Source: Sphingopyxis sp. LC81 (lineage in GTDB: Bacteria; Pseudomonadota; Alphaproteobacteria; Sphingomonadales; Sphingomonadaceae). From it: 64,000 bases of DNA. This document shows positions 1 to 64,000 of the stretch, piece after piece. Where the stretch lies: positions 310,001-374,000 of the forward strand of contig NZ_JNFD01000021.1 in the NCBI RefSeq assembly GCF_000756375.1. Direction: 5' to 3'. A program made the position numbers and the translations under genes. The notes beneath the pieces are model-generated. The model was not told the DNA's origin and did not search any database. It worked only from the letters and a program-made list of their open reading frames with translations. Each line of letters starts with the position of its first letter. The first letter of the stretch is position 1.

Positions 1-73
1 AATTCGCATCGACACGACGGCGATGACGCCCGAAGAGGCGGCGGACCTGATCATCGATCGCTTGTTGGGATGA
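1..73 (+). CDS. cysC: C-terminus of adenylylsulfate kinase (CysC or CysNC), partial
   Basis: Only the last 23 codons lie in the window, ending in TGA. They read IRIDTTAMTPEEAADLIIDR followed by LLG, which resembles the C-terminal end of APS kinases: a RIDTT strand and then a helix carrying PEEAA. APS kinase phosphorylates adenylylsulfate to PAPS in sulfate assimilation. In many proteobacteria it is fused to the GTPase subunit of sulfate adenylyltransferase (CysN), and the window cannot show whether that is so here. The stop overlaps the ATG of the next gene in an ATGA, and that gene is the PAP phosphatase cysQ, which strongly supports the call. Confidence 0.7.
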   Translation, partial: IRIDTTAMTPEEAADLIIDRLLG

Positions 74-828
74 GGGCATTGGGCGTGGGGGAAACGGACG
101 AACAACTGGCCGAACGGCTCGCAACCGCCGCGGGCGCGATCCTGCTCGACCTGCGCGAGCAGGGCGGTCTCGAAGGCAAGGCGCTGGGGAAGGCCGGTGA
201 CGAGCAGGCCAACGCCATGCTCTGCCGCGAAATCCGCACCGCACGCCCCGCCGATGCGCTCCTCTCCGAAGAGGAAAAGGACAATGTTGCGCGCTGCGGC
301 CAATCGCGCGTCTGGATCGTCGACCCGCTCGACGGCACGCGCGAATATGGCGAGGGCCGCGACGATTGGGCGGTGCATGTTGCGCTCGCCGTCGACGGTG
401 TCGCGGCGGTCGGCGCGGTTGCGTTGCCGGGACTCGATCTTACGCTGACCTCGGGTGCGCCCACGTCGCTCCGGCCTGCGAACCAGCCACTCAAAATGCT
501 CGTCAGCCGCACGCGCCCTGCCGCCGAAGCGGTGTTCGTCGCAGAACGTCTCGGGGCGGACCTGCTCGCGATGGGTTCGGCAGGCGCGAAGGCGATGGCG
601 GTCGTGCGCGGCGAGGCCGACATCTATCTCCACACGGGCGGCCAATATGAATGGGACAATTGCGCCCCCGTTGCGGTGGCGCAGGCGGCAGGCCTGCACG
701 TCAGCCGGGTCGATGGCTCGCCAATCCGTTATAACAATGCGGACACTTATCTGCCCGACCTGCTGATCTGTCGGAAGGAGCTTGCCGCGGATGTGCTGCG
801 CCTTGCCGCGGAATATAGCCCGGCCTGA
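70..828 (+). CDS. cysQ: 3'(2'),5'-bisphosphate nucleotidase CysQ
   Basis: This 252-aa protein belongs to the inositol monophosphatase superfamily. The metal-binding motif DPLDGT is at about residues 84-89, the preceding acidic SEEEKD at about 66-71 supplies the metal-site glutamate, and the C-terminal WDNCAPVAVAQAAG motif is near residue 196. The expected reaction is hydrolysis of 3'-phosphoadenosine 5'-phosphate to AMP, clearing the by-product of PAPS reduction. Its ATG overlaps the stop of the APS kinase gene, so the two are likely translationally coupled in a sulfate assimilation operon. An inositol monophosphatase is the alternative, but the neighbour favours CysQ. Confidence 0.9.
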   Translation: MRALGVGETDEQLAERLATAAGAILLDLREQGGLEGKALGKAGDEQANAMLCREIRTARPADALLSEEEKDNVARCGQSRVWIVDPLDGTREYGEGRDDWAVHVALAVDGVAAVGAVALPGLDLTLTSGAPTSLRPANQPLKMLVSRTRPAAEAVFVAERLGADLLAMGSAGAKAMAVVRGEADIYLHTGGQYEWDNCAPVAVAQAAGLHVSRVDGSPIRYNNADTYLPDLLICRKELAADVLRLAAEYSPA

Positions 829-833
829 AATTT

Positions 834-1007
834 CCTCCCCCTTGATGGGGGAGGCAGCGAGACTTGCCAGCTTGCTGGTTAGTCGCAGCGGTAGGGGTGT
901 GGTCTCGGCCTGAGGCGACCGTTTAAGGACGCGCCGTCACCCCCATCCAACTTCGCCTAACCGCTTCGCGGCAAGGCTTCGTATCCTTCCCCCATCGAGG
1001 GGGAAGG
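834..1007. repeat. Paired palindromic intergenic repeat
   Basis: Two G/C-rich hairpins bracket the space between cysQ and the next gene. The left has an 8-bp stem (834-841 with 847-854) and the right a 9-bp stem (985-993 with 999-1007), both with ATCGA/TTGAT-like loops. The sequences inside, around 870-900 and 935-960, look like diverged inverted copies of each other (compare GCGGTAGGGGTGTGG with the complement of CACCCCCATCC). The layout resembles a REP/MITE-like element of the type scattered through sphingomonad genomes. The left hairpin could also end cysQ transcription, though no T-run follows. Confidence 0.55.
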
Positions 1008-1081
1008 TTCGTGATTGCCAGCTTCGGCTCAACATCCTAATCCGTTGCATCAAGAAACCGAAAAGCGACGGGAGATGCGCG

Positions 1082-2221
1082 ATGACCGACCTGCCTGAAA
1101 CCAACCTTACCATGCTGACGCTCGTGAAGCCCGAAGGGCAGCTCGAAGTGTCGCTTGAGCGCCGCCCGATGCCGACGCCGAAGCCACACGAGGTGCTGGT
1201 GAAGGTGCTCGCTGCGCCGATCAACCCGTCGGACCTCGGCCTGCTGTTCGGCGGCGCCGACATGTCGACCGCGCGTGCATCGACCAGGGACGGCCAGCCG
1301 CTGATCACCGCCGACGTTCCGCCCGCGGGCATGCGCGCGATGGGCGGGCGCATCGGCGATGCGCTGGCGATCGGCAACGAAGGCTGCGGTACCGTCGTCG
1401 CGGCAGGAGACACGCCCGAGGCGCAGGCGCTGCTCGGCAAGACCGTCGCGCTGCTCGGCGGCGAGATGTACGCCGAATATCGCTGCCTGCCGGTGCAGAT
1501 GGTGATGCCGCTGCCCGACGGCACCGATCCCGCCGATGGCGCCTCCTGCTTCGTCAATCCGCTGACCTCGCTCGCGTTCACCGAAACGATGCGGATGGAG
1601 AACCACAGCGCGATCGTCCACACCGCGGCTGCATCGAACCTCGGCCAGATGCTCGTCAAGATTTGCGCCAAGGACGGCATCCCGCTCGTCAACATCGTGC
1701 GCAGCGACGCGCAGGTCGAAATCCTGAAGGGCATCGGCGCGAAATATATCGTCAACAGCAGCGCCGACGATTTCATGGAGCGACTGGTCGACGCGATCGT
1801 CGAGACCGGCGCGACGATCGGCTTCGACGCGACCGGCGGCGGCAAGCTCGCCGGCCAGATCCTGACCGCGATGGAAGCCGCGGCGGTCAAGCGCATGACC
1901 ACCTACAGCCGCTACGGCTCGGACACGTTCAAGCAGGTCTATATCTACGGCGCGCTCGACCTTTCGCCGACGACCTTCTCGGCGCGCAGCTTCGGCCTGA
2001 CCTGGGCGCTCGGCGGCTTTCTGCTGACGCCGTTCATGGCGAAGGCGGGCATGGAAACCGTCGGCCGGATGCGGAAACGCGTCGTCGATGAACTCACAAC
2101 GACCTTCAAGAGCCACTACAGTCACGAAATCTCGCTGACCGAGGCGCTGAATGTCGATACGGCGCAGGCGTATAATGCGAAGCGCACGGGCGAGAAATAT
2201 CTGATCAAGCCGCACGGCTGA
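1082..2221 (+). CDS. Zinc-independent MDR alcohol dehydrogenase / quinone oxidoreductase-like protein
   Basis: This 379-aa medium-chain dehydrogenase/reductase has a GroES-like N-terminal half (PHEVLVKVLAAPINPSDLG at about residues 38-56) and a Rossmann cofactor domain (HTAAASNLGQMLVKI, about 181-195, then GATIGFDATGGG). The catalytic zinc cysteines of classical alcohol dehydrogenases are not evident, which points to the NADPH:quinone oxidoreductase/enoyl reductase side of the family. The N-terminal domain carries an insertion around residues 60-105. GGGAGATGCGCG precedes the ATG. It stands alone between two repeat-bearing gaps, and the substrate cannot be deduced. Confidence 0.75.
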   Translation: MTDLPETNLTMLTLVKPEGQLEVSLERRPMPTPKPHEVLVKVLAAPINPSDLGLLFGGADMSTARASTRDGQPLITADVPPAGMRAMGGRIGDALAIGNEGCGTVVAAGDTPEAQALLGKTVALLGGEMYAEYRCLPVQMVMPLPDGTDPADGASCFVNPLTSLAFTETMRMENHSAIVHTAAASNLGQMLVKICAKDGIPLVNIVRSDAQVEILKGIGAKYIVNSSADDFMERLVDAIVETGATIGFDATGGGKLAGQILTAMEAAAVKRMTTYSRYGSDTFKQVYIYGALDLSPTTFSARSFGLTWALGGFLLTPFMAKAGMETVGRMRKRVVDELTTTFKSHYSHEISLTEALNVDTAQAYNAKRTGEKYLIKPHG

Positions 2222-2349
2222 TCGAGAAAAAGCCTGTCCTACAATGTCGGGTTATGTTCCATCCTGATGGATGGAGCCCAGCGGATCATATCATTGCTCT
2301 TCAACCTGGTCCCCCGACGAAAGCCGGGGCCCGCAACGGAGCGCGGGCT

Positions 2350-2404
2350 TAAAGCCACAAAAGTCACAATTCGCATGCGTGCAAGCGGGGCTTTTGTGGC
2401 TTTA
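2350..2404. terminator. 14-bp inverted repeat between convergent genes
   Basis: A perfect 14-bp inverted repeat (2350-2363 with 2391-2404) has a 27-nt spacer. It lies between the stop of the MDR gene and the stop of the converging sleB-like gene, where a bidirectional terminator would be expected. Stretches of A and T inside the arms replace a classical U-tail. Smaller hairpins (GCCCGC/GCGGGC just upstream and the palindrome GGCGGAATTCCGCC at 2439-2452) crowd the same gap, so a repeat element is an alternative reading. Confidence 0.5.
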
Positions 2405-2462
2405 TCGCCGAACGAAGTGCGATTTCAGAGTGAAGTTCGGCGGAATTCCGCCATTTCCCGAA

Positions 2463-3614
2463 TCAGCGTTTCATGCACTGGCGCACGTCGTCGCGCTTAT
2501 ACTCGCTGCAATTCCACAGCGCCTTTTCGAACCCGGCCTTGTCGTCGCGGAGGTAGGAGAAGGTCATCGCGGCGCGCTGCGTGTCGCTCATCGCATCGCT
2601 GTCGGGTTTCAATACCGGGTTGGTCCAGCCCATGAACTTGCAATAGGGCTTGTCGCCGCACAGCCGCAGCGCCGTGGTGACGAAGCTCTCGGGCGCGGCC
2701 TTGCGGTCGAGCTGGGTATAGATGGTATCGCGGCCCGCGCTCTCGCCCGCGCCGGCGACGACGCGCGCTTCGCCGACCGCGGCATTGGCATCGACCCCGG
2801 CGAGTTCGACCGGCAACCCCAGCGCGATCGCGTGCAGCGGCGATATCGCCGCGAGCTTCGCCACCGGACCGTCGCTTCCCGACACGGCTCCGCGGAACGC
2901 GCCCGGGGTGCCCCAATAGCCCGGCCAGCGAAAAAACAGGTGCGTGTCGACGATCGCGATCTTCTCGAGGCTGTCGCTCCAATAGGGGCGGACCCAGTCG
3001 GTGTGATAATGGGTGGCAAGGCCGACGGGCGGATAGGTTCCACCCGCCAGCATCATGTCGGCATTATTACGCGCGCGCTGCCACGCCGCGTCCGAATAGC
3101 GGCGGCTCAATGCCCCGTCGCAGGTAAAGGTGAACTGGCATCCGGTTGTGCGTTCAGAGCCCTGGAATACGACGCCGCAGACCGACTTGGGGAAGGCCGG
3201 ATGGCGCGCGCGATTGATCACGACCTGGCCGACCGCCTGCTGTCCCTTGGCATCGTCGCCCGCCTCATAGATCATCGCGGCGGCAAGGCAGTCGCGGGCG
3301 CGCGCTTTCGCGTCGCCGCCGCCGGCATAAACGAAGGGTCGCGCCGCGACGAAGCCCTTGGTGACCAGCGCGACCTCGGCGTTCTGCGTCCGCGCATCGT
3401 CCTCGGTGACCGGTGCAAGTACCATCGGCTGGACTTCGGGGACGATGTCGGCGGGCGGTGCGACCGGTTGCCGATGCACCGCACGCTTTTCAGTGTCGGT
3501 CGAATGGCTTGCATAGAGCACCGCCACCACCGCCGCGACCGCGATCAGGACGAACAGCCAGCCCGTCCAGTCGCGCCGCGAAGGCAACGCCGTTTGGTCG
3601 TCTTGGGGCTGCAC
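2463..3614 (-). CDS. SleB-type cell wall hydrolase with N-terminal membrane anchor
   Basis: This 383-aa protein has a single hydrophobic segment at about residues 19-37 (WLFVLIAVAAVVAVLYA), a linker rich in Pro and Val, and then a Hydrolase_2 (SleB/CwlJ) domain at about 105-235. The domain shows AAMIYEAGDDAKGQQAVGQV, VINRARHPAFPKSVCGVV and CQFTF, matching the family's catalytic Glu region and conserved VxNR-FP-C-QF pattern. It should cleave peptidoglycan from the periplasmic face. The start is a GTG with TGAGGA seven bases upstream. It is the last gene of a minus-strand operon, nine bases after cysK. The C-terminal 130 residues are not assigned. Confidence 0.82.
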   Translation of the reverse strand: MQPQDDQTALPSRRDWTGWLFVLIAVAAVVAVLYASHSTDTEKRAVHRQPVAPPADIVPEVQPMVLAPVTEDDARTQNAEVALVTKGFVAARPFVYAGGGDAKARARDCLAAAMIYEAGDDAKGQQAVGQVVINRARHPAFPKSVCGVVFQGSERTTGCQFTFTCDGALSRRYSDAAWQRARNNADMMLAGGTYPPVGLATHYHTDWVRPYWSDSLEKIAIVDTHLFFRWPGYWGTPGAFRGAVSGSDGPVAKLAAISPLHAIALGLPVELAGVDANAAVGEARVVAGAGESAGRDTIYTQLDRKAAPESFVTTALRLCGDKPYCKFMGWTNPVLKPDSDAMSDTQRAAMTFSYLRDDKAGFEKALWNCSEYKRDDVRQCMKR

Positions 3615-3623
3615 GAGCGGTCC

Positions 3624-4544
3624 TCAGATCTCCGGGAGGAAATCGGGAACCGACAGATAACGCTCGCCGGTGTCGTAGTTGAAGCCGAGCACGCGGCTGC
3701 CCGCGGGAAGCTCGGCAAGCTTCTGCGCGATTGCTGCAAGGGTGGCGCCCGACGAGATGCCGACGAGCATGCCTTCCTCGGTCGCGGCGCGGCGCGCGAA
3801 ATCCTTCGCGGCGGCGGCATCGACCTTGATCACGCCGTCGAGCAGGTCGGTGTGCAGGTTGCGCGGGATGAAGCCGGCGCCGATGCCCTGGATCGGGTGC
3901 GGCGCGGGCTGGCCGCCCGAAATGACCGGCGAGGCTTCGGGCTCGACCGCATAGACCTTCAGATTCGGCCAATGCCCTTTCAGGAACTGCGCAACGCCGG
4001 TGATATGGCCGCCGGTGCCGACGCCGGTGATCAGCACATCGATCGGGCTATCCTTGAAATCGGCGAGGATTTCGGGGCCCGTGGTGCGGACATGGACGTC
4101 GATATTGGCTTCATTTTCGAACTGCTGCGGCATCCACGCGCCGGGGGTCGTTTCGACCAGTTCGATCGCGCGCTCGATCGCGCCCTTCATGCCCTTTTCG
4201 CGCGGTGTCAGGTCAAAGGTCGCGCCATAGGCGAGCATCAGGCGGCGGCGTTCGACCGACATGCTTTCGGGCATGACGAGCACGAGCTTGTAGCCCTTGA
4301 CCGCGGCGGCCATCGCGAGGCCGATGCCGGTGTTACCCGACGTCGGCTCGACGATGGTGCCGCCGGCTTTCAGGCTGCCGTCCCTTTCGGCGGCTTCGAT
4401 CATGGCCAGGCCGATTCGATCCTTGATCGATCCACCGGGATTGCTGCGTTCCGACTTTACCCAGACTTCGGCGTCGGGGAACAGCTTGGCGACACGGATG
4501 TGCGGCGTGTTGCCGATGGTTTCGAGGATCGAATTGGCTTTCAT
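3624..4544 (-). CDS. cysK: Cysteine synthase A (O-acetylserine sulfhydrylase)
   Basis: This 306-aa fold-type II PLP enzyme has the Schiff-base lysine at K41 within NPGGSIKDR, the substrate loop TSGNTG at about residues 68-73, and the phosphate loop GVGTGGH near 176. It makes L-cysteine from O-acetylserine and sulfide, the last step of the pathway whose activation arm (cysC/cysQ) begins the window. Its ATG overlaps the TGA of the upstream alpha/beta-hydrolase gene, so it is probably translationally coupled as the middle gene of a three-gene minus-strand operon. Length and motifs are normal for CysK; a cystathionine beta-synthase-like role is less likely without a CBS domain. Confidence 0.93.
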
Positions 4545-5209
4545 GGTCGGTGCGCTCTTTCCTTGAATTCGAATCGCGGGTCGCGGCGGACACGATTTGG
4601 CCAGTCTCCGGCACGCAGCCAGAGTGCCTCGTCCGCCAGCGCCGGCGTGGTCGCGGGTTGTAACGACGCGAGCAGATACTGTCCATAAGGCCAGTCCGCG
4701 ATGCCCGAGTCCGCGTTGATATGGCCGAATGGTCCGGCGTTGACGAAGCGCGCATCCCAGTGCCGCGACAGCCTCCAGACATAGGAGGTTTTAGCATAAG
4801 GATCATCATCGCTGGCCACGACGATCATCGGCGTCTGTGACGAAAGCGGAGGCGAGTCGGTAAAGCTTTCGACCCGCTTGTCGCGCCTGAGCTGCGTCAG
4901 GTCGGGCGGCGCGACGAGCAGCGCGCCAGCAATGCGGTCGCGCGCGACGCTGCTGGCGGCGGCGAACCAATGGGCAAAGGCATGGCAGCCAAGGCTGTGT
5001 GCCGCAACGAGGACGGGTTCATGTTCGGCATCGATTGCGGCGGCAATCTTCTCGACCCATTCGTCCTTTACCGGCGCGTCCCAGCCGCCGAGTTCGATTC
5101 GCTCGCAGCGGGCGAAGCTTCGTTCCCACAGGCTTTGCCAATGGGTCGGGCCGCTATTGTAGAGTCCCGGAATGGTTAGGATTTTGTGGCGGATATTCGA
5201 ATTGTGCAT
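4541..5209 (-). CDS. RBBP9/YdeN-family serine hydrolase
   Basis: This 222-aa alpha/beta hydrolase opens with [20 protein letters not shown], typical of the RBBP9/YdeN family (Ser_hydrolase). The nucleophile serine lies in [13 protein letters not shown] (about residues 71-83), an acidic SDDDPY segment is at about 141-146, and the catalytic histidine is probably in [11 protein letters not shown] (about 167-177). I chose the ATG that has GGAG eight bases upstream; a GTG three codons earlier is also open. Its stop overlaps the cysK start. The substrate is unknown. Confidence 0.82.
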
Positions 5210-5262
5210 GGCGGTCACTCCATCGGGGGAGAGAGGGGAAACCGCGGTGACGGGTGAACTCT

Positions 5263-5289
5263 ATTTAACTCAACTGATTAAATTGACAA
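5263..5289 (-). promoter_or_regulatory. Candidate promoter with near-palindrome ahead of the hydrolase-cysK-sleB operon
   Basis: The gap upstream of the operon is clearly A+T-richer than its surroundings. On the minus strand a TTGTCA (-35-like) is followed after 15 bases by TTAAAT (-10-like). The stretch between and over them, ATTTAACTCAACTGATTAAAT on the plus strand (5263-5283), is almost a perfect palindrome (ATTTAA/TTAAAT outer arms, TCA-AC-TGA core, one unpaired C). It could bind a dimeric regulator. The promoter assignment is weak and based on eye matching only. Confidence 0.3.
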
Positions 5290-5335
5290 TATGCTTTTGA
5301 CGAAATGAGCGCGAGGAGCGGCGAACGGTTCCATC

Positions 5336-6649
5336 TTATCCGTTGGTCTGCCTGAATTGCGGCTCGAACGTCCGCGCACGTCGCAGTTCGGGAAATATCC
5401 AGGCCCAGAGCGCGGTCACACCGACCGCCGCGGCGCCGCCTATGACAACCGCGCTGACGGGACCAAGCGCGGCCGCCATAGCCCCGGCGCGCATCTCGCC
5501 GAGCTCGTTCGAGGCGGAAATCGCAAGCCCCGACGCGGCGCTGACCCGGCCGCGCATATGGTCGGGGGTGTTGAGCTGGATCAGCGTGCCGCGCACAAAG
5601 ACCGAGAACATGTCGGCGGCGCCCATGAGCACGAGCACGCCGAGCGACAGGATGAGGTTGGTCGAGAGGCCGAAGGCGACGGTCCCGGCGCCGAACACCG
5701 CGACCGCCCACAGCATCTTCACCCCGACGTTACGCTCGATCGGACGGATAGCGAGGCCCACCGCAACGCCAACCGATCCAAAGGCGACGGCGGCGCGCAT
5801 CAATCCGGCACCTTCGGGTCCGGCGTGCAAGATATCGCGAGCGAACACCGGGAACATCGCGGTCGCGCCCGCCAGCAGGACGGCGAACAGGTCGAGCGTG
5901 ATCGTCCCGAGCAGGAAGCGTTCGACCCACACGAAGCGCAGCCCGTCGACCATCTCGCGTAGCGGATGGCGGCGGACTTCGGCGGGCGGAGGCTGGACCC
6001 GCCGCACGCGGCTGAGGGTGAAGGCTGATATGGCAAGGAGGATGGCCGAGAAGACGTACACCGCGCCCGGATGCGCGGCATAGATGAGGCCGCCTGCCGC
6101 CGGGCCGATCACCGACGCCGACTGCCAGGCGATGCTGCTCATCGCGATCGCACGCGGGAGCACCGCGGGCGGGACGATATTGGGCGCGATCGCGCTCATC
6201 GCCGGCCCCGAAAAGACGCGCGCGACGCCGTGGAGCGCGGCGAGGGTGAAGAGCAACGGCAGCGTCAACTGGTCGTGCCAGGTGAACCAGCCGAGCGTGG
6301 CGGCAATGAGAAGATCGATGAGGTTCGAAAAGATCGCGACGCTGCGCCGTTCGAACCGGTCGGCCGCCCAGCCGGCGACAGGCGTCAGGATGGCGAGCGG
6401 AACGAACTGGAAGAGGCCAAGCAGCCCGAGCTGGAACGACGCTTCCTTGATCGACATGCCATAGTCGGTGCGGGCGGTATCGTAGAGCTGGTAGCCAATC
6501 ACGACGACCATCGCGATTGTCGCCATCACCGCTGTGAAGCGCGCGAGCCAGAAATAGCGAAAATCGGGAAAGCTGAGTGGGGAGGGGGCTTTGGGCGTTG
6601 CTTCCGGCATGACCGGCTCTTCGCCTTCGGGGGGAGGGATCGTCGCCAT
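5336..6649 (-). CDS. MFS transporter, EntS-like (MFS_3) exporter
   Basis: This 437-aa integral membrane protein has about 12 hydrophobic segments. The loop motif WAADRFERRSVAIFSN after the second helix matches the MFS cytoplasmic signature, and ARVFSGPAMSAIAPNIVP resembles the MFS_3/EntS family of siderophore and drug exporters. Residues 1-30 are a soluble Pro-rich tail. An ATG 13 codons in (MPEATPK) is an equally reasonable start because no strong ribosome binding site precedes the first. It stands alone on the minus strand. The substrate is not predictable; no siderophore genes are nearby. Confidence 0.8.
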   Translation of the reverse strand: MATIPPPEGEEPVMPEATPKAPSPLSFPDFRYFWLARFTAVMATIAMVVVIGYQLYDTARTDYGMSIKEASFQLGLLGLFQFVPLAILTPVAGWAADRFERRSVAIFSNLIDLLIAATLGWFTWHDQLTLPLLFTLAALHGVARVFSGPAMSAIAPNIVPPAVLPRAIAMSSIAWQSASVIGPAAGGLIYAAHPGAVYVFSAILLAISAFTLSRVRRVQPPPAEVRRHPLREMVDGLRFVWVERFLLGTITLDLFAVLLAGATAMFPVFARDILHAGPEGAGLMRAAVAFGSVGVAVGLAIRPIERNVGVKMLWAVAVFGAGTVAFGLSTNLILSLGVLVLMGAADMFSVFVRGTLIQLNTPDHMRGRVSAASGLAISASNELGEMRAGAMAAALGPVSAVVIGGAAAVGVTALWAWIFPELRRARTFEPQFRQTNG

Positions 6650-6776
6650 TGAAGACCGCCGTAGCCCGCTTTTCGGGACTGTCCAGATGGCATAGCTTTG
6701 CCGTTCGTCGATTATCGGATGCCATTGATCGGGGCCGCTGGCAGAAGCGCCCCACAGGAGTCAGGGAGATACTCGA

Positions 6777-8498
6777 ATGAAAAACAAACTTGCCCGCTTC
6801 AGCGGCGCGGCAATGGCCGCGACACTGCTGGTTCTCACCGCATGCAACGCATCCGACAACAAGTCGGCGACCGCGCCGAGCGCGAAGAACTGGACCGAAT
6901 TCCGCGATAATTTCCTGAAGGGCTATTTCCCGCTCAATCCGAATTTCGCAGTCTATCAGGGCAAGCATGAATTCGACGGCCAACTGCCCGACTGGTCGCC
7001 CGAGGGACTCGAAAAGCAGGCCGCCTATCTCGAAAAGGCCATTGCTGATGCCAAGGCGTTCGACGGTAAAATGACCGACGCCGAGAAGTTCGAGCGCGAC
7101 TATCTGGTTCACGTTGCGCAGGGCCAGCTCTTCTTTCTTCGCGATACCGATTTCGCGCAGAAGAACCCGTCCTTCTATACCGGCGCGCTCGACCCCAATG
7201 TTTATATCGCGCGGCCTTATGCCGACGCGACGACGCGGATGAAGGCGTTCATCGCCTATGCCGAAAAGGTCCCTGCCGCCGCCGCGCAGATCAAGGCGAA
7301 TTTGAAGCTGCCGCTGCCCGCGACCTTCGTCAAATATGGCACTGCGGGTTTTGGCGGCTTCGCCGACTATTATAAGGGCGACGCTAAAGCCGCCTTTGCC
7401 TCGGTCAAGGACGAGGCGCTGCAGAAGCAGTTCGACGAGGCCGCCGCGAAGGCGGGCGCCGCGATGACCGACCTTGCCAAATATGTCGGTTCGCAGCCGG
7501 GCACGACCGATGGCTACGCGCTCGGCGCCGACAAATTCGCGAAGATGATCCTGACCAACGAAGGCGTCGACACGCCGCTCGACGAGTTGGAACGCATCGG
7601 ACAGGCCGACCTCAAGCGCAATCAGGATGCGCTGAAGGCCGCCTGTGCGACTTACGCCGCCGGCATGACGATCGCCGACTGCATGAAGAAGATGAACGCC
7701 GACAAGCCCGCCGACGGCCCGGTCGCCGAAGCGCGCCGCCAGCTCCCGACGCTGCGCGCCTTCCTGATCGAAAAGGACATCGTCACGATCCCCGGCACCG
7801 AACAGGCGCAGGTCGAGGAATCGCCTCCATACAACCGGCAGAACAGCGCCTATATCGACATCCCGGGGCCATATGAGAAAGGCTTGCCGTCGGTCTATTA
7901 TATCTCGCCGCCCGATCCGGCGTGGGACAAGCAGACGCAGGCCGATTTCGTGCCAGGCCGCAAAGATCTGATGTTCACCTCGGTCCACGAGGTGTGGCCG
8001 GGCCACTTCCTCAACTTCCTTCATTCGAACCGCGCCGAAAGCATCTTTGGCAAGCTGTTCGTCGGCTACGCGTTCGCTGAGGGCTGGGCACATTATACCG
8101 AGGAAATGATGTGGGATGCCGGGCTCGGCGAGGGCGACCCCGAAACGCATATCGGCCAGCTGTCGAACGCATTGCTGCGCGATTGCCGCTATCTCTCTGC
8201 GATCGGGCTGCACACCAAGGGCATGACCGTCGCCGACTCGGAAAAGCTGTTCAAGGAACAATGCTATCAGGATGAAGGCAACGCGCGGCAGCAGGCGGCG
8301 CGCGGCACCTACGATCCCGCCTATCTCAACTATACGATGGGCAAGTTGATGATCCGCAAGCTGCGCGAGGATTGGATCAAGGGCGACAAGACGAAGTGGA
8401 AGGCCTTCCACGACGAGTTCCTGTCGTACGGCGGCCCGCCGATCCCGATGGTGCGTGCGGCGATGATGAAGGAAGAGGCGCCGAAAGCGGTCTTCTAA
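6777..8498 (+). CDS. DUF885 family lipoprotein, putative metallopeptidase
   Basis: This 573-aa protein has a lipoprotein signal peptide (basic KNKLAR, hydrophobic AAMAATLLVLTAC; lipobox LTAC with Cys at about residue 22) and then a full-length DUF885 domain. HEVWPGHFLNFLH at about residues 402-414 contains the HExxxGH motif of this family, and FAEGWAHYTEEMMWDAG about 30 residues later carries the EGWAHY motif typical of M32/DUF885-type metallopeptidases. It is likely a periplasmic or outer-membrane-anchored peptidase of unknown substrate. GGGAGA lies eight bases before the ATG. It is monocistronic and ends at a strong bidirectional hairpin shared with rsmB. Confidence 0.85.
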   Translation: MKNKLARFSGAAMAATLLVLTACNASDNKSATAPSAKNWTEFRDNFLKGYFPLNPNFAVYQGKHEFDGQLPDWSPEGLEKQAAYLEKAIADAKAFDGKMTDAEKFERDYLVHVAQGQLFFLRDTDFAQKNPSFYTGALDPNVYIARPYADATTRMKAFIAYAEKVPAAAAQIKANLKLPLPATFVKYGTAGFGGFADYYKGDAKAAFASVKDEALQKQFDEAAAKAGAAMTDLAKYVGSQPGTTDGYALGADKFAKMILTNEGVDTPLDELERIGQADLKRNQDALKAACATYAAGMTIADCMKKMNADKPADGPVAEARRQLPTLRAFLIEKDIVTIPGTEQAQVEESPPYNRQNSAYIDIPGPYEKGLPSVYYISPPDPAWDKQTQADFVPGRKDLMFTSVHEVWPGHFLNFLHSNRAESIFGKLFVGYAFAEGWAHYTEEMMWDAGLGEGDPETHIGQLSNALLRDCRYLSAIGLHTKGMTVADSEKLFKEQCYQDEGNARQQAARGTYDPAYLNYTMGKLMIRKLREDWIKGDKTKWKAFHDEFLSYGGPPIPMVRAAMMKEEAPKAVF

Positions 8499-8509
8499 AA
8501 AGGTCCGCA

Positions 8510-8546
8510 AAGGGCGGCTCGCCAAGGCCTATAGTGAGCCGCCCTT
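8510..8546. terminator. Bidirectional hairpin between DUF885 gene and rsmB
   Basis: An 11-bp perfect stem (8510-8520 with 8536-8546) encloses a 15-nt loop, eleven bases after the stop of the plus-strand gene and eleven bases after that of the minus-strand gene. There is no long T-run on either side, but the placement between converging genes fits a shared terminator. Confidence 0.65.
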
Positions 8547-8557
8547 CCGCGTGTCTT

Positions 8558-9859
8558 CTAGCTGGACGGCGCGTGCAGCCGCGCGACGAAGAAGCCGTCG
8601 AGCCCGCCCGCGCCGGCGAGCATGTCGGGAAGGGTGCGGATGAAGCCTTTGCTGTCGGGTGTAATCGCTTCGGGCAATTCATCCGCACGTGCAGGCTCGA
8701 TGGTCCATCCGGCGTGATGATCGAGGAAGGTCGACACCTGATCCTCGCCCTCGGCCTGCTCGAGCGAACAGGTCGCATAGACCAGCGTTCCGCCCGGTTT
8801 GACCCAGCGCGCCGCGCGCGCCAGCAGTTCGGCTTGCAGCGCCGCCATTTCCTCGATCTGCCGGGGCTCGATCCGGTGGAGCACGTCGGGATGGCGGCGG
8901 AAGATGCCGGTGGCCGAGCAGGGCGCATCGAGCAGCACTGCGTCGGCCTGATCTTCGGGCGCCCACGACCGGATATCGCCTTGGACGATGTCGGCGGACA
9001 GGCCGGTACGCTCCATGTTGGCGCGTAGCCGTTCGAGGCGTTTGGCGCTGGAATCAACGGCAACGACATTCCATCCCGCCGCCGCGAGCTGCATCGTCTT
9101 GCCGCCCGGCGCGGCGCAGAGGTCGAGCACGGTCCGGCCCTCGCCGGCGCCGAGCAGGCGCGCGGGCAGGCTGGCGGCCAGATCCTGCACCCACCAGCCA
9201 CCTTCGGCATAGCCGGTCATCGACTCGACCGCCTGACCGCGCGGCAGGCGGCGGTGGCGCGGGGCGAGTGAAATGGCGCCGGGCCATTCGTCCGCGCCCG
9301 GCTCGGCGGCGAAGCTGAGGTCGATGGGCGGCGGTGCGCTCCACGCCGCTTCGGCGGCTTCGACCATGGGCAGGCTCCATTGCTCGGCCCAGCGTTCGGC
9401 GGTGGGCAGGGGAAGCGTCGCGCGGCCGGGCAGCTGCCATTCTTCCTGCTGCGCGCGCGACAGGATGGCGTGGACTAGCCGTCGCGGCCCGCCATCGACG
9501 AGCGGCAAGGCGGTCGATACGACTGCATGGCCGGGGCTTTTGAGCACCAGCAGCTGCGCCAGCGCGATCCGCAGCACAGCGCGCGATTTGACGTCGTCGG
9601 GGAGGATTTGCGCCGTCGCACCGTCGATCAGCGCGTCGAGGTCGACCATCCAGCGCAGCGTTTCGGACACGATTGCCACCGCGAAGGCGCGGTCGGTGGC
9701 GCTCAGGCCTTGGGTGGCGGCATGCATCGCGATATCCAATGGATCGCCGCGTCGCAGGATCGCGTCGATCAAGCGCAGCGCGGCGCGGCGCGTTGCCGTG
9801 CCCGCGGGGTCGGCTCCGCCGGACGGTCGCGGGCGCCGGGGCGGGCGGCGATCAGCCAT
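8558..9859 (-). CDS. rsmB: RsmB-type 16S rRNA (cytosine-5) methyltransferase
   Basis: This 433-aa protein begins with a Pro/Arg-rich leader, then an NusB-like RNA-binding domain (about residues 25-150, RRAALRLIDAIL onward), and then a RsmB/NOP2 methyltransferase domain. SAM motif I is AAPGGKTMQLA at about 242-252, motif IV is LLDAPCSATG near 304, and motif VI VYATCSL near 360 carries the second active-site cysteine. The NusB plus MTase architecture is that of RsmB, which methylates C967 of 16S rRNA in E. coli. It is divergent from the small SDHAF4-like gene. Confidence 0.88.
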   Translation of the reverse strand: MADRRPPRRPRPSGGADPAGTATRRAALRLIDAILRRGDPLDIAMHAATQGLSATDRAFAVAIVSETLRWMVDLDALIDGATAQILPDDVKSRAVLRIALAQLLVLKSPGHAVVSTALPLVDGGPRRLVHAILSRAQQEEWQLPGRATLPLPTAERWAEQWSLPMVEAAEAAWSAPPPIDLSFAAEPGADEWPGAISLAPRHRRLPRGQAVESMTGYAEGGWWVQDLAASLPARLLGAGEGRTVLDLCAAPGGKTMQLAAAGWNVVAVDSSAKRLERLRANMERTGLSADIVQGDIRSWAPEDQADAVLLDAPCSATGIFRRHPDVLHRIEPRQIEEMAALQAELLARAARWVKPGGTLVYATCSLEQAEGEDQVSTFLDHHAGWTIEPARADELPEAITPDSKGFIRTLPDMLAGAGGLDGFFVARLHAPSS

Positions 9860-9914
9860 GACGGGTAACGGCGTGGTTGGCGTGACGCATGAAAAATCCT
9901 ATAAGGCGGGTATC

Positions 9915-10124
9915 ATGACCGACAGCAGCCAAAATGGAACCATCGGCGGAACGCCGCGCGCTGTAAAGCGCCCTGCGCATGTGAAAGCTCCCGCGGGCTG
10001 GACGAACAGCGCGTTGCCGTCGCCCGAACCCATCCGCGAGGAGAAGGCCGAGGACCAACCCGGCGGGCGCAACCCTGTGCGCTATGGCGACTGGGAATTG
10101 AAGGGGGTCGCGGTCGACTTCTGA
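9915..10124 (+). CDS. DUF1674 protein, SdhAF4-like succinate dehydrogenase assembly factor
   Basis: This 69-aa protein is disordered and Pro-rich in its first half and ends with NPVRYGDWELKGVAVDF, the diagnostic C-terminal motif of DUF1674, the bacterial counterpart of mitochondrial SDHAF4. That family helps flavinylated SdhA assemble into succinate dehydrogenase. The ATG chosen begins MTDSSQNG; the frame stays open further upstream, but those codons overlap the rsmB start. It is transcribed divergently from rsmB and followed by a strong hairpin. The role is inferred from the family; no sdh genes are in the window. Confidence 0.8.
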   Translation: MTDSSQNGTIGGTPRAVKRPAHVKAPAGWTNSALPSPEPIREEKAEDQPGGRNPVRYGDWELKGVAVDF

Positions 10125-10177
10125 TCGGGGCGGCGCCGCGGTTCGGCCGATAATCTGGAAATGGGCCGGAATTTAAA

Positions 10178-10208
10178 TGGCCGCCCTTGCTCAGTGCAGG
10201 GGCGGCCA
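10178..10208. terminator. Terminator hairpin with T-run
   Basis: A perfect 9-bp stem (TGGCCGCCC with GGGCGGCCA) and a 13-nt loop are followed on the plus strand by ACGGTTTTT and on the minus strand by TTTAAATT. It sits between the SDHAF4-like gene and the converging sapC gene and suits both as a Rho-independent terminator. Confidence 0.78.
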
Positions 10209-10221
10209 CGGTTTTTCGTGA

Positions 10222-11001
10222 TTAGACGGCCGGAAGTTCGGTGTTGAGGGGCATCTTGCCGCTCTTCACCTGTTCGGCGAACACTTCGCGCATCAGTTGA
10301 AGCGAGAAGAGGTGCGCGAAAATCAGGGCGAGGATGCCGTTCTGCATCAGCTTGCGCAGCACGTCGCCGCGCAGTTCGCGCAGCTTGTTCTCGTCGACCA
10401 TCTGGAAGCCGCGATAAACGTAAGGCTTGTCATTGCCTTCCTGTTGGATGGCGACTTCGCCGTCCATCAGGAGGTCGGCTTTCTTCAGTTCGTCCATGAA
10501 CATGCCGGTGCGCTGGCCGGCTTCTTCGAAATTCTTGCAGAATTCGAGCACGGCCTGAACCTGTTCCGACGGCTGGCCGTCGACGAACAGCGCATCGCCC
10601 TCGTCGAACTTGCCGATCGCGCCCGAGGACGGGTCGAAGCACAGCGACAAATCTTCCGAATCGGGCTGGAGCCGCGCGAGCAGGAAGGGGTAGCGGCGGA
10701 TGTAGGCCGGGACATAGACCGGATTGATCAGCTTGCCTTCGTCGTCGACGAACGTGTTGATGCCTTCGTTCAGACCCATCAGCGCGAGCGGAACCGGATT
10801 GTCCCCGGCCGAAAAGACGATCGGGAAGAAGCGGCAAGCCGACACGAACTCGTCCGAGGTCAGCGGGATGGCGTGCTGGCCCACGAGGAATTCGGCGCTG
10901 TCGAGCGGACGTGCGTGGAAATCGCCGTGCTCGACGCTCGAAAGCGGGGCAAGGTCCTTATAGAACAGGGGCAGATTGGCAGGTGCGGGCGCGGTGGCCA
11001 T
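10222..11001 (-). CDS. SapC family protein
   Basis: This 259-aa protein fits PF07277 (SapC) over nearly its full length: FYKDLAPLSSVEHGDFHARP at the start, a central VYVPAYIRRYPFLLARLQ, and FCKNFEEAGQRTGMFMDEL. It has no signal peptide or membrane helix. The name comes from a gene in the Campylobacter fetus S-layer region, but the biochemical role is unknown, and the family is common in sphingomonads and marine bacteria. The gene is monocistronic, with CCGGAG before the ATG, and has no S-layer genes beside it. Homologues often neighbour tryptophan halogenase or TonB receptor genes, which are not present here. Confidence 0.82.
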   Translation of the reverse strand: MATAPAPANLPLFYKDLAPLSSVEHGDFHARPLDSAEFLVGQHAIPLTSDEFVSACRFFPIVFSAGDNPVPLALMGLNEGINTFVDDEGKLINPVYVPAYIRRYPFLLARLQPDSEDLSLCFDPSSGAIGKFDEGDALFVDGQPSEQVQAVLEFCKNFEEAGQRTGMFMDELKKADLLMDGEVAIQQEGNDKPYVYRGFQMVDENKLRELRGDVLRKLMQNGILALIFAHLFSLQLMREVFAEQVKSGKMPLNTELPAV

Positions 11002-11132
11002 GTTTGAACTCCGGTAAAGGTCCCGCAGCTTGGGACGAAAAAGGATAAAGCGCCTTATTGACCCGCGCCGCGCGGCGCAAGAGGGCGATGATATGGGGCG
11101 GCGATATGCGGTTCAGCGGAGCGAGATGACGG

Positions 11133-12557
11133 TCAGGTGACCAGCTTGCCGGGATTGAAGAGGCCGGCAGGATCGAACCCGGCCTTGATCCGGCGCAGCG
11201 CGGACAAACGTGCCGGGCTGTCGAGCTCGGCGAGGATGTCGCGCTTCATCTGACCGATGCCATGTTCGGCCGAAATCGATCCGCCCAGCTCAAGGACGTG
11301 CGAATAGACCAGCCGGCTGACGGATGCGCCATGCTCGGCCAGCCATGCCGCGCCGTCGGTTCCCGCTGGCGGCTGGACATGATGGTGGACATTGCCGTCG
11401 CCGAGGTGCCCGAATGATAGGGCCCGTGCCCCCGGAAAGGCCTGCGCCAAGCGCACCGGATTGTCGGCGATGAAGGCGGGCATCAAATCGACGGGCACGC
11501 TGACGTCATGCTGCAGTGCCGGCCCTTCAGCCCGTTCCGCTTCCGAAATGGAATCACGCAGACGCCAGAAATCCTCGCTTTCGCGGTCGCTTTTGGCGAT
11601 CACGACATCGCTGATCAGCCCGGCGTCGAGCGCCGCCGCGAGCTGCTGTTCCAGGGGTTCGCCCAAGGCCCGATCGTTTTCGCCGGCGAGCTCAAGCAGG
11701 ACATACCACGGCTGTGCGGTCACCAGCGGCGCGCGCGTCTGGGGAATATGGCGCAGCACCGCGTCGAGGCAGGCGTGCGGGATCAGCTCGAACCCCTCAA
11801 GCTCGCGCCCGATCGCGGCATCGACACGGCGCAGCAGCAGCAGCGCGCATTCGGGGGAACCGATCCCGATCCACGCCGTTCGCCGTGCGGCAGCGGTGGG
11901 AACCAGATGCAGCGACGCGGCGGTGACGATCCCAAGCGTTCCCTCGGCGCCGCAAAACAGGTGCCGCAGGTCATAGCCGCGATTATCTTTCTTGAGCGGG
12001 GCCAGCCCGTCGAAAATGCTGCCGTCGGGCAGAACGGCTTCGATACCCGCTACCAGCGCGCGCATCGACCCGTGGCGGAGTACCTGGGTTCCGCCGGCGT
12101 TGGTCGATACCAGCCCGCCGATCGTCGCCGAGCCTTTGCCCCCAAGGGTAAGCGGAAAGCGGAGCCCGTGCGCGAGGACGGCGCCGTGGAAATTCTCCAG
12201 GATCACGCCCGCCTCGGCAACGGCGAGCTGCCCCGCCTTGTCGACATGGCGTATCCGGTTCATACGCCGCAGGCTGAGCAACAGCTGGTCGCCGCTGGCA
12301 TCGGGGGTCGCGCCGCCGACCATGCCGCTGTTGCCGCCTTGGGGAACCAGCGCGACCTCGGCCTCGGCGCAGAGGCGCACGATGGAGGCGACTTCGTCGG
12401 TGGTCGCGGGCGACAGCATTGCGGGGGCGCGGCCGTGATATTTGCCGCGCCAGTCGGTCAGCCAGGGCGCCATCGCATCCGGGTCGGCGCTATAGCCTTT
12501 GGGGCCGAGCAAATTTGCGAATTTATCGAGCAAAGATTCAGATGGCGGGCGCGTCAT
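11133..12557 (-). CDS. FAD-binding oxidoreductase, GlcD/D-2-hydroxyacid dehydrogenase type
   Basis: This 474-aa flavoprotein has a PCMH-type FAD domain (VALVPQGGNSGMVGGATP at about residues 70-87, NAGGTQVLRHGSMR near 155) and a C-terminal FAD-oxidase domain with GHLGDGNVHHHVQPP (about 376-390) and SAEHGIGQMKRD (about 430-441). This arrangement is that of D-lactate, D-2-hydroxyglutarate and glycolate (GlcD) dehydrogenases. The HGIG and NVH motifs supply the metal and substrate site. D-2-hydroxyglutarate dehydrogenase is plausible since the gene stands alone, but the substrate cannot be fixed by eye. The start is ATG with MTRPPSES. Confidence 0.85.
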   Translation of the reverse strand: MTRPPSESLLDKFANLLGPKGYSADPDAMAPWLTDWRGKYHGRAPAMLSPATTDEVASIVRLCAEAEVALVPQGGNSGMVGGATPDASGDQLLLSLRRMNRIRHVDKAGQLAVAEAGVILENFHGAVLAHGLRFPLTLGGKGSATIGGLVSTNAGGTQVLRHGSMRALVAGIEAVLPDGSIFDGLAPLKKDNRGYDLRHLFCGAEGTLGIVTAASLHLVPTAAARRTAWIGIGSPECALLLLRRVDAAIGRELEGFELIPHACLDAVLRHIPQTRAPLVTAQPWYVLLELAGENDRALGEPLEQQLAAALDAGLISDVVIAKSDRESEDFWRLRDSISEAERAEGPALQHDVSVPVDLMPAFIADNPVRLAQAFPGARALSFGHLGDGNVHHHVQPPAGTDGAAWLAEHGASVSRLVYSHVLELGGSISAEHGIGQMKRDILAELDSPARLSALRRIKAGFDPAGLFNPGKLVT

Positions 12558-12680
12558 GCCGGTCCACTCCGGAAATTTCCTGCCTCACAAGCGGGCAGAG
12601 GGTGACAGCAGTTCATTTGATGTTCAATCATCCTTGTTAAAGAGGGCGATGGACGAATAGTATCTTTTCGTCCAGCGGGC

Positions 12681-13271
12681 ATGGACGCGGGAGCCATAAG
12701 TGAGCGAAATCTTCGGTCAGGACGCCAAAGGAGCGGCGGCGGGGCTGTGCTGACGGCGGCGTTCCTGTGGTTCGTGGCCGCGGTGCCAGCGGCTGACGCG
12801 GCGGTGCCCGTTGCGGCACCGGAGCCGTTGGTGGCGATCTCGGCGCCGACGCCCGAACAGGCTTCGTCCTTTTGGCAGGTGGTGATCGAGCAGCAGTTAA
12901 TCATCCGTGTCCCGGCCCAGCGTTCGCAGATCAATAATTTCGCCGCAGGCCCTTCGGCGTCCAGGCGCGCGACTGAACTGCCGGTCGTCTGGAAAGAGAA
13001 AAAGGCGCCAAAATGCGTCGCTATGCGCAATATTTTGGGGATGCAGGCGGTCCAGCGCGACAGCATCGATATCATTACGCGGCAGAAGCAGCGGCTGCGC
13101 GCACAGCTTAACCGCGGTTGCCGCGCGCTCGATTTTTATGCCGGTTTCTACATGCAGGGCAGCAAGGACGGAAAACTGTGCGAGGATCGCGATCAGATCC
13201 ACGCCCGGACCGGCGCAAAATGCGAGATCGACAAGTTCCGGCTGATGGTTCCGGTCCGCGAAGACGACTAG
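12681..13271 (+). CDS. Hypothetical secreted protein
   Basis: I do not recognise this 196-aa protein. It has a basic N-region (residues 8-17, RNLRSGRQRS), a hydrophobic core (VLTAAFLWFVAAVPAADA, about 23-40) and a likely cleavage site after ADA, consistent with export. The mature part is basic and has four cysteines (near 112, 145, 165 and 175) that could form disulfides. The segment AMRNILGMQAVQRDSIDIIT is the most conserved-looking part. An in-frame GTG at codon 23 is an alternative start. An open frame on the opposite strand overlaps, so coding on the plus strand is likely but not certain. Confidence 0.6.
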   Translation: MDAGAISERNLRSGRQRSGGGAVLTAAFLWFVAAVPAADAAVPVAAPEPLVAISAPTPEQASSFWQVVIEQQLIIRVPAQRSQINNFAAGPSASRRATELPVVWKEKKAPKCVAMRNILGMQAVQRDSIDIITRQKQRLRAQLNRGCRALDFYAGFYMQGSKDGKLCEDRDQIHARTGAKCEIDKFRLMVPVREDD

Positions 13272-13398
13272 GTTCAGACCATAGTCGCGTTTATCGCGGC
13301 CTTTCCTTGACTTTTCCCTGCCATTTGCCCAATGGCCGCGGCAACGTCCGCCTGCGTGGGAGGCTGGGCGCCAACTCTTTTCCGGACATGATGATCTT

Positions 13399-14793
13399 AT
13401 GAAATTTGCCGACATCGGCCTTTCCGACGAACTTTTGCGCGCGATCGACGAGTCGGGCTATAATGAAGCGACCCCGATCCAGGCGGGCGTCATTCCGTCG
13501 GTCTTGATGATGCGCGACATCATCGGCATCGCCCAGACGGGCACGGGCAAGACCGCGTCGTTCGTGCTGCCGATGATCGATATCCTCGCCCACGGCCGCG
13601 CCCGCGCGCTGATGCCGCGCTCGCTGATCCTCGCGCCGACGCGCGAACTTGCCGCGCAGGTCGCTGAAAATTTTGAAAAATACGGCAAGTATCACAAGCT
13701 TTCGATGGCGCTGCTGATCGGCGGCGTGCAGATGGGCGATCAGGTCAAGGCGCTCGAAAAGGGCGTCGACGTGTTGATCGCGACGCCGGGCCGCCTGATG
13801 GACCTGTTCGAACGCGGGAAGATCTTGCTGACCGGTTGCAACCTGCTCGTGATCGACGAGGCCGACCGGATGCTCGACATGGGCTTCATCCCCGACATCG
13901 AGAATATCTGCACCAAGCTGCCGGCGACTCGGCAGACCCTGTTGTTCTCGGCAACGATGCCGCCGCCGATCAAGAAACTCGCCGACAAGTTCCTGTCGAA
14001 CCCGAAGACGATCGAGGTCGCGCGTCCGGCAAGCCGGAACGAGAATATCGAGCAGTTCCTGGTCAAGACATCAGAACGCAACAAGCGCGATACGCTTCGC
14101 GATCTGCTCGAGGCCGAGGACATCGCTACCGCGATCATCTTCTGCAATCGCAAGACGACGGTGCGTGAACTCGCGAAATCGCTCCAGCGTTATCGCTACA
14201 AGGCGGGCGAGATCCACGGCGACATGGATCAGTCGAGCCGCATCGCCGAGCTCGACCGGTTCAAGGCGGGCACGATCAACATCCTGGTCGCATCGGACGT
14301 CGCGGCGCGCGGTCTCGACGTCAAGGGCGTCAGCCACGTCTTCAATTTCGATGCTCCGTGGCACCCCGACGATTATGTCCACCGCATCGGCCGCACCGGC
14401 CGTGCAGGCGCCAAGGGGCGCGCGTTTACGCTGATGACCCCGTCGGATGACGAGGCGATCGACAATATCCAGAAGCTGACCGGCTACAAGATTCCGATTC
14501 ACGGAACCGGTGCGCCGGCGGCCGATGTCGCCAAGCCCGACCGCGATGCGGAAGAAGGCGAACCGCGACGCGGACGTTCGCGCGGTGGACGTGGCAAAGC
14601 TGCTGCGAAGCCCGAGAAGGCACCGGCGCGTCCGGCACCGGCGGCCGAAGCGCAGCCTGCGAAGCCGCGCGAAGACCGGAAACCGCGCGGCGATCGCAAA
14701 CCGGCGCCCGCCCGGCAGGATGATCTGGACGGCCCCGACGATGGCTGGAACGGCCCCATGCCGGGGTTCCTGTCGGTCGGTTTCGACAACTGA
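13399..14793 (+). CDS. rhlE: DEAD-box ATP-dependent RNA helicase, RhlE-like
   Basis: This 464-aa helicase carries the full motif set: Q motif (PIQAGVIP), motif I AQTGTGKT at about residues 48-55, PTRELA, motif II DEAD in VIDEADRMLDMGF at about 150-162, SAT in LFSATMPPP, and the C-terminal HRIGRTGRAG at about 330-339. The last 90 residues are a basic, Pro/Arg/Ala-rich unstructured tail typical of RhlE-type RNA helicases, which act in ribosome assembly and cold-stress RNA remodelling. It is monocistronic and followed by a hairpin. The precise subfamily (RhlE or another) is less certain than the DEAD-box assignment. Confidence 0.9.
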   Translation: MKFADIGLSDELLRAIDESGYNEATPIQAGVIPSVLMMRDIIGIAQTGTGKTASFVLPMIDILAHGRARALMPRSLILAPTRELAAQVAENFEKYGKYHKLSMALLIGGVQMGDQVKALEKGVDVLIATPGRLMDLFERGKILLTGCNLLVIDEADRMLDMGFIPDIENICTKLPATRQTLLFSATMPPPIKKLADKFLSNPKTIEVARPASRNENIEQFLVKTSERNKRDTLRDLLEAEDIATAIIFCNRKTTVRELAKSLQRYRYKAGEIHGDMDQSSRIAELDRFKAGTINILVASDVAARGLDVKGVSHVFNFDAPWHPDDYVHRIGRTGRAGAKGRAFTLMTPSDDEAIDNIQKLTGYKIPIHGTGAPAADVAKPDRDAEEGEPRRGRSRGGRGKAAAKPEKAPARPAPAAEAQPAKPREDRKPRGDRKPAPARQDDLDGPDDGWNGPMPGFLSVGFDN

Positions 14794-14801
14794 TCATTCA
14801 A

Positions 14802-14828
14802 CGTCGCCCCGCCTTCGCGGGAGCGACG
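14802..14828. terminator. Hairpin between convergent genes
   Basis: An 11-bp stem with one bulged A (CGTCGCCCCGC with GCGGGAGCGACG) and a CTTC tetraloop lies nine bases after the helicase stop and just before the stop of the converging reductase gene. There is no T-run. It is a likely shared terminator or a single REP-like unit. Confidence 0.55.
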
Positions 14829-14841
14829 AGGATTGCTTCGG

Positions 14842-15858
14842 TCAGAGTCTGACCAGCATTTTTCCCATATTGCTGCCGGAGAACAGGCCGAGGAAGGCGT
14901 CGGGCGCCGATGCCAACCCGTCATGCACGGTTTCGCGCATCGTTACCGCTCCGCTGGCGATCAACCCGCCCATGTCGGCATAGAATTCTTCCATGCAGTC
15001 GATGAACTGGTCGGTGTAGATGAAGCCTTCCATGCGGATCCGCGCCGGGATCGCGCGGATGATATATTTCATCTCCTGCGGCTTCGCGTCGTTGTAGACG
15101 TCGATCATGCCGCAGATCGCGAAGCGCGCAAAATCATTCGCCGTCGCAAAGGCCGCGTCGAGATGTTCACCGCCGACATTGTCGAAATAGACGTCGATGC
15201 CCGGCTTGCCGAGGCGTTCGAGCGTGGCGGCGAGTTGGGGGAGCACCGGCCCCGCCTTGTAATCGATCGCTGCGTCCGCCCCGAGATCGAGGGCCCAGGC
15301 GCATTTGTCCGCGCCGCCGGCCGAGCCGATCACCGTCATTTCGCGCGCCTTGGCGATCTGCACGACCGCCGAACCGACCGCGCCTGCAGCGGCCGAGACG
15401 AATATCGTATCGCCGGGCTTGGCCGCCGCGATGCGGAGCAGGCCGATCCATGCGGTTCCGCCGGTCAGGCCCATATTGTGCAGAAAGGTTTGCGGGGTCA
15501 GACCCGCAGCCAGCATGTCGCCGGGCAGCTTGTTCGGCATCATGTCGAGGCCGATGACGCCGCCGTCGCGCCAACCGCCCATGTGAAGGATCAGGTCGCC
15601 GGGAGCAAAGCCCTCCATCCTGCTTTCGACGACTTCGCCGATCGCCCCGCCGGTCATCGGCTGGTTGATCTGGAAGCTGGCGGCATAGCTTTTGGCGTCG
15701 TTCATTCGCCCGCGCATGTACGGATCGACCGACAGCCAGAGATTGCGGATGCGAAGCTGGTCCTTTTCGAGCGGCGCGTCGGGCACCTCGCGCAACGCGA
15801 AATTGTCGATCGTCGGCAGCCCCTGCGGACGACTGGTCAAATGCCATGCCTTGGCCAT
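14842..15858 (-). CDS. NADP-dependent MDR oxidoreductase (prostaglandin reductase/CurA-like)
   Basis: This 338-aa protein begins MAKAWHLTSRPQGLPTIDNF; the ATG was chosen because GGGAGATTCC sits just upstream, although the frame is open 23 codons further. It has the LTB4-dehydrogenase/CurA signatures: LSVDPYMRGRMND at about residues 46-58, the Rossmann motif SAAAGAVGSAVVQIAK at about 150-165, and YFDNVGGEHLDAA near 222. Such enzymes reduce activated enone double bonds with NADPH and have no zinc. The gene is monocistronic, next to tRNA-Ala. The physiological substrate is unknown. Confidence 0.85.
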   Translation of the reverse strand: MAKAWHLTSRPQGLPTIDNFALREVPDAPLEKDQLRIRNLWLSVDPYMRGRMNDAKSYAASFQINQPMTGGAIGEVVESRMEGFAPGDLILHMGGWRDGGVIGLDMMPNKLPGDMLAAGLTPQTFLHNMGLTGGTAWIGLLRIAAAKPGDTIFVSAAAGAVGSAVVQIAKAREMTVIGSAGGADKCAWALDLGADAAIDYKAGPVLPQLAATLERLGKPGIDVYFDNVGGEHLDAAFATANDFARFAICGMIDVYNDAKPQEMKYIIRAIPARIRMEGFIYTDQFIDCMEEFYADMGGLIASGAVTMRETVHDGLASAPDAFLGLFSGSNMGKMLVRL

Positions 15859-15955
15859 CGGAATCTCCCCATTCCTAATTTCACCGGCGACGGTGGCAAT
15901 CGTCGGAAAAGCCGTTGCCACCGCCAATCAGCGTCGTTAAGACCCTGCCAGTCGC

Positions 15956-16031
15956 GGGGCCGTAGCTCAGATGGGAGAGCGCTGCAATCGCACTGCAGAG
16001 GTCAGGGGTTCGATTCCCCTCGGCTCCACCA
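15956..16031 (+). tRNA. tRNA-Ala (anticodon CGC)
   Basis: This 76-nt cloverleaf has a GGGGCCG/CGGCTCC acceptor stem, D-arm TAGCTCAGATGGGAGAGC, anticodon stem CTGCA/TGCAG with loop ATCGCAC giving anticodon CGC, and T-arm AGGGGTTCGATTCCCCT. The discriminator is A and the CCA end is encoded. It reads GCG alanine codons, which are abundant in this high-GC sequence. It lies between two minus-strand genes. Confidence 0.97.
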
Positions 16032-16039
16032 GCGACCGA

Positions 16040-17203
16040 TCAGCCGACAAAATCGCGAATCATATTCTTCGCGATGACTAGCTGCTGGATCTGCGTCGTT
16101 CCTTCATAAATCCGGTAAATGCGGCAGTCGCGATAGAAGCGTTCGGCCAGATATTCCTTGAGATAACCCGCGCCGCCGTGGATCTGCACGACGCGGTCGG
16201 CAACGCGGCCGCACATTTCGCTGGCGAACATCTTGGTCGCCGCGGCCTCGACGAGGATTTTCTCGCCGCGGTCGGCGCGCGCGCAGGCATCGGCGAGCAT
16301 GCATTCGGCGGCATAGATTTCGGCCTTGCTGTCGGCGAGCATCGCCTGGATCAGCTGGAAGTTCGCGATCGGCTCACCGAACGCCTTGCGCTCCATTGCG
16401 TATTTGAGGCCGGCGTCGAGCATGCGCTTAGCATAGCCGACGCTGGCGGCGGCGACCGACAATCGCCCGTTGTCGAGGCTCTGCATCGCGGCGCGGAAAC
16501 CGATGCCTTCCTCGCCGCCGAGCAGCGCGTCGCCATCGACGTGTACATCCTCGAGGATCACGTCGGCGATCTGCGATCCGGCCTGGCCCATCTTGCCGTC
16601 GGGTTTGCCGATCGACACGCCCGGCGCGTCGCGCGGGACCATGAAGGCGCTGACATGGGCGTTCTTGGGGAGCGCCTCGGCATTGGTGCGCGCCATGACG
16701 AGGATGACGTCGGCAAAGGGGGCGTTGGTGATGTAGCGCTTGGTGCCGTTCAGCACATAACCATTGCCTTCGCGTACCGCGCGCGTTTTCATTGCGGCGC
16801 TGTCCGATCCGCTGTCGGGCTCGGTAAGACCGAAGGCGGCGATTTCTCCGGCGGCGAGCTTGGGCAGCCAATGCTCCTTTTGCTGCGCGGTGCCGAACCC
16901 GACGAGCGACTTGCACACCATGCCGATGTTGATCGAGACGATCGAACGATAGGCGGGCGAGGCGTAGGCGATCTCGCGGATAAAGCCGACATATTGGCTG
17001 ACGTTCATGCCCGCGCCGCCATATTCCTCGGGCATCGTAACGCCGAACAGGCCCATCTCGCGCATTTCGGCGAGGATATCGTCGGGAACGCGGCCGAGCT
17101 CTTCGAGCTGGTCTTCCGCCGGGATTAGCCGTTCGCGGACATAGCGCTGCAGCTGTTCGATGAAGGCATCATAGATGTCGGCGTCCATTCCCGGATTGCT
17201 CAT
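16040..17203 (-). CDS. Acyl-CoA dehydrogenase
   Basis: This 387-aa member of the acyl-CoA dehydrogenase family has MPEEYGGAGMNVSQYVGF (about residues 57-74), the FAD/substrate signature FGLTEPDSGSDSAAMKT (about 125-141), the second signature GGAGYLKEYLAERFYRDCRI (about 343-362) and IYEGTTQIQ at about 365-373, whose Glu is the catalytic base. It oxidises acyl-CoA thioesters to 2-enoyl-CoA and passes electrons to ETF. The start MSNPGMD is chosen over longer open frame because the upstream residues look non-coding; M6 is also possible. It stands alone, so chain-length preference is unknown. Confidence 0.9.
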   Translation of the reverse strand: MSNPGMDADIYDAFIEQLQRYVRERLIPAEDQLEELGRVPDDILAEMREMGLFGVTMPEEYGGAGMNVSQYVGFIREIAYASPAYRSIVSINIGMVCKSLVGFGTAQQKEHWLPKLAAGEIAAFGLTEPDSGSDSAAMKTRAVREGNGYVLNGTKRYITNAPFADVILVMARTNAEALPKNAHVSAFMVPRDAPGVSIGKPDGKMGQAGSQIADVILEDVHVDGDALLGGEEGIGFRAAMQSLDNGRLSVAAASVGYAKRMLDAGLKYAMERKAFGEPIANFQLIQAMLADSKAEIYAAECMLADACARADRGEKILVEAAATKMFASEMCGRVADRVVQIHGGAGYLKEYLAERFYRDCRIYRIYEGTTQIQQLVIAKNMIRDFVG

Positions 17204-17222
17204 TATCTTCCTGTCCCTTGGT

Positions 17223-18284
17223 CTATTGTTCTGCGTAGGTGTCGATCGCCGAGAAAATACGCGTGAGTTGCGCGCGTTCGTCCGCGTCGATGTCGGGGCG
17301 CCAGATTTCGAACAGCAAGATCGTGCGGTCGCTGGTGCCGCGGTTCCACGCTTCATGCTCGAAACTGTCGTCGAAGATCAGCATCTCGCCTTCGCGCCAG
17401 CTACGCGTTTCGGCGCCGACACGCAGGCCGCAGCCATCTGGGACGATCAGTGGCAGATGGCAGATAAGGCGCGTGTTGAGCAGGCCGTGATGCGGCTGGA
17501 TATGCGTGCCGGGCGTGAGGCGCGAGAAGAGCGCGATCGGTGCGCTTCCCGGGATCGCCGGCTGCGGCGCCTGTTCGAGCGCGGCGAGGGTGGCGGGGCA
17601 GAGTTCGTCCATGCCGTCGGCGACGACCCCGTCTTTCCACAGCCACGCGGCGCCCCAGTCGGGTTTGTCGAGCAAGGGGTTGTTGGGCGGCGGGCGATCG
17701 GCGCTGGCGGTTACATAGGGACCGAAGCGATCGGATGAATTGTCGATCATGGCCAGCAGTTCGGCGCGGATCGCATCCGTTGCGGCTTCGACTGCGGGAA
17801 CCCAATCGAAGCCGGCACAGTCGAAAAAGGGCCGCTGCGCGAGGCCGGGGAAGTAGAACATGCTGGGCTGTTGCAGATAGAGCGGCTGTTCGCCCGCAAG
17901 CATTCGAAGGGCCTCGGCGACGCGCGGCGTTGCGGTGCCGGCGTCGATCCCTGCGCCGCGCAATTGGCCGAGGAGATGGTCGGCAAAGGCACGATCGGTT
18001 TCGGCGAGGAATTGCTCGGCGCGCTGGAGGCCGGGGTGAAGGGCAGGGGGGACACTGCGGGCTTGGGCTGCGGTTCCGAGCGCTAACCGGTAAAAGCTCC
18101 CCGCCGCGCGATCATCGGCGAGGCGGCGCTTGAGCTCCGCCATGGCAAGCAGCACCGCGATATTGCCGCGGTCGGCGCGGATCGCATCGTCGAGCGCCGC
18201 GGTTTCCGCCGCAATATCGCCGCGGCGATGGGCGTCGCGTGCCCGGTCCAGCCATGTCGTCTGCTGCGTCATGGCCCTTGCCAT
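17223..18284 (-). CDS. TPR-containing aspartyl/asparaginyl beta-hydroxylase family protein
   Basis: The first 80 residues look like TPR-type helices (DRARDAHRRGDIAAETAALD, IAVLLAMAELKRRL). The C-terminal 170 residues form an Asp/Asn beta-hydroxylase (cupin-like) domain: PGTHIQPHHGLLNTRLICHL, then RSWREGEMLIFDDSFEHEAW and ILLFEIWRPDID, with the Fe(II)/2-oxoglutarate histidines in QPHHG and FEHEAW. It probably hydroxylates a protein or peptide side chain. The start is uncertain between two ATGs 12 bases apart; the outer is preceded at a distance by AAAGG, while AAGGG is too close to the inner one. It is 19 bases after the acyl-CoA dehydrogenase start and may share no operon with it. Confidence 0.78.
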   Translation of the reverse strand: MARAMTQQTTWLDRARDAHRRGDIAAETAALDDAIRADRGNIAVLLAMAELKRRLADDRAAGSFYRLALGTAAQARSVPPALHPGLQRAEQFLAETDRAFADHLLGQLRGAGIDAGTATPRVAEALRMLAGEQPLYLQQPSMFYFPGLAQRPFFDCAGFDWVPAVEAATDAIRAELLAMIDNSSDRFGPYVTASADRPPPNNPLLDKPDWGAAWLWKDGVVADGMDELCPATLAALEQAPQPAIPGSAPIALFSRLTPGTHIQPHHGLLNTRLICHLPLIVPDGCGLRVGAETRSWREGEMLIFDDSFEHEAWNRGTSDRTILLFEIWRPDIDADERAQLTRIFSAIDTYAEQ

Positions 18285-18324
18285 AACGCAGCATCGGACC
18301 TTTGCAAGCGACGCCCCGCGATGA

Positions 18325-19266
18325 TCAGGCTGCAGTAAGGGAAGCTTCGGGCGGCCTGGTCGCGCCGCGGAGCCATTTCCGCGCTCCGAGCAGCGGTCGG
18401 GTTCTCCAGATCGCCAGCAGCAGCGCGAAGAGCACCGCCCATGGCAGGATGGCGGCGCCAACGACAAGGAGGAAGGACAGCATCACGCTGCCGCTGTGAA
18501 CCAGCATGTTCAACGCGTCGCTGAACGGGTTGCCATAGCCGATGCCGGGCAGCCCACCGGTGCCGACGTAATCGAATTGCATCGGTGTCGTAGCGAGCAT
18601 GGCCTCGCCGGTCCGCCGTGTATCGCTTTCGCCGTCCAGTTGCCGGCGCATTCCTGCGATCTGTTGCTGCAATTCGGCGCGCTCGCGATCGCCGAGACCT
18701 CCCTGCTTGAGCCGCTTTTCGAGGCGCGCGATCTCGGCGTTAAGGTTGGCGCTGCGGCGCTGCGAGTCGCTGATCTGGGTCCCAACGTCCTCGCCGCTGA
18801 TCCGCGTCGCCGCGAGTACACCTTCTGCCTTTTCGACGCTCGCGAGGGCGTCGCGGCCGAATTTGCGGGCTATTGCAGGATCGAGTTTGAAGAGGAGCTG
18901 CGCTTCGACCTCATTTTCGCGCACCAGACGATACGTCATCCCGGCGATGCGGCAGCGGTTGATCCCCAGTGCTTCGCACGCGGCGGCATGTTCCTCTTGG
19001 ACCTTTGCAATGCGATTGTCGTCGAGACGGAAGGCATAGGAATAGTTGAACGCGACGCCGGGTGCCGACGAGACGCCGATATTGGGGCTGCGCATCGCGC
19101 CCGGGGGAGCGGCCACGGGCGCGGGAATGGACTGGGTTGGCACCGCTTCGGAGGCATCGATCGGGGCCATATCATAGGCAGGAGCTTCTCTCAGGGATTC
19201 TGAGTTTTTTTCCGAACAGCCGACCAGGGCGAGCGCCATCGCGCCCGCTAAGAGCTTGGTTTTCAT
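18325..19266 (-). CDS. DUF4349 lipoprotein with coiled coil and C-terminal membrane helix
   Basis: This 313-aa protein has a lipoprotein signal (KTKLLAGAMALALVGC, lipobox LVGC with Cys at about residue 17). A DUF4349 domain follows (about 70-230), containing a coiled coil at about 165-215 (SQRRSANLNAEIARLEKRLK, RAELQQQIAGMRRQL), and then a transmembrane segment near 262-290 (SVMLSFLLVVGAAILPWAVL) with a basic tail. The combination of lipidated N-terminus and C-terminal helix is normal for DUF4349 proteins, whose function is unknown. GGGAGAG precedes the ATG. It is monocistronic, with a palindrome upstream. Confidence 0.82.
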   Translation of the reverse strand: MKTKLLAGAMALALVGCSEKNSESLREAPAYDMAPIDASEAVPTQSIPAPVAAPPGAMRSPNIGVSSAPGVAFNYSYAFRLDDNRIAKVQEEHAAACEALGINRCRIAGMTYRLVRENEVEAQLLFKLDPAIARKFGRDALASVEKAEGVLAATRISGEDVGTQISDSQRRSANLNAEIARLEKRLKQGGLGDRERAELQQQIAGMRRQLDGESDTRRTGEAMLATTPMQFDYVGTGGLPGIGYGNPFSDALNMLVHSGSVMLSFLLVVGAAILPWAVLFALLLAIWRTRPLLGARKWLRGATRPPEASLTAA

Positions 19267-19298
19267 GAAGTCTCTCCCAACATGCGACTCGTGGCCGC

Positions 19299-19315
19299 AT
19301 GATATGACATATCAT
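19299..19315. promoter_or_regulatory. 17-bp palindrome upstream of the DUF4349 gene
   Basis: ATGATATGACATATCAT is a perfect palindrome around one central base, 33 bases upstream of the DUF4349 start, in the A+T-rich part of the gap shared with the end of uvrD. On the minus strand a TTGTCT lies 16 bases before TATGTC, which overlaps the palindrome, so it could be an operator over a promoter. The binding factor is unknown. Confidence 0.4.
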
Positions 19316-19339
19316 AATTGAAAGAGTAGACAATCGATT

Positions 19340-21652
19340 TCAAGCGAGCTTGACGAAGCTGTCCAATACCCTCTTGGTGCCCGCTTGTTCGAACTCGACT
19401 TCCAGCTTGTTGCCGTCGATGTCGGTGATGCCGCCATAGCCGAATTTCTCGTGAAACACGCGCATCCCGATCGCGAGGTCGGCGCGAGCCTTGGCGCCTA
19501 CCGAAGCGGCGGGCCCCTTTTCACTGGGCGCAGGCGCGCGCGTGACGGTCGATGATGAGGCGACCGCGCGCTGCCACGCCGGGCCGCGTGTCATCGTCCG
19601 CGCCGTCTGTCGTTCTGCGACATGCGCGAAGGGATCGCCCTGCGCCGACCAGTTGGCACGCCACAGGCTTTGCCCGCCGCCGAAGCTGTTCTCGCTATCG
19701 ACATGCTCGGGCGGGATTTCGGCGATGAAGCGGCTGGGGATGCTGCTCACCCACTGGCCATAGATGCGCCGGTTGGCGGCGTGATAAATGCTCGCGCGCT
19801 CGCGCGCCCGCGTGATCGCGACATAGGCGAGGCGGCGCTCCTCTTCGAGGCTTTGCGTGCCACCTTCGTCCATCGAGCGTTGCGACGGGAAGACGCCATC
19901 CTCCCATCCGGCAAGGAAGACATGGTCGAACTCAAGCCCCTTGGCGGCGTGTATCGTCATGATCGTCACGGTTTCGGTGGTGTCGTTGTTGTCGCGGTCC
20001 ATGACGAGGCTGACATGTTCGAGGAACGCCTCGAGCGATTCATATTCCTCCATCGCGCGGACCAGTTCGGAGAGGTTCTCAAGCCGGCCTGCGGCCTCGA
20101 CGCTGCGGTCGGCCTGAAGCATCGCGGTGTAACCCGATTCGTCGAGGATCAGCTGGGCGAGCTCGGGATGCGACAGCTCGTTTGCCTTTGCCTGCCAACC
20201 CCGCATCTGCGCGACGAAACTCACGAGCTGGCGGCGTGCCTGCGGCGTCAGCTCGTCGGTTTCGGTGATGCGCGAAGCGGCATGAAGGAGCGGCGTGCCC
20301 TCGATACGCGCAAACTGGTGGATGCGCGCGAGCGCCTTGTCGCCGAGCCCGCGCTTCGGCGTGTTGATGATCCGCTCGAACGCGAGATCGTCGGCGCTCG
20401 ACTGGACGAGGCGAAGATAGGCGAGGGCGTCGCGGATTTCAGCGCGCTCATAGAAGCGGAACCCGCCGACGATCCGGTACGGCATGCCTATCGCGATAAA
20501 GCGGTCCTCGAACTCGCGCGTCTGGAACTGCGCGCGCACGAGGATCGCGGCGCGGTCGAGCGAGACGCGTCGGCGCTGGAGCGTCTCCAACTCCTCGCCA
20601 ATCCGTCGGGCCTCCTCGGGGCCATCCCACACCCCGACGACGCGGAGTTTGTCGCCGGGTTCGAGGTCGGTCCACAGCGTCTTGCCGAGGCGGCCGGAAT
20701 TCTGCGCGATCAGCGCCGACGCGGCGGCAAGAATCTGCGGCGTCGAGCGATAATTCTGCTCGAGGCGGATCACCGTCGCGCCGGGGAAATCCTTTTCGAA
20801 ACGCAGGATGTTCGCGACCTCGGCGCCGCGCCACGAATAGATCGACTGGTCATCGTCGCCCACGCAGCAGATATTCTTCCGTTGCTGCGCGAGCAGGCGG
20901 AGCCAGAGATACTGGCTGGCGTTGGTGTCCTGATATTCGTCGACGAGGATATATTTGAAGCGATCCTGATATTGCGCGAGCACGTCGCGGTGGGTCTTGA
21001 GGATCACCAGCATGTGGAGCAGCAGGTCGCCGAAATCGCAGGCGTTGAGTGTCTTCAGCCGCGCCTGATACAGCGCATAGAAATGCTGGCCCTTGCCCTC
21101 GGCGTAGGATTCCTTGTCGGCGGCGTCGAGATCGGCGGGAACGAGGCCGCGATTCTTCCATTTATCGATGAGGCCGGCGAGCTGGCGCGCGGGCCAGCGC
21201 TTCTCGTCGAGCCCCTCGGCCTGGATCAGCTGTTTGAGGACGCGGAGCTGGTCGTCGGTGTCGAGGATGGTGAAATTGCTCTGCAGCCCGACCAGTTCGG
21301 CGTGGCGGCGTAGCATCTTCGCCGCGATGCTGTGGAAGGTGCCGAGCCATGGCATGCCTTCGACGACGTCGCCGACCATCCGCCCGATGCGCTCGCGCAT
21401 CTCGCGCGCCGCCTTGTTGGTGAAGGTCACCGCGAGGATTTCGGACGGCCAGGCGCGGCGCGTCGCCATGATGTGCGCGAGGCGCGCGGTCAGCGCCGCG
21501 GTCTTGCCGGTTCCCGCACCCGCGAGCATCAGCACCGGGCCTTCCGTGGTCAACACCGCTTGGCGCTGCGGGCCGTTGAGGCCCTGCAGATAGGGCGGGT
21601 CCGACGGGGCGGGCGTGGGCAGATCGGGCAGGGAGGCAGGGGTATCGTTCAC
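19340..21652 (-). CDS. uvrD: ATP-dependent DNA helicase UvrD/PcrA
   Basis: This 770-aa superfamily 1A helicase has LNGPQRQAV at the start, Walker A AGAGTGKT at about residues 44-51, motif Ia VTFTNKAAREM, motif II VDEYQDTN at about 237-244, motif III GDDDQSIYSWRGA, motif V/VI MTIHAAKGLEFDHVFL (about 567-582) and YVAITRAR. The C-terminal 45 residues (GMRVFHEKFGYGGITDIDGN) form the Tudor-like domain of UvrD/PcrA that contacts RNA polymerase. It unwinds DNA in nucleotide excision and mismatch repair. It starts with GTG, ten bases after the DUF2520 gene stop, so the two are probably cotranscribed. Confidence 0.93.
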   Translation of the reverse strand: MNDTPASLPDLPTPAPSDPPYLQGLNGPQRQAVLTTEGPVLMLAGAGTGKTAALTARLAHIMATRRAWPSEILAVTFTNKAAREMRERIGRMVGDVVEGMPWLGTFHSIAAKMLRRHAELVGLQSNFTILDTDDQLRVLKQLIQAEGLDEKRWPARQLAGLIDKWKNRGLVPADLDAADKESYAEGKGQHFYALYQARLKTLNACDFGDLLLHMLVILKTHRDVLAQYQDRFKYILVDEYQDTNASQYLWLRLLAQQRKNICCVGDDDQSIYSWRGAEVANILRFEKDFPGATVIRLEQNYRSTPQILAAASALIAQNSGRLGKTLWTDLEPGDKLRVVGVWDGPEEARRIGEELETLQRRRVSLDRAAILVRAQFQTREFEDRFIAIGMPYRIVGGFRFYERAEIRDALAYLRLVQSSADDLAFERIINTPKRGLGDKALARIHQFARIEGTPLLHAASRITETDELTPQARRQLVSFVAQMRGWQAKANELSHPELAQLILDESGYTAMLQADRSVEAAGRLENLSELVRAMEEYESLEAFLEHVSLVMDRDNNDTTETVTIMTIHAAKGLEFDHVFLAGWEDGVFPSQRSMDEGGTQSLEEERRLAYVAITRARERASIYHAANRRIYGQWVSSIPSRFIAEIPPEHVDSENSFGGGQSLWRANWSAQGDPFAHVAERQTARTMTRGPAWQRAVASSSTVTRAPAPSEKGPAASVGAKARADLAIGMRVFHEKFGYGGITDIDGNKLEVEFEQAGTKRVLDSFVKLA

Positions 21653-21662
21653 GCGCGAACGA

Positions 21663-22547
21663 TTAGGGAACAGCGAGCAGGCTGTCCAGTGCGGTGAGGC
21701 GAGAGGAAGCGCCCGTTCCAGTGCGCCTCAACTCGTCGATCGTCGCGAGCGCCATTGCGCGATAGGCGGGCAGAAGCTTCGGCGAATATGCAGCGAGGGC
21801 GTCGATATGGTCGCTTATCGTCCGGTCATCGCCGCGCAGCAACGGCCCCGATAAACCCGCAAAACCCTGATCGAGACAGTTTTCCAGCGCTGCCCGGACA
21901 AGCGGAGCGAGCAGCGCCGCCGGATCATCAACCCCGGCATCGGCCAGCGCGTCCGATGCACCGGTGATCAGCGTCACCAGATGGTTGGACGCATGGCACA
22001 ATGCGGCGTGATAGAGCGCGCGCCGTTCCTCGGCGATTTCGACGGCGACGCCGTTCAACAGACCGACAATATGTTTGGCCTGACCGGTGGCTTCGGGTGT
22101 CGAGCCGGTGATCGCGAACCGCGCCCCGGCCATGCGCCGCGCCTCACTTTCGGGGTGTCCGGTGAAGGTCATCGCGGGATGCACCGCAGCCGTCAGCCCG
22201 CCCGCCGCGCGGACCGGTTCGAGAATCGCCGCGCCGCTGCGCCCGCTGACGTGGAAGACGAAGGGTGTGCGGTCCGTCGGCAGCATCTTTCTCATGCCAG
22301 AGGCAACCTCTGCCAAGGCGTCGTCCGACACCGCGATAGCGATGAAGTCGCACGCGGCCATCACGCGATCAGCGCCCGCGGCGACGTCGGCACAGCCGAC
22401 CCGCGCCGCGGCAGCGCGTGTATGTTCGGGGGAGCGGCTCCAGAGCAGCGGCGGGGCGGCCGAATGTGCTGCGAACGCGATGGCGAGCGCCTGCGCGACG
22501 CGGCCCGCGCCGATGATACCGAACTGGCGGGATGGGGGATTGTCCAT
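21663..22547 (-). CDS. Rossmann-like and DUF2520 domain protein
   Basis: This 294-aa protein begins with an NAD(P)-binding Rossmann-like domain (FGIIGAGRVAQALAIAFAAH, about residues 9-28, and CDFIAIAVSDDALAEVA). It continues with HPAMTFTG, and its C-terminal half is an all-helical DUF2520 domain (YHAALCHASNHLVTLITGAS at about 184-203). The architecture resembles ketopantoate reductase and P5C reductase-like dehydrogenases, but no substrate is known. It lies ten bases upstream of uvrD on the same strand and probably heads that operon. ATG with MDNPPSRQ was chosen since the frame upstream is unrelated. Confidence 0.82.
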   Translation of the reverse strand: MDNPPSRQFGIIGAGRVAQALAIAFAAHSAAPPLLWSRSPEHTRAAAARVGCADVAAGADRVMAACDFIAIAVSDDALAEVASGMRKMLPTDRTPFVFHVSGRSGAAILEPVRAAGGLTAAVHPAMTFTGHPESEARRMAGARFAITGSTPEATGQAKHIVGLLNGVAVEIAEERRALYHAALCHASNHLVTLITGASDALADAGVDDPAALLAPLVRAALENCLDQGFAGLSGPLLRGDDRTISDHIDALAAYSPKLLPAYRAMALATIDELRRTGTGASSRLTALDSLLAVP

Positions 22548-22618
22548 GCCAGCGCTGTAACGTGTCGGCGGCGGTTTCGCCAATGCGGCGAACGGGCAGC
22601 TTTCGTCACGGCTTTCGA

Positions 22619-22658
22619 TTGACCAATAGCTATACGAACCATATATGATTCGTATAGC
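22619..22658 (+). promoter_or_regulatory. Promoter overlapped by a 10-bp inverted repeat (parD-like/map operator)
   Basis: A perfect inverted repeat GCTATACGAA (22629-22638) and TTCGTATAGC (22649-22658) is separated by CCATATATGA. A TTGACC at 22619-22624 (-35-like) is followed by TATATG after 17 bases or TATGAT after 19, so the repeat covers the spacer and -10. The right arm ends 21 bases before the ATG of the ParD-like gene. Such placement is typical of autorepression by ribbon-helix-helix antitoxins. Binding by the downstream protein is inference. Confidence 0.6.
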
Positions 22659-22679
22659 CATCAACTGGAAAAGAAGCCC

Positions 22680-22886
22680 ATGGGCATTGTGAAAATCGAC
22701 GACGACCTGCATGAGGAAGCGCGGCGCGCCAGCACGGTGATGTGCCGGTCGATCAATGCGCAGGCCGAGTTCTGGATGAAGATCGGTATGCTGGCCGAAG
22801 CCAATCCGACCCTGTCCTTCAACGATATCGTGCAGTCGCAGCTCGTTGCGGCGCAGGTACGCCTCGTGGACGTGGCCGCCGCCTGA
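22680..22886 (+). CDS. ParD-like antitoxin-family protein
   Basis: This 68-aa protein fits the ParD-like family (PF11903): an N-terminal beta strand GIVKIDDDL and then two helices (HEEARRASTVMCRSINAQAE, FWMKIGMLAEANP), which make a ribbon-helix-helix DNA-binding dimer. The tail FNDIVQSQLVAAQVRLVDVA would contact a partner in a toxin-antitoxin system. No ParE or RelE toxin follows; one base after its stop comes a methionine aminopeptidase, so the pair is cotranscribed. An inverted repeat over its promoter suggests autoregulation. Whether it is an antitoxin at all, or a regulator of the peptidase gene, is open. Confidence 0.8.
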   Translation: MGIVKIDDDLHEEARRASTVMCRSINAQAEFWMKIGMLAEANPTLSFNDIVQSQLVAAQVRLVDVAAA

Positions 22887-22887
22887 C

Positions 22888-23667
22888 ATGGTCAAGACCT
22901 CGGACGAACTGGCGCTGATGCGCGTATCGGGCAAGCTGCTGGCGTCGGTTTTCGAGATGCTGGACGGACTGGACTTGACCGGCATGTCGACGATGCAGGT
23001 CAACGACCTCGTCGATCGCTTCATCAGCGTGGACCTCGCCGCGCGTCCGGCAAGCAAGGGGCAATATGGCTTTAAATATGTCCTGAACTGCTCGATCAAT
23101 CATGTCGTCTGTCACGGCGTGCCCGATCCGGACGAGGTCATCCGCGACGGCGACATCATCAACCTCGACATCACGCTCGAAAAGAACGGCTTCATCGCCG
23201 ATTCGAGCAAGACCTATCTGGTGGGCGATGTTCCGCCGGCGGCAAGACGGCTGGCGCGCGTCGCGCAGGAGGCCATGTGGAAGGGCATCGGTCAGGTGCG
23301 GCCCGGGGCGTATCTGGGGGACATCGGCTTCGCGATCGAGCGGCATGCCAAAAAAAACGGCTATTCGGTTGTGCGCGAATATTGCGGGCACGGCATCGGC
23401 CGCGAGATGCACGAGGAACCGCAGGTACTGAATTACGGACGGCCGGGAACGGGCCTGAAGCTGCGCGAGGGCATGGTCTTTACCATCGAGCCGATGGTGA
23501 ACCAGGGCACCCGCAAGGTCACGACGGCACGCGACGGATGGACCGTCATGACCAACGACCGGAAACTCTCCGCCCAATTCGAACATACGGTCGCGGTGAC
23601 GGGCAGCGGCGTCGAGGTCCTGACGCTACGCCGCGACGAGACGCCGATGCTGGAACGATGGGGGTAA
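22888..23667 (+). CDS. map: Type I methionine aminopeptidase
   Basis: This 259-aa MetAP removes N-terminal methionine from nascent proteins. The metal ligands are all present: D94 (LDITLE), D105 (IADSS), H168 (YCGHGIGREMHEEP), E201 (FTIEPM) and E232 (QFEHTVAV), plus the substrate histidine H76 (NHVVCHGVPD). There is no N-terminal zinc finger. It follows the ParD-like gene by a single base (TGACATG), so its translation probably depends on that gene. Many bacteria carry such a ParD-linked MetAP in addition to a housekeeping map near the ribosomal protein genes, and whether this genome has a second copy is not visible here. Confidence 0.9.
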   Translation: MVKTSDELALMRVSGKLLASVFEMLDGLDLTGMSTMQVNDLVDRFISVDLAARPASKGQYGFKYVLNCSINHVVCHGVPDPDEVIRDGDIINLDITLEKNGFIADSSKTYLVGDVPPAARRLARVAQEAMWKGIGQVRPGAYLGDIGFAIERHAKKNGYSVVREYCGHGIGREMHEEPQVLNYGRPGTGLKLREGMVFTIEPMVNQGTRKVTTARDGWTVMTNDRKLSAQFEHTVAVTGSGVEVLTLRRDETPMLERWG

Positions 23668-23738
23668 TATCCCCGGCGGTCGTCCTTTAGCGACGGACGG
23701 GACTTTATCTCGACATTCTCTGCATCTACGGTCGAGCG

Positions 23739-24305
23739 ATGCAGGCATATCCCACAATCCGGCTGGCGAGCGCCGCCGCGGCGATCCTGGTTCTCTCCGC
23801 CTGCGCTGGCGGCAATTTCCGGCCCGTGGCCGACGCGCCGGTCCGGATCGGGCCAGCCTATTCGATCCGTGGCACGACCTATGTGCCCGCCGCCGCTCCG
23901 GCCTATGACGCGGTCGGCTATGCCAGCTGGTACGGGAGCGAGTCCGGCAACCGCACCGCCAATGGCGAACAATTCCGTCCGGGCTGGATCACCGCGGCGC
24001 ACACGACGCTACCCTTGCCGACTTATGTCGAGGTGACCGCGCTCGACACCGGGCGCCGCGTCATCGTGCGCGTCAACGATCGCGGTCCCTTTGCGCTGGG
24101 CCGGATCATCGACCTGTCGCGTGGCGCGGCCGAAGAGCTTGGTATCAAGGCACAGGGCCACGCCCCCGTGCGCGTGCGCCGGGTCGAACCGTCGGAAAAG
24201 GACCGCAAACGGCTTCGCGAGGGCAAGCCCGCCGCGGGGCTCCAGCCTCTGTCGGGGCAGGAACTGCAACGGCTTCGGGTACAGCTTCCGGTGAAGGGGC
24301 GCTGA
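23739..24305 (+). CDS. rlpA: RlpA-like lipoprotein (septal/cell wall DPBB protein)
   Basis: This 188-aa protein has a lipoprotein signal peptide (LASAAAAILVLSAC, lipobox LSAC with Cys at about residue 22) and then the RlpA double-psi beta-barrel (about 60-140): GYASWYGSESGNRTANGEQF, TAAHTTLPLPTYVEVTAL, VIVRVNDRGPFALGRIIDLS. In Pseudomonas aeruginosa RlpA is a lytic transglycosylase that acts on denuded septal glycan. The catalytic Glu/Asp region fits (NGEQF, NDRGPF), but there is no C-terminal SPOR domain, so septal targeting must differ. It is monocistronic, 71 bases after map. Confidence 0.85.
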   Translation: MQAYPTIRLASAAAAILVLSACAGGNFRPVADAPVRIGPAYSIRGTTYVPAAAPAYDAVGYASWYGSESGNRTANGEQFRPGWITAAHTTLPLPTYVEVTALDTGRRVIVRVNDRGPFALGRIIDLSRGAAEELGIKAQGHAPVRVRRVEPSEKDRKRLREGKPAAGLQPLSGQELQRLRVQLPVKGR

Positions 24306-24378
24306 CCAAGGCGCATTCCGGCTTGCGCCGGACCGGGGAACGCGTTCAAAGCGGCGCCGATATCGAAAGGCGTTCACC

Positions 24379-25653
24379 TTGGATCTGGCACCCTATCGCG
24401 CGCATCGCCGCATCTTGACCGCAAGCCTCGTCGGCACCGCGGTCGAATTTTATGATTTCTATATCTACGGCACCGCGGCCGCGCTCGTGTTCGGGCCGCT
24501 CTTCTTTCCGGCCGAGTCCGCATCGGCGCAGCTGATGTACAGCTTCATGACCTTTGGCCTCGCTTTCTTCGCGCGGCCCGTGGGGGCGATTGTGTTCGGT
24601 CATTATGGTGATCGGATCGGGCGCAAGTCGACGCTTGTCGCTTCGCTGATGCTGATGGGCGCCTCGACTTTGCTGATCGCCTTCCTGCCGACCTATGCGA
24701 TGGTCGGGTGGGTCGCGCCGCTCTTGCTCTGCATCCTGCGCTTTGGGCAGGGGTTCGGGCTCGGCGGCGAGTGGGGCGGGGCTGCGTTGCTCGCGGTCGA
24801 GAATGCGCCGCCGGGATGGAAATCGCGCTTTGGCATGTTCCCGCAATTGGGCGCGCCGGTGGGTTTTATCGCCGCCAACGGGCTATTCCTGTTGCTGGGG
24901 CTCGGGCTCAGCGATGCCGATTTTGCGGCATGGGGCTGGCGTATTCCGTTCCTCCTGTCGGCGGTGCTCGTCGGGCTGGGGCTGTGGGTGCGGCTGAAGA
25001 TCGGTGAGACGCCGGATTTTGCCGAGGCGCTGGAGAAGGAGGCGCCCGTCGCGGTGCCGCTGGGCGAATTGTTCCGGTACCATCTGGTGGCGACGCTTGC
25101 CGGCACCTTCGCTGTCGTCGCTTGCTTTGCGATATTCTACCTCGCGACCAGCTTCGCGCTGGCGCACGGGACGACCACGCTCGGTTATCCGAAGGAACAA
25201 TTTCTGCTGATCCAGCTCGGCGCCATCCTGTTCATGGCGGTCGGGATCGTCTTTGCGGGTTATTGGAGCGACGCGTCGAGCGCGCAGCGCGTGCTGACCT
25301 GGGGATGCGGCGCTACGGTGCTGGTCGGCTTCCTGTTCGGCCCGTCGCTGGCGTCGGGAAGCTGGCTGATGATCTTCCTCGGACTCGCGACCGCGCTGTT
25401 CGTGATGGGGCTGGTCTATGGCCCGCTCGGTAGCTGGCTCACCGAGCTGTTCCCCGTCCGCGTGCGCTATACGGGCGCCTCGATCGCGTTCAACGCCGGC
25501 GGAATCATCGGCGGCGCGATGGCGCCGATTATCGCACAGGCACTCGCCGAGTGGGGCGGCACGGCGGTCGTCGGCCTCTACCTCGCGCTCGCCGGGATCG
25601 TCAGCTGGCTGGGGCTGCTGATGGTGCGGAAGGACGCGGCTACGCGAGCCTGA
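24379..25653 (+). CDS. MFS transporter, metabolite:H+ symporter (MHS) family
   Basis: This 424-aa protein has about 12 transmembrane segments. The opening ASLVGTAVEFYDFYIYGTAA and FARPVGAIVFGHYGDRIGRK (about residues 58-77) are hallmark motifs of the MHS/ShiA-ProP-KgtP branch of sugar_tr MFS carriers. It is likely to import an organic acid, osmolyte or shikimate-type compound with protons. The start is a TTG with GAAAGG eight bases upstream; no better ATG or GTG is placed there. Its 3' end overlaps that of rsmD by 14 bases on the opposite strand. Confidence 0.85.
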   Translation: MDLAPYRAHRRILTASLVGTAVEFYDFYIYGTAAALVFGPLFFPAESASAQLMYSFMTFGLAFFARPVGAIVFGHYGDRIGRKSTLVASLMLMGASTLLIAFLPTYAMVGWVAPLLLCILRFGQGFGLGGEWGGAALLAVENAPPGWKSRFGMFPQLGAPVGFIAANGLFLLLGLGLSDADFAAWGWRIPFLLSAVLVGLGLWVRLKIGETPDFAEALEKEAPVAVPLGELFRYHLVATLAGTFAVVACFAIFYLATSFALAHGTTTLGYPKEQFLLIQLGAILFMAVGIVFAGYWSDASSAQRVLTWGCGATVLVGFLFGPSLASGSWLMIFLGLATALFVMGLVYGPLGSWLTELFPVRVRYTGASIAFNAGGIIGGAMAPIIAQALAEWGGTAVVGLYLALAGIVSWLGLLMVRKDAATRA

Positions 25654-26182
25654 GCAGCGTCAGCTTCGCCTTGCCGACCTTGCGTGTCGCATCGATTTCG
25701 AAGCCCGCGACGTCGACCGTTTCATTGTGCGCGGTCTCGATCGACACCCAGCTGTCGGGGCCGATCCAGCCGAGGCGGTTGAGTTTGTCGAGCGCTACGC
25801 TGCCCGCACCGGTGTCGTAAGGCGCGTCGAGCAACAGCAGATCGTAGGTGCGCTTGGCGGGGCCGAGGCTCATCACCGAGCCGGTGCGGATATCGGCGCG
25901 CGGGATGGCTTCCAGGGTGCCGAGATTCTTGCGCAGCACATCGAGCGCCTCGCGATCCTGCTCGGCGAACAGGCATTGTTCGGCGCCGCGCGACAGCGCC
26001 TCGATCCCGAGCGCCCCCGACCCCGCGAAGAGGTCGGCGACCACGAGCCCCTCAAAGCTGCCCACACGGCTCGTCAGCATCGAGAAGAGTGTCTCGCGCG
26101 TGCGGTCCGCGGTCGGGCGCGTCGCGTCATTCTTGGGCGCGAGCAGCTTGCGGCCACGCCATTCGCCAGCGATGACGCGCAT
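25640..26182 (-). CDS. rsmD: 16S rRNA (guanine-N2) methyltransferase RsmD
   Basis: This 180-aa protein has the RsmD architecture: MRVIAGEWRGRKL at the start, TRPTADRTRETLF (about residues 21-33), SAM motif I VADLFAGSGALGIEALSRGA (about 48-67), and motif IV LLLLDAPYDTG near 115. RsmD methylates G966 of 16S rRNA in E. coli. Motif IV is usually DPPY; here it reads DAPY, an unusual change in the target-base pocket. It overlaps the upstream pseudouridine synthase stop by one base, forming an RNA-modification pair, and its 3' end overlaps the transporter gene. Confidence 0.88.
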   Translation of the reverse strand: MRVIAGEWRGRKLLAPKNDATRPTADRTRETLFSMLTSRVGSFEGLVVADLFAGSGALGIEALSRGAEQCLFAEQDREALDVLRKNLGTLEAIPRADIRTGSVMSLGPAKRTYDLLLLDAPYDTGAGSVALDKLNRLGWIGPDSWVSIETAHNETVDVAGFEIDATRKVGKAKLTLLRLA

Positions 26183-27042
26183 CAGCCGAGGTGCCGCCGG
26201 AATTTGAACAATTCGTCGCGTGGCACAACATCGACCGCGCCGAGCGGCATGCCGCCGAGTTCGAACGCGCCGTAACGGGTGCGGATCAGGCGGCTGACCT
26301 GCAGCCCGAAATGTTCGAGCACCTTGCGGACTTCACGGTTCTTGCCTTCGGTCAGCGTCATTTCGACCCACTGGTTGCGGCCGGTGCGGCGTTCGAGGTT
26401 GGCGTCGATCTTGCCGTAGCGGACGCCATCGATCTCGATCCCCATCGCCAGCTCCTCAAGCTGCGCCTGGCTGATGTCGCCAAAGGCGCGCGCGCGATAG
26501 GTGCGCTCGACCCCGCTCGCGGGCAGTTCGAGCTGGCGCTTGAATTCGCCATCGTTGGTGAGGAGCAAAAGCCCCTCGGTATTATAGTCGAGGCGGCCAA
26601 CGGGCATCAGGCGCGGAAGGTCCTTGGGCAGCAGGTCATAGATCGTCTTGCGCCCCTTGGGGTCGCGTGCCGCGGTGATGCAGCCCGCGGGCTTGTGGAA
26701 GCGATACAGGCGCGTCGAGACAGGCTTGGCGACCGGATTGCCGTCGACGGTCAGTCCCTCTAGCGAAGTCAGCAGCGGCGCGGGGTGGACGATCACCTGG
26801 CCATTCAGCGCGATGCGTCCTTCCTCGACCATACGTTCGACGTCGCGGCGCGAGCCAACGCCGGCGCGCGCGAGCAGCTTGGAGATGCGCTGCGGCCCGT
26901 CCTCGCGCTCGGCCTCGGCGGGTTTGGTTTTGAGCGCAGTTGCGGCGCCGCGTGCGGCGCGGCGGCCTTTGGGTGCGTCGCGATCGCCAGGGGCTTTCGA
27001 CGCCGAGCGGGGCGCGGGGCGGGGTGGGCGACGTGTGCTCAT
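26182..27042 (-). CDS. rluB: RluB/RluE-family rRNA pseudouridine synthase
   Basis: This 286-aa protein has a basic, disordered N-terminus (about 50 residues), an S4 RNA-binding domain (QRISKLLARAGVGSRRDVER at about 51-70) and an RsuA/RluB/E/F catalytic domain. The catalytic aspartate is in PVGRLDYNTEGLLLLTND (about 147-164), preceded by YRFHKPAGCITAARDP. These enzymes convert a uridine in 23S rRNA to pseudouridine; RluB acts at U2605 in E. coli. The gene is translationally coupled to rsmD. The choice of RluB over RluE or RluF is tentative. Confidence 0.85.
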   Translation of the reverse strand: MSTRRPPRPAPRSASKAPGDRDAPKGRRAARGAATALKTKPAEAEREDGPQRISKLLARAGVGSRRDVERMVEEGRIALNGQVIVHPAPLLTSLEGLTVDGNPVAKPVSTRLYRFHKPAGCITAARDPKGRKTIYDLLPKDLPRLMPVGRLDYNTEGLLLLTNDGEFKRQLELPASGVERTYRARAFGDISQAQLEELAMGIEIDGVRYGKIDANLERRTGRNQWVEMTLTEGKNREVRKVLEHFGLQVSRLIRTRYGAFELGGMPLGAVDVVPRDELFKFRRHLG

Positions 27043-27197
27043 GGGAACAGATGCGACTTTCTTGTCGTTATTCGGGAAAATAGTGTTGCGTTGTGATCAC
27101 GCTCATAGCCGGAAAAGACCCGCTTCGTCGATGGCAAGCAGAAGCAATCTTGCAGGACGGCGCGGAGCGAGTCATGGCGATGTTAAAGGGAGTCATC

Positions 27198-27635
27198 ATG
27201 CTCTTCGCCCACCGCCCGTCCTGCATCAAGCGGCTGCTCATCATCGAGGATGATCCGCTGACCGCGTTCGACAATGAGCACACGCTGAAACTCGGTGGGT
27301 ATGACATTGTCGCGACGGTCGATTCGGGCGAGGCCGCGGTTGCGATCATGGCCGCCGAGCCGATCGATGCGATCGTTCTGGACCTGGGGTTGGCGGGCCA
27401 TATGACGGGGCGCGAAGTCGCCCGGCTGGCGCGCGATCGCGGCATCGCCGTGCTGTTGGTAACGGGGCAATGCCCCGAGGACGGCGCCGATATCGCCGTC
27501 GCCTGCCTTGGCAAGCCGCACAGCGCCTCGGCGCTCGTCGCGGCGCTGCGCGCGGTCGAAACGATGACGTGCAAAAACCAGGCGCCGCGCAAGGTCAGCG
27601 GCCTCACGACCTTCTGGCGTCCCGAAGCGGCGTGA
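27198..27635 (+). CDS. Single-domain response regulator receiver protein
   Basis: This 145-aa protein is a CheY-like receiver without an output domain. LLIIEDDP supplies the acidic pocket (E17-D19), the phospho-acceptor is D62 in VLDLGL, the conserved threonine is T89 in LLVTGQ, and the lysine is K106 in LGKP. The ATG was chosen because AAAGGG lies seven bases upstream; the frame is open 35 codons further but those residues look non-coding. There is no histidine kinase nearby, so it is an orphan. Proteins of this shape in alphaproteobacteria serve as phosphate shuttles. It has its own promoter region, divergent from rluB. Confidence 0.82.
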   Translation: MLFAHRPSCIKRLLIIEDDPLTAFDNEHTLKLGGYDIVATVDSGEAAVAIMAAEPIDAIVLDLGLAGHMTGREVARLARDRGIAVLLVTGQCPEDGADIAVACLGKPHSASALVAALRAVETMTCKNQAPRKVSGLTTFWRPEAA

Positions 27636-27756
27636 GATGCGACGGACCGACCGCGCCCGGCGGATCGGCAGCCAATTAGCCGCTTCCAATTTGCCCCCAA
27701 CGCTTTAGGCCAAGATATGACCGGCCGCGGCTCGTCACAGGTCCAAAAGGGGGAAT

Positions 27757-29469
27757 ATGATGTCAACAGATGCGGCGATGCCGGCACCGAAGGGGTGGCG
27801 CGACAGTCTGCGACCCTATCTGGAGCCTGCGCCACTGGCTGCGCTGTTCCTTGGCATATCGTCGGGTTTCCCGTTCGCGATGATCGGCGCGACGCTGACG
27901 ACGCGCCTCGCGCAGGACGGGATCGAGAAGTCCTCGGTCACCGCCTTTGCACTCACCTTTCTCGCCTATAATCTGAAATGGGCGTGGGCCCCCGCGATCG
28001 ACCGATTCCGCATCCCTGTCCTCGGGCGGATCGGCCAGCGGCGATCGTGGCTGATCCTTGTCGGCGCGCTTGTTTTCGTCGCTGTGTCGGTGCTGGGCAA
28101 TCTCGATCCAAAGGCTTCGCTTGCGGTCGTCGCGCTCGCGGCGATCGCGGTCGGGCTCGCCGGCGCGACCTATGACATCGTGATCGACGCCTATCGAATC
28201 GAGCTGCTGGCGCCCGAACAATTGGGCACGGGGTCGGGCATGTCGCAATATGGCTGGCGTATCGGTGCGGCATTAGCGGGCGCCTTGGCGCTGGTTGTCG
28301 CCGAACGCGCCGGTTGGGGCGTTGCCTATATGGTCTGCGCTGCGCTGGTCCTCCCGGCAATCATCACCGGGTTGGTGATGGGCGAGCCCGAACGCAAGAT
28401 CGAGCGCCATTGGCCCGCGTTCCTGTCGCGTGCGCATTATGCGCTCTTCATCGGCAGCTTCCCGGTCGCCTTCCTGATCGCGCGGCAGATCGACCAGTGG
28501 CTTGGCGTCGATATCCTGACGCTGATGGTGCTTGTCGGATATTTGTTCCCGCTGTTCGACCTGAGTGCCCGGCGCGCCCGCGACATCGGGTGGAGCGGGC
28601 ACATCAACTGGATCATCGCGCTGCCGGCGCTGGCGCTGGTCGCCGTGCTGGCCGCGGATTGGGGGACGATCGCGGCCTATGTCGGGTCGACGCTGCTTTG
28701 GGTGGTGCTTGCCGTGGGCGCGCTCGTCATCGGGGCGCTGGTCGCCTTGCCGACCAAGTCGCGTGCGGGTCAGGCAGCCGACAAGGGCGCCGTCGGACCG
28801 CTGGCGGAGTTTTTCTCGCGCGAGGGGGCGATCCTGATCCTCTTCTTTCTGCTGTTGCACAAGATCGGCGACACGCTCGCCAACCTGACCTTCCGGCTCT
28901 TGTTCGAGGATCTCGGCTACACCAACGATGAAATCGCCTTTTACGATGTCGGCCTGGGATTCTGGGCGCTGCTCGCCGGGGTGTTCGTCGGCGGGATCAT
29001 CTACGCGCGGCTCGGTATGAAAAAGTCGGTGTTGCTCAGCCTTGTCCTGATGGCGATTTCCAATTTCAGCTTTGCGGGCCTTGCCGCCGTCGGGCACAGC
29101 AATTGGGGCATGGCCGGCGCGATCGGGTTCGAGAATTTTGCCAGCGGAATTGGCGGCGTCTGCGTTGTCGCCTATCTGTCGGCGCTGGCCGATCTGCGCT
29201 TTACCGCGACCCATTTCGCGCTTTTCTCGGCCGCCGCGAGTATTCTCGGAAGGTTCCTCACGGGGACCAGCGCGGGCCAGCTGATCGAACAGTTCGGCTA
29301 TGTCGATTTCTATCTGCTGACCACCGCATTGGCGGTTCCCGGCATCCTGATCTTCTGGTGGATGATGCGGTCGGGTCTGGTCGATCGCTCGATCGGTACG
29401 GCGGGCGAGGTCGAGATACCCGAAGCGTCGCCGCAGGCCGTTAGTCCGGAAACTGCAGGTTCGCGCTGA
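27757..29469 (+). CDS. AmpG-like MFS permease (PAT family)
   Basis: This 570-aa integral membrane protein begins LAALFLGISSGFPFAMIGAT, a good match to AmpG (compare the family's FSSGLPL), followed by LAYNLKWAWAPAIDRFRIPV and GATYDIVIDAYRIELLAPEQ, which in AmpG carry the charged residues in the helix 3-5 region. About 14 hydrophobic segments can be counted. AmpG imports GlcNAc-anhydroMurNAc peptides in cell wall recycling. Other PAT members carry acetyl-CoA, so the substrate is probable rather than certain. GGGGGAA precedes the ATG. The 3' end overlaps that of folC by 29 bases on the opposite strand. Confidence 0.78.
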   Translation: MMSTDAAMPAPKGWRDSLRPYLEPAPLAALFLGISSGFPFAMIGATLTTRLAQDGIEKSSVTAFALTFLAYNLKWAWAPAIDRFRIPVLGRIGQRRSWLILVGALVFVAVSVLGNLDPKASLAVVALAAIAVGLAGATYDIVIDAYRIELLAPEQLGTGSGMSQYGWRIGAALAGALALVVAERAGWGVAYMVCAALVLPAIITGLVMGEPERKIERHWPAFLSRAHYALFIGSFPVAFLIARQIDQWLGVDILTLMVLVGYLFPLFDLSARRARDIGWSGHINWIIALPALALVAVLAADWGTIAAYVGSTLLWVVLAVGALVIGALVALPTKSRAGQAADKGAVGPLAEFFSREGAILILFFLLLHKIGDTLANLTFRLLFEDLGYTNDEIAFYDVGLGFWALLAGVFVGGIIYARLGMKKSVLLSLVLMAISNFSFAGLAAVGHSNWGMAGAIGFENFASGIGGVCVVAYLSALADLRFTATHFALFSAAASILGRFLTGTSAGQLIEQFGYVDFYLLTTALAVPGILIFWWMMRSGLVDRSIGTAGEVEIPEASPQAVSPETAGSR

Positions 29470-30760
29470 GCACTTCGCCCGCGAGGTAGAGCGAGCCGGC
29501 GAGCAGGACGATTTCGCGCGCCGGATCGACGTTGAGACCGCCCAGCGCATCGGCAACCGATGCGGCCGACTTTGCATCGGCGCCAAACGCGGCGGCGCCA
29601 TGATGCTCGTGTCCCGGGACGGGGACGACGGTCAGGCTGGCGAGGCGGTCGGCCAGCGGCGCGACGATCGCTGCCGGATCCTTGTTCGCGAGCATGCCGG
29701 TGATCAGATGGACGCGCCGCGGCTCGTCCGAGAACTGGCAGGCGAGCGCGAGCCCGGCGTCGACATTGTGCGCGCCGTCGAGCCAGATTTCGGTGCCGCC
29801 GGGCAACAGCGCGGCGAGGGGGCCGGCGCCGAGGCGCTGCATGCGGGCAGGCCAAAAGGCGCCCGCGACGCCGCGGGCGATCGCTTCGTCGGTCAGCTGT
29901 GCGCCGGGGGCAAGGCGCAACATTGCGATGGCGAGCCCGGCGTTGCGCATCTGGTGCGGCCCGGCCATGCGCGGACGCATCGGCCCTGCGACCGAACCCA
30001 GTTTCGAGGTCCAGCGAAAGCTGTCGTCCTCGATCTCTATCGCCCAGCCATTTCCTTCGGGAAATAGCGTCGCGCCCACGGAAGCGACCTTGGCGGCGAT
30101 TATGTCGCGCACGCCCGGCGGATAGTCGAACGTTGCAACGGGTGTGTCGGCTTTGATGATCCCAGCCTTTTCCCATGCGATGCGCATAGCCGGATCGTCG
30201 GGCGTTCCGGTTTCCGGCGCCAGCAGGAAAGCTTCATGGTCGATGCCGAGCGAGGCGATGCCGCAAACCGCGGGCGGCGGAATGATGTTGGTCGCGTCGA
30301 GGCGTCCGCCGAGGCCCACCTCGATGATACAATCATCGGCGGGAATGCGCGCGAAGGCGAGGAAAGCGGCCGCGGTGGTGACCTCGAAGAAGCTGGCTTG
30401 CAGGTCGGCCGCCTCGTCGAGCACTTCTTCGAGCAATGCGGCGAGCAGCGCGTCGTCGATCAGCGTTCCGGCGAGGCGGATGCGTTCGTTGAAGCGCACG
30501 AGGTGGGGACTGGTGTAGGCGTGGACGTGCCGTCCGCTCGCCTCGAGGATCGCGCGGAGGTAGGCGCAGGTCGATCCCTTGCCGTTGGTGCCCGCGACAT
30601 GGAAAGTGCGCGGAAGCTGGAGCTGCGGGTTGCCGAGACGCGCGCATAGCTCGGCGATCCGCTCCAACCCGAGGATGTCGCGGCCCGGCGACAGGGCGGC
30701 GAGGCGATCGAGCTGGGTTTGGACCGCGGGGTCCGAGCTATGGGCGTGGTCGGGCATCAT
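29441..30760 (-). CDS. folC: Bifunctional folylpolyglutamate / dihydrofolate synthase
   Basis: This 439-aa Mur-ligase-family protein has the ATP loop HVAGTNGKGSTCAYLRAI (about residues 42-59), the SPHLVRFNERI motif, the carbamylated-Lys region (EVGLGGRLDATN, about 142-153), GIDHEAFL, and the C-terminal HLITGMLANKDPA. It adds glutamate to dihydropteroate and to folates. It is the last gene of the minus-strand trp-accD array, 140 bases after accD across a palindromic repeat. The accD-folC neighbourhood is found in many bacteria. The MM start allows either methionine. Confidence 0.92.
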   Translation of the reverse strand: MMPDHAHSSDPAVQTQLDRLAALSPGRDILGLERIAELCARLGNPQLQLPRTFHVAGTNGKGSTCAYLRAILEASGRHVHAYTSPHLVRFNERIRLAGTLIDDALLAALLEEVLDEAADLQASFFEVTTAAAFLAFARIPADDCIIEVGLGGRLDATNIIPPPAVCGIASLGIDHEAFLLAPETGTPDDPAMRIAWEKAGIIKADTPVATFDYPPGVRDIIAAKVASVGATLFPEGNGWAIEIEDDSFRWTSKLGSVAGPMRPRMAGPHQMRNAGLAIAMLRLAPGAQLTDEAIARGVAGAFWPARMQRLGAGPLAALLPGGTEIWLDGAHNVDAGLALACQFSDEPRRVHLITGMLANKDPAAIVAPLADRLASLTVVPVPGHEHHGAAAFGADAKSAASVADALGGLNVDPAREIVLLAGSLYLAGEVLSANLQFPD

Positions 30761-30803
30761 CGAGCCTTGATCGTGAAGTTGTCAGACCTCTCTCGTCTTC
30801 GTC

Positions 30804-30867
30804 ATGCCGGACTTGATCCGGCATCCATCCGCCGCACCGCCCGATGGACCCCGAATCAAGTCCGGGG
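30804..30867. repeat. REP/BIME-like palindromic pair between accD and folC
   Basis: Unit one has an 8-bp stem (ATGCCGGA/TCCGGCAT, loop CTTGA) and unit two a 5-bp stem (CCCCG/CGGGG, loop AATCAAGTC). Their loops and flanks (CCGGACTTGATCCGG and CCGAATCAAGTCCGG) are inverted copies of one another. This is the widespread alphaproteobacterial GTCATGCCGGACTTGATCCG-type repeat. It sits inside an operon gap and may affect folC readthrough. Confidence 0.7.
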
Positions 30868-30900
30868 AGACGAAGTTAGAGACGTTTGGCCTAGAGCTAT

Positions 30901-31752
30901 CTAGGCCGCCTTCTCTGGCGCCAGATAACCGATCAGGCGGCCCAGCGTCTCGGGCAGCTCCTTACGGTGGACCACCATGTCGATCATCCCGTGATCGAGC
31001 AGATATTCGGCGCGCTGGAAGCCTTCGGGCAGTTTCTCGCGGATCGTATTCTCGATCACGCGCTGACCCGCGAAGCCGATCAATGCCTTGGGCTCGCTGA
31101 TCTGGATATCGCCGAGCATCGCATAGCTGGCGGTGACGCCGCCGGTCGTCGGGTCGGTGAGCAGCACGATATAGGGCAAGCCGGCGCGGCGCAGGCGCGC
31201 GAGCGCGACGGTGGCCCGGGGCATCTGCATCAGCGACAGCGTGCCTTCCTGCATGCGCGCGCCGCCCGCGGCGGTGATCGCGATATAGGGAACCCCGCGC
31301 CGGATCGCATCCTCGACTCCGGCGACGAACGCCTCGCCCACGGCGACGCCCATCGAGCCGCCCATGAAGGCGAAGTCCTGCACGCCGATCACCACACCCT
31401 GACCCGAGATGCGGCCAAACGCATTCTGATACGCGTCGCGGTCGCCGGTCTGCGCGCGCGCCGCCTTGATGCGGTCGACATATTTCTTGGTATCGCGGAA
31501 CTTCAGCGGATCCTCGGGCGCAGCTGGTGCGCTGATCAGTTCGTGGAGGCCGCCATCGAACAGCTGCGCGAACCGCTCGGTCGCACCGATGCGGTCGTGA
31601 TGGTCGCAGCGCGGGCAGACGTTCAGATTGTCTTCCCATTCCTTGACGAACACCATCTGCTGGCACTGGCGGCATTTGTGCCAGAGATTGTCGGCGGTAT
31701 CGCGTTTCGCCCCGAAGGGCAGCGCGTTGCGAACGCGGTCGAGCCAGCTCAT
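30901..31752 (-). CDS. accD: Acetyl-CoA carboxylase carboxyltransferase subunit beta
   Basis: This 283-aa protein has the N-terminal zinc ribbon, with cysteine pairs in [10 protein letters not shown] and VCPRCDHH (about residues 25-52). The crotonase-fold carboxyltransferase core follows: [20 protein letters not shown] (about 127-146), [15 protein letters not shown] and [16 protein letters not shown]. With AccA it transfers carboxyl groups from biotin to acetyl-CoA to make malonyl-CoA for fatty acid synthesis. Its ATG overlaps the TGA of trpA, so translation is coupled to the tryptophan genes; this trp-accD-folC order is common in alphaproteobacteria. Confidence 0.95.
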
Positions 31753-32543
31753 GCGGCGATCTCCTTTGCGCCGTGAATAGCATCGGCGAGCGAACGGGTG
31801 AAGGTCTCGACATAAGGCGCGGCGGCGTCGCCATGCTGCGCGATGATGTCGATGAAGGCCGATCCGACGACGACGCCGTCGGCGACCTTGGCGATCGGGG
31901 ACGCCTGTTCGGGGGTGCGGACGCCAAACCCGACGGCGACGGGAAGGTCGGTGGCGGCTTTGAGGCGTGCGACAGCTTCATCGATGCTCGCCTGCGCCGC
32001 TTGTTGCTGGCCGGTGATCCCGGCGACCGAGACATAATAGAGGAAACCGCCCGCGCCGTTCAGCACATCGGGCAGGCGCGCGGCGTCGGTCGTCGGTGTG
32101 GCGAGACGGATGAGGTCGACACCGGCGGCGCGGAGCGCGGGGCCGAGTTCGGCGTCCTCTTCCGACGGAATGTCAACGCAGATCACGCCGTCGACTCCCG
32201 CCTTCGCGCACTCGGCGGCGAACCATTCGGGTCCGCGGATCGTCATCGGATTGGCATAGCCCATCAGAACGAGGGGGGTGTCCGGATGGCGCCGACGAAA
32301 GGCGGCCGCGATAGCGAACAGGTCGGCGGTCGTTGTGCCCTTGGCGAGGCTGCGCAGGTTCGCGGCCTGGATCGCGGGGCCGTCGGCCATCGGGTCGGTG
32401 AAGGGCATGCCGAGTTCGATCACGTCCGCCCCACCTGCGACGAGCGCGTCGAGGTTCGCGGCGGTGTTGCCGTCCCCACCGGTAATGAAGGCGACGAGCG
32501 CGGGGCGCGGTTTGGCGAAGGTTGCGGCGAAGCGATCAGTCAT
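31749..32543 (-). CDS. trpA: Tryptophan synthase alpha subunit
   Basis: This 264-aa TIM-barrel protein has [14 protein letters not shown] (residues 13-26) and the catalytic glutamate and aspartate in [14 protein letters not shown] (about 42-55), followed by [27 protein letters not shown] and the phosphate-binding [10 protein letters not shown] and VVGSAFID. It cleaves indole-3-glycerol phosphate and channels indole to TrpB. Unlike the usual arrangement, a small membrane-protein gene lies between trpB and trpA and overlaps the trpA start by eight bases. Confidence 0.95.
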
Positions 32544-32715
32544 GACTCGACTCGTGACGTAGTTTGAACACGATCATGGCAATCTTGACGGCCAGCAAAA
32601 GGCCGATCACGCCGTAGAAGACTACGTCATTGGCTGCCCAGCCCATCCAGCCTACCATGTAGATCGCAACGGCGATGGGCAGCAGTGCCAGTCCGAATTT
32701 CTGGCGACTGTTCAT
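32536..32715 (-). CDS. Small two-helix membrane protein between trpB and trpA
   Basis: This 59-aa reading frame begins [20 protein letters not shown]. Two hydrophobic segments span about residues 8-28 and 31-50, followed by a basic stop (KLRHESSHD), so both termini are likely cytoplasmic. Its ATG overlaps the trpB TGA in an ATGA and its stop lies eight bases inside trpA, so it is embedded in a translationally coupled chain, which argues that it is real. Codons such as GGA, GTA, CTA and AAA make it look less G+C-biased than its neighbours. I recognise no family and no function; a link to tryptophan synthesis is not implied. Confidence 0.72.
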
Positions 32716-33923
32716 AGTTCCACCCCCAACGCATCGGCCACGGTGAAGATGTCCTTATCGCCGCGGCCCGAGCAGTTGACGATGATGATCTTGTCCTTGC
32801 CCAGCGTGGGCGCGATGCGTTCGGCGGCGGCGATCGCGTGCGCGCTTTCGAGCGCCGGGATGATGCCCTCGAGCCTGGTGAGCTTCTGGAAGCTCGCGAG
32901 CGCCTCGGCGTCGGTGACGGGCTCGTAGCGGACGCGGCCGATTTCGTGGAGCCAGCTATGTTCTGGGCCGATGCCCGGATAGTCGAGCCCTGCCGAAATG
33001 CTGTGCGCCTCGGTGATCTGGCCATCCTCGTCCTGCAGCAGATAGGTCTTGTTGCCGTGGAGGATGCCGGGGCGGCCGCCCGCGAGGCTGGCGGCGTGCT
33101 TCTTGTCGAGCCCTTCGCCCGCGGCTTCGACGCCGACGATCTCGACATCGGCGTCGTCGAGGAACGGATGGAACAGGCCGATCGCATTCGATCCGCCGCC
33201 GACGGGCGCGATCAGCATATCCGGGAGCCGGCCTTCGGCTTCGAGTATCTGTTCGCGCGCTTCGTCGCCGATCACCGACTGGAAATCGCGGACGAGCTCG
33301 GGATAGGGGTGCGGCCCCGCGACGGTGCCGATGATGTAGAAGGTGTCGTGGACGTTCGCGACCCAGTGGCGCAGTGCCTCGTTCATCGCGTCCTTGAGCG
33401 TCTTGGCCCCGCTCTCGACCGCGACGACTTCGGCGCCGAGCAGCTTCATGCGGAAGACGTTCGGCTGTTGCCGCGCGACGTCGACCGCGCCCATGAAGAT
33501 GGTGCAGGGCAGGCCGAACAGCGCCGCGACAGTTGCGGTTGCGACGCCGTGCTGGCCGGCGCCGGTTTCGGCGATGATCTTGGTCTTGCCCATCCGCTTG
33601 GCGAGCAGGATCTGGCCGATGCAATTGTTGATCTTGTGCGCGCCGGTGTGGTTCAGATCCTCGCGCTTCAGGTAAATTTTCGCGCCGCTGAGATGTTCGG
33701 TCAGCCGCTCGGCGAACCACAGCGGGCTCGGACGACCGACATAATGTTCGAGCAGATAGTCGAACTCGGCCTTGAACGCCGGGTCGGCCTGCGCGGCGCG
33801 ATAGTGACGCTCAAGATCGAGGATCAACGGCATCAGCGTTTCGGCGACATAGCGGCCGCCGAACTGGCCGAAATGGCCGCGCGCGTCGGGTCCGGTGCGG
33901 AGGCTGTTGGGTAAGTCGGTCAT
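32712..33923 (-). CDS. trpB: Tryptophan synthase beta subunit
   Basis: This 403-aa PLP enzyme begins with [19 protein letters not shown]. The Schiff-base lysine is in [18 protein letters not shown] (about residue 95), the catalytic glutamate in [16 protein letters not shown] (about 117), and the phosphate cup [13 protein letters not shown] near 240. It condenses indole with serine to make tryptophan. Its ATG overlaps the TGA of trpF, and its TGA overlaps the ATG of the 59-aa membrane protein. Confidence 0.96.
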
Positions 33924-34552
33924 CGACCCGCCGCTTTAAGGAAAGCCGCGATCTTGTCCACATCCTTGACGCCCGGCGCGCTTTCGACGCCCGACGAAAC
34001 ATCGACCAGCGGCGCCCCGGTCGCGGCGATCGCTTCGGCGACATTTTCGGGGGTGAGGCCGCCCGCGATGCCCCAGTCGATGCTGTGGCGATGGTTTTTG
34101 AGCAGCGACCAGTCGAAACGCGTGCCGGTGCCGCCGGGCATCGCGGCGGCGGGGGCGTCGAACAGGATGCGGTCGGCGACGCCGTGATATTTCTGCATCC
34201 GCACGAGTGTGTCGGCGTCCTTCAGACCGACGGCCTTCCAGACTTCCGCCGGCGTCAGCCGCTTCACGGCACCCAGCCATTCGGGTGTTTCGGTGCCATG
34301 GAACTGGATGATGTCGGGGCGCACCATGCCGAGCGCGTCCCCGGTGAGCTGCTGCGGCGCGTTGACCAACAGCAACGCGACCTTGACGTTGGCCGCGCCT
34401 GCGCGCTTGCGCAGCTCGGCCGCGGTCTTGAGGTCGACATAGCGCGGGCTCGGCTCATAGTGATTGAGGCCGATATGCGTCGCGCCGTGACGGATGGCGG
34501 CATCGACCTCTTCGATCGTCTTGAGGCCGCAGATTTTGACGAGTGGGGGCAT
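33920..34552 (-). CDS. trpF: Phosphoribosylanthranilate isomerase
   Basis: This 210-aa TIM-barrel protein opens with [18 protein letters not shown], in which the cysteine of KICG is the general base, and ends with [20 protein letters not shown], the phosphate-binding strand with the usual VDVSSGVE motif. The general acid aspartate is in ILFDAPAA (about residue 128). It isomerises PRA to CdRP in tryptophan synthesis. It is coupled to trpB by an ATGA. A repeat-bearing 115-bp gap separates it from pyrF upstream. Confidence 0.93.
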
Positions 34553-34570
34553 GGTCAGTCTCTAAATTGT

Positions 34571-34652
34571 CCGTTCGCATCGAGCGAAGTCGAGATGTTT
34601 CTCGATCTTCCGCTGCTCCGATGGGTGTCTCGACTTCGCTCGACACGAACGG
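34571..34652. repeat. Long inverted repeat between pyrF and trpF
   Basis: Arms of about 25 bases (34571-34595 and 34628-34652) are complementary but for one position, reading CATCGAGCGAAGTCGAGA in the left arm and TCTCGACTTCGCTCGACA in the right, around a 32-nt loop. This GCGAAGTCGAGA motif is a known type of dispersed repeat in sphingomonads. In RNA it would form a strong hairpin within the operon and could reduce or stabilise transcripts across the pyrF-trpF junction. Confidence 0.7.
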
Positions 34653-34667
34653 GAATGGGAATTGGGC

Positions 34668-35342
34668 TTAAAGTGTCGCTTCGATTTCGCGCGCGGCGAG
34701 ATCGGGGTCCGCCGACTGGCTGATCGGGCGGCCGACGACGAGGATCGAGGCGCCGTCGGCCATCGCCTGCGCCGGCGTGACGACGCGTTTCTGGTCACCG
34801 ATCTTGCCGTCCGCGGGGCGGACGCCGGGTACGACGAAATAGCCGCCCGGCCACGCCTTGCGCGCCGCTTTCACTTCCTGTCCCGAACAGACGATGCCGT
34901 CGAGACCGGCTTCGCGGGCGAGCGCCGCCAGGCGCACGACCTGATCGTGCGGACTGCCCCCGACGCCGATGTCTTCCAGATCGGGCGCGTCGAGGCTGGT
35001 GAGCACGGTGACCGCAACGACCTTGGTGTTCGTGCCCGCGGATGCCTTCGCCTCTTCGAGCATCGCGCGGCCGCCCGCGGCGTGGACGGTGATGATTGCC
35101 GGTTCGAGCGAGCGCAGCGCCTGGATCGCCTTGGCGACGGTGTTGGGAATGTCGTGGAGCTTGAGGTCGAGAAAAATCGGCAGGCCGAGCTTCGCCATTT
35201 CATGCACGCCATGGTGCCCGTTAGCGCAGAAGAATTCGAGGCCGAGCTTCAACCCGCCGACATGGCGCCGCACCTTTTGCGCCAGCGTCAGCGCGGCATC
35301 GAGGTGCGTGGTGTCGATGGCGAGATAAAGCGGTGAAGTCAT
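34668..35342 (-). CDS. pyrF: Orotidine 5'-phosphate decarboxylase
   Basis: This 224-aa protein begins MTSPLYLAIDTTHLDAALTL and has the catalytic signature FLDLKLHDIPNTVAKAI (about residues 56-72), in which D, K and D make up the charged active site, then ITVHAAGG and the phosphate-binding VVPGVRPADGKIGDQKR and VGRPISQS. It decarboxylates OMP to UMP. Its ATG overlaps the TGA of the LapA-like gene. Its place ahead of trpF is a usual alphaproteobacterial arrangement. Confidence 0.94.
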   Translation of the reverse strand: MTSPLYLAIDTTHLDAALTLAQKVRRHVGGLKLGLEFFCANGHHGVHEMAKLGLPIFLDLKLHDIPNTVAKAIQALRSLEPAIITVHAAGGRAMLEEAKASAGTNTKVVAVTVLTSLDAPDLEDIGVGGSPHDQVVRLAALAREAGLDGIVCSGQEVKAARKAWPGGYFVVPGVRPADGKIGDQKRVVTPAQAMADGASILVVGRPISQSADPDLAAREIEATL

Positions 35343-35680
35343 GGCTTGTCCGTGGAGAAAAGGTCGGATGGGGCGGGCGGGATGTCGTTGACCGGGGGAG
35401 TGGGCGTGACTTCGACAGGGCGGTTGGCGAGCGCGCGCAAATCGGCCGCCTGCCGCTCGCTTGCGTCGAGGCGGCGCTTCATCGACCAGCGCGACGTGCG
35501 CAGCGCGATCCACATCGGCACGCTGCCGATCAGGAATGCGGTGAGGATCAGGACGGGCAATTTGGTGTCGAGCACCTGTCCCGGCCAGATCGTGACGGTG
35601 ACCGGAATCCAGTTTGCCATCGCGAAAATGACGAGAACGGCGGTCAGCAAGACCCAGATGATCGTTCGCAGGATGCCCAC
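35339..35680 (-). CDS. lapA: LapA/DUF1049 domain membrane protein
   Basis: This 113-aa protein has two hydrophobic segments (about residues 3-24 and 42-62) separated by a short periplasmic turn (NWIPVTVTIWPGQVLDTKLP), as in the LapA (YciS/DUF1049) family, and a C-terminal cytoplasmic helix SMKRRLDASERQAADLRALA and Pro-rich tail. In E. coli LapA works with LapB in regulating lipopolysaccharide synthesis, but LapB is not here. It heads the pyrF-trp array, being coupled to pyrF by ATGA, and 68 bases separate it from purB. The family assignment is good; an LPS role is only inferred. Confidence 0.78.
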   Translation of the reverse strand: MGILRTIIWVLLTAVLVIFAMANWIPVTVTIWPGQVLDTKLPVLILTAFLIGSVPMWIALRTSRWSMKRRLDASERQAADLRALANRPVEVTPTPPVNDIPPAPSDLFSTDKP

Positions 35681-35748
35681 TTCGTCTTGCTCCTCTGTCG
35701 GTCTGACGCCGACCCTATGACAGATTGCCGCGCGATTCCAGTCCGGGG

Positions 35749-37065
35749 CTATGCCGCCCCGAACACCCGGTCGAAGATCGTGTCGACATGCTTCATATGA
35801 TAGCCGAGGTCGAACAGCGCGGTCAGCTCGTCGGCCGACAGCTTCGCGGTGACGTCGGCATCGGCCTTGAGCAGTTCGAGCAGCGAGAGCTGGCCGTCCG
35901 AATCCCAGACCTTCATCGCGTTGCGCTGGACGAGTACGTAGCTTTCCTCGCGGCTCGCGCCGGCCTGCGTCAGCGCGAGCAGCACGCGCTGCGAATGGAC
36001 GAGCCCGCCCATGCGGTCGAGATTCTTCTGCATCCGCGCGGGATAGACGAGCAGCTTATCGACGACGCCGGTCAGGCGTCCGAGTGCGAAGTCGAGCGTG
36101 ATCGTCGCATCGGGGCCGATGAAGCGTTCGACCGACGAGTGGCTGATGTCGCGCTCGTGCCACAGCGCGACATTTTCCATCGCGGGGATCGCGGCGCTGC
36201 GCACCATGCGCGCGAGCCCGGTCAGATTTTCGGTCAGGATCGGGTTGCGCTTGTGCGGCATCGCCGACGAGCCCTTCTGGCCGGGCGAGAAATATTCCTC
36301 GGCCTCGAGCACTTCGGTGCGCTGAAGATGGCGGACCTCGACCGACAGGCGTTCGATCGACGAGGCGATGACGCCGAGCACGGCAAAGAACATCGCATGT
36401 CGGTCGCGCGGGATGACCTGCGTCGAGACGGGCTCGATCGCGAGGCCGAGCTTTGCCGCGACATGCGCTTCGACGCGCGGGTCGATGTTGGCGAAGGTGC
36501 CGACGGCGCCCGAGATGGCGCAGGTCGCGATTTCGGCGCGCGCGGCCTGGAGGCGCAGCTTGCAGCGCGAGAATTCGGCATAGGCCTCGGCAAGCTTCAG
36601 CCCGAAGGTGACGGGTTCGGCGTGGATGCCGTGGCTGCGGCCGATCGTCGGGGTCAGCTTATGCTCATAGGCACGGCGCTTGATCGCTCCCAAGAGCGCG
36701 TCGAGGTCGGCGAGCAGGATATCGGCGGCCTGGCTGAGCTGAACCGCGAGGCAGGTGTCGAGCACGTCCGAGCTGGTCATGCCCTGATGCATGAAGCGCG
36801 CTTCGTCGCCGACATTCTCGGCCACCCAGGTCAGGAAGGCGATGACGTCATGCTTGGTCACCGCCTCGATCGCGTCGATCGCGGCGACGTCGATTGCCGG
36901 GTTCGTCGCCCACCAATCCCACAATGCCTTGGCGGCCGATTTCGGCACGGTGCCCAGTTCGGCAAGGGCATCGGTCGCGTGCGCTTCGATCTCGAACCAG
37001 ATGCGAAACCGATTCTCGGCCGACCAGATCGCGGTCATTTCCGGCCGTGCGTAACGCGGAACCAT
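35749..37065 (-). CDS. purB: Adenylosuccinate lyase
   Basis: This 438-aa fumarase/aspartase-superfamily enzyme begins MVPRYARPEMTAIWSAENRF. The substrate motif TSSDVLDTCLAVQL is near residues 95-108, the catalytic histidine is in GRSHGIHAEPVTFG (about 141-154), and the signature loop GSSAMPHKRNPILTEN is at about 264-279, holding the catalytic serine. It acts twice in purine synthesis, releasing fumarate from SAICAR and from adenylosuccinate. AAGGAAGG precedes the ATG. It is on the same strand and just upstream of lapA-pyrF. Confidence 0.95.
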   Translation of the reverse strand: MVPRYARPEMTAIWSAENRFRIWFEIEAHATDALAELGTVPKSAAKALWDWWATNPAIDVAAIDAIEAVTKHDVIAFLTWVAENVGDEARFMHQGMTSSDVLDTCLAVQLSQAADILLADLDALLGAIKRRAYEHKLTPTIGRSHGIHAEPVTFGLKLAEAYAEFSRCKLRLQAARAEIATCAISGAVGTFANIDPRVEAHVAAKLGLAIEPVSTQVIPRDRHAMFFAVLGVIASSIERLSVEVRHLQRTEVLEAEEYFSPGQKGSSAMPHKRNPILTENLTGLARMVRSAAIPAMENVALWHERDISHSSVERFIGPDATITLDFALGRLTGVVDKLLVYPARMQKNLDRMGGLVHSQRVLLALTQAGASREESYVLVQRNAMKVWDSDGQLSLLELLKADADVTAKLSADELTALFDLGYHMKHVDTIFDRVFGAA

Positions 37066-37264
37066 TGATTTTCCTTCCTTTTCGGGCGCCTTATCGCGGA
37101 ATCCACGCGGAACCACGATGGGGCGCCCCGTAGCAGGGACGGGGCGTTTCGCCAAATGCCGAGGGCGCGCAACTTTGCGGAAACACGATGGGTTGCTCCC
37201 ATGCCCCATCAGAAAGGCGACGGGTCGCAGTGACCATCGAAGTCGCCGTTACAGGAGAATAAAT

Positions 37265-37558
37265 GTGTTGAAACAAGTGCTTTTGATCGGCGCGGCGGCT
37301 GTCAGCTTCCCCGTTTTGGCCCAGACGACTGCCCCGGCCGAAGAGCCGGCCCCCACGACGCAGTCGCAGCCGGCGCCGACCGACACCACGACCCCCGCGC
37401 CCGATAGCAAGCCGACGGACGAGAAGAAGCCGACGGATGAAACGGCGCCCACCGAGGACGCGACCCCGAGCGATACGCCCCCTGCGGCTGAGCCGACCCC
37501 TCCGGCTGACCAGCCCGCACCGGATTCCGAAGAAAAGCCCGAATCGGAACCCGAATAA
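37265..37558 (+). CDS. Secreted Pro/Thr/Glu-rich low-complexity protein
   Basis: This 97-aa protein begins at a GTG with AGGAG seven bases upstream (the overlapping ATG is in a frame that stops at once). Its signal peptide, MLKQVLLIGAAAVSFPVLAQ, is nearly identical to that of the next gene. The mature part is entirely low-complexity and acidic, with repeated KPTDE and PAPT blocks, and has no folded domain. It looks like a paralogue of the EF-hand protein downstream that has lost, or never had, the calcium-binding C-terminus. Export to the periplasm is likely; the function is unknown. Confidence 0.65.
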   Translation: MLKQVLLIGAAAVSFPVLAQTTAPAEEPAPTTQSQPAPTDTTTPAPDSKPTDEKKPTDETAPTEDATPSDTPPAAEPTPPADQPAPDSEEKPESEPE

Positions 37559-37581
37559 CCCCGCACACAGGAGTATAGACC

Positions 37582-38049
37582 ATGCTGAAACAAATGCTTT
37601 TGATCGGCGCCGCAGCCGTGAGTTTCCCGGCCCTGGCGCAGACGACCGCCCCGGCGTCGGACCCGACCACCCCGCCGGCGGCGAGCGAGCCGGCTCCGGC
37701 TCCCGACGCATCGACGCCCCCGGCTGAACCCGCCCCGGCACCGGATGCGTCGACCCCGCCGGCTTCGAGCGAGCCCGCGCCGTCGGGTGGGGCGGCAACG
37801 CCGACCCAGATCGCGCAGATCGTCGAGCAGGAATTCCCGACCTATGACGGGGACAAGAATGGCGACCTGAACGCGGCCGAGTTCGGCGCGTGGATGAAGA
37901 AGCTGCGTGCAGCGACCGACCCCAGTGCCGACGTCGAATCGGCCGAGGTGAAGACCTGGATTGGCCAGGCTTTCGCATCGGCTGATGGTGACAAGTCGGG
38001 CGCGGTCAACAAGACCGAATTGACCGGTTTCCTGTCGCGCGGCGCCTAA
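37582..38049 (+). CDS. Secreted EF-hand calcium-binding protein
   Basis: This 155-aa protein has the signal peptide MLKQMLLIGAAAVSFPALAQ and an Ala/Pro linker containing a repeated PAPAPDASTPPA block. Two EF-hands follow: loop one DGDKNGDLNAAE (about residues 89-100) and loop two DGDKSGAVNKTE (about 135-146), each with Asp/Asn at positions 1, 3 and 5 and Glu at 12. It should bind calcium in the periplasm. AGGAG precedes the ATG, 24 bases after the stop of its shortened paralogue, so the two are probably one transcript. Confidence 0.85.
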   Translation: MLKQMLLIGAAAVSFPALAQTTAPASDPTTPPAASEPAPAPDASTPPAEPAPAPDASTPPASSEPAPSGGAATPTQIAQIVEQEFPTYDGDKNGDLNAAEFGAWMKKLRAATDPSADVESAEVKTWIGQAFASADGDKSGAVNKTELTGFLSRGA

Positions 38050-38069
38050 ACGGCGTCCCGCGGGGTGGT

Positions 38070-38097
38070 GCAGCCGTCGGAGCGATCCGGCGGCTGC
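38070..38097. terminator. Hairpin between EF-hand gene and rnk
   Basis: An 11-bp stem with one G-T pair (GCAGCCGTCGG with CCGGCGGCTGC) and a six-base loop lies 20 bases after the stop of the EF-hand gene and 18 bases after that of the converging rnk-like gene. No T-run follows on either strand. Confidence 0.55.
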
Positions 38098-38115
38098 ATC
38101 GCCGTTTGCAGCAAG

Positions 38116-38523
38116 CTAAACGGGTTGCTCGACCGCGACGATCGTCAGCCGGTGTTCGATGCCGCCGCGATCGGGCCAGTTGATCGATTGGCCAACACTG
38201 AGGCCGATCAGGCCCGCCCCGATCGGCGTCAGGATCGACATCCGCCCGGCCGATATGTCGGCTTCGGCGGGATATACGAGGCGCACGGTTCGTTCGGCGC
38301 CGCTCTTTTCATCGATGAAGGTGACGCTGGAGCCCATGGTTACGACGTCGGGCGGGATTTTGGTGCGCTCGCAGATAGCAGCGCGATCGATCTCGTCGAG
38401 CAGCAATTCATAGAAGCGAACCGAATCGCGCTGCTGCTGCAGCGTCAGTTCGGTCAGCACGTCGGCTTCGCTGTCGATCATGCGGATATGGGGCATCGCG
38501 GCCCCGTTTTTCTTCTTGGTCAT
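38116..38523 (-). CDS. rnk: Nucleoside diphosphate kinase regulator (Rnk), GreA/GreB C-terminal domain
   Basis: This 135-aa protein begins with a basic MTKKKNGAAMPHIRM, then a helical region (ADVLTELTLQQQRDSVRFYE), and then the GreA/GreB-type FKBP fold: VTMGSSVTFIDEKSGAERTV, RLVYPAEADISAGRMSILTP, IGAGLIGLSVGQSINWP. This is the Rnk layout, with a short coiled coil in place of the long GreA one. Rnk binds RNA polymerase and affects nucleotide kinase levels in gamma-proteobacteria; its role in this lineage is inferred. The frame is open further upstream but only as the mirror of radC. Confidence 0.82.
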   Translation of the reverse strand: MTKKKNGAAMPHIRMIDSEADVLTELTLQQQRDSVRFYELLLDEIDRAAICERTKIPPDVVTMGSSVTFIDEKSGAERTVRLVYPAEADISAGRMSILTPIGAGLIGLSVGQSINWPDRGGIEHRLTIVAVEQPV

Positions 38524-38585
38524 GGCGCGGACTTTCCGGCTGGCGCGCGGCAGTTTCCCGCGCGCGGCAATGTTGGACGGAAGGT

Positions 38586-38622
38586 GCCCCGGGTTCGGGG
38601 CGAGCGCGCCGGAACCCGGGGC
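38586..38622. other. Strong hairpin in the rnk-radC gap
   Basis: A perfect 11-bp inverted repeat (GCCCCGGGTTC with GAACCCGGGGC) with a 15-nt spacer lies in the 208-bp gap between the start of rnk and the stop of radC, both on the minus strand. It could terminate radC or be a REP-like unit. I see no gene in the gap; a 28-codon plus-strand frame from 38649 is not convincing. Confidence 0.5.
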
Positions 38623-38731
38623 TAAATGCCCGCGAGAAGTTGTCCCCCATGATGGCGGAAATGGAGAAGGCTGCGCCGAATCTGCATGGCCATGATGATG
38701 TGGCCGCGAGCGGCGGAAGTCAAATGACGGC

Positions 38732-39409
38732 CTAGAGGAGCCCCATCGCGCGGAAGCTGCGATAATCGGACCCGCCGATGATGATGTGATCGTGTAGCGC
38801 GATTCCCAGTTTCGCGGCGGCGCCCGCGATGTCCTTGGTGATCGCGATATCCTGCCGGCTCGGCTCGGGGCTGCCGCTGGGGTGGTTGTGGACAAGGATG
38901 ATCGCCGAAGCGCCGAGTTCGAGCGCGCGCTTGATGACTTCGCGAACATAAATTGCCGACTGGTCGATCGATCCTTCGCTCGCGAGTTCGTCGCGGATCA
39001 GCATGTTACGCGAATTGAGATAGAGGACGCGGACGCGCTCGACGTCGATCGGCCCCATGTCGGCGCGCAGCCAGTCGAGCAGGGCATCCCAGCTTGAGAG
39101 CAGCGGCTTGTCGCGAAATTCGCCCTTGAGCAGGCGCAGGCTCGCGGCCTGGACGATCTTTATCGCGGCAATGCCGGTATCGCCGAGCCCGCCGACCCGG
39201 CGCAGCGATTCGGGATCGGCGCTGACAAGCTGCGCCAGCGAACCGAATTCGCGGAGCAGCGCTTTCGCGAGCGGCTTGGTGTCGCGGCGCGGGATTGCGA
39301 GCGTGAGCAGATATTCGACCAGCTCGTAATCGGCGAGGCCCTCGGCGTCGTCGAGCAGGCGAGCCCGCAACCGCGCGCGATGCCCCAGATGGTCCGGCGT
39401 ATCCCCCAT
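38732..39409 (-). CDS. radC: RadC family protein (JAMM domain)
   Basis: This 225-aa protein from the ATG beginning MGDTPDHLGHRARLRARLLD has a helix-hairpin-helix region (LVSADPESLRRVGGLGDTGI, about residues 61-80) and a C-terminal JAMM/MPN metalloprotease-like domain with ILVHNHPSGSPEPSRQD (about 172-188) containing the zinc-binding H-x-H and Asp. Despite its name, a role in DNA repair is disputed, and the biochemical activity is unknown. Two further in-frame ATGs extend the N-terminus by up to 27 residues; the chosen length is the usual one. Confidence 0.88.
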   Translation of the reverse strand: MGDTPDHLGHRARLRARLLDDAEGLADYELVEYLLTLAIPRRDTKPLAKALLREFGSLAQLVSADPESLRRVGGLGDTGIAAIKIVQAASLRLLKGEFRDKPLLSSWDALLDWLRADMGPIDVERVRVLYLNSRNMLIRDELASEGSIDQSAIYVREVIKRALELGASAIILVHNHPSGSPEPSRQDIAITKDIAGAAAKLGIALHDHIIIGGSDYRSFRAMGLL

Positions 39410-39578
39410 GACGTGGCAATAACCGCCTTGTGAGGCGCACTCAACGGTCATAGGGAAAGGAAGATGGCGAACCGGATCAATTTCCTGCATCGAAACGGGA
39501 TTTCCGGCGTTTGTGCCCTGAACAGGGCTCGGGTCGAGGGACGAGATTTTGCCGCCATGACGTCATCGGCCATATTCC

Positions 39579-42500
39579 ATGACTGACACGGAAGACGACG
39601 TAAAACCGCGGTGGAAATATCGCAAGCTGCTGTTCAAGAAGCGCTGGCTGACCGCGGGCGCCGTAATCATCCTCGTCGCAGGGGTCTGGATCGCGCGCGA
39701 GCCGATCGCCGATGAATTCATTCGCGACCAGCTCGAAAGCCGCGATGTTCCGGCGCGCTATACGATCGACCGGATCGGCTTTCGCAGCGAGCAACTGTCC
39801 AACATCATCATTGGCGACCCGAAGCGTCCCGATCTGACCGCGAAACGCGTCGAAGTCCTGCTCGGCTATGGCTGGCGCGGTCCCTATGTTTCAGGGATCA
39901 ATGCCGAGGGCGTCCGGCTCTATGGCCGCTTCGTCGACGGCCGCCTGTCGTTCGGCTCGCTCGACAAGTTCCGCGATCCGACGAGCAAGGATCCGTTCGC
40001 TTTGCCCGACCTGTCGGTCGCGCTGCGCGATGCGCGGGCACGCGTTGAGACGCCGTGGGGCAATATCGGTGCGGCGCTGAATGGCGGCGGCAATTTGCGC
40101 CGCGACTTCACCGGCAAGCTCGCGCTCGTCGCGCCGCGCATTGCGGCGGCGGGGTGCAGCGGCGACGATATCAGCTTCTATGGCACGGTTCTCGTTCGCG
40201 ATGTCCGGCCGCAGCTGGTCGGCCCTCTGCGCGGCCGCGCGCTTGCCTGCGCCGACGGGCGTGTCACCGCTGCATCGCCGCAAGTCGCGCTCGACCTCTC
40301 GCTCTCCGAAGATTTGCAGAGCTGGAAGGGCAAGGCCGACGCGAGCATCGCGCGGCTTGTCGCGGGGCCCGTCGCGGCCGACCGGATGGGCGTGGTCGCG
40401 GGCTTCGACGGCACCGCGGTGCTGACGAAGCTCGACATCAATGCCGACATGGCGCGCCTTCGCGGCGCCGATTTCGCGGCCGAGACGGTGAACCTCGAAG
40501 CGAAGGGCAGTGTCGGCAGCGCGGCGCCGAAATTCGACGGGCGGATTCGTTTCGCCCGCGCCAGCGGCAGCGCGGACTTGCGCCATTCGCTCGTCGAAAG
40601 CGCGCGCGGGCTGGCGGGCACGCCGGTGGGGCCGCTGGCGGCGAAGGCTGTCGGCGCGCTGAGCCGCGTGCTCGCCGACGCGAGCGGCAGCGCGGGCTTC
40701 GCGCTCGCGGGCGAGGGGCCGACGGCGCGCGTCGACCTGATCGCGCCCGAATTGACGAGCGCGAGCGGCGCACATTTCACCGGCAGCGCGGATAGCCGCA
40801 TCGGCTATCTTTATGGCGCGGACGAGCCCGCGGTGATCGCGACGGGACGCTGGAGCATCGCGGGCGGCGATCTGCCCTCGGGAACGCTGAGTATCGATCG
40901 CAGCGCCGAGGGAAGGGTAACGGGGCTCGCCAGCTTCGATCCTTATAGCGCCGAAGGCGCGCGGCTGGCGCTGACGCCGGTGCGTTTTTCGGGCGGTGCG
41001 GGCGGGTTGCTGCGTTTTGCCGCAGCGGCGACACTGTCGGGGCCGCTCGCGGGCGGACGCGTCGAGCGGCTGAGGGTGCCGCTGAACGGCTTTCTTGCCC
41101 CGACCGGAGCGCTCGCATTCGACGGCGGATGCAGCCGCGTCGCAGCCGATCGGATCGAGGTCAGCGGCTTCCGGCTCGGCCGCAGTGCGATCGACCTGTG
41201 CAGCCGCCCGGGCGCGCCGCTGCTCAGCGCCGGGCCCGACGGGCTTCGCGGCGATATCCGCATACCCGGCATTGCGCTGCGCGGGACGAGTGGCAGTTCG
41301 CCATTCAGCTTGAAAAGCGGACCGGCGAATATCGACCTGTCCGCGATGCGCTGGTCGCTTGCGATGGCTGATATCCGGCTGGGTGAGGGTGAGAGCGTGA
41401 CCCGCTTCAGCGCACAAAGCCTCAGCGGCCGTTCGACGCCGCAAGGCATGGCGGGCGACCTCAGCGGTGCGAGCGGCAAGATCGGCGCGGTGCCCCTGAA
41501 CATGAGCGAGATTGCGGGCCAGTGGCGCTTCGCGAATGGCGCGCTGACGCTTGATGGCGGGTTGCTGCTCACCGATGCCGCACCTGATCCGCGCTTCTTC
41601 CCGTTGGTCAGTAATGATGCGAATCTGCGCTTCGCGAACGGGATGATCGAAGCGAAGGCGGGTTTCAACGAACAGAAGACCGGGACGAAAATCCTCGACA
41701 CGCTGATCCGTCACCGGCTTTCCGACAGCAGCGGTTCGGCGGACCTCGTCGTCAAGGAACTGCGCTTCAACGAGGCGTTCCAGCCCGACCAGCTTACCAG
41801 CCTGGCGCTCGGCGTCGTCGCCAATGTCCAGGGATCGGTCGTCGGCGACGGGCGGATCGAATGGACCGCCGACGGCGTCACGAGCCACGGCACCTTCGCA
41901 ACCGCCGATACCAGCCTCGCCGCGGCGTTCGGCCCGGTGACGGGGCTTACGACGACGGTCAGCTTCGACGATCTGATCGGCCTCAAAACCGCGCCGGGCC
42001 AGATCGCGAAGATCAAGGAATTGAATCCGGGCATCCCGGTGCTCGACGGCGAGATCGAATATCGGCTGCTCGGCGACAATCGCGTGCGGGTCGAGGGAGG
42101 GAGTTGGCCCTTTGGCGGCGGCAAGCTGCTCCTCCATCCGACCACGCTCGATTTCAGCGCGACCAACGCGCGGCGGCTGTCGTTCGATATCGTCGGGGTC
42201 GATGCGGCGGTGTTCCTGCAAAGCTTTGGCTTCGACAATATCAACGCGACGGGCGTCTTCGACGGGACGCTACCGGTCGAATTCGACGGCCTCGGCGGGC
42301 GCATCGTCAATGGCCGTATCGATTCGCGCGCCGGCGGCGGCACGCTCGCCTATGTCGGCGAATTGTCGAACCGCAATCTGGGGGTGATCGCCAATTTTGC
42401 CTTTGGCGCGCTGCGCAGCCTCAAATATGACGACCTCACGATCATATTGAACGGGGACCTCGACGGCGAAATGGTGACCGATATCCGCTTTGGCGGCGTG

Positions 42501-42737
42501 GGGCAGGGGGAAGGCGCGACGCGTAACTTCCTGACCAATCAGGTGGCGAAACTGCCGTTGATCTTCAATGTGAAGATTCGGGCGCCGTTCCGCCAGCTTT
42601 TGACGTCGGCGAAGGGATTTTACGATCCGTCGCTGCTGATCGAACAGAATCTGCCGGCCTTGATCCGCGCTCAGGAAGAAGCCGCAAAAGTAAAGATCGT
42701 CCCCGTTCAGCCCCCAGAAAGCGAGCCCGTGCAATGA
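39579..42737 (+). CDS. ydbH: YdbH-like intermembrane lipid transport protein (AsmA-like)
   Basis: This 1052-aa protein has a short basic cytoplasmic tail, one transmembrane helix (about residues 26-43, AGAVIILVAGVWIA) and a very long periplasmic part of beta strands. The C-terminal third matches the YdbH domain (PF11739): NATGVFDGTLPVEFDGLGGR, GGTLAYVGELSNRNLG, and near the end LPLIFNVKIRAPFRQLLTSA. E. coli YdbH, with TamB and YhdP, forms hydrophobic-groove bridges that move phospholipid to the outer membrane. The stop overlaps the ATG of the YnbE-like lipoprotein gene, and the complete ydbH-ynbE-ydbL order is kept, which settles the assignment. Confidence 0.88.
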   Translation: MTDTEDDVKPRWKYRKLLFKKRWLTAGAVIILVAGVWIAREPIADEFIRDQLESRDVPARYTIDRIGFRSEQLSNIIIGDPKRPDLTAKRVEVLLGYGWRGPYVSGINAEGVRLYGRFVDGRLSFGSLDKFRDPTSKDPFALPDLSVALRDARARVETPWGNIGAALNGGGNLRRDFTGKLALVAPRIAAAGCSGDDISFYGTVLVRDVRPQLVGPLRGRALACADGRVTAASPQVALDLSLSEDLQSWKGKADASIARLVAGPVAADRMGVVAGFDGTAVLTKLDINADMARLRGADFAAETVNLEAKGSVGSAAPKFDGRIRFARASGSADLRHSLVESARGLAGTPVGPLAAKAVGALSRVLADASGSAGFALAGEGPTARVDLIAPELTSASGAHFTGSADSRIGYLYGADEPAVIATGRWSIAGGDLPSGTLSIDRSAEGRVTGLASFDPYSAEGARLALTPVRFSGGAGGLLRFAAAATLSGPLAGGRVERLRVPLNGFLAPTGALAFDGGCSRVAADRIEVSGFRLGRSAIDLCSRPGAPLLSAGPDGLRGDIRIPGIALRGTSGSSPFSLKSGPANIDLSAMRWSLAMADIRLGEGESVTRFSAQSLSGRSTPQGMAGDLSGASGKIGAVPLNMSEIAGQWRFANGALTLDGGLLLTDAAPDPRFFPLVSNDANLRFANGMIEAKAGFNEQKTGTKILDTLIRHRLSDSSGSADLVVKELRFNEAFQPDQLTSLALGVVANVQGSVVGDGRIEWTADGVTSHGTFATADTSLAAAFGPVTGLTTTVSFDDLIGLKTAPGQIAKIKELNPGIPVLDGEIEYRLLGDNRVRVEGGSWPFGGGKLLLHPTTLDFSATNARRLSFDIVGVDAAVFLQSFGFDNINATGVFDGTLPVEFDGLGGRIVNGRIDSRAGGGTLAYVGELSNRNLGVIANFAFGALRSLKYDDLTIILNGDLDGEMVTDIRFGGVGQGEGATRNFLTNQVAKLPLIFNVKIRAPFRQLLTSAKGFYDPSLLIEQNLPALIRAQEEAAKVKIVPVQPPESEPVQ

Positions 42738-42949
42738 AGATACCCAAGACTGGAGCTAGGAGGCTGACCATAGGCGATAGGTATGTTGCAGTAACGATCG
42801 GGGCGGCCGCGCTTGCGGGCTGCGTCCAGATCGACACTCCCGACAAGCCGATCGAAATCAACCTGAATATCAACATCCGTCAGGAAGTGGTGTACAGGCT
42901 GGATGGCGATGCCAAGAAGCTCATCGAGCAGAATAGCGAGATATTCTGA
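42734..42949 (+). CDS. ynbE: YnbE-like outer-membrane lipoprotein
   Basis: This 71-aa protein has a basic N-region, a hydrophobic stretch (VAVTIGAAALAGC, lipobox LAGC with Cys at about residue 30), and then TPDKPIEINLNINIRQEVVY, the YnbE signature. In E. coli YnbE caps YdbH at the outer membrane by beta-strand augmentation. The gene is coupled on both sides: ATGA with ydbH and a one-base TGATG overlap with ydbL. Confidence 0.9.
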   Translation: MKIPKTGARRLTIGDRYVAVTIGAAALAGCVQIDTPDKPIEINLNINIRQEVVYRLDGDAKKLIEQNSEIF

Positions 42950-43365
42950 TGGGGAATAAGAAGATGACCAAGACGATGTGGAAACCGACCGGACTGGCGC
43001 TTGCTGCGATCGCGGCGACCGCCGCCGTTGCACTGGCCGTGCCGTCGGCGATGGCGCAGCGCGATCCCGCCTATGCCGCCGCGCGCGCCGCAGGACAGAT
43101 CGGCGAGCAGCCCGACGGCTATCTGGGCTTTGCGACCGCGCCGACGCCCGCGATCCGTGCGCTTGTCCAGGACCTCAATATCAAGCGCAAGGCGGCCTAT
43201 ACCGCGAGCGCGCAGTCGACCGGCAGCACGGTCGAGCAGTTCGCCTTTACCAGCGGCTGCAACCTGATCGCGCAGACCAAGCCGGGCGAGAAATATCAGA
43301 CGCCCGGCGGCGCCTGGAAAACCCGCGACGGCAGCCCGCCCGAACGCGACGCGCGCTGCCCGTAA
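42949..43365 (+). CDS. ydbL: YdbL family (DUF1318) periplasmic protein
   Basis: This 138-aa protein has a signal peptide (TGLALAAIAATAAVALAVPS, cleavage after AMA-Q near residue 36) and a DUF1318 domain: DPAYAAARAAGQIGEQPDGY, IRALVQDLNIKRKAAYTASA, CNLIAQTKPGEKYQTPGG. In E. coli YdbL regulates the YdbH-YnbE interaction. ATG overlaps the ynbE stop by one base; an internal ATG five codons in (MTKTMWKP) is possible. A strong terminator follows. Confidence 0.88.
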   Translation: MGNKKMTKTMWKPTGLALAAIAATAAVALAVPSAMAQRDPAYAAARAAGQIGEQPDGYLGFATAPTPAIRALVQDLNIKRKAAYTASAQSTGSTVEQFAFTSGCNLIAQTKPGEKYQTPGGAWKTRDGSPPERDARCP

Positions 43366-43400
43366 CATACCAGAGTATATCGGAGCCTGCGGGCTCTCAG

Positions 43401-43434
43401 ATGCCGCCGCGCCCCTAAACGCGGCGGCATTTTT
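43401..43434 (+). terminator. Rho-independent terminator after ydbL
   Basis: An 11-bp perfect stem (ATGCCGCCGCG with CGCGGCGGCAT) with an eight-base loop is followed at once by TTTT, 36 bases after the ydbL stop. It ends the ydbH-ynbE-ydbL operon. Confidence 0.88.
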
Positions 43435-43525
43435 GTGCAGCAGTGCCGCGCCAATTTTGTGCACCTGCGCACAAGCATTGACTTAATCGGGCGTCGTTCC
43501 TAAACGGACCGCGCCTTAGGGGTCC

Positions 43526-43546
43526 CCCGAATTTTCGGGCCTTTTT
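43526..43546 (+). terminator. Terminator-like hairpin ahead of atpI
   Basis: A short stem (CCCGA with TCGGG, loop ATTT) is followed by CC and six T, ending about 50 bases upstream of the atpI start. It is the second terminator-like structure in the same gap. If the atp promoter lies upstream (around 43440-43520), it would be an attenuator in the atp leader; otherwise it is a back-up terminator for ydbL. Confidence 0.5.
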
Positions 43547-43596
43547 TCGCAGGCGGAATCGATGGATATCGGCTCTGTTTCAGGAGGATGGCGCAA

Positions 43597-43926
43597 ATGA
43601 CGGGGAATGGCAGCGATCCGGAACCAGCTTCGGAGGATTCGCGCCTGGTCTCGCTCGAAGAGCGATTGGACCGGGCCGAAGCCGCAGAAGCAAAACGGAC
43701 CGCAGTGAACGCCGGACCGGAGACCGATGCGAATTACAAGCTCGGTAACCGCGTTCTGGCCGAACTGCTGGGCGGTATCGGTGGCGGCGCCTTGGTCGGT
43801 TGGACGATCGATCATTTTGCCGGCACCGCACCCTGGGGCCTGTTGGTGGTGCTGTTCCTCGGAATAGTCGTCGCCTTCAGAAGCATATTTCGGATAGCGA
43901 ATATCCGGCCTTCAAAGCCGGATTGA
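43597..43926 (+). CDS. atpI: F0F1 ATP synthase assembly protein I
   Basis: This 109-aa protein has an acidic soluble N-terminus (about 50 residues) and two membrane helices (about 56-74, LLGGIGGGALVGWTIDHF, and 80-98, WGLLVVLFLGIVVAF), as in AtpI, which helps build the c-ring and may handle Mg2+. The second of two ATGs is taken because AGGAGG directly abuts the first and lies nine bases from the second. It heads the F0 cluster, 33 bases before atpB. Confidence 0.85.
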   Translation: MTGNGSDPEPASEDSRLVSLEERLDRAEAAEAKRTAVNAGPETDANYKLGNRVLAELLGGIGGGALVGWTIDHFAGTAPWGLLVVLFLGIVVAFRSIFRIANIRPSKPD

Positions 43927-43959
43927 AGCTGAGTTACTGGGATTTAGGCGAGGTATCGC

Positions 43960-44739
43960 GTGGCGGATCAAGGCAAAGTGGACCCGATGCACCAGTTCGA
44001 GGTGCAGAAGATGTTCGACATGTTCCATGTCGGCAATCATGAGGTTGCCTTTACGACCAGCGCGATGTGGATGGTCATCGCGGGCCTGCTCCTGTGGGTC
44101 TTCATGATCGGCGGGATGAAGCGCCAGCTCGTCCCCGGTCGCTGGCAGGTCGCCGTCGAGGGCTTCACCGGCTTCATTTCGGGCATGATGAACGCGAATA
44201 TCGGTCCCGAAGGCCGCAAATATACGCCCTATGTCTTCTCGCTCTTCATGTTCATCCTGATGCTGAACGTGATCGGGCTGATGCCGCTCGGCCTGTTCGG
44301 CGTGCATCCCTTTACCGTGACGAGCCACTTCACGATCACCGGTTTCCTCGCGATCCTGAGCTTCTCGATCGTGCTGATCGTCGGTTTCTGGCGCCACGGC
44401 CTGCATTTCTTCTCGCTGTTCGTCCCGCATGGCACGCCCTGGTGGCTGCTGTGGCTGATCCCCGTGATCGAGCTGGTGTCGTTCCTCGTCCGTCCGTTCA
44501 GCCTTGCTCTCCGACTGTTCGTCGCGATGACCGCGGGCCACGTGCTGATGAAGGTGTTCGCCTCGTTCATCATCGACGGGATCGCCGCCGGTCCGGCTGT
44601 CGGCCTTGGCGTCGGCATCCCCAGCATGGCGCTGATGGTCGGCATCAGCGGCCTCGAGCTGCTGGTCGCGGGTATCCAGGCTTATGTGTTCGCGCTGCTC
44701 ACGTCGCTCTATCTGAACGACGCGGTCAATCTGCACTGA
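43960..44739 (+). CDS. atpB: ATP synthase F0 subunit a
   Basis: This 259-aa integral membrane protein starts at a GTG with AGGCGAGG upstream. MHQFEVQKMFDM lies near the N-terminus, and five or six helices follow. The essential arginine is in LVRPFSLALRLFVAMTAGH (about residues 176-194), which faces the c-ring, and the last helix is LLVAGIQAYVFALLTSLYL. It forms the proton half-channels. The F1 genes are absent, as expected in alphaproteobacteria, where F0 and F1 are separate clusters. Confidence 0.95.
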   Translation: MADQGKVDPMHQFEVQKMFDMFHVGNHEVAFTTSAMWMVIAGLLLWVFMIGGMKRQLVPGRWQVAVEGFTGFISGMMNANIGPEGRKYTPYVFSLFMFILMLNVIGLMPLGLFGVHPFTVTSHFTITGFLAILSFSIVLIVGFWRHGLHFFSLFVPHGTPWWLLWLIPVIELVSFLVRPFSLALRLFVAMTAGHVLMKVFASFIIDGIAAGPAVGLGVGIPSMALMVGISGLELLVAGIQAYVFALLTSLYLNDAVNLH

Positions 44740-44781
44740 TATTTCAACTGTATAATCAACGTTTTTCCCAAGGAGTATAAA

Positions 44782-45012
44782 ATGGACGTTCAAGCTGCTT
44801 CGCTCATCGGCGCCGGTCTGGCCGCTATCGGTGCCGGTATGGCCGCCATCGGTGTGGGCAACGTCTTCGGTAGCTTCCTCGAAAGCGCGCTGCGTAACCC
44901 GGCTGCCGCCGACGGCCAGCAGGGCCGCCTGTTCATCGGCTTCGCGGCTGCCGAACTTCTCGGCCTGCTGTCGTTCCTGATCGCAATCCTGCTGTACCTC
45001 AAGGCAGCCTGA
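44782..45012 (+). CDS. atpE: ATP synthase F0 subunit c
   Basis: This 76-aa hairpin protein has two glycine-rich helices around the polar loop [10 protein letters not shown] (residues 38-47). E58 in [12 protein letters not shown] is the proton carrier, and no sodium-binding signature is seen. AGGAG precedes the ATG. A strong hairpin follows the gene, before the b' subunit, which may raise the amount of atpE message relative to downstream genes, in line with the many c subunits per ring. Confidence 0.97.
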
Positions 45013-45020
45013 TTTCGTCT

Positions 45021-45060
45021 GCGGGGCCGGCTCGCTAAAGGCCGGCCCCGCGACTGCTTT
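45021..45060 (+). terminator. Intercistronic hairpin after atpE
   Basis: An 11-bp perfect stem (GCGGGGCCGGC with GCCGGCCCCGC), loop TCGCTAAAG, is followed by GACTGC and a T-rich stretch (TTTTCTTTT). It lies eight bases after the atpE stop and 33 bases before atpF'. It would act as a partial terminator or a 3' stabiliser for atpE message. Confidence 0.75.
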
Positions 45061-45083
45061 TCTTTTGTCGGTCGAGTAAATCC

Positions 45084-45581
45084 ATGCCTCAAATCAGCCA
45101 ATTCGCTGAAAGCTGGTACGCCGCATCGCAGATTTTCTGGGTGCTGCTGACCTTCGGCTTCGTCTTTTTCGTCATCGGCCGCGGCATGCTGCCGAAGATC
45201 GAGGCGACGGTGGACGCACGCGACCGCAAGGTTGCGGACGATCTGGCCGCGGCCAAGGCTGCGCATGCTGCCGCCGACAACCTCGAAGAAAGCTACCGCC
45301 AGCAGAGCGACGCAAGCCGCGCTGCTGCGCAAAAGGCGGTGACCGACGCCAAGGACAAGGCCGCGAAAGACGCCGAAAAGCGTCTAGCGAAGGTCGACGC
45401 CGAACTCGCCGACAAGCTGTCGGCGGCCGAAGCGGACGTCAACGCGGCGCGCACTTCGGCGATGGCTGAGATTGAATCGGTTGCGGCCGAAGCAGCGGGC
45501 GACCTCGTCGCCAAGCTGTCGGGCGTGAACGTCGCTGCGGCGGATGCCAAGGCAGCGGTGAAGGCGGTGCTCCATGGCTAA
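45084..45581 (+). CDS. atpF': ATP synthase F0 subunit b'
   Basis: This 165-aa protein has one membrane helix near the N-terminus (about residues 17-34, FWVLLTFGFVFFVIG), then GRGMLPKIEATVDARDRKVA and a long Ala/Lys/Glu coiled coil. It is the b' half of the heterodimeric peripheral stalk found in alphaproteobacteria and chloroplasts, as its order before atpF and the LPKIEATVDAR motif show. Its last eight bases overlap atpF. Confidence 0.92.
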   Translation: MPQISQFAESWYAASQIFWVLLTFGFVFFVIGRGMLPKIEATVDARDRKVADDLAAAKAAHAAADNLEESYRQQSDASRAAAQKAVTDAKDKAAKDAEKRLAKVDAELADKLSAAEADVNAARTSAMAEIESVAAEAAGDLVAKLSGVNVAAADAKAAVKAVLHG

Positions 45582-46119
45582 TGTTCTGACCATATTGTCC
45601 GAAGCTGCGGGCGAAGTGCATGCCGAGCCGGCATCGTTCGGTTTCATCGACGCGACCGTCTGGGTCTCCATCGCGATGGCGATCTTCATCGCGATCCTGT
45701 TGTGGAAGAAGGTGCCGGCGATGGTCGCGGGCATGCTCGACAACAAGATTGCCGAGATTTCGAAGCAGCTGAAGGAAGCCGAAGCGCTCCGCCTCGACGC
45801 CGAATCGCTGAAGGCGGAGTATGAAGCGAAGCTCGCCGACGCGGCTAAGGAAGCCGACGAAATGCGTGCCCGCGCCGATGCCGAGGCCGAAGCGCTCGTC
45901 ACCAAGGCGAAGGCTGATGCGACCGCGCTGATCGCACGCCGCAAGCAGATGGCCGAAGACCGCATCGCCGCGGCCGAAGCCGGCGCGCTTGCCGAAGTCC
46001 GCACCGCGGCTGCGAAGGCCGCGACCGAAGCGGCGGCGAAGCTGATCGCCGACAAGCATGACGCCGCGGCCGACAAGGCGCTGGTCGATCAGGCTATCGC
46101 GGGCGTCGCCAAGGGCTGA
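45574..46119 (+). CDS. atpF: ATP synthase F0 subunit b
   Basis: This 181-aa protein has a membrane helix (about residues 26-43, VWVSIAMAIFIAILLW), the conserved KKVPAMVAGMLDNKIAEISK segment, and a coiled coil rich in Ala, Glu and Lys. With b' it forms the stalk joining F0 to F1. It overlaps atpF' by eight bases and is closed by a very strong terminator, so the F0 transcript ends here. Confidence 0.94.
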   Translation: MANVLTILSEAAGEVHAEPASFGFIDATVWVSIAMAIFIAILLWKKVPAMVAGMLDNKIAEISKQLKEAEALRLDAESLKAEYEAKLADAAKEADEMRARADAEAEALVTKAKADATALIARRKQMAEDRIAAAEAGALAEVRTAAAKAATEAAAKLIADKHDAAADKALVDQAIAGVAKG

Positions 46120-46143
46120 GCCTTTCGACATTGCCGATTACCG

Positions 46144-46176
46144 AAACGCCCGCGGTTTCCGCGGGCGTTTTGTTTT
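46144..46176 (+). terminator. Strong terminator of the atp F0 operon
   Basis: A perfect 12-bp stem (AAACGCCCGCGG with CCGCGGGCGTTT) with a three-base TTT loop is followed by TGTTTTG. It lies 24 bases after the atpF stop and just before the stop of the converging GST gene; on the minus strand its tail is weaker. Confidence 0.92.
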
Positions 46177-46182
46177 GGGGGT

Positions 46183-46830
46183 CTAGTTAACGCCGGCCAA
46201 CCCCGCGACCCACGCCTTTGTCGCGGGGAAATTGTCCATGGCGCGCTGATATCCCGCGCGCGCCGTGGTTCGGTCGATATAATCCAGCTCCGCCGCGCCG
46301 AAAGTGAAGCCGGTTGTGCGCTGGGCGAATTGGAGAGCGTAGGTCACCGAAATGTCGGCCGCGGTAAAATCGTCGCCCGCGATATGGGACGTACGCGCAA
46401 GCTGGCGGCTCACGAGGCCGAGGCGGCTCCTGAAGATGTCGAGCGCCCACTCCGTCGTCCGGTTCTCCCGTTGATTTTCGGGTGCGAGGATGTGCGTCGC
46501 GACAATGGCGTTGATCGGACCCGCGAGCCCGGCTTCGCCCATATGAAGAAACTGCTGGTAGACGGGGAACGTCGGGTCGTCCGGCGTCGGTGCGAACGGG
46601 GTCGGTCCGTAGCGCGCAAGCAGATACTCCATGATCGCGATCGATTCGACCATCACCGTGTCGCCGTCGACGATCGCAGGGATGAAGCCGGCAGGGTTGA
46701 TCGCCAGAAATTCGCTGTCCTTCTCGAGGCCGTCGAGCAGATCGACCGGCCGCATATTATAGGGACGCCCCATTTCTTCGAGCAGCCAGGCGACACGGAA
46801 GCCGCGGCCTTCGCCATAGAGGGTGATCAT
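46183..46830 (-). CDS. Glutathione S-transferase family protein
   Basis: This 215-aa protein begins MITLYGEGRGFRVAWLLEEM, a thioredoxin-fold N-terminal domain with the cis-Pro in NPAGFIPAIVDGD (about residues 46-58) and VMVESIAIMEYL, the glutathione-binding ES motif. The all-helical C-terminal domain includes IAGDDFTAADISVTYALQFA (about 150-169), the usual N-capping box. It presumably conjugates or reduces substrates with glutathione. It follows the SDR gene by 11 bases, so the two are likely an operon. Confidence 0.85.
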   Translation of the reverse strand: MITLYGEGRGFRVAWLLEEMGRPYNMRPVDLLDGLEKDSEFLAINPAGFIPAIVDGDTVMVESIAIMEYLLARYGPTPFAPTPDDPTFPVYQQFLHMGEAGLAGPINAIVATHILAPENQRENRTTEWALDIFRSRLGLVSRQLARTSHIAGDDFTAADISVTYALQFAQRTTGFTFGAAELDYIDRTTARAGYQRAMDNFPATKAWVAGLAGVN

Positions 46831-46841
46831 GCCTGCAATCC

Positions 46842-47561
46842 TCAGAACTGGATCATGATGCGCCGCGCGAGCGCGGGCGAGACACTGTGGACGAACTGCA
46901 ACATCTTCACCATCCCCGCGTTGACCTCGCTCTTGCCGGTACGGATGCCGCGGACGATTTCGGCGGCGCAGTCGTGCGCGCTCATCTTCTTGCCCGCACG
47001 GCCCGCGGTCATGTTCGTCTCGACGACCGGCGGCAGCGCCTCGATCACCCGAACATTGCTGTCTTTCAGCAGATACCGGATCGCCTGCGTATAGCTGCGC
47101 AGCCCCGCCTTGGTTGCGCAATAGACCGACCCACCCGCGCGCGGCGCGATCGCGAGGCCCGAGGTGACGTTGACGATTGCCGCTTCGGGCTGCGCGCGCA
47201 GCGACGGCAGCAGCCGCGTACACAGCATGATCGGCGCATCGAGGTTGGTGCGGATGCAATGCGCCGCATTCTCCAGCGTTTCGGGCTTATCGAACTCATA
47301 TTCGCTGCCTACCCCGGCATTGTTGACGAGCAGCGCAAGCGGTTTGCCCTCCACGCCGCTCACGACGGCATCGATTCCCGCCGGAGTCGACAAATCGCCC
47401 GCGATCGTGCCGAAACCGAGCGTCGTCATCGCCTGCAATTTCTCGGCCGAACGCCCCGTGACGATCACATTCGCGCCCGCGCCCTGTAGCTGCAGCGCGA
47501 TCTCGCGGCCGATCCCGTCGCTGCCGCCGGTCACCAGCGCGAGTTTTCCTCGAAGTTCCAT
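46842..47561 (-). CDS. Short-chain dehydrogenase/reductase (DltE-like)
   Basis: This 239-aa classical SDR has the cofactor motif LVTGGSDGIGREIALQLQ (about residues 9-26), LVNNAGVGSEY (about 77-87), and the catalytic YxxxK in YCATKAGLRSYTQAI, with the preceding serine in IVNVTSGLA. Residues after the motif 'VTGRS' lack the acid that would select NADH. It resembles the DltE-like branch of SDRs, of unknown substrate. The ATG beginning MELRGKLA has AGGAGG upstream; the further open frame is discounted. It is divergent from uvrC. Confidence 0.85.
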   Translation of the reverse strand: MELRGKLALVTGGSDGIGREIALQLQGAGANVIVTGRSAEKLQAMTTLGFGTIAGDLSTPAGIDAVVSGVEGKPLALLVNNAGVGSEYEFDKPETLENAAHCIRTNLDAPIMLCTRLLPSLRAQPEAAIVNVTSGLAIAPRAGGSVYCATKAGLRSYTQAIRYLLKDSNVRVIEALPPVVETNMTAGRAGKKMSAHDCAAEIVRGIRTGKSEVNAGMVKMLQFVHSVSPALARRIMIQF

Positions 47562-47629
47562 AAGACCCCTCCTATGTTTTACGTCGCGCACTATGGCGGG
47601 CCGCACCGCCATCGCCTACATGCAAAATC

Positions 47630-49564
47630 ATGGCTCGCCCGAACGCTCCCGACCGATTCAACGAAGAAAAAGCGACCTATGTTATCCGCGGCGGCGAGGG
47701 CGAGGGCGACCAGCCCGACCTTGAGCGCGGTGCCGAGGCGATCCGCAGCGTCGTGCGCAAATTGCCGACGCGTCCCGGCGTGTACCGCATGCTCGATGCA
47801 CGTGGCGACGTGCTGTACGTCGGCAAGGCGCGCGCGCTCAAAAACCGGGTGAGCAATTACACGCAGGTCGCCCGGCTGCCGCAGCGGCTGCAGCGCATGG
47901 TGTCGCAGACGCGCGCGATGGAGATCGTCACGACGACGAGCGAGGCCGAGGCGCTGCTGCTCGAAGCCCAGCTGATCAAGCGATACCGCCCGCCGTACAA
48001 TGTGCTGCTGCGCGACGACAAAAGCTTCCCCTTCATCCTGCTGCGCACCGACCATGATTTCCCGCGCGTGCAGAAACATCGCGGCGCGCGGCGCGCGAAG
48101 GGGCGCTATTATGGGCCGTTCGCAAGCGCAGGCTCGGTCCACCAGACGCTCAATGCGTTGCAGAAGACCTTTCTGCTCAGGAGCTGCACCGACAGCTTCT
48201 TCGCCAACCGCTCGCGCCCGTGCCTGCTGTATCAAATCAAGCGGTGCAGCGCGCCGTGCGTCGACCGCATCTCGAAGGAGGATTATGCCGGGCTGGTGAG
48301 CGACGCGCAGGATTTCCTCGAGGGGCGTTCGACGGCAGTCCAGAAGCGGCTGGGGGCGGCGATGACGCAGGCCGCCGAGGCGATGGATTTCGAACAGGCC
48401 GCGGTGATCCGCGACCGGCTGAAATCGCTGACCTTCATTCAGGGCAGCCAGTCGGTGCACGCCGACGGGCTCGGCGACGCCGATGTCTTCGCGCTCGCCG
48501 CGAAGGGTGGGCAGCTCTGCATCGCGGGCTTCTTTATCCGCGGCGGGCAGAATTGGGGGCATCGCAGCTTCTTCCCCGCGCATGTCGCGGGTGTGCCCGA
48601 GGCGGAGGTCATGGCGAGCTTCCTGATGCAATTTTACGAAGGCGTGCCGCCACCGAAGCTGATCCTCGTCGACCGCGAGCCCGAGGAATGCGCGCTGCTC
48701 GCCGAGGCGCTGGCCGAAAGCGGCAGCCGCAAGATCGAGATCAGCGTGCCGCAGCGCGGCAATCGCCGCCGCCTGCTCGAACAAGCGGTGCGCAACGCGG
48801 GCGAGGAACTCGACCGTCGGCTGGCCGAGAGCAGCAGTCAGGCGAAGCTCGGGCGCGAACTTGCCGAGCTGTTCGATCTGGAGAATCCGCCGCGGCGCAT
48901 CGAAATCTACGACAACAGCCACATTCAGGGCACCAATGCGCTCGGCGCGATGGTGGTCGCGGGGCCCGAAGGCTGGATCAAGGGCGCGTACCGCAAGTTC
49001 AACATCAAGCGCGCCGAGACGATGCCCGGAGACGATTTCGCGATGATGCGCGAGGTGTTCGAACGCCGTTTCGCGCGCGCCATCGAAGAGGATCCCGAGC
49101 GGACGAAGGGCGAATGGCCCGACCTCGTGCTGATCGATGGCGGCAAGGGGCAGGTGTCGGCGGCGGGCGCTGTGCTTGCCGAGCTTGGTATCGACGATCT
49201 GACATATATCGGCGTCGCCAAGGGCCCGGACCGCAATGCCGGGCGCGAGACTTTCTATCACCCCGACGGGCGCGAATTCACGCTGCCGCCGAACAACGCC
49301 GTGCTGTTTTACATCCAGCGCCTTCGCGACGAGGCGCACCGCTTCGCGATCGGCGCGCACCGGCAGAAGCGTGCGAAGGCGATGGGGTCGTCGCCGCTCG
49401 ACGAGGTTCCGGGCATCGGTCCGTCGCGCAAGAAGGCGCTGCTGATGCACTTCGGCACGGCGCGTGCGGTACGCGGTGCAAGTCTGGAAGACTTGCAGAA
49501 AGCGCCGGGGGTCAGCGCGGCGGTCGCGCAGGCGGTGCATGATTTCTATCATTCGGGACGGTGA
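47630..49564 (+). CDS. uvrC: Excinuclease ABC subunit C
   Basis: This 644-aa protein has the GIY-YIG nuclease domain at about residues 44-130 (GVYRMLDARGDVLYVGKARA), the Cys-bearing RPCLLYQIKRCSAPC (about 195-209), a UVR domain (AAEAMDFEQAAVIRDRLKSL, about 247-266), the RNase H-like 3'-5' incision domain (EIYDNSHIQGTNALGAMVV, DLVLIDGGKGQ) and tandem helix-hairpin-helix motifs (LDEVPGIGPSRKKALLMHFG). It makes both incisions in nucleotide excision repair. The first 43 residues are a lineage-specific leader. It is followed by a thioesterase and recO in a likely operon. Confidence 0.96.
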   Translation: MARPNAPDRFNEEKATYVIRGGEGEGDQPDLERGAEAIRSVVRKLPTRPGVYRMLDARGDVLYVGKARALKNRVSNYTQVARLPQRLQRMVSQTRAMEIVTTTSEAEALLLEAQLIKRYRPPYNVLLRDDKSFPFILLRTDHDFPRVQKHRGARRAKGRYYGPFASAGSVHQTLNALQKTFLLRSCTDSFFANRSRPCLLYQIKRCSAPCVDRISKEDYAGLVSDAQDFLEGRSTAVQKRLGAAMTQAAEAMDFEQAAVIRDRLKSLTFIQGSQSVHADGLGDADVFALAAKGGQLCIAGFFIRGGQNWGHRSFFPAHVAGVPEAEVMASFLMQFYEGVPPPKLILVDREPEECALLAEALAESGSRKIEISVPQRGNRRRLLEQAVRNAGEELDRRLAESSSQAKLGRELAELFDLENPPRRIEIYDNSHIQGTNALGAMVVAGPEGWIKGAYRKFNIKRAETMPGDDFAMMREVFERRFARAIEEDPERTKGEWPDLVLIDGGKGQVSAAGAVLAELGIDDLTYIGVAKGPDRNAGRETFYHPDGREFTLPPNNAVLFYIQRLRDEAHRFAIGAHRQKRAKAMGSSPLDEVPGIGPSRKKALLMHFGTARAVRGASLEDLQKAPGVSAAVAQAVHDFYHSGR

Positions 49565-49574
49565 GGGGAATATT

Positions 49575-49967
49575 ATGGATTTTGCAGCAGCCATGCCGCT
49601 CGCGGGAACGCTGGGCGTCACTATCCACGAAGGCAGCAAGGACCGTGTCGCGGGCAAACTGCCGGTGCGCGCCGAAGTCTGCACGGCGGGCGGGATCGTT
49701 CATGGCGGGGCGATCATGGCCTTCGCCGATTGCCTCGGCGCGGTCGGTGCCTTCCTAACCTTGCCCGAAGGTGCGAGCGGGACGACAACCATCGAGAGCA
49801 AAACCAATTTCCTCGGCGCAGGGCCCGTCGGGTCGGTGCTCGTCGGCGAAGCGACACCGGTGAAGATCGGCAAGCGCCTGTCGGTGTGGCAGACGCGCAT
49901 CCGTACCGAAGATGGCGCCGAGGTCGCGCTGGTGACGCAGACGCAGATGGTGCTTTGGCCAGCCTGA
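49575..49967 (+). CDS. PaaI family hotdog thioesterase
   Basis: This 130-aa hotdog-fold protein has [20 protein letters not shown] (about residues 34-53), the HGG motif at the start of the central helix, and [14 protein letters not shown] (about 68-81), which contains the acid-bearing strand. It likely hydrolyses small acyl-CoA thioesters. GAGGGG lies six bases before the ATG. It is ten bases after uvrC and overlaps the probable recO start. A second hotdog protein of the same family lies downstream at 59.6 kb. Confidence 0.85.
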
Positions 49968-50692
49968 CCGCCGATGCCATCGTCTGCGCGGTCCGCGCGC
50001 ATGGCGAGCATGGCGCCATCCTGCGCGCGTTGACCGAGGAGGCGGGGCTGGTTGCCGGCTATGTCCGCGGCGGACGCTCGCGGCGGGTGCGACCAATCCT
50101 GGTGCCGGGCAATCTGATCGCGCTCGAGCTGCGCGCGCGAACCGAAGAACAGCTTGGCGGTGCAACCGTGGAGCTTCTGGAAAGTCGCGCGCCGCTGCTC
50201 GCCGAACCGTTAGCGGCCGCCGCGATCGACTGGTTGACGAGCCTCACCGCGGCGACCTTGCCCGAAAGCCAGCCTTATCCAGCGCTCTATTCGGCCTTGT
50301 CGGCCGTTCTGGACGCGGTCGGCGTGGCTTCTTCGGCGCGGCAATGGGCCGCGGCGCTGGCGCGCTACGAGTTGCTGCTACTCGCCGAATTGGGCTTCGG
50401 GCTGAACCTTGAGGAATGCGTCGTGACGGGCTCGCCCGACAATCTCGCGTTTATAAGCCCCAAATCGGGCGGCGCAGTGAGTGCCGGCGCTGCGGCGGGT
50501 TATGAAGAACGGCTGTTTCGCCTGCCGCCGTTTTTGCGCGGACAAGATGCCAGTCCGCCGATGGCCGACGTCCTCGATGGCCTGATCATCACGGGCTATT
50601 TCCTCGACCGCGACATTCTCGACGGGCGCAACCGCGACTTGCTGACCGTAAGGGAAAGATTGGTCGATCGGCTGGGCAGGGCGGTTGCGTGA
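49955..50692 (+). CDS. recO: DNA repair protein RecO
   Basis: This 245-aa protein has the RecO N-terminal OB-fold ([40 protein letters not shown]) and a helical C-terminal domain ([20 protein letters not shown], about residues 130-150). The zinc cysteines of some RecOs are absent, leaving only ECVVTG. The frame is open upstream without a good ATG; the most likely start is the TTG that overlaps the end of the thioesterase gene by 13 bases. RecO loads RecA with RecR in gap repair. Linkage to uvrC makes this a repair operon. Confidence 0.85.
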
Positions 50693-50740
50693 CGCGCCGC
50701 CGCTGTCTAAGCGGCTGGCGAGACACGAAAGGGCGACACG

Positions 50741-51787
50741 TTGAAAATCCTGCTGCTGGCTGGCGATGGTATCGGTCCGGAAATCATGGTGGAGGCCGAG
50801 AAGGTCCTAACCGCGCTCGCATTACCGGTGACGCTCGACCGCGCGCTCGTCGGCGGCGCAGCGTATGAAGCGACTGGCCACCCGCTGCCCCCCGAAACGC
50901 TGGCGAAGGCGAAAGCCGCCGATGCGCTCCTGTTCGGTGCCGTCGGCGATCCGCGCTTCGACAATGTCGAACGCCATTTGCGTCCCGAGCAGGCGATCCT
51001 CGGCTTGCGCGCCGAACTCGGCCTGTTCGCCAATTTGCGTCCCGCCAAGCTGTTCGCGGGACTCGAAGACAGCTCGGCGCTCCGTCCCGAAGTGGCGTCG
51101 GCGATCGACCTGCTGATCGTCCGCGAACTCAACGGCGACGTCTATTTCGGCGAAAAGGGCACGCGCACGACCGCGGATGGGCAGCGCGAAGGCTATGACG
51201 TCATGTCGTACAGCGAAAGCGAAGTGCGGCGCATCGCGCATGTCGCCTTCCGCGCGGCGCAGGGTCGTCAAAAGCGGCTGTGTTCGGTCGACAAGGCGAA
51301 TGTACTCGAAACCTCGCAGCTCTGGCGCGACGTCGTGATCGAGGTCGCAGCCGATTACCCCGATGTGGCGCTGACCCACATGTATGTCGACAACGCCGCG
51401 ATGCAGCTGGTGCGCAATCCGGGCCAGTTCGACGTCGTCGTCACCGGCAACCTCTTTGGCGATATCCTTTCCGATCAGGCGTCGATGTGCGTCGGGTCGA
51501 TCGGACTTCTGGCGTCGGCTTCGCTCAGCGACGGCAAGCTGGGATTGTACGAACCGATCCACGGCAGCGCGCCCGATATCGCGGGCAAGGGCGTTGCCAA
51601 TCCCTTGGCGATGATACTGTCGCTCGCGATGCTGCTGCGCCATTCGGGCGGCGACGAGGCAAGCGCGGCGCGGATCGAGGCGGCAGTGGCCAAGGTGCTG
51701 GCGGACGGGTGCCGCGGTGCGGATCTGGGGGGCAATATGGGAACGGCGGCATTGGGCGATGCGGTCGTGGCGGCGCTTGGTCGGTGA
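50741..51787 (+). CDS. leuB: 3-isopropylmalate dehydrogenase
   Basis: This 348-aa enzyme starts at a TTG with GAAAGGG seven bases upstream. [20 protein letters not shown] opens the decarboxylating dehydrogenase fold. [20 protein letters not shown] holds the substrate arginines, and [20 protein letters not shown] (about residues 229-248) carries the metal-binding aspartates. [20 protein letters not shown] (about 272-291) matches the IPMDH/ICDH nucleotide site. It makes the third intermediate of leucine synthesis. A GTGA overlap couples it to the GNAT gene. Confidence 0.95.
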
Positions 51788-52353
51788 CCGAGCTTCGCGG
51801 CGAACATCTACTGCTCCGTCCTTTCGAGCCGGACGACGCACCGGCGCTCGCTGCGATCGCGGGACAGCGTGCGATCGCCGACACGATGATCTCGGTTGCC
51901 CATCCTTTTGACGTCGACATGGCGTACGCTTGGATTGAACAACTCGGCGCAAATGATCGACGCCAATCTTTTGCCGTTGTCGCGGACGGCTCGCTCGTGG
52001 GCTATGCCGGCTTGCACGATATCGACCATGAGCATGGACTTGCTGAAATCAGCTTTTGGACCGATCCTGCATGCCAGGGGCGCGGCTTGGCCGCCCAGGC
52101 TGCGCAATTATTGCTCGACCACGCATTCGGCGGACTGGGCCTGAACCGGGTGCAGGCCTTTCACATGACGCGCAATCCCGCATCCGGGCGACTGTTGGCG
52201 CGGTTAGGGTTTAGTGAGGAAGGTGTGATGCGCCAGCGTGTGCGCAAGTGGGATCGGTTCGAGGACGTAGTAATCTGGGCATTGCTGGCAGACGACCCGC
52301 GCGGTTCGAACGCCTTGCAACCCAAGGATGGAGCAGGCAGGGCGAGCGAATGA
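51784..52353 (+). CDS. GNAT family N-acetyltransferase
   Basis: This 189-aa protein starts with a GTG that overlaps the leuB stop. [20 protein letters not shown] and the acetyl-CoA loop [20 protein letters not shown] (about residues 98-117), then [20 protein letters not shown] and [20 protein letters not shown], are the RimJ/RimL type of GNAT (Acetyltransf_3). A protein or small-molecule amine is the likely substrate. It is coupled by ATGA to metZ. The C-terminal 20 residues are unstructured. Confidence 0.87.
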
Positions 52354-53558
52354 AGAAGACAACGGGTTTCGATCGTAGCAAGACACGTAACTGGCACCCC
52401 GCGACGCAGGCGGTGCGCGGCGGGACGTGGCGCAGTGAGCATGGCGAGACGTCGGAAGCGCTCTTCCTGACCTCGGGCTACACCTACGACAGCGCCGAGG
52501 AAGTCGCGGCGCGCTTTGCCGGCGAAGAACAGGGCATGACCTATTCGCGCCTCCAGAACCCGACCGTTTCGATGCTCGAAGAACGCATCGCGTTGATGGA
52601 AGGCGCCGAAGCGTGCCGCACGCAAGCGACCGGGATGGCCGCGATGACGACCGCCTTGCTCTGCCAGCTCTCGGCGGGCGACCATATCGTCGCGGCAAAG
52701 GCCGCCTTCGGGTCGTGCCGCTGGCTCGTCGACCATCTCTGCCCGCGCTTCGGCATCGAGACGACGGTCGTCGACGGCCGCGACAATGACGCGTGGGAAA
52801 AGGCGATCAAGCCGAACACGAAAGTCTTTTTCTTCGAAACCCCCGCCAACCCGACGATGGACATCGTCGACATGAAGCATGTGTGCGGCCTCGCGAAGGC
52901 GCATGGCATCACGACCGTGGTCGACAATGCCTTTGCGACCGCGGTGCTCCAGCGCCCGATGGATTTCGGCGCCGATGTCGTCGCTTATTCGGCGACCAAG
53001 CTCATGGAAGGGCAGGGCCGCGTCCTCGCCGGTGCGGTGTGCGGAACCGAGAAATTCATCAACGACGTGCTGCTGCCGTTCCAGCGCAACACGGGGCCGA
53101 ACCTGTCGCCGTTCAATGCGTGGGTGGTGCTCAAAGGCCTCGAGACGCTCGATCTGCGCGCGCGGCGCCAGTCGGAAAATGCGCTTGCGGTCGGCAAGGC
53201 GATCGAGGGCCGCGTTGCACGCATGCTCCATCCGGGGCTGGCCAGCCATCCGCAGCATAATCTGGCGATGAGCCAATCGAGCGCGTGCGGGCCGATCTTT
53301 TCCTTCGTGCTCGATGGCGGCCGCGAACAGGCGATGGCGTTCCTCAACGCGCTCGAACTCGTCGACATCAGCAACAATATCGGCGATTCGCGCAGCCTCT
53401 GTTGCCACCCCTGGTCGACGACGCATTATGGTGTGAGCGAAGAAGCCCGTATCGACATGGGCGTCGTCGAGGGTATGCTGCGCATCAATATCGGCCTCGA
53501 AGATCCGCGCGACGTGATCGCCGATCTGGACCAGGCATTGACCAAGGTGGGGCTTTGA
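52350..53558 (+). CDS. metZ: O-succinylhomoserine sulfhydrylase
   Basis: This 402-aa protein of the Cys/Met-metabolism PLP family has ATQAVRGGTWRSEHGETSEA near the N-terminus, YSRLQNPTVSMLEERIA (about residues 65-81), GMAAMTTALLCQLSAGDHIV, and the PLP lysine in DVVAYSATKLMEGQGR (about residue 218). The ending DISNNIGDSRSLCCHPWSTT and GMLRINIGLED is typical of MetZ. It makes homocysteine directly from O-succinylhomoserine and sulfide, by-passing cystathionine. Cystathionine gamma-synthase is the nearest alternative. It fits the sulfur genes elsewhere in the window. Confidence 0.9.
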   Translation: MKKTTGFDRSKTRNWHPATQAVRGGTWRSEHGETSEALFLTSGYTYDSAEEVAARFAGEEQGMTYSRLQNPTVSMLEERIALMEGAEACRTQATGMAAMTTALLCQLSAGDHIVAAKAAFGSCRWLVDHLCPRFGIETTVVDGRDNDAWEKAIKPNTKVFFFETPANPTMDIVDMKHVCGLAKAHGITTVVDNAFATAVLQRPMDFGADVVAYSATKLMEGQGRVLAGAVCGTEKFINDVLLPFQRNTGPNLSPFNAWVVLKGLETLDLRARRQSENALAVGKAIEGRVARMLHPGLASHPQHNLAMSQSSACGPIFSFVLDGGREQAMAFLNALELVDISNNIGDSRSLCCHPWSTTHYGVSEEARIDMGVVEGMLRINIGLEDPRDVIADLDQALTKVGL

Positions 53559-53572
53559 GCGACGCTGACGCC

Positions 53573-53983
53573 ATGAACACGATGATCGACTCCTTCTTCC
53601 CCTTTGCGGCGACCACCGGGTCGATCACCGTGCGCGTAGCGGTCAGCTATTTGCCCGAACAGTCGCATCCGGCGCTCGGCCGCTGGTTCTGGGCCTATCA
53701 TGTCCGCGTCGAAAACCATGGCGAGGGCGCGGTGCAGTTGATCAGCCGCCACTGGCGGATCGCCGACGGCCGCGGCCAGATCAGCGAAGTCGAGGGCGAA
53801 GGCGTGGTCGGCGAACAGCCATTGATCGTCCCCGGCGGCGCGTACGACTATGTCTCGGGCTGCCCGCTGCCGACCCCCGAAGGGTCGATGGTCGGCAGCT
53901 ATGCGATGGAACTCGGCGACGGATCGCAATTGCTCGTCGCGATCCCGCATTTCCCGCTCGTGGCGCCTGCGACCGCGTCATGA
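53573..53983 (+). CDS. apaG: Co2+/Mg2+ efflux protein ApaG
   Basis: This 136-aa protein is an ApaG/DUF525 beta-sandwich: TGSITVRVAVSYLPEQSHPA, FWAYHVRVENHGEGAVQLIS, RHWRIADGRGQISEVEGEGV and the conserved GVVGEQPLIVPGGAYDYVSG. The biochemical role is unsettled. The ATG is 14 bases after metZ; a TTG six codons earlier, overlapping the metZ stop, is in frame and may be used. Its end overlaps the LysR gene by ATGA. metZ-apaG order is frequent in alphaproteobacteria. Confidence 0.92.
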   Translation: MNTMIDSFFPFAATTGSITVRVAVSYLPEQSHPALGRWFWAYHVRVENHGEGAVQLISRHWRIADGRGQISEVEGEGVVGEQPLIVPGGAYDYVSGCPLPTPEGSMVGSYAMELGDGSQLLVAIPHFPLVAPATAS

Positions 53984-54771
53984 AGCGCACGCACCTGCCC
54001 CTGAACGCCCTGCGCGTGTTCGACGCCGCTGCGCGGCACCTGAGTTTCACGCGCGCCGCCGACGAGCTGGCGGTGACTCCCGCGGCGGTCGGGCAACAGA
54101 TCCGGGCGCTCGAAGATATGCTCGGCGTCGTACTGTTCCGCCGGACGCCCAAGGGGCTCGAACTCACCGGTGAGGCCGACGCCGGTCTCGACGCGCTGCG
54201 GCAGGGTTTCCTGCAGTTCGAAGAGTCGGTGCGTGCGATGCAGGCGGGACAATCGTCGCAGTCGCTGACGATCGCCGCGCCGCGCGACCTGACCGCCAAA
54301 TGGCTCGCGCCGCGGCTCGCGCGCTACAGCCAGCAGGCGCCCGACGTGCGCTTCACATTGGTATCGGCCGACAGCGGCATCGATTTCACCGAGGCCAACC
54401 TCGATCTCGCGATCTTCTGGACCGATGGCGCGGGCGAACATGAAGGCGTGGCGCTCGCCGACGCGTTGATGGTCACCGTGTCGGGGCCGGGGAGCAACAG
54501 CGACACGCGCATCGCGTGGCCGGGCTGCCCGGTGGCCGATGGCGAACCCGCGCTGCGACTGGGCGATGCGGGTCTTGCGATCGATGCCGCGGCCAATGGG
54601 CTGGGACAGGCGAATGTTCCCGCGATGCTCGCGGAGGCCGACATCGCCGCGGGACGTGTCCGGCAGGTGGGCGAAACGGTCGCGGTAAAACGCGGTTACT
54701 GGCTCGTTGCCCCGACCCCGCAATGGCGACAGGCCAAGGTCAAGGCGCTGGTCGCGGCGCTGACCGCCTGA
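53980..54771 (+). CDS. LysR family transcriptional regulator (GcvA-like)
   Basis: This 263-aa protein has an N-terminal winged helix-turn-helix (LNALRVFDAAARHLSFTRAA, DELAVTPAAVGQQIRALEDM, about residues 8-47) of the GcvA/AmpR type and a substrate-binding domain from about residue 90. It is short by some 30-40 residues against typical LysR proteins, with the effector domain compact. It is the last gene of the leuB-GNAT-metZ-apaG chain, being coupled to apaG, so unlike most LysR genes it has no divergent target. The target genes are unknown. Confidence 0.85.
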   Translation: MKRTHLPLNALRVFDAAARHLSFTRAADELAVTPAAVGQQIRALEDMLGVVLFRRTPKGLELTGEADAGLDALRQGFLQFEESVRAMQAGQSSQSLTIAAPRDLTAKWLAPRLARYSQQAPDVRFTLVSADSGIDFTEANLDLAIFWTDGAGEHEGVALADALMVTVSGPGSNSDTRIAWPGCPVADGEPALRLGDAGLAIDAAANGLGQANVPAMLAEADIAAGRVRQVGETVAVKRGYWLVAPTPQWRQAKVKALVAALTA

Positions 54772-54775
54772 ACCG

Positions 54776-56092
54776 CTATTTCGCGGCCAGCGCCAGCAGC
54801 CGGGTGACCAGCCCGGCCATCCTTTCGGTATCGATATTCGCCTCGGGGTTGTTCCAGCTCGCGGTGACGACGAACCATTTTTCGTCCGATTTACGCTGCC
54901 CGAGCAAGCTCATCGACAAAACGCCATTTTCCGCCCCGCCCTTGTAGCCGAGATATGTCCAGTCGGCCGCGGCGACGGGACCGACGCCATTGTTGATCGC
55001 CATGGCCGCGAGCAGGGTTTTCGACTGGCGTGCGCGGAGGTCGACCATCAGCCGCGCAATATCGTTCGGGCTGGCAAACCATTCGAGACTGTCGATGAAG
55101 CGCGGCCCATCGGTGAAGCTGATCCCGTCAACATTCGCGAGGGTCAGGCGGTTCTGGTTGCTCGCGATCAGCTTGCGCTGCGCGGCATCGTCTCCCTTGA
55201 TAAAGACGGGCCGCAAATCGTTGAAATTATTTCCCTTGAGAGCAAAGGTTTCGACCGTCGTGAGCAGCGGAATATTGCGCGACGGATCGCTGTGCCCCGC
55301 AGCGCGCATCCGCGTCTCGACCGGTTCGCGGCCGATCAGGTGGATCAGCGTATCGGTCGCGCCATTGTCGCTGACCGAGATCATCCAGTTGGCGAGCGTC
55401 TGTAGCGTCACCGGCGTATCGGCGGGCCAGTTCGCCGTCCCCGCCGACGAAAAGCTGAAATGCGACAACGGGACTACGTCGGACCATTTGCGCTTGCCGG
55501 CGGCGACCTGCGCCGCGAGTTCGTCGAGTATATAGAGCTTGATCGTCGATCCGACCGCGAACTGCCGGTCGGCGTTGGCCGAGGCGAGGGGCCGGATGCC
55601 CGCATCACCCAGTTCGGCGACGAGGAAGCCCGTTTGCCCCGGCAGCGCGGCGATTTCGGCCGCGACCTTGTCGAAGCTGTCGTTCGCCACGGTGACGCCA
55701 GTGACGCGCAGCCCCGTGACACGCGCATCAGCCGTTGCGCCGACGTCCAGCAACACAGTTGCAACGCCCCTTTCGAAACGTAGCAGGACGGTTCCTGAAC
55801 GGCCGCTGGTCGGGGTGGCGCTGTCGACGGCGACCGGCTTTCCATATTGTGCGATCAGGCCGCCGATGAATGTCTTGAACTGTGCCTCGGGGATGGCCTT
55901 TTGGAATGACGGGTCGAAATAGTCTGCAAAGGCGAGCTTGCCGGCGAAGAGATCGACCAGTTGGGCGGCGCGACGATCGAAGGCCGTGGCGGGAGCAGGC
56001 GCAGTCGTTTCGGCCGATTGGGCCAGCGTGGTGGAAGCGGGTAGGGCGACCGCAAACATTGCGACGGCGAGCCTATTGAAGACGGATATCAA
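54776..56092 (-). CDS. Secreted serine hydrolase, class A beta-lactamase-like
   Basis: This 438-aa protein has a signal peptide (SVFNRLAVAMFAVALPASTT, cleavage after LAQ), an N-terminal alpha/beta domain (about residues 38-145) that resembles the small domains preceding some penicillin-binding proteins, and a serine beta-lactamase fold. The three active-site elements are STIK (S182, K185), SDN (241-243) and KGG in place of KTG (384-386). The Glu-containing omega loop is not obvious. It may be a peptidase or weak lactamase, and resistance should not be assumed. The gene follows the GFA gene by ten bases. Confidence 0.8.
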   Translation of the reverse strand: MISVFNRLAVAMFAVALPASTTLAQSAETTAPAPATAFDRRAAQLVDLFAGKLAFADYFDPSFQKAIPEAQFKTFIGGLIAQYGKPVAVDSATPTSGRSGTVLLRFERGVATVLLDVGATADARVTGLRVTGVTVANDSFDKVAAEIAALPGQTGFLVAELGDAGIRPLASANADRQFAVGSTIKLYILDELAAQVAAGKRKWSDVVPLSHFSFSSAGTANWPADTPVTLQTLANWMISVSDNGATDTLIHLIGREPVETRMRAAGHSDPSRNIPLLTTVETFALKGNNFNDLRPVFIKGDDAAQRKLIASNQNRLTLANVDGISFTDGPRFIDSLEWFASPNDIARLMVDLRARQSKTLLAAMAINNGVGPVAAADWTYLGYKGGAENGVLSMSLLGQRKSDEKWFVVTASWNNPEANIDTERMAGLVTRLLALAAK

Positions 56093-56102
56093 GGCCTGCT
56101 CC

Positions 56103-56525
56103 TCAATCCGGTGCTTCGGCGGGTGGGGCGTTTTGGGGAATCGCGGCTTTTACGTCAACGCACCACCATTTCGGGCGACGGTCACGAAAGGCGTGCGAAA
56201 TCGGCATCAACGCCTTGTCGCCCGGCTTGTCGAACACCCCGAGAAGCAGGGCGACAATCGGCTCGTCATCGATCGCGCCCAAGCTGCTCCCGCAGGTCGG
56301 GCAAAAGGCCCGGCTGGAAAAATCCGATGATCGCCAGGTGGATGGCGGCCCTCCGGGGCCGGTCCAGCTTACCGCGTCGGCGGGGAATTCGACCCAGGTC
56401 GCGGTCAGGGCGCCGGTGTGTCGCTGACACATTTTACACGAACATGTGTGGGGTTTGGCGGCGGCTCCCGCAGCTTCGAACCGAATGCTACCGCACAGGC
56501 AGCCACCGCTGTATCCCTTGCTCAC
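56103..56525 (-). CDS. GFA family (glutathione-dependent formaldehyde-activating enzyme-like) protein
   Basis: This 140-aa protein begins SKGYSGGCLCGSIRFEA and keeps the cysteine pattern of the Mss4/GFA fold: CLC (9-11), CSCKMC (28-33) and CPTC near residue 74-77, which bind two zinc ions. GFA enzymes add glutathione to formaldehyde, but most family members, like this one, have unknown substrates. It is the first gene of a probable two-gene operon with the serine hydrolase. Confidence 0.85.
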   Translation of the reverse strand: MSKGYSGGCLCGSIRFEAAGAAAKPHTCSCKMCQRHTGALTATWVEFPADAVSWTGPGGPPSTWRSSDFSSRAFCPTCGSSLGAIDDEPIVALLLGVFDKPGDKALMPISHAFRDRRPKWWCVDVKAAIPQNAPPAEAPD

Positions 56526-56604
56526 CAGCGCCTCTCCAATTTCTGCCCGTCGCCCGCTCGTAAATCCTCCCCGAACGCAGGGGGGTACCGATCAAAGCTC
56601 AAAA

Positions 56605-58584
56605 TCAGGCGTCGATGGCTGCTTCGTCGAGCGTCGCGGCATTCGCTTGGATGAACTGGAAGCGGTGTTCGGGGTGCTTGCCCATCAGCCGGTCGACCAG
56701 GTCCTTGACCAAGTGCCGCTCCTCATATTCCTGCGGCAGCGTGACGCGCAGCATCGAGCGGGTCGCCGGGTCCATCGTCGTTTCCTTGAGCTGGTTCGGA
56801 TTCATTTCGCCGAGGCCCTTGAAGCGGCCGACGTCGACCTTCTTACCCTTGAACTGTGTCGCCTCGATCTCGGCGCGGTGCGCATCGTCGCGTGCATAGA
56901 CCGATGTGTTGCCCGAAGTGATGCGATAGAGCGGCGGCTGCGCCAGATAGACATGGCCGCGCCGCACGATGTCGGGCATTTCCTGGAAAAAGAAGGTCAT
57001 CAGCAAAGTCGCGATATGCGCGCCATCGACATCGGCATCGGTCATAATCACGATTTTTTCGTAGCGCAGCCGGTCGGCGTCGCAATCCTTGCGCATTCCG
57101 CAGCCGAGCGCGAGCGCGAGGTCGGCGATTTCCTGATTGGCGCGGATCTTGTCGGCGCTGGCGCTCGCGACGTTCAATATCTTGCCGCGGATCGGCAGGA
57201 TCGCCTGCGTCTTGCGGTCGCGCGCCTGCTTGGCGCTGCCGCCGGCGCTGTCGCCTTCGACGATAAATAATTCCGTGCCTTCCGGACCGTCGTTCGCACA
57301 GTCAGTGAGCTTGCCGGGCAGGCGTAGCTTGCGCCCGCTCGTCGCGGTCTTGCGCTTGACCTCGCGTTCGGCCTTGCGCTTGAGGCGCTCATCCATCCGG
57401 TCGAGGACAAGACCGAGCAGCGCGCGGCCGCGGTCCATATTGTCCGAGAGGAAATGGTCGAAATGGTCGCGCACCGCGTTTTCGGTGAAGCGCGCCGCCT
57501 CGGGGCTCGACAGCCGGTCCTTGGTCTGGCTCTGGAACTGCGGATCGCGAATGAAGACCGAGAGCATCATTTCGCCGCCGTTGAAGACATCTTCGGCGGT
57601 GATCTGCGCCGCCTTTTTCTGTCCGATCAACTCGCCAAAGGCGCGCAACCCCTTGGTCAGCGCCGAGCGCAGACCCGCTTCATGCGTCCCGCCGGCGGGC
57701 GTCGGGATGGTGTTGCAATACCAGCTATACGATCCGTCCGACCATAAAGGCCAGGCGATCGCCCATTCGGCGCGGCCCTGATTGCCGGGGAACTCCTGCC
57801 GCCCGACGAAAGGCTCGGCGGTCGCGCATTCGCGCGTGCCGATCTGTTCCTTCAGATGATCGGCAAGCCCGCCGGGAAACTGGAACACCGCCTCAGCCGG
57901 CGTGTCGTCGCCGATCAGCTCGGGCGCGCATTTCCAGCGGATTTCGACGCCGGCGAACAAATAGGCTTTCGACCGTGCCATGCGATAGAGGCGCTGCGGC
58001 TTGAACCGCCCATGATCGCCGAAAATCTCGGGGTCGGGAACGAAGCTCACGCTCGTCCCGCGCCGGTTCGGTGTCGGACCGAGTTCTTCAAGCCCGCCGA
58101 GCGGGGTGCCACGCGAAAAGCGCTGGCGATACAGTTGCTTGCTTCGCGCCACTTCGATTTCGGTTTCGACCGACAGCGCGTTGACGACGCTGACGCCGAC
58201 GCCGTGCAGGCCGCCCGACGTCGCATAAGCCTTGCCCTCGAACTTACCGCCCGAGTGGAGCATGGTCATGATGACCTCGAGCGCCGATTTGCCCGGGAAT
58301 TTCGGATGCGGATCCACCGGCATGCCGCGGCCATTGTCTACGACGGTCAGCCGGTTGCCAACGTCGAGTTCGATCTCGATCCGCGTCGCGTGGCCCGCGA
58401 CCGCTTCGTCCATGCTGTTGTCGATGACTTCGGCGGCGAGGTGGTGGAGCGCGCGCTCGTCGGTGCCGCCGATATACATGCCGGGACGCCGGCGGACGGG
58501 TTCGAGCCCTTCCAGCACCTCGATCTGCGAAGCGTTATAGCTTTCGGTGGCGGGGTTGGCGGCGTCGAACAAATCGTGACTCAT
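56605..58584 (-). CDS. parE: DNA topoisomerase IV subunit B
   Basis: This 659-aa GyrB/ParE-type ATPase has the GHKL motifs EVIDNSMDEAVAGHA (about residues 52-66), DNGRGMPVD, and GGLHGVGVSVVNAL (about 120-133). The TOPRIM domain contains ELFIVEGDSAGGSAKQARDR (about 437-456) and IMTDADVDGAHIATLLMTFF (about 512-531). The C-terminal GRFKGLGEMNPNQLKETTMD is shared by GyrB and ParE. The lack of the long GyrB insert and the spacing favour ParE. It decatenates chromosomes with ParC. The start MSHDLFDA is preferred over an open upstream extension. It is monocistronic. Confidence 0.92.
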   Translation of the reverse strand: MSHDLFDAANPATESYNASQIEVLEGLEPVRRRPGMYIGGTDERALHHLAAEVIDNSMDEAVAGHATRIEIELDVGNRLTVVDNGRGMPVDPHPKFPGKSALEVIMTMLHSGGKFEGKAYATSGGLHGVGVSVVNALSVETEIEVARSKQLYRQRFSRGTPLGGLEELGPTPNRRGTSVSFVPDPEIFGDHGRFKPQRLYRMARSKAYLFAGVEIRWKCAPELIGDDTPAEAVFQFPGGLADHLKEQIGTRECATAEPFVGRQEFPGNQGRAEWAIAWPLWSDGSYSWYCNTIPTPAGGTHEAGLRSALTKGLRAFGELIGQKKAAQITAEDVFNGGEMMLSVFIRDPQFQSQTKDRLSSPEAARFTENAVRDHFDHFLSDNMDRGRALLGLVLDRMDERLKRKAEREVKRKTATSGRKLRLPGKLTDCANDGPEGTELFIVEGDSAGGSAKQARDRKTQAILPIRGKILNVASASADKIRANQEIADLALALGCGMRKDCDADRLRYEKIVIMTDADVDGAHIATLLMTFFFQEMPDIVRRGHVYLAQPPLYRITSGNTSVYARDDAHRAEIEATQFKGKKVDVGRFKGLGEMNPNQLKETTMDPATRSMLRVTLPQEYEERHLVKDLVDRLMGKHPEHRFQFIQANAATLDEAAIDA

Positions 58585-58742
58585 GCCCCAGCTATAGGGG
58601 GCGGGAAAGGCGGCTGGCAAGCGCGGTTTTCGGTGGCCGTGCGCGGCCCGGTTCACCCCATTTCCGAGACAAGAGGGAACTTTGGCCGGGTGCGGCGGGT
58701 TGGGGTGCCGACTGCAAAGTCATTCAAAAAGTGGAGTAAAAA

Positions 58743-59576
58743 ATGAAAACCCTCTCTCTCCTCACCGCGCTTGCGGCCACCGCGATCGCCATGCCCGCGA
58801 TGGCGCAGGAAGGCCGCGACACCTCGCAGGATTTCAACGGACCCTATATCAGCATCGGCGGCGGCGGCACGCTTCAGGGCAGTGACCGCGGCGAAACGCT
58901 GGTCTTCGATACCAACCGCGACGGCACCTATGGCGACCAGGTGACGACGTCGGGCGGCGCCAACGCCTTCTCGCCGGGATTCTGTAACGGCGCGGCGACG
59001 GGCACCGCGAACCTCGGCTGTCGTAACGACAAGGATGGCCCCGAATTCTTCGGCCGCGTCGGCCTCGATCAGCGTATGGGCAATTTCGTTGTCGGCGCGC
59101 TTCTGGAAGGCGGTCGCAGCGTCGCGCGCGATAGCGTCAGCGGCTTTTCGACCACGCCCGCGAGCTATACGATGAGCCGCGAGGCCGATTATCAGGGCAG
59201 CCTTCGCGTCCGCGCCGGCTATACGCCCGGCGGCGGGGCGCTCTTCTATGTCACCGGCGGCCCGGCTTACGCGCGCCTCGACAACAAGTTCGTGACCTCG
59301 AACACCGCGAACAGCTTTGCCGACAATGGCAAGACGCACGCTTGGGGTTACGCCGCCGGCGGCGGCGCCGAGCTGATGCTCACCAACAAGATCGCGGTCG
59401 GGCTGGAGTATCTCTATTCCGACGTGAAGGACGACGATTACCGAGTGAACGTCGGGCCGGGGACCGCGCCGCCGACCAATCCCTTCCTGCTGAACGGCGG
59501 GGGCACCGATATCCAGCGCAGCGGTTCGCATTTCCGGACGCACAGCGTCCGCGGGAGCATCAGTTACCGCTTCTGA
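58743..59576 (+). CDS. Outer membrane beta-barrel protein
   Basis: This 277-aa protein has a signal peptide (KTLSLLTALAATAIAMPAMA, cleavage after AMA) and a beta-barrel of the OMP_b-brl type: GPYISIGGGGTLQG near the start of the mature part, repeated amphipathic strands (GSLRVRAGYTP, ALFYVTGGPAYARL, AWGYAAGGGAELML, IAVGLEYLYSDVKD), and the C-terminal VRGSISYRF ending in Phe, which is the BAM recognition signal. An FCNGAATGTANLGC stretch may be a disulfide-bonded loop. GGAG precedes the ATG. It is divergent from parE. Its role (porin, adhesin or structural) is not known. Confidence 0.87.
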   Translation: MKTLSLLTALAATAIAMPAMAQEGRDTSQDFNGPYISIGGGGTLQGSDRGETLVFDTNRDGTYGDQVTTSGGANAFSPGFCNGAATGTANLGCRNDKDGPEFFGRVGLDQRMGNFVVGALLEGGRSVARDSVSGFSTTPASYTMSREADYQGSLRVRAGYTPGGGALFYVTGGPAYARLDNKFVTSNTANSFADNGKTHAWGYAAGGGAELMLTNKIAVGLEYLYSDVKDDDYRVNVGPGTAPPTNPFLLNGGGTDIQRSGSHFRTHSVRGSISYRF

Positions 59577-59598
59577 CCTCTTGGGAGCGGGAACGGGA

Positions 59599-59624
59599 GG
59601 CGTCGGGTTGAAAGATCCGGCGCC
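59599..59624. terminator. Hairpin between the barrel gene and the thioesterase gene
   Basis: An 8-bp stem with one G-T pair (GGCGTCGG with CCGGCGCC) and a ten-base loop, followed on the plus strand by TTT, lies between two converging genes. Confidence 0.55.
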
Positions 59625-59630
59625 TTTCGC

Positions 59631-60029
59631 CTATCGGGCCGATGGCGCCGCGAAAATCGCGAAATTGCCGTTCGCGCTGCTGACGAGGCGGCTATCTTGA
59701 TAGAGCTTTGCTTCGATATTGGCGATGCGCTTGCCCTGGTGAAGGACGGCGGCCTCGCACGTCAGCCGGCCTTCGCGCACGCCGACATGATAGTTGAATT
59801 TGATTTCCAGCGTCGCGCAGACCAGCCCCTCTTCGAGCAGGCTCATCAGCGCGCCGCCCATGGCGGTGTCGGCGAGCGAATAGGCAACGCCGCCGTGCGC
59901 AACGCCGTTCGGGTTGAAATGGCGTTCGCGTTCGATATCGATCGCCATCGTGCAACGCCCGTCGCCGCGCTCGACCATTTGGAGGCCGAGCGCGCGCGCG
60001 AACTGGAAATCCTGGCCGAACGGCCTCAC
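59631..60029 (-). CDS. PaaI family hotdog thioesterase
   Basis: This 132-aa protein has the hotdog signature NPNGVAHGGVAYSLADTAMG (about residues 39-58, HGG motif) and TLEIKFNYHVGVREG (about 72-86). The start is taken as a GTG ten codons inside the longest frame, because AAGG lies eight bases before it, within the gcrA stop region; a GTG overlapping gcrA by 20 bases is possible but has no ribosome binding site. It is probably cotranscribed with gcrA. The substrate is unknown; PaaI itself hydrolyses ring-hydroxylated phenylacetyl-CoA. Confidence 0.82.
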   Translation of the reverse strand: MRPFGQDFQFARALGLQMVERGDGRCTMAIDIERERHFNPNGVAHGGVAYSLADTAMGGALMSLLEEGLVCATLEIKFNYHVGVREGRLTCEAAVLHQGKRIANIEAKLYQDSRLVSSANGNFAIFAAPSAR

Positions 60030-60039
60030 CGGACGCGCC

Positions 60040-60735
60040 TTAACGAACTCGGGGACCACCGAAGGGCGGCGGCGGGGGCGGGCGGCGCGTGCCGCGCGGC
60101 AGCTGTGCCTGATAGGCGCGACCGCAATGCTCGACGCAATAGGGGAAGCCGGGGTTCACCGCTTCACCGCAGAAATGGAAATCGGGCTCGCCCGGATGCC
60201 CCATCGGCCAGCGGCAGATGCGGTCGTTAAGGTCGAGCAAGGTCGTCTTGTCGGCGATCTCGGGGCTCGGCTTGGCGGGCACCAGCCGGCGCGGCGGCGC
60301 GGGCGGGATCGGCGCCTGCTGATCGCCGGGTCCCTGGCGGATAAAACCGCCGGGGCCGATCGAGACGATGCGCGGTGCATCGGCCTTCGGCGTCGGATCA
60401 CCCAATCCGCCGTCGGCGTTCGGCGTGTCGACGACCGGCTTGGCATCGAGTTTCGGGGCAGGTGCCACCGGGCGCGGCGCCACAGGTGCGGCCGCACGGG
60501 GCGCGGAAACGGGGGCTGCGGGTTTCGGCGTGGCGGGTACCGCGGCCTTGACCGGCTTGGCCACCTTTTCGGTCGCCTTGACGGGCGAGGGGCGCGATTT
60601 CAGGCCGAGGCGATGCGCCTTGCCGATCACCGCATTGCGGCTCACCCCGCCGAGTTCATCGGCGATCTGGCTGGCGGTCAGCCCCTTTTCCCACATGGTG
60701 CGCAGGCTTTCGATGCGCTCGTCGGTCCATGACAT
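60040..60735 (-). CDS. gcrA: GcrA cell cycle regulator
   Basis: This 231-aa protein begins SWTDERIESLRTMWEKGLTA, SQIADELGGVSRNAVIGKAH and RLGLKSRP, the characteristic GcrA DNA-binding helix-turn-helix (residues 2-49). A long Pro/Ala/Lys linker follows, and a C-terminal domain (about 160-215) with CRWPMGHPGEPDFHFCGEAV and YCVEHCGRAYQ, whose cysteines and histidines look zinc-binding and which contacts sigma-70 in Caulobacter. GcrA co-activates promoters at CcrM-methylated GANTC sites in S phase. This family marks the sequence as alphaproteobacterial. Confidence 0.95.
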   Translation of the reverse strand: MSWTDERIESLRTMWEKGLTASQIADELGGVSRNAVIGKAHRLGLKSRPSPVKATEKVAKPVKAAVPATPKPAAPVSAPRAAAPVAPRPVAPAPKLDAKPVVDTPNADGGLGDPTPKADAPRIVSIGPGGFIRQGPGDQQAPIPPAPPRRLVPAKPSPEIADKTTLLDLNDRICRWPMGHPGEPDFHFCGEAVNPGFPYCVEHCGRAYQAQLPRGTRRPPPPPPFGGPRVR

Positions 60736-60859
60736 AATCTATTCCTTATCATTCACGCTGCGGGCGGTTAGACGATCCGCGTTGTCGATCCTTTCGGGAC
60801 CGGCATTCAATCGTTGCCCAGCTTGCGGTAAGATCGGGGAGGCGATAGGCGAGAACGCC

Positions 60860-61732
60860 ATGAACGACCAGCCCCAAATTTCGCGCCCCGACTCGACAAA
60901 TTCCGCCGCGACTCCAACTTTTGCCGAACCCGGCGTTCCCCATATTCGAACGCTGAACGTGCCCGGCATGCACGCGCTATATGTCAAGGAGGTGCGGCGG
61001 TTTTTCAAGGTCCAGCTGCAAACAATCTGGGCGCCCGCGATCACCACGCTCCTGTTCCTCGTCATTTTCACCGTCGCGCTGGGCGGGGCGGGGCGGACGG
61101 TCATCGGCGTTCCCTTCGCCGATTTCATCGCGCCGGGCCTCATAATGATGGCGATGCTGCAGAACAGCTTCGCCAATTCGAGCTTTTCGTTGCTCGTCGG
61201 CAAGATCCAGGGGACGATCGTCGATTATCTGATGCCGCCGCTCGCCGTCGGCGAATTGATCATCGCGCTGGTTGGCGCCGCGATCACGCGGTCGGTCCTC
61301 GTCGGCCTGGCGTTGTGGCTCGCGATGCTGCTGTGGCCCGGCGTGCATGTGATGCCCGACCATCTGTGGGCGGTGGCGGTCTTTGGCGTGCTCGGCGCAT
61401 CGATGCTCGGCTTCCTCGGCCTCATCACCTCGGTCTGGGCCGAAAAGTTCGATCATGCCGCCGCGGTGACCAATTTCGTCGTGACGCCTCTCGCGCTGCT
61501 GTCGGGGACCTTCTATTCGGTCGACAAGCTCGCGCCGTGGTTCCAGACGATCGCGCACGGCAACCCCGTCTATTATGCGATCATGGGTTTTCGCTACGGT
61601 TTTATCGGCACGGTCGATTCAACGATCGCGAACCCGGTGCTGACTGCGGCGTTCGTGCTGGTCGGCGTGAATATCGGGCTGGGCCTGCTGACCTACCGCC
61701 TGCTCGCCTCGGGATGGAAGCTCAAAGCCTGA
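60860..61732 (+). CDS. ABC-2 type transporter permease
   Basis: This 290-aa protein has a soluble N-terminal tail (about 40 residues), an amphipathic segment GMHALYVKEVRRFFKVQLQT, and six hydrophobic segments (for example ITTLLFLVIFTVALGG, LVGLALWLAMLLW, VAVFGVLGASMLGFLGLI). FVVTPLALLSGTFYSVDKLA and HGNPVYYAIMGFRYGF are typical ABC-2 permease motifs. It lacks a neighbouring ATPase gene, so the partner is elsewhere or it functions with a shared one. The ATG beginning MNDQPQIS was chosen; the longer open frame overlaps gcrA. Its stop directly abuts that of hspQ. Confidence 0.85.
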   Translation: MNDQPQISRPDSTNSAATPTFAEPGVPHIRTLNVPGMHALYVKEVRRFFKVQLQTIWAPAITTLLFLVIFTVALGGAGRTVIGVPFADFIAPGLIMMAMLQNSFANSSFSLLVGKIQGTIVDYLMPPLAVGELIIALVGAAITRSVLVGLALWLAMLLWPGVHVMPDHLWAVAVFGVLGASMLGFLGLITSVWAEKFDHAAAVTNFVVTPLALLSGTFYSVDKLAPWFQTIAHGNPVYYAIMGFRYGFIGTVDSTIANPVLTAAFVLVGVNIGLGLLTYRLLASGWKLKA

Positions 61733-62107
61733 TTAGTGGCGATGGATGGCGCGCACGCGGTAGCGGCCACGTTCCAGCCCCTCGAACATCGCGTCGATCT
61801 GTGGATGGTCGATCGGTCCGCTGTCGCCATCGGCGACCAGATTCTGCTGGCTGACATAGGCGATGTAAGAGGAATCGCCGTTCTCGGCGAGCAGGTGGTA
61901 ATAGGGCTGCTCTTTCGCCGGGCGGATATCCTCGGGGATCGCTTCATACCATTCGTCGCTGTTCGCAAAGACCGGGTCGATGTCGAACACGACGCCGCGA
62001 AAGTCGAACATCCGATGGCGCACGATATCGCCCGGCGCGAAGCGCGCGCGACCGATCAGCGGTGCAGTAACAGTGGCAGGAAGTTCGGAAGTGGATTCGG
62101 GCGTCAT
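61733..62107 (-). CDS. hspQ: Heat shock protein HspQ
   Basis: This 124-aa protein has the HspQ/YccV fold (hemimethylated DNA-binding domain): RFAPGDIVRHRMFDFRGVVF, DIDPVFANSDEWYEAIPEDI, and QPYYHLLAENGDSSYIAYVS. In E. coli HspQ enhances Lon-mediated proteolysis and is heat-induced. The first 20 residues are an unconserved leader. A sigma-32-like promoter lies just upstream, so close to the ATG that the message may be leaderless. It converges with the ABC permease gene without any spacer. Confidence 0.92.
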   Translation of the reverse strand: MTPESTSELPATVTAPLIGRARFAPGDIVRHRMFDFRGVVFDIDPVFANSDEWYEAIPEDIRPAKEQPYYHLLAENGDSSYIAYVSQQNLVADGDSGPIDHPQIDAMFEGLERGRYRVRAIHRH

Positions 62108-62114
62108 AGGGTCA

Positions 62115-62142
62115 ATCTATGGCAGTTTACGCACGTTTCAAG
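62115..62142 (-). promoter_or_regulatory. Predicted sigma-32 (RpoH) promoter of hspQ
   Basis: On the minus strand CTTGAAA is followed after 13 bases by CCATAGAT, a close match to the heat-shock consensus CTTGAAA, N13-14, CCCATnT. The start of transcription would fall about at the hspQ ATG. The match is by eye and the assignment is supported by the function of the gene. Confidence 0.6.
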
Positions 62143-62287
62143 TCCGTTACATTCCAATTCGGCTGTGGTTTGCCGAATCGGGCTGTGATCAGCGTTACAG
62201 ATGCATTGGCGATGCGAGCTAAACTGCTCTTCTGGCTTTTGCATATCCCATTCGGGTTGTGGGCCGCACGATCAGGGGAGACGCATT

Positions 62288-62911
62288 ATGACGGACTTAC
62301 CACCCAATATCTCCGGCCCGGCTTCGGGCATTGTCCAGCGCGCGAAGGACATCCTTCTCAAACCCAAAGAGACATGGCCGGTAATCGCCGCCGAGCCGGC
62401 GACGGTGCAATCGATCTATGTGCCCTATGTGCTTGTACTGGCGGCGATCGGCCCGCTCGCGGGCTTCATCGGCGGGCAGGTTTTCGGGTTCACCATGCTC
62501 GGTGTGACATACCACCCGCCGCTCGTGGGCGCGCTTGTGTCGGCGTTCGTCTCTTATGGTCTGTCGCTGGCGACGATTTTCATCCTCGCGTTGGTCATCG
62601 ACGGCCTCGCACCGAACTTCGGCGGTCAAAAGGATCAGGTCCAGGCGCTGAAGGTCGCGGCCTATTCGGCGACTGCCGGCTGGGTCGGCGGCATCTTCGG
62701 AATATTGCCCGCGCTTGCCGTCATCGGCCTCTTGTTCGCCCTCTACGGGCTTTATCTCCTGTATCTCGGCCTGCCGGTGCTGATGAAGGCGCCAGAGGAC
62801 AAGGCGTTCGGCTACACGGCGGTCGTGATCATCGTTTATATCGTACTTTTCCTGATTGTCGGCGCGGTCGTCGCGACGCTCGCCGCACCGTCGCTCGTTA
62901 CCGTCAGATAA
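62288..62911 (+). CDS. Yip1 domain membrane protein
   Basis: This 207-aa protein begins MTDLPPNISGPASGIVQRAK, then DILLKPKETWPVIAAEPATV, a motif of bacterial Yip1 (PF04893) proteins, and five hydrophobic segments (about residues 43-66, 79-105, 125-148, 150-165, 180-204). The function in bacteria is unknown. The ATG has AGGGGAGA upstream. An inverted repeat ATTCGGC/GCCGAAT (about 62156-62177) lies in the region shared with the hspQ promoter. Confidence 0.82.
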   Translation: MTDLPPNISGPASGIVQRAKDILLKPKETWPVIAAEPATVQSIYVPYVLVLAAIGPLAGFIGGQVFGFTMLGVTYHPPLVGALVSAFVSYGLSLATIFILALVIDGLAPNFGGQKDQVQALKVAAYSATAGWVGGIFGILPALAVIGLLFALYGLYLLYLGLPVLMKAPEDKAFGYTAVVIIVYIVLFLIVGAVVATLAAPSLVTVR

Positions 62912-62975
62912 CGGCCGCCGCGAGCTGCCCCGGTCGTGCGCCGGGGCGGCTTGCTGTGGTCAAATTGTAGAAAAA

Positions 62976-63065
62976 TGGAGGAGAGTGAGGGATTCGAACC
63001 CTCGGTACCGTTGCCGGCACTTCGCATTTCGAGTGCGACGCTTTCGACCACTCAGCCAACTCTCC
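62976..63065 (-). tRNA. tRNA-Ser (anticodon CGA)
   Basis: This 90-nt class II tRNA has acceptor stem GGAGAGT/ACTCTCC, anticodon stem TCGCA/TGCGA with loop CTCGAAA giving anticodon CGA, a long variable arm (AGTGCCGGCAACGGTACC) and T-arm GAGGGTTCGAATCCCTC. CCA is encoded. The discriminator base reads T (U73), while bacterial serine tRNAs usually have G73. It reads UCG codons. Confidence 0.95.
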
Positions 63066-63157
63066 TCGCTGAGAGTGGACGCCCCTAGCGGCGGTCCGAA
63101 CGTCTTGCAACCCTCTCGTCACAAAATTACGGCCCGCCGCTTGGTATCGTCACCCGA

Positions 63158-64000
63158 TCAGGGCTTGTCGGCTTCCCACCAATAGGGCTGGCGCTTGCGC
63201 GTTCCCGTCTCGGCCTCGTTCATCGTCAGCGGATCGTAGAGCCGCCCGCCGAGCATCACGCGGTGGATTTGCTCGGTATTGCGTATATTTTCGGTCGGGT
63301 CGGCATCGAGGATCAGCAGGTCGGCAAGCTTCCCGGCCTCGAGCGACCCGACATCCTTCGCATAACCGAGCGAGGTGGCGGGCATGATCGTCGCCGCCCG
63401 CAGCGCGTCGATGTTGCTCCACCCGCCGCGCACGAACGACCAGATTTCCCAATGCGCGCCGAGCCCCGATTGCTGGCCGTGCGCGCCGATCGAGACCATG
63501 CGGCCCGTCGCGGCGATCTTGCCCGCCTGACGCGCCGAATCATCGTCGACATAGTCACCCTCGGGCGCGATGACGCGGCGCTTGTTGTTCGCCGCGAGTT
63601 CGGCCGGCGGCGCGTGGCGCGACAGGATCGGATGCTCCCAGACGTTGGTGTGCGCACGCCAATAGGGATCGCCCGCGGGTCCGCCATAGGTCACGACGAG
63701 CGTCGGCGTGTAATCGACCTCAGTCTGCCCCCACAGCTGGACCAGGTCCTTGTAGAAGATGTGGAGCGGGACATTGTGCTCGACGGTCGAATTGCCGTCC
63801 TGGATCAACGTGACGTCCTGCGTGAACAGCGAGCCGCCTTCGGGCACGACGGTCATGCCTTCGGTCTGCGCCGCCTTCACGACCATCTGCCGCTGGTCGC
63901 GGCGCGGCTGATTGTAGTTTTTGACGCTGTGCGCGCCTTGCGCCTTCAGGCGGCGAACATGCGCAAGCGCGTCGTCATAACCATTGATCTCGGCATAAAC
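63158..64000 (-). CDS. Amidohydrolase family protein, C-terminal part
   Basis: The gene runs off the right edge; 280 codons are visible. The C-terminal part reads IDALRAATIMPATSLGYAKD, VGSLEAGKLADLLILDADPT and ENIRNTEQIHRVMLGGRLYD, the standard end of amidohydrolase (imidazolonepropionase-like) enzymes, where the barrel meets the small beta-sandwich. MVSIGAHGQQSGLGAHWEIW holds a metal-site histidine. Sphingomonad homologues are often long proteins with an N-terminal beta-propeller (TolB/PD40); whether this one is cannot be seen. The substrate is unknown. Confidence 0.85.
   Translation of the reverse strand, partial: VYAEINGYDDALAHVRRLKAQGAHSVKNYNQPRRDQRQMVVKAAQTEGMTVVPEGGSLFTQDVTLIQDGNSTVEHNVPLHIFYKDLVQLWGQTEVDYTPTLVVTYGGPAGDPYWRAHTNVWEHPILSRHAPPAELAANNKRRVIAPEGDYVDDDSARQAGKIAATGRMVSIGAHGQQSGLGAHWEIWSFVRGGWSNIDALRAATIMPATSLGYAKDVGSLEAGKLADLLILDADPTENIRNTEQIHRVMLGGRLYDPLTMNEAETGTRKRQPYWWEADKP

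Follow-up and report, generated by a model that had tools for sequence, protein, structure and literature searches.

The trpB-trpA junction of Sphingopyxis and its relatives holds exchangeable inserts, among them a predicted small membrane-protein gene

Background

The stop-start overlap of trpB and trpA in E. coli is needed for efficient reinitiation at trpA (Das and Yanofsky 1989, as cited in PMC10666635 and PMC12548453). For six other natural gene pairs, gaps of about 20 nt are described as almost abolishing coupling (PMC10666635). The closest precedent for the locus described here is formed by the mycobacterial interspersed repetitive units (MIRUs; Supply et al. 1997). According to the part of PMC12548453 that treats them, they bring an ORF of their own that is coupled, at -4, to the gene present at the insertion site, so that this gene is probably little affected. 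For one Sargasso contig, Flavobacterium and Burkholderia, genes of unknown function located between trpB and trpA have been mentioned, which were suggested to be possible morons (PMC2395257). In the titles and abstract openings of the open-licence literature we found no description of a trpB-trpA slot in Sphingomonadaceae.

The locus studied here lies in a 64,000-nucleotide stretch of the genome of Sphingopyxis sp. LC81, the whole of which is called the window below. In contrast to E. coli, the overlap of trpB and trpA is split here by a whole ORF, with an overlap retained at each end. The resemblance to MIRUs lies in an own ORF that is coupled at an existing start, here in 109 of 146 inserts, although the ORF of the window overlaps trpA by 8 nt and not by 4. 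As described in the source consulted, MIRUs are dispersed short repeats, whereas here one place holds 58 sequence groups and many conserved membrane proteins, the three cargo classes that were profiled (B, E and K) turned up nowhere but at trpBA, and no mobile mechanism was seen for them. The many copies of MIRUs also have no counterpart in classes A, B and E: class A, to which the window ORF belongs, is single copy in its own genome, and a search of 80 genomes for classes B and E gave no more than one match in any genome, always at trpBA. The genes reported in PMC2395257 are, like those described here, unknown genes between trpB and trpA. They are single cases, presented in the relevant part of that paper without coupling analysis, whereas here the slot is family-wide and hypervariable and its coupling was measured.

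Methods

Junctions between trpB and trpA were taken from 80 genomes of the genus, 80 named loci (mostly Sphingomonadales by title) and 130 family-genome stretches (30 loci and 100 fetched stretches), the latter being the best-scoring end of 380 family genomes with TrpA. The genus genomes are taken to be Sphingopyxis because contigs named as such share junctions with them, L131 with G344 and L194 with G330. No junction was obtained from three of the 80 genus genomes (G342, G358 and G367), nor from L160, L178 and L201. Repeats of Sphingopyxis loci (L131, L136, L194, L211-L217 and L222), stretches in which trpB was not found (L241, L251, L316, L322 and L338) and seven identical junctions (L132, L167, L225, L230, L273, L324 and L329) were dropped. 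Second trpB copies without trpA in the stretch (L120-L130) were left out; these copies, 75-79% identical, come from 11 Sphingopyxis genomes, and the genus-wide listing gives 12 genomes with a second trpB match.

An ORF was called coupled when its start lay between -12 and +20 nt of the trpB stop and its end between -10 and +30 nt of the trpA start. Pairing energies were calculated for 268 junctions, the set before removal of the seven identical ones, using what we take to be the anti-Shine-Dalgarno (anti-SD) sequence. Class A consists of two sequences only, those of the window (G000) and of genome G344. Class K is the class of L086 and L168, and 3 of the 4 members of class I entered the dN/dS comparison.

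Results and discussion

The ORF between trpB and trpA in the window

On the minus strand the gene order is trpF, trpB, a 59-aa ORF, trpA and accD, and every start sits on the preceding stop (Table 1). Both ends of the ORF, at -4 and -8, show a stop/start overlap, as is typical of termination-reinitiation coupling; its TGA lies 8 nt inside trpA, the ATG of which begins at 32543. An earlier note, made from the sequence alone, had reported this frame, its ATGA link to trpB and its eight-base overlap with trpA, and the coordinates, strand and overlaps are all correct. The less G+C-biased codon choice that it mentioned was also found: the ORF has a G + C content of 0.544 and a GC3 of 0.729, against 0.654 and 0.859 for trpB and 0.681 and 0.807 for trpA. 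Together with the hydrophobicity, these observations are confirmed. As to the two-helix architecture that it proposed, two Kyte-Doolittle windows of at least 1.6 start at residues 7 and 31; the AlphaFold2 model, built from only 2 sequences, has a helix over residues 3-58 (mean pLDDT 89, pTM 0.45) with no hairpin turn seen, a near-continuous helix that is compatible with a hairpin.

Table 1. Features of the trpB-trpA region of the window
Feature	Position	Strand	Basis
59-aa junction ORF of class A; predicted product a membrane protein, two hydrophobic stretches	32536..32715	-	ORF coordinates; G344 relative at same junction
ATGA, ORF start codon overlapping trpB stop	32712..32715	-	sequence
8-nt overlap ATGACTGA, trpA start codon and ORF stop	32536..32543	-	sequence
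GGGGGTGG in trpB tail, Shine-Dalgarno-like, 4 nt before ORF ATG	32720..32727	-	sequence
Hydrophobic stretch 1, residues 7-25	32641..32697	-	Kyte-Doolittle
Hydrophobic stretch 2, residues 31-49	32569..32625	-	Kyte-Doolittle
trpB	32712..33923	-	TIGR00263
trpA; upstream region pairs weakly with anti-SD (-2.7 kcal/mol)	31749..32543	-	TIGR00262
trpF; control junction with trpB, -4 here	33920..34552	-	named by sequence and position
accD; control junction with trpA, -4 here	30901..31752	-	named by sequence and position

Two other places in the window may be mentioned. Between accD and folC (30799-30875) there is a palindromic repeat of the kind CATGCCGGACTTGATCCGGCATCC, which by eye resembles the repeats in class I trpBA inserts. 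The second place, 51784-53558, holds a GNAT-like and a cystathionine-lyase-like gene (both named from sequence) with a 4-nt overlap; this GNAT-metC pair had been chosen as a further control but was dropped, since 29 of 30 loci were not measurable.

The trpB-trpA site in Sphingopyxis and its relatives

The 261 distinct trpB-trpA junctions comprised 146 with inserts of at least 60 nt and 100 with the plain overlap. Within Sphingopyxis (77 junctions) 27 were plain, 1 was short and 49 carried an insert of at least 60 nt; among the 184 other junctions, a few of which are titled outside Sphingomonadales, the corresponding numbers were 73, 14 and 97. Single linkage at 1e-4 placed the 146 inserts in 58 sequence groups, the largest of which (45 inserts) joins DUF559 and repeat-bearing inserts. 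The 111 coupled ORFs (109 after removal of identical junctions) form 62 protein clusters. Among them are proteins of about 60 aa with two helices and of about 170 aa with several, as well as DUF6980, a cupin, one DUF559 gene and sequence derived from repeats. Even genomes with a TrpB 98.5% identical to that of the window (L044-L046) hold unrelated inserts, one of which is a DUF6980 protein. On a 75-row trpB tree the 18 junction states need at least 41 changes; this number has no shuffled baseline and is rough, because the tree is poorly resolved, with 32 of its 71 inner branches open. At the level of sequence, the inserts replace the plain overlap and their content is exchangeable.

Outside the family, 24 of the 27 best-scoring alphaproteobacterial loci were measurable and had a trpB-trpA gap of -4 to 73 nt; the other three had no recognised start and about 70-110 nt between the alignments.

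Coupling of the inserts

A coupled ORF was present in 109 of the 146 inserts, where dinucleotide shuffles predict 24.6, in 92 of the 94 inserts of 60-260 nt (23.7 expected from such shuffles) and, counted by group, in 53.5 of 58 (sum of within-group means; 10.3 expected, again from dinucleotide shuffles), an excess that selection for a relay of ribosomes and selection on each protein combined with tight spacing would produce alike. Of the 94 inserts of 60-260 nt, 77 had a length equal to 1 modulo 3, and TGA was found at both sides in 100 of the 109 coupled inserts. As read from these sequences, most insert ORFs begin on the trpB stop and end on the trpA start. Within the genus, TrpA begins with xTRF at 19 of the 27 plain junctions and at 39 of the 49 that carry an insert; the window TrpA, which begins with MTDR, is an exception.

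No coupled ORF was found in 13 of the 121 non-DUF559 inserts, among them L064, L304 and L083. In L083 no stop separates the insert frame from trpA, as though TrpA had been extended at its N-terminus. DUF559 genes account for the remaining 25 of the 146 inserts. All 25 are in trp orientation, 22 end exactly 4 nt into trpA (ATGA), and 24 are without a start near trpB. Loci of this type include L055, L059, L070, L088, L095 and L102, and in several loci the gene lies between mirrored CCCTCTCCCC repeats.

The trpA start codon is GTG at 67 of 100 plain junctions and ATG at 95 of 109 coupled inserts, as if the trpA start were stronger in the presence of an insert; the start finder favours ATG and may add to this shift.

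Neighbouring junctions served as controls. An insert of at least 60 nt was found between trpA and accD in 1 of 74 genus genomes and 4 of 65 other named genomes, and lapA-pyrF, just upstream in the window, had a -4 overlap in all 29 measurable loci of 30 (the best 30 of 77 matches). Inserts between trpF and trpB were found in 7 of 31 genus genomes and 33 of 72 other named genomes, and those of 60-160 nt were coupled in 4 of 28 cases, against 6.0 expected from mononucleotide shuffles. Inserts of about 100 nt at this junction were seen in L054, L055, L061, L066, L068, L069 and L072 and in named relatives; several share the core ACGATGGCGCTGATCGC, possibly a regulatory element.

Shine-Dalgarno pairing and a putative relay

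At plain junctions (n = 104) the mean anti-SD pairing before trpA was -9.57 kcal/mol (shuffled -8.06). At insert-bearing junctions (n = 148) it was -9.73 kcal/mol before the insert ORF (shuffled -8.87) and -5.50 before trpA (shuffled -4.96), with -3.27 in insert interiors and -2.7 for trpA of the window. The same trpB tail precedes trpA at plain junctions and the insert ORF at insert-bearing ones. Base composition accounts for much of this strength. In half of the inserts (0.50; 0.47 after shuffling) trpA still has a pairing of -5 or better. Because of this, and because the ends of the inserts pair better than their interiors, dependence on a relay need not be total.

Taken together, the frame in the window is probably a translated small membrane-protein gene in a relay slot at the trpB-trpA stop/start overlap. 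Ribosomes finishing trpB would restart on the insert ORF by means of the purine-rich trpB tail, and those finishing the insert ORF would restart on trpA, whose own Shine-Dalgarno sequence is weak in the window. Since coupling is reported to be nearly lost at gaps of about 20 nt and the overlap to be needed in E. coli, an insert should either bring such a relay or cost TrpA. The open frame would be kept regardless of the encoded product, since TrpA output would presumably fall after a stop or frameshift. Independently of this, most of the cargo consists of predicted small membrane proteins, and several classes are under purifying selection as proteins.

A more tentative extension is that the trpB-trpA overlap of Sphingomonadaceae might be a protected seat maintained by genetic hostage-taking, and that hydrophobic cargo might also hold the translating trpBA message at the membrane. 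An ORF dropping in would become the main path of the ribosomes to trpA. Mutations that break the ORF would then be purged because they would break tryptophan synthase too, and clean excision or replacement by another open ORF would be the sole changes tolerated.

Proteins encoded at the site

The dN/dS values were 0.02-0.22 for class B, 0.07-0.10 for class C, 0.14 for class D, 0.18 for DUF6980, 0.24-0.72 for class E (two pairs undefined) and 0.83 for class M. Judged by these values, classes B, C and D and DUF6980 are constrained as proteins, and class E is looser. For the repeat-derived classes I and J, nine pairs drawn from 7 of the 8 members gave 0.43-1.42, yet each of the 8 genus genomes carrying them has an open and coupled frame. 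Because these frames are open yet unconstrained, there seem to be two layers, one that keeps most inserts open and one that preserves the function of many of the proteins. By the same token, coupling and openness alone are no proof that a protein matters, since repeat-derived inserts are coupled too.

Of the 109 coupled ORFs, 80 have a hydrophobic segment. Mononucleotide shuffling of the inserts produced 919 coupled ORFs, and 10.7% of these had such a segment; given this figure, base composition was dropped as a simple explanation of the hydrophobicity. Profiles of class B (80 genus and 199 family genomes), class E (80 genus genomes) and class K (199 family genomes) yielded 17 hits at E<=0.001. 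Every one of these hits lies between trpB and trpA, and therefore these classes do not look like general mobile genes. A general mobile-gene origin of the hairpins was dropped, as no off-site copies of classes A, B, E and K were found in the samples searched.

The slot could instead harbour cargo of a selfish or defensive kind (phage exclusion, bacteriocin immunity or toxin-like small membrane proteins) that is exchanged between strains, the coupling being a harmless way of seating it. The strong bias to small membrane proteins and the fast turnover among close relatives, as far as the weak tree allows this to be judged, are what one would expect of such cargo. However, PADLOC gave no match at E<=0.01 among 7 proteins scanned (the best was class D to CARF_2M, E 0.014) and PHROGs none at E<=0.02 among 8. 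In addition, no relatives of class A were found in phage, plasmid and viral-contig collections, and none of class B in plasmids. With classes B, E and K confined to the site in the samples searched, we consider defensive cargo rather unlikely.

A single hyper-divergent orthologous membrane protein, with its fold, its topology and one role kept and possibly tied to tryptophan synthase, indole or tryptophan, would account for the size and two-helix plan common to many clusters and for the presence at trpBA of every B, E and K hit. It would also agree with a weak cross-similarity: among 38 hairpin-sized cluster representatives, 30 ordered pairs were found at E<=0.01, against a block-shuffled mean of 7.4 (maximum 14). 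This excess is gone at E<=0.001 (1 pair versus 0.8), and block shuffling loses some membrane-protein biases. A shared, very divergent origin of the hairpins is thus possible. One orthologue with a single role is somewhat less plausible than defensive cargo, since 27 of the 77 Sphingopyxis junctions are plain and unrelated inserts, including DUF6980, occur next to nearly identical TrpB.

The protein of the window and its relatives

Among the 79 other Sphingopyxis genomes only G344 has a clear relative of the window protein, 86% identical and at the same junction. The other 78 have none, though TrpB is present in 79 of the 80 genomes; in the 75 of these 78 with a readable junction the site is plain or holds other ORFs or repeats. 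Matches at E<=1 were obtained in 31 of the 80 genomes, and only those in G000 and G344 were strong. The next seven genomes have one weak match in common, which lies in a 214-aa frame (E 0.006-0.008, 37% identity), and in a separate search 12 further genomes match weakly (E 2.7e-4 to 0.0099, at most 23.4 bits) in frames of 133-767 aa or with internal stops. These weak matches were read as membrane look-alikes and set aside.

No family was found for the window protein in NCBIfam (E<=1), PHROG (E<=0.1) and PADLOC (E<=0.1), and a PDB sequence search returned just membrane look-alikes (E>=0.3). In Pfam the best scores were those of DUF4191 (18.2 bits), DUF4229 (16.5) and DUF6343 (13.9), far under the curated gathering cut-offs of 30, 27 and 27.2, and the weak likeness is limited to the two-helix region. 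With no match above cut-off in any of the four family collections, the description in the earlier note stands: a small membrane protein that is not recognised and is closely coupled to both of its neighbours.

Comparison of the window ORF with the G344 copy showed no gap or stop and gave a dN of 0.073, a dS of 0.211 and a dN/dS of 0.35 (Fisher p 0.029 on rounded counts). Frameshifts or stops in related species had been named as evidence against the frame; no broken copy was seen, with just one relative to judge by.

The position and the coupling, which should bring similar synthesis rates, might suggest that in this species the window protein serves the TrpAB complex as a dedicated partner or anchor. 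The lack of a clear relative in nearly all other genomes of the genus makes this very improbable, and the proposed tie of this particular protein to tryptophan synthase found no support. As 27-28% of the dinucleotide shuffles of the window insert also yield an ORF obeying the coupling rule, its coupling is unremarkable taken alone, but a chance open frame in a non-coding insert is, despite the single relative, hardly to be believed in view of the dN/dS, the intact G344 copy, the hydrophobic pattern and the near-universal coupling of short inserts.

The interpretation given in the earlier note is therefore partly supported. The conserved oddity is the site and not the protein. The window protein is an orphan with one clear relative found, and the discovery is the site.

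Conclusions

The trpB-trpA junction provides a natural replicated experiment, in which a classic coupled gene pair has been cut open many times within one bacterial family. Nearly every short insert seen appears to retain a path for the ribosome across itself. This points to a way in which orphan small membrane proteins may enter a core operon and stay there, and dozens of small proteins are supplied for functional tests.
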